DNA from: Cladocopium goreaui
Taxonomy: Eukaryota > Sar > Dinophyceae > Suessiales > Symbiodiniaceae
Direction: 5' to 3'
DNA: 64,000 nucleotides
NCBI GenBank assembly: GCA_947184155.2
Contig: CAMXCT020001113.1
Location: 1,421,493 to 1,485,492, forward strand
The notes below the pieces were generated by a model. The model made no database searches and was not told where the DNA came from. It saw only the letters and a program-made list of their open reading frames with translations. Positions 1 through 64,000 of this stretch are shown piece by piece. The translations under genes and the position numbers were made by a program. How positions within the stretch are numbered: the first letter of the stretch is position 1; every line of letters begins with the position of its first letter.

Positions 1-1500
1 CGAGGCTGGTTGCACAAACCATCACAAACCATATGGCAGGAAAATTTCGTTTAGTACGACGGGTGATTGTGATGGAATGGAGGTGAGGATGGGTTGATCT
101 TAGTTGACAGCCGAAATTGGCTCTTAAATACCAGTGGTACCGCACAACGTGGTGACGAAAGTTTCAAAGATAGGAAAACTAATAGGAAGTGTAACCCGCT
201 GATGGACCGAAAGGTGGTTGAGGCTTCAGCACAACCGGTGGTCCCGGCACAGATTGCAGAAGCCAAAATTCAACAAGGGGGCCAAAATTTTAAAGCCAAA
301 ATTTCAAACGAGGGCCCGCCGGAAGCAGCACCGCACCCGCGGACCCACAGTGCTCCTGGCCACACATGCCAGGCAAAGGCGGCACCGCCCCGCCGGATTA
401 GCTGGCTGCCGCTGCAGGCAAAGTTGGTTCGCCGGATCCTCAGGGAGACTGAGACCGAGGAAACATGAGAGTATTCAAAATACGTCCTGTTTGGACATCG
501 CCTCCCTGTTCATTCGCCAGGGCTTTGGAACTTGGAACAGCTTGTTCCATCGACGCCAAACCCTCTGCTACCAGAGAACGGTGCAGCTCTGGTAGCACAA
601 CTGGCGCGGGCCTCAGCCCACTAACCGCAAAATCAGAGAGCGGCAAGGGCGACGCGCACCGACTTGCGCCAACCAAGGCGCAAGCCCTGGGTGTCTCCAA
701 GGATGCAGTCCAAGCGTGGCTCCCCGAGCTGCACGCTTGGCTGCTCCTGAAGCCGGTGCATCCGGCCCTGGATGCGCCAACGGCCGAGGCCGATGAAACT
801 AGATGAAACACACAAAAGAAAAAACAACAGACAGTCAACGCTCCACCGTGCAGGCAACACGGGTGGCACGGCAGGCAGAAAAACGGGCTGAGAAAAAACG
901 GTTGGAGGAAGAGAAACAAGCAGAGGCTCGGCCGGCGGAAGAAGCTGTCCTGTCGCGAATGCAGCCAGCCAGCGGACGCGGCGCCGCGGCAGGCGAAACG
1001 AAAGAGCCAAGTTGAGAAGAACAAAGCCCGCAACAAGAGGCGCAGAGAGTTGCGCCAAGAAGCACGCCAAAGCCAGGACCCTGAGGCGCGCGGGAAAATC
1101 GGGAGAGCCCGAGACGCCCGATGCGTCGCCGACGCAAACGCCAGGTCCGGCTCGCACGCGTGGCCGCCCTGGAGAAAGACAGGAAAAGGAAAGCCCAGAG
1201 CTCAGCTGCGCCCCCAAGAGAAAAAGAAAGAAAGCAAGGAAAGAAAGAAAGAAAAAGAAAGAACGCAAAGGAAGCACGAAAAAAGAAGAATTTGGCGAGA
1301 GCTTGACGCATCACTAAGGCGGACTGGAGAAGACCAACACGCTTTCCCAGAGGCATAGGCCCCCAGTCACTCCTTGCCTCCGGGCTGATTGGTCTTGTTC
1401 TGGCAGGTGCCAGCCCCACCGCCGCGGAGGCTACCCACGGTCTTCTCCTCAGTCAGACCGACTTCAACCAGACCGACGGAGAAAAAGGAAAGCACCTAAA
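1..1500. other. GC-rich low-complexity block, no gene recognised
   Basis: Clearly GC-richer than the rest of the window, with several overlapping open frames on both strands up to about 215 codons. The + strand products at 803-1317 are Lys/Glu/Arg-rich (RQAEKRAEKKRLEEEKQAEA, later RKRKKARKERKKKKERK); the minus strand is Leu/Phe/Ser-rich. This is what a purine-rich strand produces by composition alone. Decayed coding or retroelement sequence is possible. Confidence 0.35.
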
Positions 1501-1527
1501 AACAAAAAACGTGGACAGATTGCTGAC

Positions 1528-1990
1528 TTCAGTCTCTCTCTCTCTCTCTCTCTATTTCCCTTTTTTTAATCTATCTCTCCCTCTTGGTATCTATCCATCC
1601 ATCTATTTACCTAGTTCCTATTTATCTATCTCTCTGTTAATCTCTCCCAATCTACATGTCTTTTCTTTGTGTCTCCGTGCTTTTATTTATTTATTCATTT
1701 ATTTATTTATTCCTTTATTTATTTATTTTATCTGTTTATTTATTTATTGTTTGTTTGTTTATTTGTTTATTTTTTCTTTATTTTTTTATTTATTTTTTTT
1801 TTTTTTTTTTTGTTTTTGTGTTTTTTTTTTTTTTATTTATTTATTTTATCTGTTTATTTATTTATTGTTTGTTTGTTTATTTGTTTATTTTTTCTTTATT
1901 TTTTTATTTATCTACTTATTTCTCTATCTATTTATCTACCTCGCTTTCTATCTATTTCTCTATTTATCTCTATTTCTGCCTGGAATAATG
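1528..1990. repeat. Pyrimidine/T-rich simple-sequence tract
   Basis: CT dinucleotide run at 1531-1552, then TATC and TTTA tetranucleotide runs with long T stretches. A unit of about 110 bp recurs (TTTATTTATTTATTTTATCTG at about 1714 and 1834). The open frames here are artefacts. Confidence 0.85.
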
Positions 1991-2328
1991 TTTTTTTCGT
2001 AAAAATAATAGTAATTTGTATATATTAAAATTAATATTAAAAATAAATATTATTACCTAAAAACAAGAAATATTGTTAATATTCGAAGGAAATTTAGAAG
2101 TCAAACTTCCGATAATATAGACAGATGAAAAGCAGAGTAGGGCAGAGGTAGAGAGAAGAGAAAGATTAGAAGAGAGAAGAGTAGAAGAGAAAAAGTTAGA
2201 AGAAAGAAGATGCAGATGCGGTAGGAAAGTCGCGAAATATTGTGTTTTTCCAATGATTTGTGGCTCCGGAGGGTCGAAAAGTAGGCTCCCTAAAGCGGCG
2301 GGTGCGGAGCCAGCTGGCCAAATGAGAG

Positions 2329-2703
2329 ATGAAAAATTGTACGCCGTTGTGGCACAGGCATATTTCGAAGTTAAAATATATAAAACACACCAGCGCCGGA
2401 CCACTTTTGGAAGTTGAGATGTCAAAAAAGTGTACGCCGTTGCGGCAAGAAAAACATTTCGAAATTAAAATGTGCAAAGCACACCATGCTCGGACCACTT
2501 TTGGCAGTTGAGATGTCGAAAAAGTGCACGCCGTTGTGGCGCGAAGCACATTTCGAACTCAAAATGTTAAAAACACTAGGGGTTCGGACCACTTTTGGAG
2601 GTTCAGATGTCGAAAAAGTGCACGCTTTTGCGGCGCGAAGCACATTTCGAAGTCAAAATGTTAAAAATACTAGGGGTTCGGACCACTTTTGGAGGTTTAG
2701 ATG
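2329..2703. repeat. 93-94 bp tandem repeat, four copies
   Basis: ACGCCGTTGTGGC-type blocks start at 2341, 2434, 2528 and 2622, each followed by CATTTCGAA-TTAAAATGT and GGACCACTTTTGG-GTT-AGATGTC. The last copy runs into the CACTA array at 2704. Confidence 0.85.
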
Positions 2704-2709
2704 TCGCTT

Positions 2710-3115
2710 CGCTTCACTTCAGTACACTCCACTACACTCCACTACACTCCACTACACTACACTACATTACACAACACTACAACTACAACTACACAACTAC
2801 ACTCCACTACACTCCACTACATTCCACTACACTAAATTACATTACACTACACTAAATTACACTACATTACAGTACACTACACTCCACTACACTACATTAC
2901 ACTTCACTACACTACCTTCCACTTCACTACATTACACTACACTACACTCCACTACACGACAACTACAACTACAACTACACAACTACATTCCACTACAATA
3001 AACTCCACTACACTCCACTACACTCAATTATACTACACTACATTACACTACACTCCACTACACTACATTACACTACACTACACTACCTTCCACTACACTT
3101 CACTACATTACACTA
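2710..3115. repeat. CACTA/CATTA-rich simple array
   Basis: Degenerate pentamer array (CACTACACTCCACTACATTA...), about 400 bp, strongly strand-asymmetric (A/C on +). No coding signal. Confidence 0.9.
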
Positions 3116-3640
3116 GCGCAGTATTTTAGATAAGTCGAGGAGAAAAATCAGAAGACACATTGGTACGAGGCTGTTAGGGCTGCACTCAACTTTCCATTTT
3201 GGAAGGAAGTCTCGTAGAATTGTTTTGTTTTTGATGTTGTTAAATTCAAAAATCGGAAAGTTTTGCAGAATAGCTTCGTTTAGCTTGCTGCGCCAAGCAA
3301 TGTTGTGCCACACCCGCCAAAATCTGATAAGCATGTTTCAAATCTTATAGTGAATTCAAAAGAGTGGTAGACGCATGCAGCAAAATGAAAGTAACGGACG
3401 CGCAAAACGAAAGTTCCCAAAGTTTGTATTCGGGAAAAGTCTCAAATTTGTGGCAATTTTTTGGGAAAATTGGGATGGCAGAGCGAAGCCACTGATGGAC
3501 CGCCAGCTGCTTGACATCTCCTCTCTTTCTTTCTTTTTCCCGAATGCGTAGCAAGGGTTCCCGTTTCACTCTGGGGGTCTGGGGGTTGAGGGTGTGTTCG
3601 CTCGACGTTGCGTTCGCGAGCGCAACCGTCCGCAACCGTT
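3116..3640. other. Unique-looking spacer, nothing recognised
   Basis: Between two repeat blocks. No convincing gene, RNA or inverted-repeat element was seen; the open frames are under 110 codons and lack recognisable motifs. Confidence 0.4.
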
Positions 3641-4127
3641 CGCAACCGTCCGCGCGAGGACCGTATGGCCGTGCCTATGGGAAGTTCTGCAGAGGTGGTA
3701 ATTTTTGGAGGTTTCAGACGTGTCGTTGCTTCGTTTCGCGTGGCAGGCGTGGCACTTCGTGACATTCAGACGTGTTCTGGAACGTGTCGAAAGTCGTTTT
3801 GCGTGGCAGGCGCAATACTTTTGCGACATTTTCAGAAGATGTGTTGCAGTTTTCGTGGCAGGCGCAGCACTTTGGACGTGTCCATCGCCATTTTTCGTGG
3901 CAGGCGCAGCACTTTAGACGTGTCATGTTGCGTGTTTTTTGTAAATCGCATTGGCAAGGCTGCGTCAAGTGGCGACAAGGTGCAAATTCCGTGGCAGGCG
4001 TGGCATTTTCTGACATGTGCTGAAAATTGACGGAAGCCTCGCACGAAACATCGATTTTGAGGTTGCAAATTTTCACGTTCTAAGGAAAACTCGTAGGAAA
4101 ACGTCGATTTTGAAGCTACAAAGTGTG
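3640..4127. repeat. Degenerate repeats containing GTGGCAGGCG
   Basis: The string CGTGGCAGGCG(T/C)(G/A)GCAC recurs at roughly 40-70 bp spacing (near 3737, 3802, 3858, 3897 and 3990), usually followed by TTT-GA-GTGTC. It shares sequence with the following 214 bp repeat. Confidence 0.65.
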
Positions 4128-4803
4128 AAAGTTGGAGGAAGTCTCGCACGAAATGCTCGTTTTGGTGCTCCCACGTGTCTCGTCTCGAGTCTCTGGTTTC
4201 CCTGTGGCCTCGCCGTGTCTATGGGGGAAGCTGGAAAACATGTTCTTGCGGCATGTTTCAAACTATGAAAATTGGAGGAAGTCTCGTACGAAATGCTCGT
4301 TTTTCTGCATCCACGTGTCTTGTCTCGAGTCTCTGGTTTTCCTGTGGCTTCGCCGTGTCTATGGGGAAGCCGCAAAACCTCTCCTTTTCGAAGGTTTCCA
4401 AGCAGCTTGTCATGTCGTTTTGCGTGGCAGGCGTGGCACTTTGTGACATTCCAACGTGTTTGATAACGTGTCGAAAATGTCAAAATTGGAGGAAGTCTCG
4501 TACGAAATGCTCGTTTTTCTGCATCCACGTGTCTTGTCTCGAGTCTCTGGTTTTCCTGTGGCTCCGCCGTGTCTATGGGGGAAGCCGCAAAACCTCTCCT
4601 TTTCGAAGGTTTCCAAGCAGCTTGTCATGTCGTTTTGCGTGGCAGGCGTGGCACTTTGCGACATTCCAACGTGTTTGATAACGTGTCGAAAATGTCAAAA
4701 TTGGAGGAAGTCTCGTACGAAATGCTCGTTTTTCTGCATCCACGTGTCTCGTCTCGAGTCGTTGGATTTCCTGTGGCGTCGCCGTGTCTATGGGGAAAGC
4801 TCC
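4128..4803. repeat. 214-215 bp tandem repeat, about three copies plus a short variant
   Basis: AAAATTGGAGGAAGTCTCG starts at about 4268, 4482 and 4697, each time followed by TACGAAATGCTCG, CACGTGTCT, CTGTGGC and GTGTCTATGGGG. A shorter variant copy occupies 4128-4264. The third copy is cut at about 4800, where the CACTCC array starts. Confidence 0.85.
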
Positions 4804-4805
4804 GC

Positions 4806-6273
4806 ACTCCTCACTCCACACTTTACACTCCACACTCCTCCCTTTACACTCCACACTCCACACTCTACACTCCACACTCCACACTCTACACTTTACACCC
4901 CACACTCCACACTTTTTACATTTTACACTCCACACTCTACACTCCACAAACTAGACTTTCCACTCCACACTCCACACTCTACACTTTACCCTCCACACTC
5001 CACACTCCACACTTTACACTTTACACTTTGCACTCCACACTCCACACTTTACACTCCACACTCCTCACTTTACACTCCACATTCCACACTCCACACTCCG
5101 CACTCTACACTTTACACTTTATTAAACTCCTCACTCCTCCCTCCACACTCTACACTCCACATCCCCCACTCACACTCCACACTCTACACTTTCCACTCCC
5201 CACTCCACACTCCACACTCTACACGTTGCACTCCACACTCCACACTTTACACTCCACACTCCACACTCCACACTTTACACTCCACACTCCACACTCAGCG
5301 CTCTACACTTTACACTTTAAACTCCTCTCTCCTCACTCCTCACTCCACACTCTACACTCCACACTCCTCACTTTACACTCCGCACTCCACACTCCACACG
5401 CCACACTCCACACTCTACACTTTACACTCCACACTCCACAGTTTGCACCCCACACTCCACGCTCTACACTCCACACTCCTCACTTTACACTCCACACTCC
5501 ACACTCTACACTTTACCCTCCACACTCCGCACTCCACACTCCACACTTTGCACTCCATACTCTACACTTTACACTCCTCACTTTACACTCCACACTCCTC
5601 ACTTTACACTCCACACTCCTCACTTTACACTCCACACTCCTCACTTTACACTCCACACTCCTCACTTTACACTCCACACTTCCCACTCCACACTCCACAC
5701 TCCACACCCCTCACTCCACACTCCACACTCTACACTTTCCACTCCACACTCCACACTCCACACTGTACACTTTACACTCCACACTCCGCACTTTACACTT
5801 TACACTCCTCACTCCACACTCGACACTCTACACTTTACACTCCACACTCTACACTTTACACTCTACACTTCACACTTTACATTTTACATTCTACATTCTA
5901 CACTCCACACTCTACACTTTCCACTCCACACTCCACACTCCGCACTCCGCACTCCACACTACACACTTTACACTCCACACTCTACACTTTACAATTTACA
6001 CTCCTCACTCCACACTTTACACTCCACACTCCTCACTTTACACTCCACACTCCACACTTTGCACTTTACACTCCTCACTCCTCACTCCACACTCTACACG
6101 CTACACTCCACACTCCACACTCTACACTTTACACTCCACACTCTACACTTTACACTTCGCATTCTACACTTTACACACTCTACAGTCCCCACTCCACGCT
6201 TTACACTCCACACTCCACACTTTACACTCCACACTCCACACACACTCCACACTTTACACTCCACACTGCAGAC
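4806..6273. repeat. 1.5 kb CACTCC/ACACTCTACACTTTA array
   Basis: Degenerate 7-mer and 14-mer repeats (CACTCCA, CACTCTA, CACTTTA). Stop codons are scarce in two frames, which yields meaningless open frames of about 600 codons. Strong A/C versus G/T strand asymmetry. Confidence 0.95.
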
Positions 6274-6508
6274 TGGTAACAGGGGAAATATGTACAAGAC
6301 AGTTCAAATAAACTATTGCAGAAAAGTGTTGTGCGTGACTGCATATCCATGTGTTTTGACATCTGTACCATTAACATACGTGTGAGCATTCGGGTTCGTG
6401 GGCTTCATCTTGTTTTTTATCCCATATGCTCCATGTATGGTTTATTTACCTACATGACTGGGTCATTTATAAGGTAAATGTTGGTAAATATTCCATACAT
6501 GGATCCTA

Positions 6509-6610
6509 TGGGTAATTTAACATAGCTATTGAAAATCACCATTTATAGTGGATTTATATACCCATAAAAAATGGTGATTTTCCATAGCTATGTTAGTTTA
6601 CCAGAGGGTA
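6509..6610. mobile_element. Family A inverted-repeat element
   Basis: Left end GGTAATTTAACATAGCTATTG, right end CATAGCTATGTTAGTTTACCAG + AGGGTA, with the internal pair AATCACCATTTATAG / AAAAATGGTGATTTTCC. Near-palindromic, MITE-like, no coding capacity. Confidence 0.8.
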
Positions 6611-6620
6611 ATATAATAAT

Positions 6621-6724
6621 TCTCTGGTTGGTGGTTTTAAACATGTTTTATTTTCCATAATATATGGGAGAATCCTTCCCATTGACTAATATGTTTCAAG
6701 ATGGTTTAAACCACCAACCAGATA
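6621..6724. mobile_element. Family B inverted-repeat element
   Basis: Left end CTCTGGTTGGTGGTTTTAAA, right end TTTAAACCACCAACCAGAT. The middle has the family's TTTTCCATAATATATGGGA and CCTTCCCATTGAC strings. It begins 11 bp after the family A copy. Confidence 0.8.
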
Positions 6725-6919
6725 TGGGGTGTATTACTATAGGAATTGGGTATAATATTTATGGTATATGGTATAGTATGGTATTTGAAATGGGAGATAA
6801 CCCTATAGCCTCAATGTGTTTTTCCGCAAACGGTGTGTCCACACTGAGGGGTTCTTTAGGTAAGAGTAAAGGTGCTTGATCAGGGTACTCCATCTTATAT
6901 CCATAGCTTCAATTTTTTT

Positions 6920-7020
6920 TTTAAAATGGATCAATACATATGAATGCCATTTTATGGGGATGAACATCCATTTACCAGTTATTTTGATGTTCACCAGGGG
7001 TACAAGGTTTTGACCCATTG
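6920..7020. mobile_element. Family D element
   Basis: ATGGATCAATACATATGAATGCC, then GGGGATGAACATCCATTTACC, TTTTGATGTTCACCAGGGG and TACAAGGTTTTGACCCA. Five copies of this roughly 105 bp unit occur in the window. Confidence 0.75.
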
Positions 7021-8854
7021 TCATACCATATAATATGGGTATTTTGTAATGATGATATTACTATAAATGGGATGTTGCTTGAACCAATAAAGTTTGGGTG
7101 ATTGCACCAATATGATTTAATTCTGGGATGTGTTGCCCAAAAAGTATGGTCGCAGATGAGGGTTTCACCCACCAAAATGGAAAATAGAAGCTACACAACA
7201 AAGGTACTGACGCTGCAACAAGTGATAAAAAAACTGGTGGATAGAACCTACCAGAGGATGCAGGGTCCAGATCGGATTGAGGCGTCAAGATGTTTTTCTC
7301 CTCAATGCAGATGTAATGTAATGGTCATTGGCGGGAGAAGAAACTAGTTTTGTTTTTATGGTGAAGCTTGTAGCTATGCGCTTCTTGAACATCCAGCAGC
7401 TGGAAATTACTCAGTATACTCAACCCCTCAAGGCTCATCATGTTCTCGAGGCTAAGGTCTTCCCCCGACCATTTTTTTCCCATCGCACCGTTTTCTATCT
7501 TATCTCAAGCTGGATTCTGGCACAAACTCCAAAACTAGGATGGCTCTATTTCTTCTTTAGAGCTGCAGCTCTATTTGCCAGCTCCAAATTAGAAGCGCCG
7601 CTCCATTTTTTTTTCCCCGGCTCCAAGTAGAGCTTACAGTTCCATTGCAAAGCTTAGCGCCGCAACTCCGTGTCCTTCTTGGGTTTTATTTCTTACTCGG
7701 TAGAGGGCACGGCATTGAAACCCCAAGGTTGATGGTTTCAAAACACAATATTCTACATGAATCTGGCCATTGAGCCACCCTAAAATCATGAAGTCCCTAT
7801 TCCCTATGAAATCCTATGAAATCCATGTGTTGTTATTCATTTGTTTCCAATAAATCATGAAATCTCAGTACATTTGTCCATCTAAATCCATCAGTTTTAA
7901 GTCAACTCAGCTTGAGTTGAAACCAATCATCACAGCAGGTGTTTGGAGTTGCTGAGCCGCCGGGAAGTTGCTGGCTCGGCAGGTGTGGATCATAGTGGAT
8001 CAACTCGTTGGGAACTGGTTGGGGGATGGTTAGTGAATCATTGCTGGGCTGATCTCTGTTTATAGCCCCAAGGTTATCCCGAAAATACGGTTGTTTCAAG
8101 TATTTTCTTTTGTTTTTCCAAACATACTAGGGCTGGTTAGTTGAATTGACGGCTATTTTTTGGGGGATGGGAAGCACCAACCAGTTGTATCTCTGGTGAA
8201 TACTTAAAGTGAATAGGACCTCAAGACTTAAGTCAGTTAAGTCCTAGCTTCGGGAAACATGGACCAAAAGGAAATTCTTCAGTAGGGTGAACCCCATGGA
8301 TCACATGAAATACCCCCAATATATGGGCCTCACAATGAATAGAGCTAAGACTTAACCAGGGTTTGTAAGGGGGTGTTCAGTTCAGCAGGGTGCCGGATTG
8401 ATTCCCCACGGATTCCTGGGATATGCCCTGTTTTTTTTAAAGCCCTACCTGGAATGGTTGGCACGAACGAAAATCTCAAGGTTTGTTCAGATGGCGTTGG
8501 TTCACTTCGTAAATGGTTCACTCTCCCAGTGATTTGTGACTTGGAGTCTACATCATGTTTGCTGCTTCAGATCCCTGGTCAAATGGTCCATGAAGCATCC
8601 GATTTTTGGGTGGATTTCATTCGGGGTTTCTTAAAACGGTGGTTTTTAAAATGGGGGATCCCCAATTCACCGTGGGTTTCAATACTAATTCATGGTCTAC
8701 CGACTTGGAAGATTTGGGGGTAACCCCCATTTTAAGAGACCTGGTAACATGACGATTGACTGTTGCTGTGGTGGCCTCTGTGGCCCGGATGGCCGTTGTG
8801 GGCGAACGTTGTTTTTTTGATTTAAGGTATGTGTTGTTTGGTTACTATAGTTAG

Positions 8855-8958
8855 TACCCTCTGGTAAACTAACATAACTATGGAAAATCCCAATTTTCAA
8901 TGGGTAATTCCACTATAAATAGCCATTTTCAATAGCTATCTTAGTTTACCAGAGGGTA
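8855..8958. mobile_element. Family A inverted-repeat element
   Basis: Complete copy: TACCCTCTGGTAAACTAACA at the left and TTAGTTTACCAGAGGGTA at the right. Confidence 0.9.
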
Positions 8959-9710
8959 TCCCCTAACATAGTCAGTTCTACATTGATCTATTTGTTGAAT
9001 CCCTTATGTGTTTCTTTTAACTATTCATTGTATCCCCTGTTGTAGTTAGTTCTACGGATTCTTCACTATACCCGCCCATTATTTTGGTCACTATATATGA
9101 TATAATATATTAAACCAGCATGTTGTGGCAATCCCTTCTCCCTAAAACGAAACATCACCACAAAGAGACCATGGTTTAGTAGGGAAATTGTGCATATCCA
9201 GGGCCACTTCGGAGCTGTTTTTCATATAAAGGGGATGGGATTTTTTTCAAGAAACATTGCTGGTTTTTGTCGATCTTCACCAGGTCCGGAAGTACGAGTT
9301 GGAGCCTAAGAACTTAGAGCTGATGAGAGGGGATGGCCAACTTGCATCAACTTACGACAAAGATCAAGGGCTTGGGAAATTCTGAACTTACTGGGCTCAT
9401 GTTTGATTTCTGCCTTGTGAATAGCCAACAGAAAATCAACAGCTAAGCTAAGATGATGAACAGGAAGTGATTCTGATCCCAGGTTTTGGGCTGGAACATG
9501 GATTCAGCTCCCTGGGAGACCAGAGTCGCCTCGTAGCCATTTGAAGACCCCGCAACCAAAACATGTTGTCCGGTTTATTCCCTCTTTGGTAAAAAAATCA
9601 TTCAGATCCACACCACATGGCTGAAGTTGATTTTTAGTTCCAGCAGTTGGGGTACTGTAAATACACTGCTTTTGTACAGGTCATTGGGGTCATTCATTTT
9701 GGATACCGGG

Positions 9711-9817
9711 TACCCTCTGGTAAACTAACGTAACTATGGAAGGATCCACCATTTATAATGGGAAAATCCACTATTAATGGTCATTTTCAATAGCTATTTT
9801 GACATAACCAGAGGGTA
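9711..9817. mobile_element. Family A inverted-repeat element
   Basis: TACCCTCTGGTAAACTAACG left, ACATAACCAGAGGGTA right; the right arm is diverged. Confidence 0.85.
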
Positions 9818-10339
9818 TATTTGGTTGATTCTACCAACAGTAAACCCCTGGATGTCCTTTTCGTCGTTCGTCACCATGCGGTGCAACCAATGATTGATGA
9901 CGAACGGTGTGCCAAAGCCGCATGATTTTGCCCAGAAGGACGACATTGGTACAAGATTTCAGCCTCCATTTCATGGTTGAACCATTTATGGTTTTGAATA
10001 TTAAACCCCACATCATCCGTCATTGGTAGATGATATTCCCGTATATTCCCAGTATATATAACGTTATAAGTTGGTTAAATCTCAAATGATCTCAAATATT
10101 GGCAATGAGCATGGACGTATATGGTAATATTAACCCATTTCTATTGCCCATGTGATTTTTTCTGCTCATCCCATTTTTGGTTGGTCAAATGCACTGAAAC
10201 CAACTCCACAACCATCCAAAGCCTAACATCCAAAAGGATATTCTAGCTTCAACACCATAAAAAATGCCTAAAATTCTTGGTATACTCACACATGACTTGG
10301 TTTTTTCGAACCCACCGTGCTGTGCTTGTTCACGCTGAG

Positions 10340-10417
10340 GCCATTGAGGAGTCGGAGCCTGGACTTTTGGTGGGCGAATCTGTGGAAGATGCCAGGCGTC
10401 GGCAAATCCACATGGAG
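10340..10417 (+). CDS. Candidate exon, acidic/Arg-rich (HUWE1-like gene)
   Basis: Acceptor CTGAG|G and donor GAG|GTTTTG enclose 26 codons in phase 0, reading AIEESEPGLLVGESVEDARR and then RQIHME. It is the first exon I can argue for on this strand. A family B inverted-repeat element begins 24 bp after the donor. No family motif is present, so assignment to the ligase gene rests on position and composition. Confidence 0.4.
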
Positions 10418-13400
10418 GTTTTGATGGGAAGCACATCTATATCTGATTGGTGGTTTGGAACCATGGAATTTTATGACTTTCCATTGAATGTCATCATCCC
10501 AACTGACAAACTCCATTTTTCAGAGGGGTTGAAACCACCAAGCAGGTCTATAAACGTTAAACACAACTGGATATTGAATGGGAATAGGGATACAATTTGT
10601 GGGGTTTTAGTGATCTTTCAACGGGAAAAAAATCGAACCAAATGGAGGATGTTTCCAGCCATGTGATTTTTCTTAGCAGAGGGTAACCGGACACTCTTGG
10701 AGATGCCGAGTTGGTGATTGTTGATTTCCCATCTTTTTGATGGCCACTCAATGACTGGGACACGTTTGGAATATTTCGTTTTGGTGGCCGTGGCACATCC
10801 AAGTACTTGGGGGGTTCAGTTCCAGTCATTTGTGCAAAGAACCAGTCAGTTGTGAGGTTACATCCCTGAAAAATGCGGAGCTGTGGCTGCTATAAAGGTA
10901 CTTGATGATCTTTATGGGCAGGAATACGTTGAAAATCGTTTGTATGGGCATATGATCTGATGGTTCAATGGATTCTCATCACGAAGCAGCATTAAATCAC
11001 AGACAATTTTCTCCCAATCCAGCATCACCAGTGATTTTTCTGGTGAAAAATGCCGGTTTAATTCCCCAAATGTAGGATTTCCAATTTGGTCACAATTTAA
11101 TCAGCACTTTGCTTTAAATTTTCACATATCACATATCCCTATTCCTAAGTTCATCATTAGATAGCAGCAATTTGAACCTCGACCAAACAAGATCTGAATT
11201 ATCAAACAAAACATACAATTCCTATTAGGTTCCCATGTCCGTTGGAAAACATCATGTGATACCATTTTATCAAAAATACCCCAAAATATCCCAATTATAT
11301 ATCTATTTATATACATCCATTATATCCCATTGTATTCCACCATTGGGATCCCCAGCACTTCGTCCCAAAACGCCAGGGTACTCCGCGCGCTACGCGATGC
11401 CCCACTGGAACATGGAGGGGACGCGGTGGAGGATGGGGCGGGTCCACGCCGGATGGGGTGAACGGCAGGGGTTTTGGTCATTTTTTGGGGGGTTCGAAGG
11501 GTGCAAAAAATGACGGCGAAACAATGACCAAAGAAATGTGCAAAAATTTGTTTTAGCTGTAGAAATGGTGAACATGGCAAAGTTTTGGGAATCTTGCTGC
11601 CAAATTGATGTTTCCCCACATTTTTGTTTGGCAATGTGTTGGAAAATCGGCTGTTTTCGGCCAAACAAAATGGTTGGACTGGGGTGAATGGTACAGCGAC
11701 GGACTGAAACTTAGAATGCCTCCACGTTTCTCAAAATGATTTGTCCCGGCTCTTAGAATGCTTCGAGAAACAGTTTTGAATTGTTTTTTGAATTGGCTGC
11801 GACATACAATTGGAATTTTGATCTATTGTTTTTTTTGGATTGGCTGCGAATTGGTTACTGTATTTTGCTTGGCCAAAAAACATGATGAATTTGATGATGT
11901 GTTTATGATTTAAACTACACCGGGTGACTTATGTTTTGTCTCTTGGCATTTTTGTTTGTTTACCATAGATTGTGTTTGGTCAATGGTTGGATATTGTAAC
12001 TTGCCATGATATAAGTAATGAGAGGCAGTTTGATCAACAACATATCGGGGAACTGTTGGGATCTGCAAAATTCTGGGAATGAACGTTGGGGAATGTCAAA
12101 TCAAAGTGGCTCATAAGTCATACATATCTGGTTGGTGGTTTGGAACATGTTTCCCATATATTGGGAATAATACTCCCAACTGACTTTCATATTTTTCAGA
12201 GGGGTTGAAACCACCAACCAGATATGTTTGTTACCATAGATGGTCTAGAAACATTTACACACCATGATACTAATCTTCCGTTTTTTTTCCCTGTAATAAA
12301 CAATGGTGACTTTTTGTTTTTCCTCCATGGTGTGGCTACTTCTTTTGCTGAGGGTCCCTGCTTGTATCAAAATAGTAAGGATGAGCTGGCGAGTTGATCA
12401 GTTACCTGATCATCGTTGATAAAATTGACCTTAATTTTATGAGCAGTTGTCCCTGTATTTGTTTGGAATCTACCCTCAGACCTCATTAACATATTATGAG
12501 TATTGAGTATACTTACTTATATAATCTTATATATATATATATGACTAGACCTCAAAATATGTTATATAGTTATTTACTTATTTACCAACCAAATCGCATT
12601 TTGTGCATTTTTTTCTGGGTCTACTGTGACGGTGCCTGAGATTGTGAAACCCCCCAGGATCCACAGGAAGGCATGGGAGAAGATGAGGACGCAGTGAAGC
12701 AGAGTGGGTGGTTCGCGGCGAAATTTAGAGCCATCAGAAACAACAAATACCGTAGCTCTGTTGATTGAGGCCCCCTAGATAGATTAGATTGATTTAGATA
12801 TAGTTGACTTCATTGACGTGGTGAACTATGGTTTACTTGGTGGCTCATCCCACTTAGTACACGTGGGTTAGTTCACCCCAGTTATGGAATAAGAGTCTTA
12901 ATCCACGTAATCCACTGGGGTGAACTAAGCTGTTTACGATTCACGGGAGGCAACAGGTATTGATTGGTAAATATGAGGGGCTATACTGACCCCTGGAAAC
13001 AGTAGGGCTCTGGTGCAAAAGTCGTGTCAGTCCGTGCATGATTGCCACGTGTTTCTCTTATGGATGGTATTGTGCTACCAAACTTCCTGCCATGAAAGTT
13101 GGAGGGTCATGCCCCCAATGGACCCACAAATCTCGACCCCAACCTCACAACCTCTAGTTTTTTGATGTTTAAGGCTATACCAAGTAGTTTTGAGGGCTTA
13201 AATACCCAAGGGTTCCTCCATGTTCCTCCAAAATCAGGGTGTCCCAACATCTACTGATTGAAAACCGCATGTTATTTTTTGTAGACACCTGAAAATGTCA
13301 TCTTTGATGTACTATGTATTTACAAAAACACATAGTATATAGGTACATATAATATTTTAAAAATAATATATAGAATATAATGTGTATATATATATATAAT

Positions 13401-16400
13401 ATGTATGTATATATATATACAAATACATTTATATATAATACATGTATGTAATATATATATATATATATAATACACATATATTTAATATAATATAATATAA
13501 TGTCATATAATGGAATATAATATATAGTATGAATATATGATATATATATATAATATAATCAATATATACTATATGTAATAATATATATATATATATACAT
13601 ACATAATATATAATACAATATAATAAAATATCCTATATAATATACTATAAATATAGTCTATAGATATATTACAAGATATCCATTGTGGTTGCTTCGGTTT
13701 CCCCACCTGTTTTGGGTTTAAATCCCCAGGATGAAATGGTCGAGGGCGCTGATGAGGCCATGGATGAGGAGCGATGTAACCATGATTAACATTGGTTTAT
13801 GGAGTTAATACACACCATTACCCTCTGGAAAACTAACATAACTTTTAATAGGTAAATCCACTATTTCTATTGCCATTTTCAATAGCTATGTTAAATTACC
13901 AGTGGGTATATCACTCATTATATATATATACACACACACGTTAAATGGCCGGGCGGGCCAAGGAAAACCTTCCCGGAGGTAGTCCACAATACCTGTTCGT
14001 ATATTTAAAAGTCCGTATATTTAAATGTAGTTACCGTATATATTTATATGCACAACATGATATTATATACACCATGAATGGAAATTTGATGGATGAATTA
14101 TATAATACATCCTGATGTCATTATAAATTAATGAGTTATGGGTGTATATAGTGGTATATAATGGGCATGCGTTTAATGGAAATGATAATCCTTTGTTAAT
14201 ACCCATTATACATTTTGTCTCAAGGATTCATCATATGATTTGTTAAAGGATTTACATACCCATTATATCATTATAAAGATTCTTATGAATGGTTGGATGA
14301 CCATAATGCACCATCTTTCGAACATGGCACATATGATCAAAAACATGGCTTGAACATGTTCAACCAGCAAAACTTTGGGGATATTCTGAAATATGTGGAA
14401 TTAAGATAGTTGGGCAATGTTGAACCAACAAAAATGGGGGTTCAAGTGCAACAGATGGATTGTATTCAGTGGGTATATCAACTATAGAAAATCACTAGCC
14501 AACCGTTAGAATGCTGGTGTTTTTTTCGGGTAGAACATATTTATAGATCCCATTAAACCATCATAAAATCCCATTAAACCACCATTAGATCCCATTAAAC
14601 CACCATAAAATCCCATTAAACCATTTAAATTGGGATGTTGATGGCTGAAATGCTGCTGTTTTCACCATGATTTCCATGTCAAACTGAAACTGGTTGATGA
14701 TCTGATGATCCCAACTGACTAGAAAACCAGCAGGATAGGTGGAATCTAAGGATATAGCAACCCAATTCATAGAAGAAATGTTGGGATCCTGTTAAGTCTG
14801 AGGTAACCACTTCAGTATATATCTATAACATCCGTGTTTTTTTCTCTATTTGATTTTTTTCTGAACATATTTAACAATTGAGATGTTACCCCCAGATTCC
14901 GAGTAGTTTTTAGATTTACTTCCGTCATGGAACATGTATGTTTAGCATTGTTTGAAGAAGAGCTCTCATGCATGATTAATGTTTTTGTTTGAACTCATGG
15001 ACAACAAACGCCAAAAGCAAAACCAAAATACCTATATACCAACAATTGTTGTTTTTCTTGGAAGTATTGGCAGTGGATTCTCAAGAAATATGATTATGTA
15101 AGCATCGGTGTTTGCGATGTTCGCCAAAATTGGAGAGTACAATACATAGAACTTAGATAGATAGACATAACCATGTTTGCCTACAATTATTGGCAAGGGG
15201 CCCGTGTTTGCCCACCCTTGTTGACTGGATTACTAGTTTTTTTTAGTGTGATTGCTGCAGCTTTCAATTAGATTCTGAGGCCATTGTGGTCGTTGATTTC
15301 TCATGGGTTTCTCGAACATACAAAGGACAAAGGTAATTATTAGTATTACACCAATTTCTTTGATTTTCAATGAGTACAACTTATGTTATATAATTTAATA
15401 TATAGTACTTTTGGATACTTTTGGCATGGTTCTTGAACATGATATGCATGGTGTCTAAAAGCAGGGTACCCGTGGTTTATCATCAGTACATGCATTTCAT
15501 CACAGTTTGATGTATTCCCGCATGCTAGGACACACCCATATATGGAACGTTCAGACATGTTTACCAGTTCCCTGCTCCGATATTGATAATGGCAGGAGGA
15601 TGATGATGGAGGCTGTCTTGGGAATGGGATTGGCGAATTGGGAAATGGTGGTCCCAACAAAATCACATGGTTACAATACAGCTAGTTGTCAGCTCCCAAG
15701 TTCATGTGTATCATTCTAGTACATTTCACAAGGAACAATGTCAGCGAAAATTTCCGTTTCGCCACATGTTTTCCCAATCCAAGAGGCTAGGACTATTTTC
15801 GGGCTACTATGGTCTTGGGAGGCTTGGGGATAGGGAAGCTCAACACACACCATTGATCAGGATGATGAGCCAGAGGCACTTGCTTTCCAGTTCCAACCTT
15901 TCCAAATTAAGGGAAACAAAAGTTATTCCTTGGAAAGGATATAAAACTACTGTAAGTTCATTGAACACATGTTTTCCCAGTCGGTGGGGTTGAAATTGCC
16001 CTGTCCGAATCAAAATAAACATATCAACCATTTGATGATTATTCACGCCCCTGATTAATTGCTTATCCGATTATCATTGTACCACCATTCAATTTCAAAC
16101 ATGAATTTTATTTTCCATTATATGGGATGTCATCCTTCCCATTGACGAACTCCATCATTTTTCAAGATGGTTATTGCACCGCCTTCCATTAATCACTATT
16201 TTTCTCAAATTCTTGAACCAGATTATTATTAACCATCATTAACCATATAATAACCATTAATATTAACCAATCTTCTGTGAACCCCTCGGCATCTGTAGGT
16301 TGGGAGATGGATCAAATCGGCGATGAAGTGGACGGAGACGAGGCATGGCAGCAGGCTTTCGCCTGGGACATGTTTTTTTTTGGTTATTACTATATTTATC

Positions 16401-19400
16401 TAGGGTAGTATTTTCCACCACTGATGTTGTATCTGTTTTTTTTGTTGTGTGTGTGCGTGTGTCTGTCTGTGTGTGTGTTTTTTCTCTGTATATACTTAAT
16501 AATACTTAATGTACCAGGTACATGAAACCCCAAGAAGGATAAGTTCAGAAGAAAACAATCCAAACACGCTAAATTCCTGACATGAGCCACTTTTGGGGCC
16601 ATTTTTCTCTGGCGTGACATCAATTTTAGATATTGTCTCCCTTGAAACTTGAAATGGTCACATTGTACAGCCCCAGAATAGTCGCTTTGAACTGCCACAC
16701 GTCTCTTAAATATATCTAGTGTTGCAGGCATGTCAACTGTTTGTTGCGATTATGTTCTGAATAAATGTTGGTGATTTCATCCCGCCAACATCAACATACA
16801 CCCCAAACAAAACCCGGGTTTAGAATTGGATTTGTGCGTTTCAAGTGCCCCTTATTGGTAGGTCATTTATGTTGTTGTGGCCATCTATATCCCCCTTTCA
16901 CCTCATTTCAGCTACTGTATATAGTTGATTAATTGTAAATCTCAATATTCGATGATAGACATCCTTTTTAATATGATCCGCGCTGGTTGTATGTGGAACG
17001 CCGCAGTGTGCCGCAGATGCACAGAGTGACAAGGCCCCAGACAGGATGTGGTATCGGCAGATGCAGTGCAATTGGCGGAGTTGCTGACCACGGAAGGAAA
17101 GAAGGAGAACAGTGTGGCACTCCTGGATCTCATTGGTTAATGTTAATTATATACTATATATAATCTATATATATATATATATCATATATCATTTATTAGT
17201 ATAATATATATTATAAATATATAGTATAGTATATATATATATATATATATATCATCCAATCTATATATATATAATATAATCTATATATCATATTGGCATT
17301 TTGCTCCATCGAGAAGAGGCACTTATTGTCGACGGCATCGGCTGTCCTATCTGCGAGTTTTGCCGGAGGATCACCGAATTGCGAGAAAGGCCGTTGTGGC
17401 ACCACAAAAAGCAGATGCCGACCCGGAATTTGACGGTTTCGGTTGTGCATAGATGGGACGATATGGGAATCTTATATTATATGTATAGATATTATATCTT
17501 TATTTTTATGTTTAAATTCATACACCATTTTTTAGCTGATATTTGCCGAACCGAAGTCTTCTAGTTTCTACATCCATGTTTGTTGTTTCAACCCCCGTTT
17601 TGTGTTTTCCGTGATCGCCATGTTGCCGAAACGAAACGTGGTCAGCCGGCGTTTCGGCATAGGATGGAGAACACCATGGCGAAGACGGCGAAGAGGACGC
17701 CGCAGCTGTTTCGGCATGGGGGATTTCACCATGGCTTAACCATCAACGAATAACATTTGGATTTTACGGTAGCTGAACATGAGATCAATTGGAATTTCAG
17801 CATCCTAAAATGGAGGTACCTACCATATATAAGACCGAAAAATAAGGGCTATGTAAGGGGATATCCCCGCAAAATATGGCCTTATATGGTACAGTAACCT
17901 CCATTTTAGGATCCTGGAATTCCCATTGATGGGAGTGTATTTGTGAATTTTCCCGGGAAGTACCATATTCTTGAACCAACCGATTTTGTTTTTCTGTTTG
18001 TACGGTCTCAGACACTTGATTAGTTGGGATTTGCACCAAAATAGGGGCTAATGTTAAACAACAACACATTGGGGGAGGGATGTTTGTGGTATGGTTGCCG
18101 CAGACTGGCCGACGAAACCCGAAAAGAATGATGGGCGAACCTTTCTGATGTATCCCGACTCGTGGCGCAGTTTTTGGGTCTCCTCTGTCAGACAGCCTGT
18201 CTTGAACAATGTAAACTGGACCTACTGTGGATGGTTGAGAAATCCGATAAACCAGTTGATAGGTGGTAAACATCCCATGATTTATATAAGTATATCTATA
18301 GGGTTTCAACATGTTTCAACCATCCTGTTGGTGGTTTATCGGATGTCGCAACCATCCACCTTTTTTGTTTGGGAAGATTTGAATCCTGGGGGATGATGAA
18401 TCCCAGTTTTTGATAGTTTTTCCAGTTAGCATCCCCTCAAAGTTCGAGATCGCCCATCAGAACACCAGGCATTTATCTGTTCGTTTTAAGTGTTTGAAAC
18501 TATAGAATCGAAGGAACGTGTGCATACCTGGGCTCTCAAATTATAAACAAAACAAAACTGGCACACAAGACTAAAGACTCCGTCCTTTTACGCACAAATT
18601 GTGATACCTTGATCTATTAGCCTATATTCAAGTTGGAGGGTGAGGGTACAGATGCAAGTTTCTGTGCCTTCGGTGAGGATGGAGATGAAGATGATGACGC
18701 AGAGTATGACGATGAAGACGAAGAGGCGGTTGCGTGTGGACGTTGCACAAAACGGATGAGTAGTTCAGTTGTTGTGCCCTCCATGTGGACAGATTCCATG
18801 TGCCAGTAGGGTTGCAAGTTATAAATCTCAGCTAGAAGGTCAATTCTAGGCGAACAATCAGAAAGTTGGATCTTGTACCAGTAAACAGTAAACATGTAAA
18901 CATTACCACGGTGGGGCCCTCACCGGAAGATTGACCAAACAAATGGTTTAGTGATGGGATATTTGTGACCCCAAGTGTGGGTTCAAGACTCTGGGAACAA
19001 CAGATGCTCAGATGTTGGTCAGGTTTTTTTGGGATGGAACGTTCATTTTCCAACATGTTTTATCGTTTCCCCCATTGTCTTGGTTACGTTTCATTCTTTA
19101 TTGACGAACTCCGCATGACACGTACTCAGGTGCTATCATTCTTAAGGTCATTGCCCAACTTGAAAGCACCTTTGATGGTTAAAATCCCCTGCTAAACATC
19201 CCTCCCAAAACATTAAAGACCCAGTTCATGATGCTTGAATATGAGAATTGAGTTCCATGTTTACAATTCTACCTCATTCCAACCAACAAAGCAAATGGCT
19301 TTGTTTGACATTGGGGCAACCGCCCAATTGAAAAAGGGCTAATTTTTAGATCATCAAAGCATCTTGCAGCATGTTTTTTCCATTGAACAGTGCCATTGTC

Positions 19401-22400
19401 GGGTTGAGCCACTTTCGCCAGGAACTTCCACAGGATGGTGCCCCTCTGTTATAAGTTGGATAGTTGGTCTATAAACCCCATTAACTAGTTCGTTAATACC
19501 ATAAACATCTATAAACCATAGAATTCAGCCACTTTTGTTCGGCACCTTAGCACGCCATCGAACTGGGGGCCCCATCCAGGTCCTCTCCCCGGGCCACGCC
19601 GCGTCGAGGATTTCGAGGGGGACGCGGGGGACTTTGGCGACGGCCACGGCATGGCCACCTCGGTGGTCTTGGTGAACGAGCTGCGGGATCAGCTCTTTGG
19701 GGATAACCCGCAGGTGCCGTGGAGGGAAGGAATTTCCGGAATGGAATGGGGGAGGAATTATACTACCGTAGTATATATAATATTATTATATATACATAAT
19801 TATACATATACATATGTTTTTAATATGCTGTCAATCAAATAATCTGGTTTTATGGGGAATATACGGGAACATCAGTGAATCCCAACATATATAAGCTAAC
19901 GACTACATAGTCAGGGCTGCAGAAACGGGATTAACTTGCTGTTCTATGGTTAACTTGTGTTTATAGGGAATATAACTTAATACAACTATACTTAATTCCA
20001 ACTCAATAGTTAATGACTACCTGGGGGTGCAGAACTGCTAGAAAAAATGGATATCACCATGGTGAGTTCACCTCCACAAGTTTGGATGTGGAGCCCCGAA
20101 AAAAAGGGTACCACTTGCAACTAGAACTGCACCCCCAATTATATGTTCTTTATAGTTTTTGTCTTCAGGTTCTGACTATCAGGGTGTGGTTATCTTGAAT
20201 TTTGACAGTTGGCTTGTTTGAGAAGGCTGGGATGCTGCACTTGTTTGGGATACTGGGATACTGTAGCTTGGTAAGGGATACCTGCGTTTTTTTGTGGTGG
20301 TTTAGTTGGGGTGAGAAACAACTCTCCCAGCTCCATCCGTTGTTTTGAATTGTATTTCGAGTGGTTGAATCTATTCCTATTCTTGTGGCTTTTTATGTTT
20401 GTTTGCGTTTGTGAATACTTACGAAACCATGTGAACGGGGGGATGTACATCTATTTACCAAGTGTTTGGAGAGAAAGGCAAGAGCACCAGCGTTTTGACA
20501 CATACTCCCCATGTGTTGTCTCAAAAATTGGTAACCCAACTGTCCCATGGTTTCTTATATATGTTTTCAAGATATATACATATCCCACGTTTTGACCCAT
20601 ACAAAAATACCCAAAGGTGCTTTGTCCCTTTTAGTCTCCTTTGCCCAGGTCCTGCAGAATGCTTTCCACGTGTCAGGGCCCTAGATCGAACATGGCGATG
20701 GTGCAGTTTTTGAAGCACTTCGAATGTTTGATCAGCAACTCCAACATGTTAAAAAACATTGTAAATCAGATCATGAACAAACTATAACAACATTTGTGTT
20801 GTGGGATTCCCACATAGCATTACCACACTCATCAACCAGTCTTCCAGGGTATGATAGTGAGCCCGCCCTGTATGACATCACTAGCACATGTTCTTGTATA
20901 GTAACCCCCAAAAAAAGATAGAACAGGTTCAACTCATCACAAATCACATTTTTTTTAGGTTGATGTTACCAAATTATATCTTGTTTTTTTCCTGAATGCT
21001 ATAGCTATCATGTTTGAACTTTGCATAGGAGTCACAAGCAATCCTGTTTTCATTCACATTTCCTGAAATATACATTAAAACACAAATATACACATATACA
21101 TGTTTGTATTATATATACACATATACATTTATATGTGCATATGTAAGCATCATATATATATATACCTACATATATGTATATATAATTACTTATACATATA
21201 TATATATATTCCCCACACATATGATTATGCACACATATATTATATTATATGTCATATATATATATATATTTGAACATATATATATATATGTATATACACT
21301 GCACACATGTAATTATTCATATATTGTATTGGATGTATGATCTATAAATATGTATATATATATGATAAATATGAACATATAAATATATACTATATTATTT
21401 ATTTATATATATATACACATATGCATATGATGTGTTCATGATGTCTGCCAGGTTCGACCAGGGTACTGGACCTCGCCTCGATGAAGGGATGACCTTCCGA
21501 GTGCCGTGCACAGCGAGCTGGGTGTCGATATATGGTGATACCCTCTGGTAAACATACAAAAAGCTATGGAAAATTGCCCATGTATAGTGGATTTACCTAT
21601 TAAAAAATGGTGATTTTATATAGTTATGTTAGTTTACCAGAGGGTATAAGTATATTAGGATATGGTGATAAATCAATATGGTGATACAAATTGTTTATCA
21701 TCCCATATCCTAAAATTATGGTTATATGATGCTACATTCCTTTGCTGGTATTCCCTATAAGTATGGTGATAATATCTAATCACCATATTAACATTCCATA
21801 ATAATCACTAAATAGGTAATATCTAATACATATATATATATACATATGGTAGTTATTATTATTATCAACGTATAGAGATATAATATATTCCTAAACGTAT
21901 GGTGATAATAATAATAATGATAATATATTCCCGACTTTGTAATTCATCTGACTTAGGTGATCTTAGGTAATAATCATTGGAATATAGCAATATATTCCCT
22001 ACTTGCAGTTTATCTGACTTAGTAAGTGGTGCACTATTCACCCCAGTAGATTAAGTGGATTAACCCTTATCCCACGTATCACTAGAATTACAAACCAATT
22101 ACTAAGTGAGATGATCCACCAGGGTGATGAAATGGGATGAGAAACTAAGCTGATGAACATTTTTGGGATGAGATGATCTATGATCCACACATTTAAGGAA
22201 TCCACAATCATTATATAGTTCTGTTAAAATAATAGGAATTAAATCTCATCCCATATTCCTATGATAGATCATTAATTCATTCCTATGATCCACAACTAAG
22301 CTGGTAAGCATAGGAATTGGGATAAACTGGGATGAGAAAGGAGGTTCAATGGGATTGAACCAGACTTAAGCTACAAACATGGTGACTTGATAGGATTTAA

Positions 22401-25400
22401 TGGTGATGTACTGGGATATGCGTGAGCATTGATTATATATATATATATAGTTATATATATAATTATATATGTATATAACTATATATATAGTTATATATAA
22501 TTATATATAGTTATATATAATTAATATTAATATATATATATATATGAATATATATATATATATGAATATATATATATGTTCTCAATAGCCTTTGGTAATG
22601 ACCAGGGTTGGCTATGGAAAGTCACCATGTCACCATGTTTAAAAGGTGTTCCAGATATACCATAGCTATGTTAGTTTGCTGGAGGGTAATTTCTTACTGT
22701 TTGGCATGGAAGAATACCATGACCTCCCTTGATCAAACTGTAGCCAGTCCAGAAGTGACTGCATGATTCACATGATTGATGTTCTTGATTGCCCTTCTGA
22801 TGGGAATCATCATAGTGCCTAGGAAAGAACATATTATGAATTATGATGGTCATCGTCGTCAACATGTTGATCATCATACAAAGTGACATAATATGTAATA
22901 GTAATACGACAATCATTATCGTAAAATCTACTATAGAAATCCCAGGCAATCCTCAAACCAAATTATAGTGATCAATTAAACCTGTTCTAATGTTGGGGTT
23001 AAGGATCACTATAACTTGATCTATAATTATAGTGATCAATTAAACCTAATTGTTCATTATATGTTCTATCCTTTTTTTTAATGTTGGGGTTACTATACAT
23101 ACCCATCCGGTTGGGCGCCGAGGTGGACATCGATTTGGGAGATGGCGGAGTCGCAGAGACCCAGCTGTCATGAGCTGTCCTACCTTGGGTTTATCACTAG
23201 CTTAGACCATTCATAAGCTATACAATATCGATTAATACCCATCAATAACATCCATTAACCTTAGTTTAACTTGGTTGTATCATGGGTTATTGATGGTTAT
23301 TGATGGTTATATATGTTTGGCTGAACTAGGGTTTATGGTGGTTTTTTATGTGGTTAACAACTAATACCCCTTTCATCTAAGTATAGGTACTTCAGTGCAC
23401 CCATCCCATGAATCGAAAGTGGGTTAGTAACTGGACTAACGCTACTTGTTCTGCTGAATTCTGCTGGTGGGCTGGACAATCCACTGTACAACTAGCTTAA
23501 CTAGGGTATGGTCAGTCAGGAAGCAACCAATCATTTTTAGAGATCTAATCAATGGGGTCTAATAGGGATATATATATATATATGATATAACTAACAACTA
23601 ACAATAACAATTCTTGGGAAGTATAATTCATGACATATCTACCCAGTTGCCCAGTTGTGCCGTTTAGACTTACTCTTCAGTTGTTGGTTTACAGAGTTTA
23701 TAACTAGGCCGTCGGATGAGTGTTCCAGTCGGTGGATAGCCACAATGAACAAGAGCTGTAGATGAATCGACCTGTAGAACAGATACAGTAGATTGCCTTT
23801 GGACAATTTTGGCATTTTCCAAGTGTTCTATTCCGGTCCTGCTTAGCCAGAGCTATGCGGTTTTCTATCACTGCGGTCATGACCACTAGACACCAAGCCT
23901 ACTTGCTTCACCTTTCTATTCTATCCTTTGGTTCGTCTGGTTTAAATGTGTTTTCTTGCCAGGCTATCAGATGGCGGTGATGGTAGCAGTGTAATTTTCA
24001 GGCTCACATGTTCCTCCAATCAGTCAGAGATACTTCAGTTGGGCTGCACAGGCGCATCCAGTTCGATCGACACGGCTCTTGAAACTTTCCTGTGAGCTAA
24101 CAAAGGTTCAGCAGCTCTTCGCTACCCAGACCGCATGTTTCGAAACCGAGACTTCAGCCTTTTTCTTGCCTTCACTTCAAGGCTTTTGCTACATCTACAA
24201 TATATCGTTTTTTTCCTTACAGTGGCACGCCGTTGGCTGTTCTTGTGGCATCTGGCAACATTTTTGGCCCCAGCATGATTTGATGCTCCAAATCTCCCAT
24301 GGTTTCTTCATGTGTTGGCAATCTCCGGTGGTGGATGTAATCTCCAAAATCCAGTGAATATGTGAGTTGTTTTTCCCAATGCGATAACCTTACTGGTGCG
24401 TGCTAAACGTAGGATGGTTGGATGGGTTGCTGGGGGTTGAGATGATGAAATGGATTTAGTGAGCCCGTGGATCATTCCCGAAAATTATGAAAAGTTCCCG
24501 TAAAAAAACGCACCAGTAAGTATAACAAAACCATACAAAACCATACATAAAACCCATGGGATTTGCTGATCCTTTCAATCCCTCCTACAATGTGGTACCC
24601 CCAAGATAGCTAAGTTGGGTTATAAACCCCATTAACTATAGTTATTTGCCTACCATAAACCCTAGTTATTGGAGTTATGAGTTATGTGCACCAACTTAGC
24701 TATCGAACGGGGGCCCCACCTTGTAGAACCCTTCGGAACGGAACTCAAAAAATCAGCAGGTCATGACGGCTGGACCTCGCGGGGCTCAGTGCCTTGGATT
24801 TGATTTTTCGAACGTCTGCTGGAAGGGTAGATGACATCATGGCTATGGCAAAAATAAAAAATGGGAAGAGAGAGAGAGAGATATATATATATATATAATA
24901 CATATATATATATATACAATCTGAATGGCTAAACAATATTTATATAATGGGTATACATATACATTCATACAATCGACTTGTCCTTCCTCTCGGAAAAAAT
25001 ATTAGTTTAACATGTAAAAGAACTCGATATGACGTACAGTAAGTGATACGCAACTTAGAATGAGGAGTAATAAGCGGCGGAAACAATTACCCAGTCACTT
25101 GACCCATACTCATTTGCAATCATTTGCATTTTTTTTTAATTTCTTGTGCATCATTATGCACCCATATGCACCCCAATTTTGGGACCGTGTCAGTTGCTGT
25201 TTCAGCAAGCGTTTCTGGGTTGTTCCCAAGAATGACTCGAGCCAGGCCATTCTTGCGATGTTTCTCCAAAAAATGGGCACCCTACAACCAGTGGATCCCT
25301 TTCAAAGATAACCAATCCCTATGGCTCCAATGTGCACAAATACGGTCAACATTGTCAACATTCCAATGTAAGCTTCTAAAGGCATTCTAAAGGCTACATT

Positions 25401-28400
25401 TCTATGTAGCTGATATTTGCTGACATGGAGCGATAGGGAATGTTGTATCATCTCGGGCTCCGAAGTGAAATTTGTGTCAAATGATCTCCAACTGAGGTTG
25501 CGGCGGATGCAAATGCCTCGTGGGGCTTCCGATTTTGCAGCGGCGGTTGGGAAACGTTCAAGAAGATGTATGCATTGAGTATCGAAAATATATTAAACAT
25601 ATTTAAACATATTCCCAGATTTCAGAAAATCTGGATTGTCAATGGATTGGTTTAAGGTAATTTTTACAGGAAAGCGCCATAAAAATATGACATAAAATCG
25701 ATGGTTTCCTACGGATTTTCTAAACCAATCCATTGCGATTGGATCTGAGGAAATTTACAGGCACCACAACATGTTTGAAAATGATTAGCCTCCAGTATCC
25801 GACAGTCTTCGGTTTCTACCCTCCGGTCATTTGATACATCGCTACAAATAAATATATCCCATAGGATCCATGTCTGCTATCCGACAGTCTTCGGTTTCTA
25901 CCCTCCGGTCATTTGATACATCGCTACAAATAAATATATTCCATAGGATCCATGTATGCTATATATGGTAGCATGGATCCCACCAATATACCCCAGTCAT
26001 GTTAACATATATACCAGCACCATGGATCCTATGGGTATAGTATACATATATATATATATATATCATATATATATATATATAGTATACATATATATATATA
26101 TTATAGATGAACCAATTGATGAAACCATCAACAGAAGGTAAAAGCCTGAAAATGGATTTGCCCATGACATGGTTGCCATTGGGCCGAGGTTTGAGGCCGC
26201 CGCAGGGCACAGCCGTCACTCGGCCTCGGTTTGGGCTGATCTAATGGGATGGGTTGGACCGATAGTAAAATGGTGCTTAAATGGTGATCTAATGGTGATT
26301 TTGTGATCTTTTTCATGGCAATATAATAGGGGATAACATGGATAAATGATGAAAACTGGTGGTATTTCTTCATGAAACAGATAGAAAATGGCAATCTATC
26401 GAAGCAAGATTGAGATTTGTTGACGGACTTTTGATGGCATACTGGGTGATTGTAGTTGGATATAATTAATGGGATACATAAGCTGCAACAAGGTGGGATT
26501 TACAGAAACAATTGAACCAGCCAAATGTTGAGCATTTCTTGATTTGGATTTAATCAACAGAATGGGGGAGAACCATGTTGTGTATATATATATATATAAT
26601 TATATATATATATAGGTAAGCCTCAGAATGGTTGATACCCCAAGGTTACCATTTTGAAGGTAAACATGATGGTACATCATGGGATGAAGGTGTTTCCAAG
26701 TCTCAAGGAACCACATCTTATTCCTACCATCCAAAGGGTTATTAGTCTTGCCTGTATCGTGTGGCGATATTCAAGGGAGCTGGAGATAAGAGTATAATAC
26801 ATATACCCCCTGGTAAACTAACATAGCTATGGAAAATCAACATTTATAATGGGAAAATCCACTATAAATGGCCATTTTCAATAGCTATGTTAAATTACCA
26901 GAGGGTATAATATATATATATATGATTATACATATACTCATACATATTATGTATAATATATATACTGTATATATACCTGCACCAGGGTGCCCACTTCGAA
27001 AAAGTGAGACATTCACATCATCCGAATCCCCGGCACCACTTGGCGGGTTGGTCCCAGTCTGGCGACCTCGTTGGCCCCATTGTGAGGTATGTGTTTGGTT
27101 CCCATTATGTCCCATTGAATATAAATGGGTATGGATCTTATGGATCAATACCTATTAATACCATTTTTAGGGGGATGAACATCCATTTACCAGCTATTTT
27201 GATGTTCACCAGGGGTACAAGGTTTTGACATACTGCCAAATCCCCATGGGTCATTTCTCAGGAATAGAACATACTTGAAACCAGCAGCTGTTGTTTCCAT
27301 CTGTGGGCAGTTATTTAAACGTCTCCAATCGCGCCGTGGGGCGCCTCCTCTAGCGCCTGAGCGAAGGGTTCTTATAAATGACAATGAGAGATATGAAACT
27401 ATGTGGTTCATAGATACATGTCATATGAGTCACATCTCACATAATCTACAGACACAACACACATACACGATCTCACCTATTCTCTCTCTCTCTCTCTTGA
27501 TTTTTCTCTACACTCATTTTTTCTCTACTCCCTATCTGTCTTTAGGCGCAGGGACCGTGCTAACGAGAAAGTTGGTGATCATCCAGATATTTGGATCCCA
27601 TCCCCCTACTAGTGAATACCTGCTCGAAGCCCTGGTTTAGTATTGGATCAATTCATGTTTGGGGCCCGTATGGGTTAGTATTATAGTATATTCCATATGG
27701 CATATTAGATTAGTAGGCAAAGGGATTGAGGATTGTTTGATCATGATTATCACTCAATTGTTCCATTACTACCCCATGATTCCTCAAAATAGTCGTTTGA
27801 AAACAGATTTCGAAATGGTTAAGTCAAGCCATGGTCTGTGGTTGGTCAGAAATTATTGTTAATATCACCATCACACCTCCATGAATATCCCACTAAATCA
27901 TCAAAGAGATTGATAGACCCCCATGACTTTGATGGTTGTTTCATCCCCCTGGGTAAATTATAATAACGACCTCACTGTTCTCCCTCACTGGAATCATGTG
28001 TTAGGATTCGGGAAATCATCCCAAAATGGCCCAACTATTCAGGTTAGTGAAATATGATAATTTACCCAGACAATATATACATATACATATGTTTTTAATA
28101 TGCTGTTTGATAAGCTCCCATGACTTTGATGGTTGTTTCATCTCTTATCCATCAAATACTTGCACTATTAACCACCATCAATATGGGTTTGTTCACGTCG
28201 CCGCCTCCTGGAGTATCGAAAATCCAGAATTTCTGCATGACCTGGAAGCTGGTGCAGTTACTGAGGGTGTTACTGTTACAACAAGAGGCAGAAGAAACAA
28301 TGGTGATTTCATGGGGATACACTGGGATATATGATGTTTAATGGGGATATATATATATATACCAACATCCAAAACTTTGTGGCTGCTGTAGAACGCAAAA

Positions 28401-31400
28401 CGTCTTTTTCGACAACTTGAACAACATTCTGAATCGAGAAGAGTGGACTGGTGTAGTCTTTAGAATGCTATGGATTCACATGGTGGCCCGCAGGTTTTCG
28501 GGACTTGGTTGACTGGGCGATACCTTGCTTCACCTTCAGCAAGATCTAAGCCTAAGCAATCGAAATACACTTGCATGAGCAAATTCTGGTGATGTCAAAA
28601 CGGGCACTTATTGAACCTAGAGATGTACTTAGCTGATCTCATTTATGTTTCTTGGGTATTGTAACACAACTGCGTGTATGTATGTATGTATGTATGTATG
28701 TATGTATGTATGTATATATATATATATGTACAAACTCAAATGAAGATACAGGTATTGGATTTGCTACTTTCCATGGGTCTATTACTTATCTGCTTTTGCA
28801 AAAGAACTAAAAAACATGCAGAACTAAGGATGCGGGCCCTATTCCCCTTACTGTTCTAGATAAACTTTCCAGGACCAGATGAATATACACAAGAAACAAC
28901 AATGCAACAGAACCAATGTTATTTAAACAAGAAACAATAACAAAAGGCTATAAGTCCTAAATCAACATCAATTATCGAACAAAACATCACAAAACACTGT
29001 ATAAGTGGTGCCCCCACAGGGTACCATTCTCCATTTTTGATAGATACATTATGATCAATCCCCAATGTTCATGGTTAAGTCACCATTAGATCCCCATCAG
29101 ACCTCTTTGACATCTCATTAAATCCCATTTGAATCCCATTAAATTCCCATTGACTCCCAAAAATCCGCTAGAATCTCCTTAAATCCCATTAAGTCATGAA
29201 CATCATTAATCCTATTAAAATTCCAAAAATCCGATAGAATCTTATTGAATCCCACTTAACTCACCATGGAAAACCCCATTGAAATCTCCATGGGACGACG
29301 CCTGAGGCGAGCAGTACTCCGTGGCTGGAGGGCGAGATGGATCCACCTGCGGAGCATCCCTTGCTGCGCAGGGAGTGGCTCGATGCGGGAGTCCGGGGCA
29401 GTTCACCCATGGGGATTTCATGGTGATGTTACTGGGATTTGAATGGGGATTTCATATTGTCTGGGAGATTCTTCGGGATGTTTTATGGAGATTTATGCTT
29501 GGTTATGGTTGATTGATTTATAACTCCATAAACTAGTATTATTATTGGCTATTATTATTGGGGATTTATATGTTATTATTATTTGGTTATTATTGAAGAT
29601 TTATAGTTGATGTTTGGCGCCGGGCATGGAAAGTTCATCGGGAACATGGAGAGCAACTCCATCTCACGGCTGGTTTAAATTTCCATGGCGATGAATGACG
29701 AATGAATAATTACTTGTATTTTCACAAAGTTTCCCTCTACACTCTACACCCCTTTGCTGTGGACAATGTTGGAGAATGAAGTCATTTTTTCATTTGCAAG
29801 GAAATGTAACACAATGGACAACTTTGTGCACACACTTTGAAATTCAATGTGGAACTTAACACGGATGCAAGAATTTGGCAACATGGTATATAACTTATAA
29901 AACTAGCGGCTAAACTCTGCATGTAATATGTCCTCAAGGGTCATGTAATTTGTCAATGAAAATACACATGTACACATGCTGTTCCCGTATGTTCGCCTGC
30001 TGAAAATCCCTATGGATCCAAATATTGAGAAGCTACATAGCCACCACCTAAGTAAAAGAACCCAAGTAGTACGGCTTGATCCGTACAGAATAAATGACTT
30101 CCAACAAAATCCCATAACATCCTCACGATACCCTAATGAAGTGCCATTTTCTATGGCAGGCCGGTTCCGCATGAGCACGAGACCCGGGGCATGCCGCCAT
30201 GGATGGCGCCCAACGGGTGCGCTAAGCCGCTAAGGGAAGGGAAGGGCGCTTCGGAGCATGGAGCATGCGCCCATGGTTTATTCCAGGAAGTGTGTTTAAA
30301 ATAAGAGTAAGCCACAATAAGGTGGTGCCCCCGTTCGATAGCTAAATCTGTTGCTTCATCATAAGTCCCATACCTATGCGTTAGTTTATGGAGGATATAT
30401 CTGTACTTAATTAATGGGTTTTATAAAGCAACTTTTTAAACTGGGGAGCCATTTGACTGGCGTTGAGGATTTGGTTGATTTATCTCTTGGGGGATTGCGT
30501 TGTTATCCCGGTGTGGGTCACCTCACTTGCCCAAACAAAACAAGTAGTTGTTGAATGTTACTGAACTATACTGAACTCACTTATACAATTCGTATGAACT
30601 ACCAAGTAGGTGATTCAATTAAAGAAAATGGCTTGGCATTTCCTGAAACATTAGGCAGGAGTTAAGGGCTGATTCTGCTTGATTTTTATTTCCACGTATT
30701 ACCAGCAACTTTTATGATGAGGTCAGAAACAACAAGATTGGGCGATGATGGTTGCAGAATAACATCATTTCCTGTAATGTGGTTAAAATAGTAATACCCT
30801 CTGGTAATTTAACATAGCTATTGAAAATGGCCATAGACATAGTGGATTTACACAGTGAAAACGGTGATTTCCAGTTCGTTAAGTAAACGTTTACCAGAGG
30901 GTAAACCATTCCCCATTCATCACCATTTTTATTGGTCTGTTTACCATCAATGGGATGGTCATCCGAAACATCTCCTGAAACTCGCCGGTCCATATTACAA
31001 GCCAATGAAATACAGATCGTAAATGTCCCCAGTCATATGATCACAATTTGCAATGTGTACCTACCTATTCCCCAGCTATATGGGCTTTGACACTCGTATT
31101 GTTGGCCGGTTGTTGCTTTGGGCAAGTGGAAGCTGATATGTACTGCCCCGCTTGCAGTAAAGCTTAGGAGAAACTTCAAGATGAAGTCCAGCGTCGGCTC
31201 GTTGGCTTCTCCCTATGTCCATCATTTACCTGGATTATTCAAATAAGATGCTACCTGGTTGGTGGTTGGAACATGTTTTATTTTTCCATATTTCCCATCA
31301 TATTGGGAATGTCATAATCCCAACTGACGAAGTCCATCATTTTTCAGAGGGGTAGGTATACCACCAACCAGATATTAGATCATCTTGTGGAATGGTGCAT

Positions 31401-34400
31401 ATTATTGCATATTGAAATTCCCAAAATGAGGTGTTCCCTCATCAATGGACTATTCACAATGTCCATGATTTACCTGGATTATTCCAATACTGGTTGGTGG
31501 TTTGGAACATTAATTTTATTAATTTTCATATATTGGGAATAATCCTTCCCATTGACTTTCATATTTTTCAGAGGGGTTGACACCACCAACCAGCTGGATT
31601 ATTCCAATAAGATTCGGGTAGTTCCCCAAGAAAACCACTCCGATGGAAGCCCACCTGGGATCAAATCATCAGGGACATGATTTCGACATATAGACTCCAT
31701 CAGCAGATATTTTTTTGCATAACCACAATAACAGCGCATCCATGCGCATCCCAATAACAATAAGGACATATAAGGACTATTATGGACAAATATATAAGAA
31801 TAGAATGATAGACAACATTAAACAACTGGGTTATCACACTTATTGGATGTTTATAAGGGGTCTATTCTAACAATAAAAACGACATCCCAATAAGCCCAGC
31901 CATTTCGTTCACCATCCACGGCAACGATCCCTCGCAACCAGGGGCTTGCGCCACGTGCTGGGAACCAACTTCGAGCAACGCCACGGACATCCCAACTCGG
32001 TGCGGTTTGCCGAGGGCGGGATGGGAAAGGTGCGATATAGGGATGGGTCAAATGGTCAAGACCTACAATGTGAGGCCCCCCAGTTGTTTTTGTTGGTTTA
32101 TAAACACCGTGAACTATAGTTATAAGATGTTATAAGTATGATAAACCATTGTTATTGGAGTTATGTGCACTAACTTAGCTAACTATGGGGCACCACATTG
32201 TAGCATTACCATATGACTGGGGGATAACCATCCATAGCATCAAAAACAACCACTATTTGAGGTACCCGGATTGGATTTTGACCACCAATTGGGGACATAT
32301 TATATAGCAATCTGTGGAACATACGGGGACAATATGAGACAGAACAAGTTCGCTGGAAACCCCACGTTTGCCCGCATCGGATCCCGCATACATGCTCAAA
32401 TCCCTTCGTAGGGCTAACGCTTTTTACTTTCCAAAACCCTAAAAGCCTAAAACCCTAAAAGCCTAAAAACTTAAACCCTAAATTAAAACCCTAAAACCTA
32501 GAGTCAAAATCACCGCGTATAGCCAGTGTTTTCATTCATCCTTTGGTGACAAGTATATGATATTGTTTGGGTGTGTTATTTGAGTGTGGGCGAATGTGGG
32601 GTTTGGAGGAACAACTTATATAATGTCGGGATGGGATTATGTTTATTATTATTATTAGTATTAAAATTATTTTGTTTTTTTAAATGTTTTGTTTTTTAAT
32701 GATGGTTTGAATCGGACAATCAATAATCAACGGCGAATTCATTGAGATGTTTCATGGGATTCAATGGAGAATTAGCCTGTGGTTATCTATCATATCTATA
32801 ATATATAGATGGTCCATTAAAAAACATGTTTATGATGATTAGCCTATTAACATTGGTGAATTTCCAGTACGCCACAAGAAAAATAACCAGAGGGTAGTAA
32901 GCATGAAGAGCATTTGACCAAGAATGGTGGTATAAACCAACTGTAACTGGTTGGTGGTGACTGGAACCATGGAATTTTATGACTTTCCATATAGGATCAT
33001 GATCCCAACTGACGTTCACTCCATCATTTTTCAGAGGGGTAGGTTGAAACCACCAACCAGAATAATATGTTTTTTTTTTTTGATATAATGGGGATGTAGT
33101 ATGGGACGCATATCAATCTATGGAACATGTGGAGATTGTACCAAGAAGAATGGGAAAAATCACCTGATAATATGAGCATAGATATGGATAGGTATATGAC
33201 AATACGGTAGTTTGCGGAACTGATTGCTAATTTATGCTATTTTATCGGTATGTCCAGCAATGTTATATAAATATATATATATATAGATACATATTAGAGG
33301 TAATGTTTAGTAAACTTCGTGGGGTTCCTTCCCAGCCATTCAGTGAACTTTAGAGAGATTTTTCATCTTTATCCAGCATGGGGAGTGGCTTGCAGGGGTT
33401 GCACCATTTTTTTATGGAATGGGGAGTTAAGAAACATCAACCAGTGGGTATAAGCTTCGAATTATGATATTTAGTGGGATATAGTGGGATATCCAACCAA
33501 CATACTCGGAGGTTAAAACATGTTAAAACCATGAAATCTGAGGATACAATGGCCATACAGCCAACAATATGGGTATAACATGGGCTGTGGGATAGATGGG
33601 GCTATAACCACCCATAAACAGGGCTATCCTCATTGGATGCAATGGGAAAGTCATCTAATAAATGGTGACACGTTCTGGCTGAATAGTGGTATACTGGTAT
33701 ATTATGGGATAGTGATTTGTTTGGGAAATACATGGAAATATAATTTGTGTTTTCCGCCTTGGGAATTCTTCTTGGATTTCTGTTTCCCTGATCGTTTGCT
33801 TTTCTGCTTCTCCCTGCTTCTTCGCTTTTCTGCTTCTCTAAGATTTCTTTCTTTTTGCTTCTCTGTTTGTTGCTTTTCCCTGCTTCTTTGCTTCTTTGTT
33901 TTTTCTTTTTTTCCATGTTTCTTTGCTTCTCTGCTTTTTTGCTTCTTTGCTGCTTTGCTCTTCTGCTTCTTTGCTTTCCCTGCTTTTTTGCTTCCCAAGC
34001 CAAAACAATCCCTAAGATACATTATATAAATAAACACTAAACCACCCTACATAAACCCCAAACCAACCCCAAAAAAATAAAAAGACTAAAACAACCCTAA
34101 GTGAATCCCAAGCAAACCCTAAATAAATCTGAACACTTACCCCATAGATCCTAAACCAACCCTAAATAGATCTCAAGCAAAGCCTAAACAAACCCTGAAC
34201 CAAACCCAGCCTAAATAAACCTTAAACAAACCTTAAATAGATTCTCAAGAAAACCTAATTAGACCTTAAACCAGGCCTAAGCAAACCCTAAACCAACCGA
34301 AAAATAAATCTAAAACCAACCCCTAAAAACTAAACCAACACCAAAACCAACCCTAAGCCAAGCCCTAAATAAACCAACCCTAAACCAACCCTAAATGAAT

Positions 34401-35156
34401 CCTAGGTGGAAAATACCATGCGACATGAACAGTTCGAGCACCAAAATGTTGCAAATACCACGGAAAATGAGAGGTTTGGAGTCCAAATGTTGCAAAATGT
34501 GTTTGAAATGGCAGCTTCCAGCTCCAAAATGCTGCAAATAGCACGGGAAACGGACAGGACAGGAGATCCAAAAAAAGATCCAAAAACGGAAAAACAAAAA
34601 AAAACAAAACAATTCCAGACCCATATATATAATATATCGCCAACAAGATGGTATTTGGGTGTGTCTGAATATGGGATATCTTATGGGGATGTGACCTACA
34701 ATATTGGCATATGAACCGGGATATGTATAACTATATATATATATATATATATAATTATATGTACAATGGGATGTATAAAAATAACATATGATATTTGAGA
34801 ACTTGGACGGTATGGTTATATTTTCAAAAGTGTTCGAGCAGTTATGTACACCTACAAATATGGCTATGGATCAATACCTATAAATACCATTTTTAGGGGG
34901 ATGAACATCCATTTACCAGCTATTTTGATGTTCACCAGGGGTGCAAGGTTTTGACCCATCCCCATATAAGTTTTAGTTTTTGACCATTGCTGTGGCCAAC
35001 TGTTGTGCTGTGAATGGTCGACCAAGAGTTTTGTTCATACTGCACGCAAGCGGTGAAATGCGTGTGTGTGTGTGTGTTGTGGTTTTTATATGTTATATAT
35101 GTATATATGTTTACATTCAAATTACATCACCTTGTTTCAATATGTGATGATGATGA

Positions 35157-35192
<36 letters not shown>

Positions 35193-38100
35193 TATATTTC
35201 CCCATTCAAGTTGACATCGGCAAGTTCCAACTTTGTCACCTATGCAGTCCCATGATGTTTGTTGCTTATACTTTCCTATATGGTTTTGTCTGAAATATCA
35301 ATGGGAATTCCAGGATCCTAAAATGGAGGTACTGTACCATATAAGGCCATATTTTGGGGGTATATCCCCTTACAGAAGCCTTACATAGGCCTTAAAATAA
35401 ATGATAGGTACCACGGTACCTCCATTTTGGGTTCCTGGAATGGCCATTGAAAAAAAGGCATCCCCAAATACAAAATATGTTGAAACTCAGCTTTCGTTAT
35501 TCAGAATGCATTTCTGTCGAGGGTCCACCAAATGCCCATATCCTGAAACTATATCCTCAATCAATCTATCTCTTAACTATAGATAGATATGGCCTCAAAA
35601 AGATATATCTATATAGTTAATGGATACACTAAGGCGCAGGATTTTTTATTTACTCTATCCTTAATTGTATGGTATGGTACCACCAGGACAACTAAGCCTT
35701 CGTTATTGGAGTTAGAAACCAACTCACCTGACTAAGTCAGTCATGGGGCCAACCTGTCGGCCCAGACCCCTTCGACCAATCCACTCGTCAGCGAGGAAGG
35801 GCTACGGAATGGGCGGTTCTTTTGGGTTTATGGGATGGTCAGACTGTCAGACCTTCGGTTTTTCGGGGATGGGGCTGCCAGATGGGTTTGTCTGAAAATG
35901 GGGAATACCTCGGCAAAAAAAAAAATGAAAGCCACAAGAATTCTGGAGAACTCATATGCCGAATTGCATTCCCCTTGCAGGAAATAGTGATTTCCATCAT
36001 TGCATAGAATGTGGTAAGTACCTGATTTTCAGACAAATCCAGATGTGAAGACTGATGACCTTAGGCTCTCTTTGGATTAGATCCGATAGGAACTCCAAGT
36101 GACTATCACTGGTAGCAACCGGCATGGTGCAAAAAATCCAAAACCGGCATTTGTTTTGATGGTTGTAACATCCAAGGAATACTTCACTGGCCTGCACTTG
36201 TTTAGGACATTTGAAAGTATTCGGAGGTAAGCTGGTTTGGCTCAATATCCATTGGGGAGACTCCAAAAATGCGGTAGGGATTCTTGACATGATATCTCAA
36301 AAGGTGACAGTGTGACAGCGTTGGAAAACAAGGTCAGAACGAAAGCATTTTTTTGAACAACTACAAAGTGTGCAAACCATGTAGGGGGAACTCTTTTGAT
36401 CTGTTTCCTTCCCATGTGTACGAAATAACATGTGTCGCTCAAATATAGTCATGGAGCATGAAAATCATTGCCCAAGATGCCAATGTTCCAAAAACACCGT
36501 GGAGTTTAGCGAATAAACATTGTGCATCCTGTTTATATCTGTTTATTTTATTCCCATTCAGATTTGCTCAGCTATACCTTCCCAGCCGTGCCATGAAGCG
36601 CAAAGCCGAAAGCTTTCAGGAGGCAGAGAGTTCCATCAAACTTGAGGTCTCCTTGCCAAGTGGACGGTGTGCAACCGTCTCGGTTTTGGAGTCTGGCACC
36701 GTTGCTGACCTGAAAATCGCTGCGCAACGGTCTCTGGAGCAACGCTTCCTGAGACTTGCAACAGCTGATGGGCGTCTTTTGGATCCAACAGACTCTCTTC
36801 ACCTTTCTGGGCTCCGAGATGGAGACAGCATCGCTGCCGTAGCGCAACAGCCAAAGCTAGCTGCAAGGATGCATGCATTTGCTTTGTGGTGCATTGGAGG
36901 CAGAATTGTCACATGGGGCCATCCGGATTGTGGTGGAGTCCCACATCGGTTCGGGAATATTAAGGACCAGCTCAACAATGTTCAGCAGGTTTGTGGAACG
37001 AAATTTGCCTTTGCTGCGGTTTTGTCAGATGGAAGCGTGGTGACCTGGGGTGATCTAGACTGTGGTGGTGACAGCTCCAAAGTGCAAGATCAGCTCAAAA
37101 ACGTTAGGCAGATTTCTGGCGCATTCGGCGCTTTTGCTGCCATTTTGGCAGATGGAAGCGTCGTGACCTGGGGCGATCCAGACCGTGGTGGTGACAGCTC
37201 CAGAGAGCAAGATCAGCTGAAAGACGTTCGGCAGATTTCTGCCACATCCGGCGCTTTTGCTGCCATTTTGGCAGATGGAAGCGTCGTGACCTGGGGCGAT
37301 CCAGACCGTGGTGGTGACAGCTCCAAAGTGCAAGATCAGCTGAAAAACGTTAGGCAGATTTCTGGCACATTCGGCGCTTTTGCTGCCATTTTGGCAGATG
37401 GAAGCGTCGTGACCTGGGGCGATCCAGACCGTGGTGGTGACAGCTCCAAAGTGCAAGATCAGCTGAAAAACGTTAGGCAGATTTCTGGCACATTCGGCGC
37501 TTTTGCTGCCATTTTGGCAGATGGAAGCGTCGTGACCTGGGGTGATCCAGACCGTGGTGGTGACAGCTCCAAAGTGCAAGATCAGCTCAAAAACGTTAGG
37601 CAGATTTCTGGCACATTCGGCGCTTTTGCTACCATTTTGGCAGATGGAAGCGTCGTGACCTGGGGCGATCCAGACCGTGGTGGTGACAGCTCCAAAGTGC
37701 AAGATCAGCTGAAAAACGTTCAGCAGATTTCTGGCACATTCGGCGCTTTTGCTGCCATTTTGGCAGATGGAAGCGTCGTGACCTGGGGCGATCCAGACCG
37801 TGGTGGTGACAGCTCCAGAGAGCAAGATCAGCTGAAAGACGTTCGGCAGGTTTCTGGCACATTCAGCGCTTTTGCTGCCATTTTGGCAGATGGAAGCGTC
37901 GTGACCTGGGGCGAACCAGGCTTTGGTGGTGACAGCTCCGAGGTCCAAGCTCAGTTTTTGTACATCTAGTGAATCAATTACTGTCTAGGCATACCACAGG
38001 GCCAAAATGAACATGTCTTGCTGGCTGATTTGCATTTGTTTGAGGTGAAGCGTCTTCCCTCACATCCTCATGTTGGTCGTTTCGGGTTTGTGATTCCGTG

Positions 38101-41100
38101 GCATCTCACAGTAACATCAATGAACAGAGAATTGCATAGATATTTGCTGTACATCATGTTTTTAATCGGCTATGGATCAATACCTATACATACCATTTTT
38201 TGAGGGATGAACATCCATAAATCCCAGCTCTTTTGATGTGAACTACAGGGGTACTATTGGTTTTGACACACTGCCAAGCCTCCAAATTTCGGCATGGAAA
38301 GCTTCACCGAATCGCAGGACTTTGATGCCATCTTCACTGAAGCTAGCGGACGTCCCTTGGATTCAGATCTTGAAGTGCGTTTTGCTGTGGTCCTATGGTG
38401 GGCAAACTCACTCCTGGATGATTTTTGGGGATATGTAAAATCAAGTTCTGTATGGTTTTTCTATACAACATGTCTCATATACCGTGTATCTATATATATA
38501 TATAATTATATATAGATGTATAATTATTAGTTGTATGACTGCCAACTGGTACTGTGTGTTGAGTATCATGTAGCCCGTCCCCATATCAATGTACTAATTA
38601 TTAAGCTACCCGATTTTGTTGCCGGGTCCTACAGGGGATTCATGATCATTCATTTTGTGGTTTAAGTTGATTTATTGCCCATGGCGCAAGGTTTTTTATC
38701 AATGAATGACAGGTGCTTCCCATTACTTCAATCAACGTTTGGGCAAAGCTCAAGTCTTGAAGTTTTGATCAATTCAAGCTTTAGATTAGGGATTGAACTT
38801 CAATTCTTTGTGATTATATGTGATTATATGTGATTATATTATTTTTCCTATGGTTAAATCTCCAATTTTGATGTTTCAATCATCCTCCTGTCTCACTGAA
38901 AATTAGGCATCTTTCATGCCGAACCCTCAAGATGTTTTCTTGCATCCCCAATCTCCATCAATCTCCCATCTCTAGATGATTTACCTCTGTAAACACCGGA
39001 CATTTCCTGCCCATCACCGTTCGACGCCCCGAGGTCTCCGTTCCCAGCTGCGGCTGCCGGAGCCCGAGGCCACACCGGCGGCGCCGGCGCCGACAACGGC
39101 GACGCCGACAGCGGTGCCCACGGAGGCGCCGGCGAAGGCGGAGGAGCTGAGGGGCGGGGATCATTTCTGCCACAGCTATGGGCTGGTTGGTGATTTCAAA
39201 CATGTTTTCTTTTCCATAATATTCTGTTTGAAACCACCAACCAGCAATAATTTTTAGTGAGAAACAATAGATCTGATTGGTGGTTTCAAACATCACCTGG
39301 AAATATGAAGATATCATAGGAATAATGGGATAATTATGATCTGGTTGGTGTTTTCAAGCATGAATTTTATTGTCCATTTTCTATATGGGATGTCATCCTT
39401 CCCATTGACGAACTCCATCATTTTTCAAGATGGTGAAAACATGTTAAAACCACCAACCAGTGGGTAAATCATGTAAAATCGCCCTGAAAATGGGGGGTGA
39501 TGGTTTTCTGATGTTGCATGGGATTTAAACAAAAAAAAGTAGCTTAATGGAACCTAATTTTTCATGGTGGCCCCGAAAATTGAGCAGGACAAATGATGGT
39601 TTACCTGCAAATGCGTTATATTCAAAGCCTCACAAAAGGTACTCATAGCCGCCTTTGACATGAGAATTTCACATAATTTCATTCGCAAAAAAAATATAAT
39701 TTATCCATTTATCCACGGGATTTATGGAAACTTATGGGGTTAATGATGCATCCAGTCATTATGGTTTTTAATCCCCATAACAGCCCCATTTCATGGTGTA
39801 AATATCATTTTACGCGTGAATAGTTAAACCCAAACATGTGATATATCCCATCCTATATCGTCCCAATCATCGATGGCTAATCCCCCATTCATGTTAATCG
39901 TGAACCCATCGCATTTTGGATCGTCAAATCCATCGTCTGCGATGCATAGCTATTGAAAATGGCAATTTGTACTTGATTTAATGGGTAAATCCACTATAAA
40001 TTTCCTTTTTCAATAGCTATACTAGAGGCTAACTGTTTACCAGAGGCTAAATCCACCATTTTTCCGCTTCATTGGAGCTTCCAACTGTTCACCTTGCCTC
40101 CAGGAGACCGCCGCTGAGGCCCCGCCGGCGGAGGCGACCGAGGCTCCGCCGGCGACCCCGGAGCCGGCGCAAGCTCCGCCGCAGGAGGCGCCGCCGGCGC
40201 CGCCACAGGAGGCCGGGTACGGTGGATGACCTGTAAAAGTGATGGAAAGATGGGGACTTTGAACCTGGCTTCACCAAAAATGATGGTTGATTTGGTTGAA
40301 GCAGCAAAACATGAGGTTAAAAATGAGGTTTTAAGCAAGTAAGATGATAGTTGTACATTGAGATTGATTTTGAATGTAAGGATTGTAAAACTATATCAGT
40401 TTCAACGCGTTTTGGATCGGGAGACGGAAACGAAAAACATCTCCATGGGATGGATTGGTGAGTGTTGGATTATGTTAGTTACCCCATTATGTGTTTTTTT
40501 CCCACCATAAACCCAACAGTTATATTGGTGTTTGGTGTTCTGTCTGCCTACTAACATATAAATCAACCATCAGAATGTTTGTTGGTTAAATCCAAATTGT
40601 CGTTCGGTAGATCACCAGTTCATCTTGTTAATATCTAATATTTTGTTTTAACTGATTCAGTCAGCATGTTTGATGGAAAGACTCACACTTTGAATGGCCT
40701 TAAATGGCCACACGTCGACAATGTTTGCTGCTGAGCTGCAGCAGAGCTGGTAAAATTCGCTTAAATCAGGTTAAATCCCATTCAATCCCATCGGCATTGG
40801 CATTGAAAACCCTTCCGATTTGTCCCATTCCCAAGGGTCCCAACTACCTGGATCCAGATCTTAGGTGCTTAAACTCCATGTCACGCCAGGTGGCAGAGGT
40901 GCCAGCTGAAGCTACAGAAGCCACGCCTGAGGCCGGAATCCAAATCGTGGTGAGTTGGGATGCTGCATTTTTTTTCGGGAAGTTGATGTGAGTTAATGGG
41001 ATTGAATGGGATTGAAATGGCCAAGTTGGTGAACATAACTCCATTAACTATGGTGTACGGAAATTATAGCGTATAGTTGAGGGTGATACTAAGCCAACTT

Positions 41101-44100
41101 ATAACTGGGGCGGGATTGATATTGGGACTTGATTCGGATGTTGGGATTTAAGAGTTCAATACTGGTGGAAGGCCATATTCAGAGGAAACAATGTGGCTAA
41201 ACAGCAGGAAATCGAATGGCATGTTTGGAGAATATCACAACCAATTATGTGGGATACTTAATGTGACATATACTAATATACTGGGAATGGATATGAATTG
41301 GGTTTTGAGCAACCATCTACGGTGTATAAATAATTATAAATATATATATATATATATAGACATACACACAGTATTTCATAACTATATATATACACATATA
41401 ATCTGTACGTGACAGGGATATACCATGAGATAATATCTAAGTTATGGTGATATAACTAACAACATGGGGACATTTTATGGGACATTTTATCGTATATAGA
41501 AGCAGCATTAACCAGCAATTGTTTTTTTTGGGGGGTGCTTGAAAGTGGGCGATTGCCTAACTGAGTCAAATTGTGACGCATTCTGTGTTGCATTTGTTGT
41601 TCAGGATAGCATTGTGGCTCAGGGTTGCTGGCTTCCTGTCATGCACATTGTATGCAGATTCAGGATTGAGTTAAAAAACCTACCGTCGCTTCACAAGTCC
41701 TGAGGGAAAAACAAAATAATGGTGTTAACATTGTGTTATGTTTAGTTTATATCCCTTCATGCAACGGAAAACATTAAACAACTGATTTGTAAGTGATGTC
41801 ACCCATTTTTTTCTAAATTTTACTCACAAAAAGCGATCCTTGATATGAAGTGAGCCATATTTTTATATATAGCCCATATATATAGTATGTATATATATAT
41901 ATAGTATGTATATATATATATATAGTATGTATATATATATAGTATGTATATATATATATATAGTATGTGTATATATATATATAGATATACCATTATATGA
42001 TATATGGTCATGAGGGTTTTCACCACCGGGCTCAACCATGGCTCGACCCAGGCGCAGCCAGCGGATCCGCCCACAGAGGTCGCTGCCGAGACACCCGCGG
42101 AGGCGGAGGCGGAAGAGGAGGGGCGCGCCTGGGGAAGTGAAGCACATCAAATGTGGGAAATCTACCATCTGATCATCTGGTTATCTAACATAGACATGGA
42201 AAGATCCACCATTTTTAAGAACGGTATACCATCTATTTCTATGGGCCATTTTCCATGGCTATGTTAAATAACCAGATGGTATGTATAATATAATCCCCCA
42301 TTACATCCCCATAAAAATCCATGAAGCTCCACTAAAGTCCATGAAACTCCATGAAAATCTCTATGATACTTGGTGGCTCATCCCACTTACTAACTAGGTT
42401 ATATCCCTGGTTTTAAGTGGGATAAGTAGGGTTAATCCACTTACAACTGGGGTTATAACCTATTTACTAAGTGGGATGAACCACCAAGTAGGGAAAGTCA
42501 AGGGACAAAATGGATAATATGATTTAATAAGATGTAATGGCAGTGATAATGGGATTGAATGATTTCATGTGTAGGCTCTGCAACATGTGCGCAACATGCC
42601 AAACCAAGTTGCTCAAGCATAATGCTCAGAGCACATTTCAGAGTCACAACTCGCACTTGTTGTGACCGGTATATCGTTTTCTGCACTGCCGCCTATCAGT
42701 CAAGTTGACTGTTCACGAACGATTATGGGCTTTTGCCAGCCCAGAGCAGCCAACCCCCATCAATAAATTAGTTGATTATAGATTATTATTTCTTCATAGA
42801 AGATCATATCTTCATGTTTCCCATTAGATCCGTTGTTTTTGTTTTTGATTTTACTCATTATCTCATCCATAATAATAGTAATATCTTATGTATTCCCACA
42901 GTTATATCTTTACCTAAACGCAATCAACTCTCAAAGGTTAAACATGTATATCTTCCACTCAACGCCCTTTAGATATCTTACAGTTTTGGTCGTTTACCAA
43001 TTATAAATGGTTATAAGATGTGTTAACTGCTTATTTCTATGGGATTATACATTCTATATCATTCCATTATGGGGTTATTTCAATACTTGCAACTGGTATT
43101 TCGGGCCATAACTGTACCTGGTTGGTGGTTTGGAACATGGCTTTTATTTTTCCATTCAGTTGGGAATGGAAAAATCACCCCAACTGACTTTCACTCCATC
43201 ATTTTTCAGAGGGGTAGGTATGCCACCAACCAGATGATTATTCACCATCATTAACCATCATCATAACCATTATTATTAACCATTCATATTAACCATATAA
43301 TAACCATATAATAACCATTAGATCTCATTGGATCGTATCCCAGCTGCAGGACCCAGCAGCTGCACTGGGAATCGCCAGACTCTCAGGGACTGATCAGAGC
43401 AGTTCGTGGGACCGGCGGCAAGGAATCAATGGCCATGCAACAGGAACCATTGGTTAACCATTAATACCAGTGGTTACCCTCTGGTTATGTCAAAATAGCT
43501 ACTGAAAATGACCATAGAAATAGTGGATTTACCCATTAAAAATGGTGGATCTTTCCATAGCTATGTTAAATTACCAGAGGGTAATGGTTAATGGTTGATG
43601 ATGGTTAATCATTGGTATATAATCACTGGTCATTTCAGGAACCGATTGATTGGAGGTAACGATTCCATAAAAAAGCCTATTTTTTAGGCCTAAATTTCAG
43701 GGAGTATTGAATATTCCCACAAAATATGCCCAGAAATATGCTACTAACGTACCTCCATTTTAGGATCCTGAAGATCTCCCATTGAACTAATCTGGGGATA
43801 TCATATTCTGATATCATGATGAATGATGATCCAATCTGAATGAGTTGCACTATGATCTCTGGGGATATCATAGGACTGATGGCCTCAGTGCGACTCTGGA
43901 ATGATAGGAATTGTGGGGGAAGAAGCCTTCGATGGCTCAAGATGCTCATTTCACCGTTGCTGAAGCCGTTCTTCCGAACCTCACAAAGACCTCACAATAG
44001 ATGGTGACGTAGACCTTTTTGAAGGCAACCACACCACAAGCTCTACATTCCAAAATTGTCATTTCGGAATAACAGAAGCTCCCCGAAACCATATAGTGGA

Positions 44101-47100
44101 TTGAGTGGTTGCCATAGATTTCAACAACCCACATGGCCAAGTTAGCCATTCCACTCCAAAATTGTCTTTTAATGAGACTTTTTTGAGTTTCACCGGTGTC
44201 TGTGAGAGGCAGAGGTCGCCCATCTTCTCAGCACCCCCTGTCATCTCCCATCCCTTGTCTCCCATAGATACACAGGCCAAGTCGCACTCCATGACGGATT
44301 AGGATGGATTAGGTACTTGGTTGAGCTGGATTTTCTGGAAAGTGGCGTTCTTGGGGCACTTTCTGGGAGTGTCACTGGTAGTCATAGGCTCAGTGACAGC
44401 AGACGCTGGAGGCCAGGTAGGAGAGATAACTTGCGCAGCGCTTGGCGGACGAATCAGGGTGGATCGCGGGCGGCTTCATCATAGCACTCCACACGCGGGC
44501 GACGTATGTAAGCCCCACAGGTGGAACATGGATGTTACCCTCTGGTAAACTAACATAGCTATAGAAAATCACCATTTTCAATGGGAAAATCCACTATAAA
44601 TGGCCATTTTCAATAGCTACGTTAAATTACCAGAGGGGAATTAGTTTTGTTCAGATTTTGTTCCAAGAACAGAAGGCTCAAGCGGTTTTCGGTTTCCCTC
44701 CTTTGGTTCGCAGATAAACACAGATAGTCACATATGTGTATGGGTCAATACCTATAGATACATTTTTAGTGGGATGAACATCCATTTACCAGCTATTTTG
44801 ATGTTCATCAGGGGTACAAGGTTTTGACCCATCCCCACATATGTGTATGTATATGTTTTCATATTCTTATATATGTTGTATGTGTTTTAGATTATGCATC
44901 ATTACTTGATCATCCTAGCAGATCCGAGTGAATCATGGCCCAATCGCAAACATGGCCTGGATTTCCAGATATTCCAAAAAGGCATATGACCTCCAACAAA
45001 GATAGAATGTTGTTGAAGTATCAATGTGTTCACTATGGGCCATGGCTAGCTATGTTAAATAACCAGATGGTATATATCTGGTTGGTGGTTTCAAACATGA
45101 CTGTTATTTTCCATAGTATATGGGATCCCATCCTTCCCATTGACTTTCATATTTTCCAGAGGGGTTGAAACCACCAACCAGGTGTTGTTGAATTATCAAT
45201 GTGTTCACTATAGGATGTATCATATTTTACATCATTGTTTTATCGTTACCGTATTAATCGATGATTAAATCATGTGTGATGTTATACAAAACTACTATAT
45301 ACTTGTTTATTCCTTGCCATTTGCAGCTCCTCACCTCAGGCCGAAAAAAACTGAGAGTAATAGTGATTATTAATAGCAATAGTAGTTGTACCACATGCAA
45401 ACCATGTCAAATTAGCAGCAACTATTGCAGTGGTATTTACCATTAGTAGTAATAGTACTTGCATACCATGAAGCTAAGTCATCTAAACATTGCACCATGA
45501 TGTTTATATATATAATATTTAATATATATATATATATATATGTATATAGTCGTTCTACATAGGATAACTGCACCATAATATCAGTCATTAGTAATTACAC
45601 CATTACAAAACCATTATACATAGAATACTGCCATGGTATAATGCCATAGAATATAACCATACTATAGCCATTATACATTATATTATACATGATATAACCA
45701 TGATATAACCGTTATTTCTGGACATTTCTGCTACGTCAATGCCATCGAAAAAACCAAAAAGGCCGAGCTGGAACGCCTGGCTGTCAGCCTCGGCTGCACG
45801 CAGACGGCGCTGCTGCAGGCGGTTGATCTAGCAACGGGAGAGGTTAGGCACACATTCTGTGGAACTAAAAGATTGGGAGGTGTTACCCTCTGGCAATTTA
45901 ACATGAACATGGCCATTTATAGTGGATTTACCCATTAAACATAATAATTTGCCATAGCTATGTTAGTTTACCAGAGGGTAGCTATATATGTCAATGAAAT
46001 AGATATGTCAAATGTATTTATATAGCTACTATAATTGGGATATATATCAGATTGAGATATCGTGGGATGATATGCAGATATTTTGGAGATCTTGCGATTT
46101 GATTCGGGAATGGGAGATGTCAAGCTCCTGCATTTGTTTGAGGACATTGCTATGAAACATAGTGAATGAAAATGTTTTATTTTAAGGATGGGAAAGTGTG
46201 GGATAATCAATGATGATTTTTGATTTTACATTCAGCAATACGGATGATTAAACTTGATTTCACGAGTTAACATGTCAAGATCATTGTTGATAGTGTGATC
46301 AACAGAAACGGGGATAACAATAATATGATGTGTGTGTGTCAAAATAGAGGATGAGGCTTCAATCCATGAGATGTTGGGCTACCCTAATTCCAGGCAAACC
46401 CATATATATATACACATAGCTAACATCATGCCCCCCCTCAAGAAGAAATGCGTTTGGTATTGGAATTACTCATATTGTGGTCTCATATATGCCATGCAGA
46501 AATGCATTATAACTTGGTTATGAACCCCTTTAAAAAAAACAAAAAAACATTCGATGCACATTGAAGTGGTGAGCTGTTTGGCGAATCATCCTGCACAGGA
46601 TTGCCTCAACACCAACCTAAATGAATGTTTTCAGGTCATGTATCGTTCTGTTTTTTCTTTACACTCATGATATGCTTGATTCATGTGTTATGTTCTGTCT
46701 TCAGGATTTAGGGTGTTTCAGGTTCGCTGTTGTTATATTGATGTTATGTCAATTGTATAGCTGTATTATACCAATAGAAAATACCTCGACTCTCACTGTT
46801 CACAGGCTGCTCTTCCAGGTTTGTATTTTCGACGTGTACATTTTATGTTGACGCAGGTTTGACAGTAAGGCAGGATTTGCTCGTAGACCCTGGTAATGTC
46901 TAGCAGTCTAGCACTAAACCTTCCGTATTTGGGGTGCAATGAGGTTTTCACCAAACCCGTGTAAACTCAGCATTTTGTTCTGGCGCCCTTGGCATTCTCA
47001 TGTTTTATGTTGTATGAATTCGTTCTATATAACTCTATATTATATATATATAGTCAGTAGCTGGTTGGTGGTTTGGAACATGTTTCATTTTTTCCATATA

Positions 47101-50100
47101 TTGGGAATAATCATCCCAATTGACTTTCATATTTTTCAGAGGGGTTGAAACCACCAACCAGGTAGTAGTTAAACCCAACAAACGTTGTGACTGGTGGTGT
47201 GTCCGATCCAATGTTTGCTAAGCAAATCAGACCCCCCCTGAAGGTGACCCGTTGACCCCTGATTTCCATAAAGCAACACGGCTTCACCTGAAAAATGGTG
47301 AGAATTCTGCAGTATCCCCCATACAATGGTTGACTACATACCCTCTGGTAAACGTTGACATAACTATACGGAAAAACACCATTTTTAATTGGTAAATCCA
47401 AGATTTCTATGGCCATTTTTCAATAGCAAACTGTTAGTTTACCAGAGGGTACCACAATTGGTTGGTTCAAGGTCCCGTGATATCCCACCTTCGTCAAATT
47501 CCAGTTGTTATCTTCTTTATCACCCTGTATATCAGCTAATTGAAGGTTAAAATCCGGAGTTTGATTCATTCATATCGCCATTAGACCATCGTGAGAACAG
47601 CAAATCTACGTAAAATCACCGTCTTGATTGCTTTAATCATTTCATCCTCACCAAAACTCCATTCAGGCCACCACTGAATCCGCAAAAACACGATGTTTGC
47701 GCATGGAATCGAAGTTGAAACATGGTCGAGCTTTAAAACCTCATCTGGTTGGTGGCTTGGAACATTTTTATTTTTTCCATTCAGTTGGGAATGTCATCAT
47801 CCCAACTGACGAACTCATATTTTTCAGAGGGGTAGGTATACCACCAAGCAGATTATTATTAACCATTAACCATCATTAACTAGCATCATAACCATTAATA
47901 TTAACCATATATTAACAGTATATTCCCAACCAATGGTAGGTAGGTCAACCACCAACCAGTCATGTTCCCATGCCTCTTCGCTTGGATGGCCATTGGTTCC
48001 CCCATCGGCCCCAGGCTGCGGAGATTGATGCCAGCGTGGTGGCAGAACTGCCTGAGGAAAGCCGGGGGCAGGTCGGGGCAGGTCGCTTTTGGAGGTGGAA
48101 AATCACCAGTTTTAATAGGTAAATGATCCATAAATAGCTATAGTAAATGATCTATAAATGGTAGCTGGTGACTTAACATAGCTATAGGTAAATTATCTAT
48201 AAATGGTCCGTTTTAAATCTCTATGCTAAGTTACCAGAGGGTATACAAAGAGAGAAGAATTGGTTGGGGAGTTCAGATAGCACTGGGATCAGCAGTTTTC
48301 AGAATGATAGCACTATGTGTCATGATATTTCCTCATGGGCTAGTTGACTGACCTCTTTTTAGAGTACTGTATATAGTTGGGAAGAATTGGAAGGACAGAG
48401 ATCATATTTGGAGGTGAATATTGACCAGGGATTTGACTTATAATTTGGTAAACTGTTGAGTTTACGGGGAATATGAGTGAAGCAACGTAGGGAATGGGAG
48501 CATGATCCAATCCACAACTATATCAACAATCATCCCATTCCCCCATTCCCTACATTCAACATCAGTAAGATTAAGTGGAGGTATGTGAAATTACCGAACT
48601 AAGTTGAAAATTATAGCTGGGAATATCATCTATACATGTGGGATGGATCTATAGTAACTATAGTCCTGGATACCCCCTATAAACCGAGATAAGGACTGGT
48701 TGGGGGTGTGTCACATATACGTACATAATATATATATATATTGTATAATATATATATAATATATGTTTTTAATGTAATATATATATATATATATACATCA
48801 ATATGTATATATATATTACATTATTTTAAAAATAATAGATTTTGGTAGTAAGATGCCATGTGGTACCAGGAGTTGATGGGTTTCAGTTGGTTCATAACTA
48901 CGCGAACTAGGGATTTATGACTGGGGGAGTCTCAGGGAAGCCTAGCAGCAATCAGGTCCACTTGTACTTGGGCTAAAGCAGCAAGTGGATGCGCAACACA
49001 ACAGGTGGTTGGTGTAAATACTGAAGAAACCGAACATGGAAACCTAGGTTTAGCGCTTTTTGGACCTATGGGGGTTTAATGGGGATATCCTCTCAAATCA
49101 ATCTCAATTAATCCTAATTCATGGGGATGTAATATGATTTCATAGGGGTTCACTCAGCGGTTACCATGTCGACGATGTAAGTGGAGGATTTGGGGCACTA
49201 TCACTGCACATCAGGTGTGCTTCAATGCATACATCCATTATTTGAGATGGCATCTACCATGGCATCAGAACATGCTGCAGATAGGATGCCTTAGCGAAGG
49301 TCGTGTGCTGTGAATGAAACAAGACAACATCGATGCAATGCCGTTTCATGCCATGAGAACCAGTGTATCATATTCCTTGATCCAATCAATGGTACCTATA
49401 GTTATCATGACTGTAGCTCAGTTTACAGCTCAAGCTATTTATACATAGCCATGATTGGGCAAGTAATATGGTCGGGTATATCCCATTGTATCTCTCCATT
49501 GGTTTGTTCTATCCCCATTACTGTACATCCCCGAAAATCATAGGTTGGACATATTTAGACGGACTAAATTTCCCTTCAAATATCGTAATATGTTGGTTAT
49601 TACATCTGGGTAAATATCCCATGATGTATTATATATATATATTACCCATCAAAAATATCCTATATAGACACCTCACATGGCATCATCCCGTCACAAAAAA
49701 GCGGCCAGGACATGCGCGGCGCAGTGGTCATGGCTACCCTCTCACAGGTGGGTGAAGTGCGGGAAAAAACATCGAAGAGCATGGATCTTCTTGGGGGCAC
49801 CATGGGGGTATCATGATTTTATTCATGTTTTTTACTAGGTTAACGGCCCGCAAATGGGAAAATGAATGAAACATGATGCTTTTAAGCCATGAAACTTGTG
49901 AATATGCCTATTTTTTGTCCCAATTTCTGTGAATGAAATCTGTCAGAATATCTAGTTTGGTTGCTTCAATCGCCAATATATCCCCATGCAAATTTTCTGG
50001 TTTACGGCATATTTTTTGTAAGTAAGAAGTCTTCATTTTGCTTTGTGATATACAACTTGTTGTTTCATGATTCACTGGTGATGTTTTTGTTTTTGATGGT

Positions 50101-53100
50101 TAAATCCCACTCATCTCATGATCTTTGTCTTCGATGAAGACCAATTCAAAACAGGATTGATATGGTGAGATCTATGGATTTCCTATGGTTTTCCTATGGT
50201 TTTCCTATGAATTTCCATGGTACTTAGGGTACCACATCGCCATCACCACAGGTCAACGTGGACCACCTCCGTCGCCCACGCAGCGCGACCAGCGGCACCG
50301 GTTCTGCCGGTGCCACCGGCGCTGGCGCCGGAGCCACTGGGGGTGCAGCGGCAGATCCAGGCGGGTCCTGGTGAGTTGTCCCATGAGATGATGCTGTCAA
50401 TGCTGTCGACTACTCTCTGGTAAACTAACATAGCTATTGAAAATGGCCATCTATAGTGGATTTACCCATTAAAAATGGTGATTTTCCATAGCTATGTTAG
50501 TTTACCAGAGGGTACTGTATCATTGACTGTATTATGACTCATTGGTGGGATTTTAATGGAATATATATGGGATTTCATGGGATTTCATGGGATTTTAGAG
50601 ATACCCTATCTGGTTGGTGCTTTGGAACATGTGTTATTTTTCCCATCATATTGGGAATGTCATCATCCCAACTGACGAAGTCCAGATTTTTTTTCAGAGG
50701 GGTAGGTATACCACCAACCAGATATGATCAACTATTATTATCAACCATTATGAACCATTACTTATATATATATAATGGTTCATGATGTCCATTGTATAGT
50801 TATATATATATATACATTATAGTTATTGTATAATTATACTCTCTGCACATGGTCTCCACGTGGCTTCGAGGCTTCGAGGAGATCGACGCCTCGGTCTTGG
50901 AAGCGCTGCCACCCGAGATCCGCGCAGAGGTGGGGCAGATGTTGCTGTCACCCGTTGTAGATGGAGGGGCTTTGAAGGGGTCAAACACTGGAGAAATCCG
51001 TCTGAAACTTGGGGATTTGCTGGGATTTCCTGGGTTTTTGGAGGGGTTTTGCTGGGATTTCATGGGGATGAATGGAGGTTTAGCCCATAATTTTAATGGA
51101 ATGTAATGGGGGATATACCCTCCAGTAAATTAACATAGACCCTGGCAGATGGGGGCTGGAAGACTAGTTTCCAATAGAAATTGATTGTTTTCAGGGTCTA
51201 CGTTAATTTATCAGAGGGTAATGAATATATAATGGGAGAATCCTCTGCTGCTCCGGGCCTTCAGTGTTGTCAATCCGGTGTCCTGAGATTGACCATGTGA
51301 TCGGAAATACAAAGAAATCTGGACCAAGGGGAAGTTGGCAGCCCTTCAGGCAGTTTGTCGCAGAACGGCAGGAATCTGTCACATTGACGACTCGGCTGAA
51401 GTGTTTCGAGAACGCTGGAAGATGGAGAATTTTGAGTTTCAATGAAGAATTTTACCTTCTGGTGATTTGGTACATAGCTATATATAGAAACCATGGCCCA
51501 TATAGATAGATTATTAGAATTTAAAATAATGATTTGGTAAACTGGTGATTTTTCAGCTCTCTACGTTAACGTTAAATAACCAGAAGGAAAACTCTAAAAC
51601 TTGGGATATAACCGTGCACGCCATGATTTATGAAAGAACATTTGGGACTTCACATGATTTAACTTAAACCAAAATTGAAGGATCTAATCATGAATAGCAG
51701 ATTGTTGATCCAACCTATCTGAAGTACATGATAGATACATGATAGCCACACAGAGGGGAAATTGGTGTTTTTGCGTGTTTACTTTTCAATTTTCCCTCCT
51801 TGTATGGGGTGTTGGGAGCAACCCTGATCAACAGTGCTACTGGGTCGAGCATTCACCTGGAATGGACCGGGTTTGGCGTCCTTATATTTGAATGGAAAAT
51901 AGGGCACCCCTAAATCCACTGGTTTATCATAATGTCCCCTTTGGGGGGGTATACCCCAGTTTCAGAACAAAACCCAATTATTAATTATTGGTAATTTGCA
52001 CGTGTTGTTGCTGGTTACATTCATATCACCGTTTCAGTGTGCTCTTTGGCCCAGTTTGGCCCATGCCCATACCTTTGTTGGTGGCAACGCCAAAATGTGT
52101 CTGTGCTTGTCTCCGCTATACTGTATCTCCCTTTTTGTTGGTTGACACATGACCTTATAATTTCTTCAAACAATCCCTATCAATAACCAATTGTCGTTAT
52201 CATTACTATTTTCACTGTTGTAAATATGGGTATCAATATTTTACTATTACTAAATTACTATTCCTCTTACTGATATGTTTGGTGAAAGATGGTGACATGA
52301 ATTATGAATATGGTCTTTGGAAAATACATTCTTCATTGGTACCGCAGGTCATGGCAGAGGAGCAACGCCGTCGGGAGCAGGCCGTGCCTTGGCTTCACGC
52401 ATAAGTCGAATCGCGGTAATGGGCCTCTAACTGGGGGTATCTAATTCCATAGCTGGAGGTATAAGTGGATTTATAGGTGGTAAAGGGCCCTAACTGTCGA
52501 AGACGCGCTGCGTTTTAGGTGGCTTCAGGTCACACAACCCGAAGGGCAAGCGGCTGTTGCCGACGAAGCGGCTGGCGAACGGACAGGTGCACTCCTTGAA
52601 TCGAGACCGGGCAGGGTACAAACATGACATGTTTTGAGCCTGCCACGCACACCATGTTTTGGAGACGCTGGCGGGGCAGAAAGCCGCACAGAATGGTGAA
52701 GGTCAAGGCCACAGTGAACGCGGATCACTAGATGGATAGATAAGATAGACAGATAGATACGCAAATACACAGGCACGCAGAAAGAGGAGATCCAGGATGC
52801 ACGCTTGATGCCAGCAGCACTACATGGGGGGGCTAATGAGAATTAATCAGCCAAAATGTGCATCAATCCAACTCAACCCACAATATTTCAATTGATCTAT
52901 AGCTAACAAAGTTTCGGCAACAATTGTGTTTTAACCAACGAACAAAGAGGATGGAACCTAATTAGCAAGAATATGGATTTAACGGGCAAACATGATAATG
53001 TAGCAGGGGAGACAAGGAAATTCAACTGATAGAAGTAAGAACATTTAGCTTTAACATGCTTTAACCTTAAATTATTGCTATAATACACCGGCATTTTGTC

Positions 53101-56100
53101 CAAACATGCAATTTAAGATGTTGCCTGTACGAACTAAAGCCGTACATCCAAAAGGTCTCGTGCATCCATCGAGCCATCCACTTTTATCCTGAAGTCACTT
53201 CAGCCGGTCATGCATATCCCCATTATTGTATGTGTTGTTTCCTTAGCTTTGCTGGTGGTTCTCTCACCATCTTCGTTACTTAGATGGGACATATATCAGG
53301 CACCAGTGGATGTCTCCCCTAGGCTTACTTTGCGCCCGTTGATAGATGCGTTTCCCAGGCAAAGATTGGCGTTTCCAGATGCCAATCCTCCAATCCAGTA
53401 TTTCCATCCCTACTATATGAAATGCCCTCCCCAATCAAATTATGGCAATGGACAATCTTCCATTTATATCCGTTTGTACATGTATATGTATATCATATTG
53501 TATAATCATGTGTATCCATTTGGAGAGGACCTGTCCGACCAGAAAATCGGGCTTTAGATTGCCATCTCTGATTATCCGGGTGCATCCAAGACAATGTGGG
53601 ATCCACCCAAAAATCGACATGGCGGCAATAAATGTCATCTTATATAAGTATGGTCCTGCATAGTACCGCATGATTTATCTCATTTCATATTGTCCATTGA
53701 TAGCCCATTGTTGTCCCGATGTTATCCTGTTGGTATCGAATTTCTGGCCCACAATTATCACCAGAATTATCATGAATTATCTCACTTGCTCATACTTCAC
53801 CCCATAATACTTCACAACTATCTCAACCATCTCATGTTATCCATTATTATGCAATGTTTATTCCATACTTTTCTCCTTGTCCTCCCCAGGTTATCCCATT
53901 GCTATTCCACTTTCGATGAAGCCTCCGCTAATTTGTCACAACGAAGCCATGACACATAGAAATAGATGATACAAATGATGATTCACCTCTTAAAACATGG
54001 TTATTTTCAGTTTGGGACGTCAAATTACCAGAGGATAAGATTCACAGCTCTGCCGCCTTGAACGCTCATTCCTCTGCCTCACTCAGGAACGCGCTGCACG
54101 CGCTGCAGCGCAGACAGCCGCACAGGTGGGCACGATCATCAGGGTCGAAATGTTGGTACCAACTGAGCCACGAATACAAGATCAATGGGTTGGTTTAAGG
54201 GAAAATCTACAGCAAACCCTGGTTTTTCCCAGCAAATATGGTGGTTTCCTGTAGATTTTCCCTTAAACCTATCCAATGAAAATACCGTTCAATGGTTGAC
54301 CATGTGTCCAGAAGGATGACATGGCAACGCTGGCGCCGCAGATCGGGGACCGGATCTTGGTGCTGAAGGATCCCTGGCTCACATGGATTTTGACGGGCAA
54401 GAAAACCATGGAGATCCGTGGCGCGCTGTAAGCCGGGCCTCGTTTGGCTCGGCCAAGGTGGACACATCTATGGGCGGGTGCACATCGCAAATGTCGCCCT
54501 GATGACCGAAGCAGAGTTCTGGTCTTGCGCAAATGCTTACCTCTGGCTGGAATACCGCTCGCCTCCATACTGCAAGCTGTGGATTGGTTATAGGGACTTA
54601 TGCTACCTCATTTATTGAGGATTAAATATAAACTTATAGTAGAAAAACCGATCAACCAACTTTTATAGAAAATCGAATAGAACTACAGATTTAGATCCCA
54701 GATGATCCTAGGCTTGGGGTTGAACATGGGCCCAGTAAGGGAAGACATTCCCGGAATTGCTCCAAAAAAAACAAGAGTTTAATTAGGGCTAATGAGAAAT
54801 TATGCCATCAATTTTTGGCACTTCAGACAGCAACACCAACAGCCACAAGAATTACAGCCATGATGGCAGTCACAATGTCAATGACAAGACTTCTGGCGGT
54901 TGCTGATCGAGCTAGTCATGCTGATTTATCTCAGTTCAGCCAGGAGTGGGAGACGAGGAGCACACCTGAAACACCAGGGATGAGTTTTAGTTTGAGTTCT
55001 TAGCATTGGGATATGATGGGATAATGGAATATCTATGCAAGCAACATGTTTTGGGAATTTTGAGGTTGAAACCATGAAATTTGGATACAAAATGACCATT
55101 GCTCGAACTTGGGTACCTCAAAGATGGGTTGATTGTTTCTAAACATCACCACAATGTGGATGGGGTCAACTTGTCTTAAGTCTTTGACCCATTTCCAAAT
55201 ATGAATTGTCCTTGTTTTTTCTCTTAAATCAAATGGGGTCACGGGAAAATTTCCCAATGTTTGCATGATCCCTTCCCCCAAAGAGATATAGACATGAGCA
55301 AGAGTCTGAACTCTCCGTGTAGGAGGTATGTATTCGAGCGATTTATCTTGTAAAAATATGCATCTTGATATGTCAAACAATATAGTGAAGTCCCAAAAAC
55401 GATAACACGGGAATCAGTTCATGTGTGAAAGCATGCTGGGATGTGAAGGGGTGGTGTACATGACATAATGGTGGATACCTGTTCTAGAAGCATCTAGATC
55501 ATCTAGGCTCTCAGTTGTGGGGTATACGTCATGCCCAGCTCACACAACGGAAGATGTGCAAAAGTATGCTGACACCCTTGATCCTGGCCAATTTCTTTAT
55601 TTCTGATTATTGCAAACAGTTCTATATCCAAGCACGTATTGCTACAGTATGTGGTAACTAGCTGGATTTGGATGCTCTTTTTGTCTCGCCATTGTTCAAG
55701 CCATCCGGATGAGCCTTTTGTATTTTCCCGCTTTCATGCAAGCATTGACGATGACAACAGGCCTCCTTTCCAACATTCCTTGGTTCATGCCATTTTCCAA
55801 AAATGTTTCCCTCTTTGAACGATAACGAAAACGATATCGAAACGATAACCATTTCTTGACAAAATGTCCTTCGCTGATGGATGGCCCAGATGCGAAAAGA
55901 TTCTTGAGATGGTTCTTTGCCGTTGAATATTATCACTTGCTTATTGCGATCTTTTCGCTGCTATGCATATTCTTTTGCGGCGCTCCATTGCTTTAGCCAA
56001 TCCTGGTTCATCTCGGGCACACCTGCACCTGCAGGTCCGGTTTGGCGATCTTTATCCTAGATGAAGATAGCCAAGGCAAAAGCATTGGACCATGTTGATG

Positions 56101-59100
56101 GTTTGCTACCCAGACGCTGGGGAGTGAATGAAAGGCATGGAGCATGTCGCTGTGAGAGCTCATCCGGACTTCTTCCAACAACTGAATTCAAACTTGTTTC
56201 TGAGCTCGAGAAAGGATGGTACAACTGTGATTTGCAGTTGCATTGACAGGTATCATACCATACCATACAGTTGGAGCGCTGCAAAAGAAGGCGCAGGGCA
56301 GTCAAAAATGCTTCAGACGCTGAAGTGGATGTGCAAAAAGGCTTTCCACATGCAGTTTGCCATGGGATGCGGATGATGCAATCAGGATATATTGTAAAAC
56401 GATATAGTGAAGTCCCAAAAACGATAACTTTGACCTTAAATCGCATTTTTTAATTGAGATTTTGCCGATCGCTCATATAGATATGACCATAGAAATCATG
56501 GCCTAGTACTGGCCCCAATCATTGATGTAGTGTCATTTCGCTATATGGAGGTTTCCTAAAATAGGGGTACCATCATGTACCATCCATTTGTGGAAACCCC
56601 CATAATTTCCGGGTAAACCATCTTGGTCTCCCAATTTGATGCATACACCTCCATCGTTTGATGGTGAAACCCCATCTCCGTTCCAGGAAAAGAAACAACA
56701 ACCCCAAAAAGAGGCCGAAAAGTTCCAAACCTGAACATGATTCAAAACTCATCTACACCATCCTGTGAGTAGGTGGCTTCTATGATTTTCGGGGGGTACT
56801 CTTGGGGTAAACAACCATAGATTTTCCCTCGAAAAATTATCTACAAATAGTGGGATGTCCACATCTATTTGAGTTTCGAGGGGGTACTTTTGGGACTCGG
56901 GGTGCGCCAGATAAAGCCACATAACTTAGGGTATTCCCCTGAAATTTAGCCCTGAAACATAGACCTTTGAATTATACATATAGGATGGTCGGTACTTCCA
57001 ATAGGTCGGTTTCCGAAATTCCATTCTAATCCCATTCAAGTCCACTAAAGTCCATGGAAAAGTCCCATAAAAAAAATCTTTTCCAGTAAATCCCATGATG
57101 TTGCTATTAGAAAGTCCATAAAATTCCATTCCAATCCCATTACATCACCACGTTTGGTTCCCGAAATGGCCACTGATCGGCTAGGGGATTGGATCATTTC
57201 AGGCCCCGGCTGCCACGGCGGGTGGAGCTGCTGGTGCTGCTGGTGCCGAGCTCAGGTGACGGCTGAAATCGATGAAAAAATATCTGATCTATAGGGATTT
57301 AATGGGAATGTCATGCAGACATATGTGAATATATATATATATACATATATATATATATGTTTTTAAAAAATATAAGTTTTATATCAACTACATCTGGATA
57401 ATTATTGTAGCATATGTTCATTCAGCTTAGACACAGCGTTTGTTTAGCGCGTTAGCAAGTCGCGTAAAAAACAAGACATCGCCGAGCGGGCGAAAAAAGG
57501 ACGTGCAGCTGCGATATTGGGCGCGCTGTCTTGTTGTGTGGCCCGGCTTCGAAAACAATAGGACGGACAAGGTATTTTATTTTTTTTCTCGCCACAAAGA
57601 ATCCAATTCCTCAATATGCTTTGGGTTTTGCCGCGCTTACCCAGAATTTGCGGTGGTAGCGAAGGGGGTGGTTCTTCACTTTTTCATGCTGGCACGATTC
57701 CAGCAGCGCCTTCCAATGGCGACGGTGACCCACTCAGCCAAAAACGGTCTCGGCGACTCACGCAGATGGAGCGAGATGCTGGACCAAGACCTCAGCATTG
57801 CCGCTGTCATCTTTGATGCATAAGATGTTGTAAGGGTCAAGCCGCGTTGGCTTACATGGGATGGTCATGGCCAGCCACAAGAATGGTGAAATGGACATCG
57901 CACGGGCCTTGCTCCTGAGTGGAATTTCTCAAACTTACGCACAAAGCCATGCAAGTATCAAGATACCACATCCTGCGCCGGGAAAGCAGGACGCTGTTTC
58001 ACACCATATGATTGCACCATTGATCCAAGCAGAAAAATTGGTTTAACAAATCCATGGCTTCGCTCTGGCCAGGGATCAATCCCATGAAGGCGTCTGACTT
58101 GTGAGATGAGTATGGAAAAGGAGTTCGAGAGCTCCCCGACCCCACCTGGTGCAGTTCTACCTGTGGCCAATTCGAGACAGTTTGAAGGCATTCCCCTTTT
58201 GAACATGGCCGCGTTCTTTTCAGGCAGGGGAACCATGCCATGACTCCAAGCAACAAATGATAGCACAAGTTCCATCCATGAGACACCTGGGTCACCAGTG
58301 CTGATCTCCGGTGACTGTGGCCACTCCACCAGTTTCATCCATTTAACTACCAAGGCACAAAACGAGGCCCCCACCCATGAGTTGTGCCCTTCTAGTCATG
58401 GAATTCATAGCGGCAAAATTCGAAGATGCGGCCCTGCAATTCCACATGGTGCTCCCTCCCTGACATTCCAGATTCCATGGCATCAAGAGTAGCAAAATCC
58501 ACTACTTCAGAAAAAGGGCATGTAGTGGGTATGTAATTAATGGTGAACCCCAAAAAATGATTTTGGTATGTCCAAACATTGTGTAAATGTACCTAAACAA
58601 TGAATCCCCCATCTAACCCTCTGGTAATCCAACATGGCCTTGGAAAATATACCATTTCTAGTTGATGTTCGTTCCAAAACCTCCATTTTAAGGGGTTTTC
58701 CAGCCACAGCATGGGTTTCCTGCCATGCTTTCCCTAGAAATCGACTCCGAGGTGGTGACATGGACAATGCATCATTCATCGCCTCGCAGCTTGCCGGAGA
58801 AGGGGAGATGGGGAGCATGGGGAGCCAGTTGGGTTCATCCCATCGAGCCCGGTTGTTGGTGAGGTTTGCTTAAAAATACACACATTAAGCAACCTCCATT
58901 CTTGCCGGGGATTTCCCAGCTAGCCATGTTAATGAATGGTTGATCAGCCCTTAATCACCATGTTCAATAAGTAAATCAATGTAAATCATCAAACTACATG
59001 GGCCAAATGGCCCATTTTCTATAGCAATGTAAAGTTATCATACGCTAACTACCCATAAAGCTATCCATCAAATCCCATTGCATCTCACTATATTGACATC

Positions 59101-62100
59101 GGATTAAACATATGAAATCCCAAAGAAATCTCCACTTATTGATGATTTTCCCATGATATCCCCATGGGGTACCACCAGATTTTCCATGACTTAGAGGGTC
59201 GCGCTGCACGCGGTGCAGGTTGGATCCCATGCTCCGGGAAGAGGTGTTGATGACAGCCCCTGAGGCGCCGGTTATACTTTGAAAATTGGTGGTTGGAAAT
59301 ATTTGTTTGGAACTATATGTTTGGAAATATGTCTGGAAATATGTTTGGGAATATGTTTGGAAATATGTTTGGGAATATATGTTTGGAACTATATGTTTGG
59401 AAATATGTTTGGAAATTTATGTCTGGAAATATATGTTTGGAAATATATGTTTGGAAGAATGTTTGGACATATATGTTAAATATGTTTGGAAATATGTTTG
59501 GGAATATGTTTGAAAATGTTTGGAAATATATGTTTGGACATATGTTTGGAAATATGTTTGGACATATGTAGCAATATTATTTTTTTTTTTTTGAACTATG
59601 TTTTGGAGAATCATTTAGTACCATTAGACAAATGGGAATGTTCCCTTAATTTTGGAATAGTGATACATTTGGAAATGAATCATATGTTTTTATCACAAGT
59701 TTTTCTTTCATAATTTGACATAATATTGTCTGTTGAACGCTTGGTGAATGGTTCGTGCGTTTGGATACTGGCGATATTTCACCTACAGAGATGGAGATAT
59801 CACCTGCAAGGCTGCAACGATGAATGGCATCAGAACAGATTGGTAGATACTGGAATGGTTGGTTGACATTTGCATTTGGAACCAACAAAAAACGGTGAAT
59901 TTTTGGTGATTCTCTAGCCAACTAGACCAGTGATGAAACCAATCAATAGTCAAACCGAAGAATGGTAGGTTGATGGTTGATGTGCTAAAACAACAACTAG
60001 TGCACTAAGGTTCACTAGTTCTCAGGGTGTTTTTTTCGGCATGTCTGGATACACTGAATCGACTGACGCCACACTTACCTGGAGGATCCCACAGCACTCA
60101 AATCCACTGGTTCTGCATGTATTCAATATCATATTTTTGGATATATTCAGTGCATTTCCAGACACACCCATCTCATATTGTTGGGTACTCCCACTATATA
60201 CCATGATATTTCTATATATATATTATATATATATCCCCTGGTTGATGGTTTGGAACATTTTTTTATTTTTCTATACATTGGGAATAATAATCCCAGCTGA
60301 CTAATATTTGTCAGAGGGGTTGAAACCACCAACTAGTCCTCATGTTGTTGGTTATATCACCATAAATAAGTAAATATAGCAACATTTCCTGGTTTAAGAC
60401 CTATGTTTCTTCCATTAGCTGGGAATCATCCCCATGATATTCGAATCTTATATTAGATTAATAAATCAATCCTTATATCCCATTATATCCTGCTATATCT
60501 ATATCCCATCATACGCAACTAGATCGCATCTTATCGCCTAAGACACCATTTTAGCTGCTGAACTTCCCATCTTTGTTCATCATACCCCAGTTGTTGCCGA
60601 TTCCCACCGGCCTTCCCATGCCACTCCCGGTCCGGCGCCCCACGGTCCAGGAAGTGCTCCAGACGTTACCGGCGGAGTTAGTCGCAGAGGCCCATTTTGC
60701 GATGGGTTTTAGTGACTCAAAGGAGATTTAAGGAACAGAAGATGACATCAACACTTAGTCTGGTTGGTGGTTTGGATCATTTTTTATTTTTCCATATATT
60801 GGGAAGAATAATTCCAACTGATTAATATTTTTTCAGAGGGGTTGAAACCACCAACGAGTAATGATATTGACTGTTAGTGATTATCAGCATTAAATGATTT
60901 AATCAACAGTCATGTATGATTCATTAGTGAGGGATACTGACTATCAACAGGGTCAGTATCAGGCTTGAACAGAATAAACAAAACCATAATTACAGAAGGA
61001 GGCATTGGAACAAAAGGACATGGTTTGGATGGATTTGCATTGCAGGTTTGAGTTTCTTAAGTTGTAGCTGGATACAGATTTCAGATGTATCCAAACATGC
61101 TAGAAATTAGGTTCACGACTGATTTCCTGAATTCTGTCTTGCAAAATTGACGCATGAGTACGAGGGCCTTGATGAGTTTAAGATTCAAGTTCCTCCCGTT
61201 CCTGTTTCAAACCCAATATGGATTAAAATAGGAGTCGAAGCCACAAAAGTTGCTGGTTTTCAGTCTTATACTATGACTATACCCATCTATATAGACCATT
61301 TAACTTTCAAGATCATCTATCACTATAAATATATATACCCTTCTAGTCTTAATAGGTTTTAGAGGAGTGATAATTCTGAGCTATAGGCTATACCCATCTA
61401 GAGCATTCTAGAGATTTTGTGAGTTCCTCCCTTTCCGCCAGCCACTTTGCTTCAAGCAATCTCGGCGCGGTTTCAACTCTCGGCTTTTTCTGAGGCAAGG
61501 CAAAGAACACAGCACACGAATTCAGCTTGATAAAGTTTACATGCAGATCATCCCCAAAATTCATCAAAATTCCAAACCTCAAAAACCTATATTGGCCTGG
61601 TGAAATAACGGCATTTTCGGGTCACTCCTTCCGTGTTTCATTTCTGTGGCCGGTGGTCGTCCTCTGGTCACTTTATCTTCCGTCATGGCCCCCGCCATGA
61701 AGTGGATGGCGAAAAAGACCACGGAAAGTCACTTGGAGCACAACGGTAGGGAGAAAAGTCGGTAAATGGTCAGGAAAAACACCGGGAATGTTTGCTTGGC
61801 TATGGCTAGACCTAAAAAACAAACCAACCTATAACTGGGGGTTTCAAACAAAAACGGGTTATACCGTTATACCCTACGAAAAACTCTCCAAGATGGCATG
61901 TTCAAAGGGCAACATGACGATGAACATTCATAAACCATATAGTGATTTGGGGATACCCTATTTTCTGTCAAACCCACATAGATATGGAAAACCAATAGGT
62001 GTCCCAGGAACAGAATCTACACATAAGTATTTTCATACCAATTTTCATTTACTCAATGGATTGGTTTAAGGGAAAATTTACAGCAAAGCCCTATATTTAT

Positions 62101-62876: not shown

Positions 62877-62990
62877 GTAAGTTATAACGACCTCACTGTT
62901 CTCCCTCACTGGAAATCATGGTTAGATTGCGGGAAATCATCCCCAAATGGCCGCAAGATTCAGGTTAGTGAAATATTATAATTTACCCAG
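62877..62990. mobile_element. Family E element, copy 2, apparently acting as an intron
   Basis: GTAAGTTATAACGACCTCAC left and TATTATAATTTACCCAG right; the interior matches the copy at 27948 at most positions. The left end gives a consensus GTAAGT donor directly after the Lys-rich exon, and the right end gives ACCCAG. Confidence 0.75.
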
Positions 62991-63025
62991 ATGAGTTGCT
63001 AACAGAATGGAAACTATACCCTCTG
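62991..63025 (+). CDS. Candidate exon between two introner-like elements
   Basis: If the family E element is the intron, its ACCCAG end is followed by AT that completes the split codon (Asp) and then ELLTEWKLYPL up to CTG|GTAACA, the left end of a family A copy. The phase is consistent, but the peptide carries no family motif. Confidence 0.35.
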
Positions 63026-63107
63026 GTAACAGATGGGTTCAATCACCATTCGAAGAAGATGTAAATCGTTATGTTTCATTGTTGGCTATGTGAAATTAGC
63101 AGAGGGT
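63017..63107. mobile_element. Family A inverted-repeat element (diverged)
   Basis: TACCCTCTGGTAACAGATGG left, GAAATTAGCAGAGGGTA right; only 27 bp from the end of the family E copy. Confidence 0.75.
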
Positions 63108-63109
63108 AA

Positions 63110-64000
63110 AGGTTTTAGGCCCAGGTTTGGGGTTGAACATGAGCCCAGAAAATAGGTGCTTTGCCTCAATTTATACAATTTCTGGTTGTTCGAGGGCGGA
63201 AATCAGTTCTTACAGCACTGGATTTTGATGGTACCTTATTTCAGAACTGATTCAACCAAACAGTTTCTTTTGAGAGTAAAACACCAATCATGATGGGAAT
63301 ATGGCGAGTAATAATGGGATATATTGGGGTATCTATTTATATTTATTTATACTTTCATTATAATGTAAAATATGTATATACAAATATATATATATATATG
63401 TAATTATATATATACGTAACTTTTATAACCAATGATATGCTTAGTGGCTCTTGAACAAGTCTTGAAATCGGATGTAATCGGCCAAAATGGGGATGTTCAT
63501 GGTGAATTTACTCCGTTGAAATGAGGATGATCCACAAAACATTCCGGTTTTGTTCAAAAAAAGAGGATTTAAAACATGATTTGAACACCATGTGCAGAAA
63601 GGGTGATATCACATCACTGTGGGTTTGTCCAAGGATTTGGGGATTTCAGCACCAAGCATGGGAGTATCAGACTGACCACAATCGGTATATCATGGACGTG
63701 ATATACACAACAGGAGGATATGGGTTTGTTAAAAGTGAGGAAAACCCGGGTGATTGGTGATGTTAACGGGGGAATATGATGACCACTTTTGGAGCGCGCT
63801 ATCTTTCAACAAACCCAGATCATACCAGCGCGAGAGCTGACTTCATATGTCTTCTCACCGAAAGTCTCCATTTGGGGCTAATGTAAACCATTTAGCCATA
63901 CACCAATCAAACCAAGGTTGATGTTGTCAGGCGGGGTTGATTGAAAATCATATATCCCCCAAATAATTTGATCATATAAGCATTATTAAAATACATCTTT
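63110..64000. other. 3' end of window, no supported exon
   Basis: TTGGGGTTGAACATG(A/G)GCCCAG at 63128 repeats a string at 54716, so this part is repeat-derived. A TA microsatellite lies at 63385-63412. The open frame at 63521-63760 (79 codons) shows no domain. The HECT-coding exons must lie beyond the window. Confidence 0.4.

Follow-up and report, generated by a model that had tools for sequence, protein, structure and literature searches.

Introners have been put forward as the chief origin of new introns, and how mobile elements become compatible with splicing is an open question. According to Gozashti et al. 2022 (PMC9860276), introners are gene-enriched in 161 of 175 genomes, and those of the dinoflagellate Symbiodinium microadriaticum are described with inverted repeats and with 4-bp duplications, from which the 5' splice site is derived. 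The introner elements of Amoebophrya, as described by Farhat et al. 2021 (PMC7789003), carry paired inverted repeats near their ends together with direct repeats of 3-5 nt, and have mostly non-canonical splice sites. For Polarella glacialis, introner-driven introns are reported by Roy et al. 2023, as summarised in a review (PMC11453091).

We considered a window, by which we mean the whole stretch of 64,000 nucleotides analysed (G000:C1113:1421493-1485492), in a genome of 1,165,616,438 bases and 6202 contigs. A sequence-only reading had proposed that a 114-nt element near the right end of this window belongs to a mobile family, here called family E, and is an introner, its two ends being exactly the splice sites of an intron. 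The features concerned are collected in Table 1.

Table 1. Mobile elements and candidate gene features, in window coordinates
Feature	Position	Strand	Basis
Likely exon, GT GAG GAG AAG ... GCG GAG G, translation EEKPAKGKGKSKKETNKGAALHDLGKAE	62790..62876	+	coding log-odds, frame
Family E copy (focal)	62875..62990	+	BLAST relatives and family alignment
GTAAGT, donor-like, within the left inverted end (family form GTAAAT)	62877..62882	+	sequence
CAG, acceptor-like, right element end	62988..62990	+	sequence
26 nt separating the E copy from the F1 copy; the claimed downstream exon starts here	62991..63016	+	sequence, F1 profile match
F1 copy (unrelated MITE family, near-palindromic; TACCCTCTGGTAA...TTACCAGAGGGTA)	63017..63108	.	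nhmmer
Second family E copy, both ends intact	27949..28069	+	BLAST, sequence
F2 example (CTGGTTGGTGGTTTGGAACAT...TTTTTCAGAGGGGTTGAAACCACCAACCAG)	12128..12221	+	family clustering; fold z -5.0
Other F2 copies	6624, 10443, 31255, 31490, 32947, 43118	+	family clustering
Other F2 copies	45078, 47061, 47745, 50610, 60238, 60760	+	family clustering
F2b copy	62115..62212 (others 16098, 39341)	+	family clustering
F6 copies	6926-7018, 27139-27229, 34858-34964, 38168-38270, 44732-44837	+	family clustering

Family E is a mobile family with many similar copies in one genome: a 21-mer of its core (GGTAAATTATAACGACCTCAC) has 3307 exact matches, the reversed control none, and among the best 40 scored of the 2702 candidates found with 62860-63000 as query, the top identity after the query itself is 98%. 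The same core gave 0 matches in both the viral and the GTDB collections, in which near records may be left out. We sampled the family at 40 fetched loci with 55 E-like places, and seven of these loci were dropped as near-identical duplicates (the second member of each of the pairs L011/L012, L014/L015, L017/L018, L027/L028, L030/L031, L037/L038 and L044/L045, whose flanks are almost the same although they lie on separate contigs, as would result from haplotypes left uncollapsed or from a recent duplication). Most copies read CTGGGTAAATTATAACGACCTCACTG...GATTCAGGTTAGTGAAATATTATAATTTACCCAG, are about 115-121 bp long and have inverted ends of ~15 bp (CTGGGTAAATTATAA); no coding capacity was seen in the family. 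Target duplications were then scored in 55 copies (44 and 11 from two sets), leaving out 16 without clear ends: 16 of the 39 both-ended copies have a perfect 6-bp duplication, against 2.9% with re-paired flanks, and lengths of 4, 5, 7 and 8 bp occur in 3, 0, 1 and 0 copies. The right flank starts with AT in 33 of the 39. With terminal inverted repeats and a target duplication of fixed length (6 bp), family E is a MITE-like non-autonomous TIR DNA transposon, which would have spread by cut-and-paste, mostly into AT-rich non-coding DNA within the gene-bearing regions of what, from the genome size, an RCC1-repeat gene at 36.4 kb and the spacing of predicted exons, is probably a large dinoflagellate genome. 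At locus L010 (~2926-3233), another MITE (GTGGGTAAAACAATG...) comes after sequence resembling an exon; E is seemingly nested in this MITE, which also carries GGGTAAA in its inverted end.

Like the S. microadriaticum introners, family E is short and repeated, has terminal inverted repeats and target duplications, resides in a dinoflagellate and has one putative splice site at an element end. It differs from them in its 6-bp duplications, theirs being of 4 bp, and in that the GT is part of its left inverted end; a 4-bp duplication supplying the 5' splice site was not found for E. Furthermore, the S. microadriaticum introners were found as annotated introns, whereas sampled E copies are mostly not introns and lie mostly outside coding sequence. 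The Amoebophrya elements share with E that they are repeated, have inverted ends that can pair in RNA and have direct repeats, but E has canonical GT/AG ends and the longer 6-bp duplication. The P. glacialis introners, likened here by the description in the review, have in common with E a dinoflagellate host and large families. Family E resembles MITEs in its size, its inverted ends, its target duplications, the absence of visible coding capacity and its thousands of copies; it differs in an orientation that is nearly fixed across the neighbouring copies sampled.

The GTAAGT that had been placed at 62877 and the TTTACCCAG that had been said to end at 62990 were both seen in the focal copy, which thus has GT...AG ends of the spliceosomal-intron kind. 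Most family E copies start with CTGGGTAAAT and the focal copy with GAGGGTAAGT: GAGGG replaces the CTGGG of the family, CT being changed to GA at 62873-62874, and the GG at 62875-62876 lies inside the upstream exon frame. The core variant with GGTAAGT has 36 exact genome matches, against 3307 for the GGTAAAT core. The inverted ends of the focal copy are imperfect, and they are paired in the predicted fold of the element as RNA (-36.5 kcal/mol, z -3.9). A second copy had been claimed near 27948 and is present at 27949; BLAST of 62860-63000 aligns it at 27951-28070 with 87.6% identity over 121 columns. A 6-bp target duplication is absent around both copies.

On the upstream side, the lysine-rich exon that had been read directly before the focal GTAAGT is supported, in the frame that had been named for it, by a coding score that ends at 62876. 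Using a small coding model, for which 7 kinase stretches and 600 nt from an RCC1-like frame served as training set, we obtained a log-odds of 14.1 for the best segment (62789-62876), which, with repeats unmasked, stops at the base before GTAAGT; 62790-62877 scores 13.2, and an equally good score was found before 0 of 559 other GGTAA control sites (88 nt, in the loci). The exon is of low complexity and has no named domain.

Coding sequence in frame is present upstream of the focal copy and not downstream of it. The frame that follows excision of 62877-62990 is open, as had been noticed, up to the TAA at 63062-63064; the exon claimed there, through ELLTEWKLYPL, could not be upheld, as 62991-63061 shows no coding signal (in-phase log-odds -1.45) and runs into the F1 MITE. 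The profile of F1, a family with 84 copies across window and loci, covers 63017-63108 end to end (1-104 of 104; nhmmer, 1200 bases searched, E 1.3e-5). Past ELLTEWKL the frame reads F1 sequence, and 16 of the 24 claimed downstream residues (YPLVTDGFNHHSKKM with its preceding codon) are F1-derived. An open frame here is no more than expected by chance: 1051 of 5143 random stretches of CAG plus 71 nt are open and score at least as well. Between 62877 and the end of the window, a distance of 1.1 kb, no + strand exon is predicted; predicted + exons resume at 69055-69168 and 70490-70586 in window coordinates (64001-69000 reads N), and there may be more of a gene beyond the window.

The reading we place first, and to which we would give an even chance, is that a longer intron takes its 5' splice site from the left end of the focal copy (G|GTAAGT); this intron would also hold the F1 MITE and would have its acceptor elsewhere. 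The reading is supported by the exon signal ending at 62876, by the transposable element downstream, by the absence of a downstream coding signal, by the tendency of E copies to follow predicted exons closely and by the predicted + exons that resume at 69055 and 70490. Having no target duplication and two first bases that depart from the family, the copy would probably have inserted first within an existing intron, near its donor, and a small deletion or rearrangement would then probably have joined it to the exon. This history is a reconstruction from a genome in which no empty site was found, the joined flanks matching only the window itself. Against it, the exon, lysine-rich, of low complexity and with no named domain, could end at an in-frame TAA (62885-62887) inside the element, splicing might use the CAG of the element as acceptor, and F1 is also found near exon ends, a trend that is therefore not special to E.

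If the CAG were the acceptor, the focal copy would be a complete 114-nt spliceosomal intron (62877-62990) with a last exon to the TAA at 63062-63064, which we consider unlikely. GTAAGT and CAG do stand at the element ends, the frame is open across the joint, the ends pair in the predicted fold, and inverted-end introners are reported for S. microadriaticum (PMC9860276); but two MITEs would then have furnished the intron and most of the residues after it, the log-odds of those residues is negative and matched by many random sites, the copy is without target duplication, sampled sister copies seldom adjoin coding sequence, and an exonic insertion with intact ends would leave CTGG and 6 bp (10 nt) in the mRNA, with a frame shift. 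Of the precise introner that had been claimed, the mobile family, the GT/AG in the inverted ends and the position flush with a likely exon stand and the complete intron is not supported, the claim being weakened because its downstream exon enters a second MITE and is without coding signal. If instead there were no splicing, the last exon would enter the element and stop at 62885-62887 (..GKAEGKL), with E and F1 in the 3' UTR or beyond; this is quite unlikely, for although the retained frame is open to that TAA and still scores 10.4, and no + exon is predicted from there to the window end, the score drops from 13.2 on entering the element and a consensus-like GTAAGT lies exactly at the end of the coding signal. 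An introner with two flanking exons was rejected on the negative downstream log-odds and the F1 match.

As for the family at large, whose copies should coincide with introns if it were one of introners, the sampled copies are mostly not introns by themselves. Coding-like sequence (log-odds of at least 5) ends at the donor position in 2 of 32 other non-duplicate E-centred loci, L024 (10.0) and L040 (5.6), both below the focal value, and is found in 1 of the 18 tested (of 35 other) GTAAGT-variant copies, L073 (7.5), in which about 15 nt separate the end of the likely exon from the element. A pattern with ten mostly G/C bases before the left E end has 11 places genome-wide, against 3307 cores. 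By these samples, E copies would seldom be introns, and rare intron-forming copies are possible. E lies within 200 nt downstream of a predicted + exon in 13 of 35 cases, against 14% of random positions, and within 200 nt before one in 2 of 29, against 14% again; this nearness to exon ends is not specific to E, because F1 shows some of the same (14 of 52 by the downstream measure).

Insertion in either direction is the usual behaviour of TIR transposons. Judged from its sequence and placement, family E is a MITE with splice-like ends that is also strand-locked. Among the first 100 matches listed for each family, which are those of the first contigs of the assembly and not a random draw, neighbours within 100 kb are on the same strand in 44 of 45 pairs for E and in 35 of 35 for F2, a family of about 100 bp (CTGGTTGGTGG...CCACCAACCAG) with a 28-mer that has 2698 exact genome matches, whereas the control family F5 (26-mer, 524 exact genome matches) gives 17 of 26 (p 0.17). 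In these same first 100 matches, the strand of E agrees with that of the nearest F2 within 50 kb in 29 of 29 cases and that of F5 with the nearest E or F2 in 8 of 12, adjacent E pairs on one contig (C2 to C67) share a strand in 59 of 63, and 22 of 25 multi-copy contigs are uniform in E strand.

Repeat families were also built from the window and 32 loci, each turned so that its central E is on the + strand. All F2 (45/45), F2b (6/6) and F6 (9/9) copies in this turned set are +, and E is 43 to 1, with 32 of these copies setting the orientation; the independent extra E copies of the loci are 9 to 1. By contrast with these, F1 (40 to 44), F5 (L034:4486; 6 to 4), the family at window 25941 (4 to 7) and the family at L011:22 (4 to 4) occur in both orientations; small families of 4 to 13 copies are not to be judged singly (two gave 4 to 0, a third 1 to 6). 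Within the window itself every copy of F2 (13/13), F2b (3/3), F6 (5/5) and E (2/2) is on the + strand. The ends of F6 (TATGGATCAATACC...GACCCATCCCCA) are not GT/AG, yet its nine copies in window and loci have one orientation. The sense strand of F2, and that strand only, holds CTGAC and then TTTTTCAG, like a branch site and an acceptor. F2 has a weak 4-bp duplication signal (7 of 34 perfect), by which it could be closer than E to the S. microadriaticum introner type; it had 0 matches in viral contigs, where near records may be left out. No report of strand-locked MITEs or introners was found among the open-licence papers searched.

A strand-lock of this kind implies either that the insertion of TIR transposons can be orientation-dependent or that the other orientation is purged, by unusually strong selection on small intronic insertions. 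The direction of the surrounding genes bears on both, dinoflagellate genes being arranged in co-oriented clusters according to a review (PMC11453091). We judged gene strand by the coding model, of which the leave-one-out strand accuracy is 289/320 at 120 nt (~90%), because Pfam gave little on frames from E loci (3 weak single matches from 146 of 999 GC-rich frames). After repeat masking (threshold 10), predicted exons are 30 on the + and 7 on the - strand in the window, and 88 with E and 44 against it in the loci turned by E; the E strand predominates in 25 of 32 loci and, among the decisive ones, by 15 to 3. We also compared 83 kinase, 83 ion-channel and 67 ankyrin places with 261 element places, leaving out the repeat rows of one gene and the bacterial-looking contig C1. 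Within 120 kb, 6 of 8 domain hits agree with the element (on C23, C4401, C115, C5915, C5 and C54), as do 6 of 6 of those that are stop-free; the two that disagree (C6167, C586) are weak matches with 5 and 3 internal stops, and beyond 120 kb, 3 agree and 4 disagree. Contig C1 (matches up to 7.28 Mb), with its many long kinase frames that lack introns, resembles the sequence of a bacterial contaminant or associate. E therefore runs mostly with genes, less strictly than it runs with F2. Three loci have predicted exons that are decisively antisense (L026, L044 and L048), and the F2 copies in L044 (4) and L048 (2) still follow E.

The case for insertion that is itself directional, following the way in which transcription or replication runs in the region, seems to us evenly balanced. 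The agreement among elements (44/45, 35/35 and 29/29) is tighter than that between elements and genes (25/32 loci), two unrelated families share a regional direction, with switches common to both on C25 and C36, and the AT of the E right flanks (33/39) is one-sided; on the other side, such insertion would depart from the usual two-way insertion of TIR transposons, and a strand caller right in ~90% of cases at 120 nt may explain the looser agreement with genes. Somewhat short of this in our estimation, and still a serious candidate, is random insertion followed by selection that purges copies lying against transcription, because the reverse strand of E or F2 would carry harmful splice or 3'-end signals. 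The mostly co-directional genes near E (exons 88 to 44, loci 25 to 7), the domain hits within 120 kb (6/6 without stops, 6/8 overall) and the CTGAC...TTTTTCAG on one F2 strand only are consistent with it, but it needs near-complete loss of small insertions in long non-coding stretches, in which unlocked MITE families occupy the same places in both directions. Because the F2 copies of L044 and L048 follow E despite antisense predicted exons, the data favour a regional cause (directional insertion or replication direction) over gene-by-gene selection, subject to the ~10% error of the strand caller at 120 nt. We tentatively suggest that several unrelated MITE families (E, F2 and probably F6) insert in an orientation set by regional transcription or replication and would occasionally donate splice sites, in the only orientation that is workable.

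A MITE with GT and AG in its inverted ends, strand-locked and mostly non-coding in its placement, would be a natural introner precursor, splice-ready in one orientation and occasionally caught by a gene. If directional insertion is true, E and F2 copies would be usable as a strand marker for the directional blocks of the genome. For annotation, the focal locus warns that a stretch of MITE can be mistaken for the last exon of a gene. Elsewhere in the window, where predicted exons are about 1 kb apart, a + strand RCC1-repeat (HERC-like) frame at 36449-37969 has ~7.7 near-identical 123-bp units (Pfam RCC1_2), and a tandem array at 4800-6267 holds ~209 copies of the 7-base unit CTCCACA.
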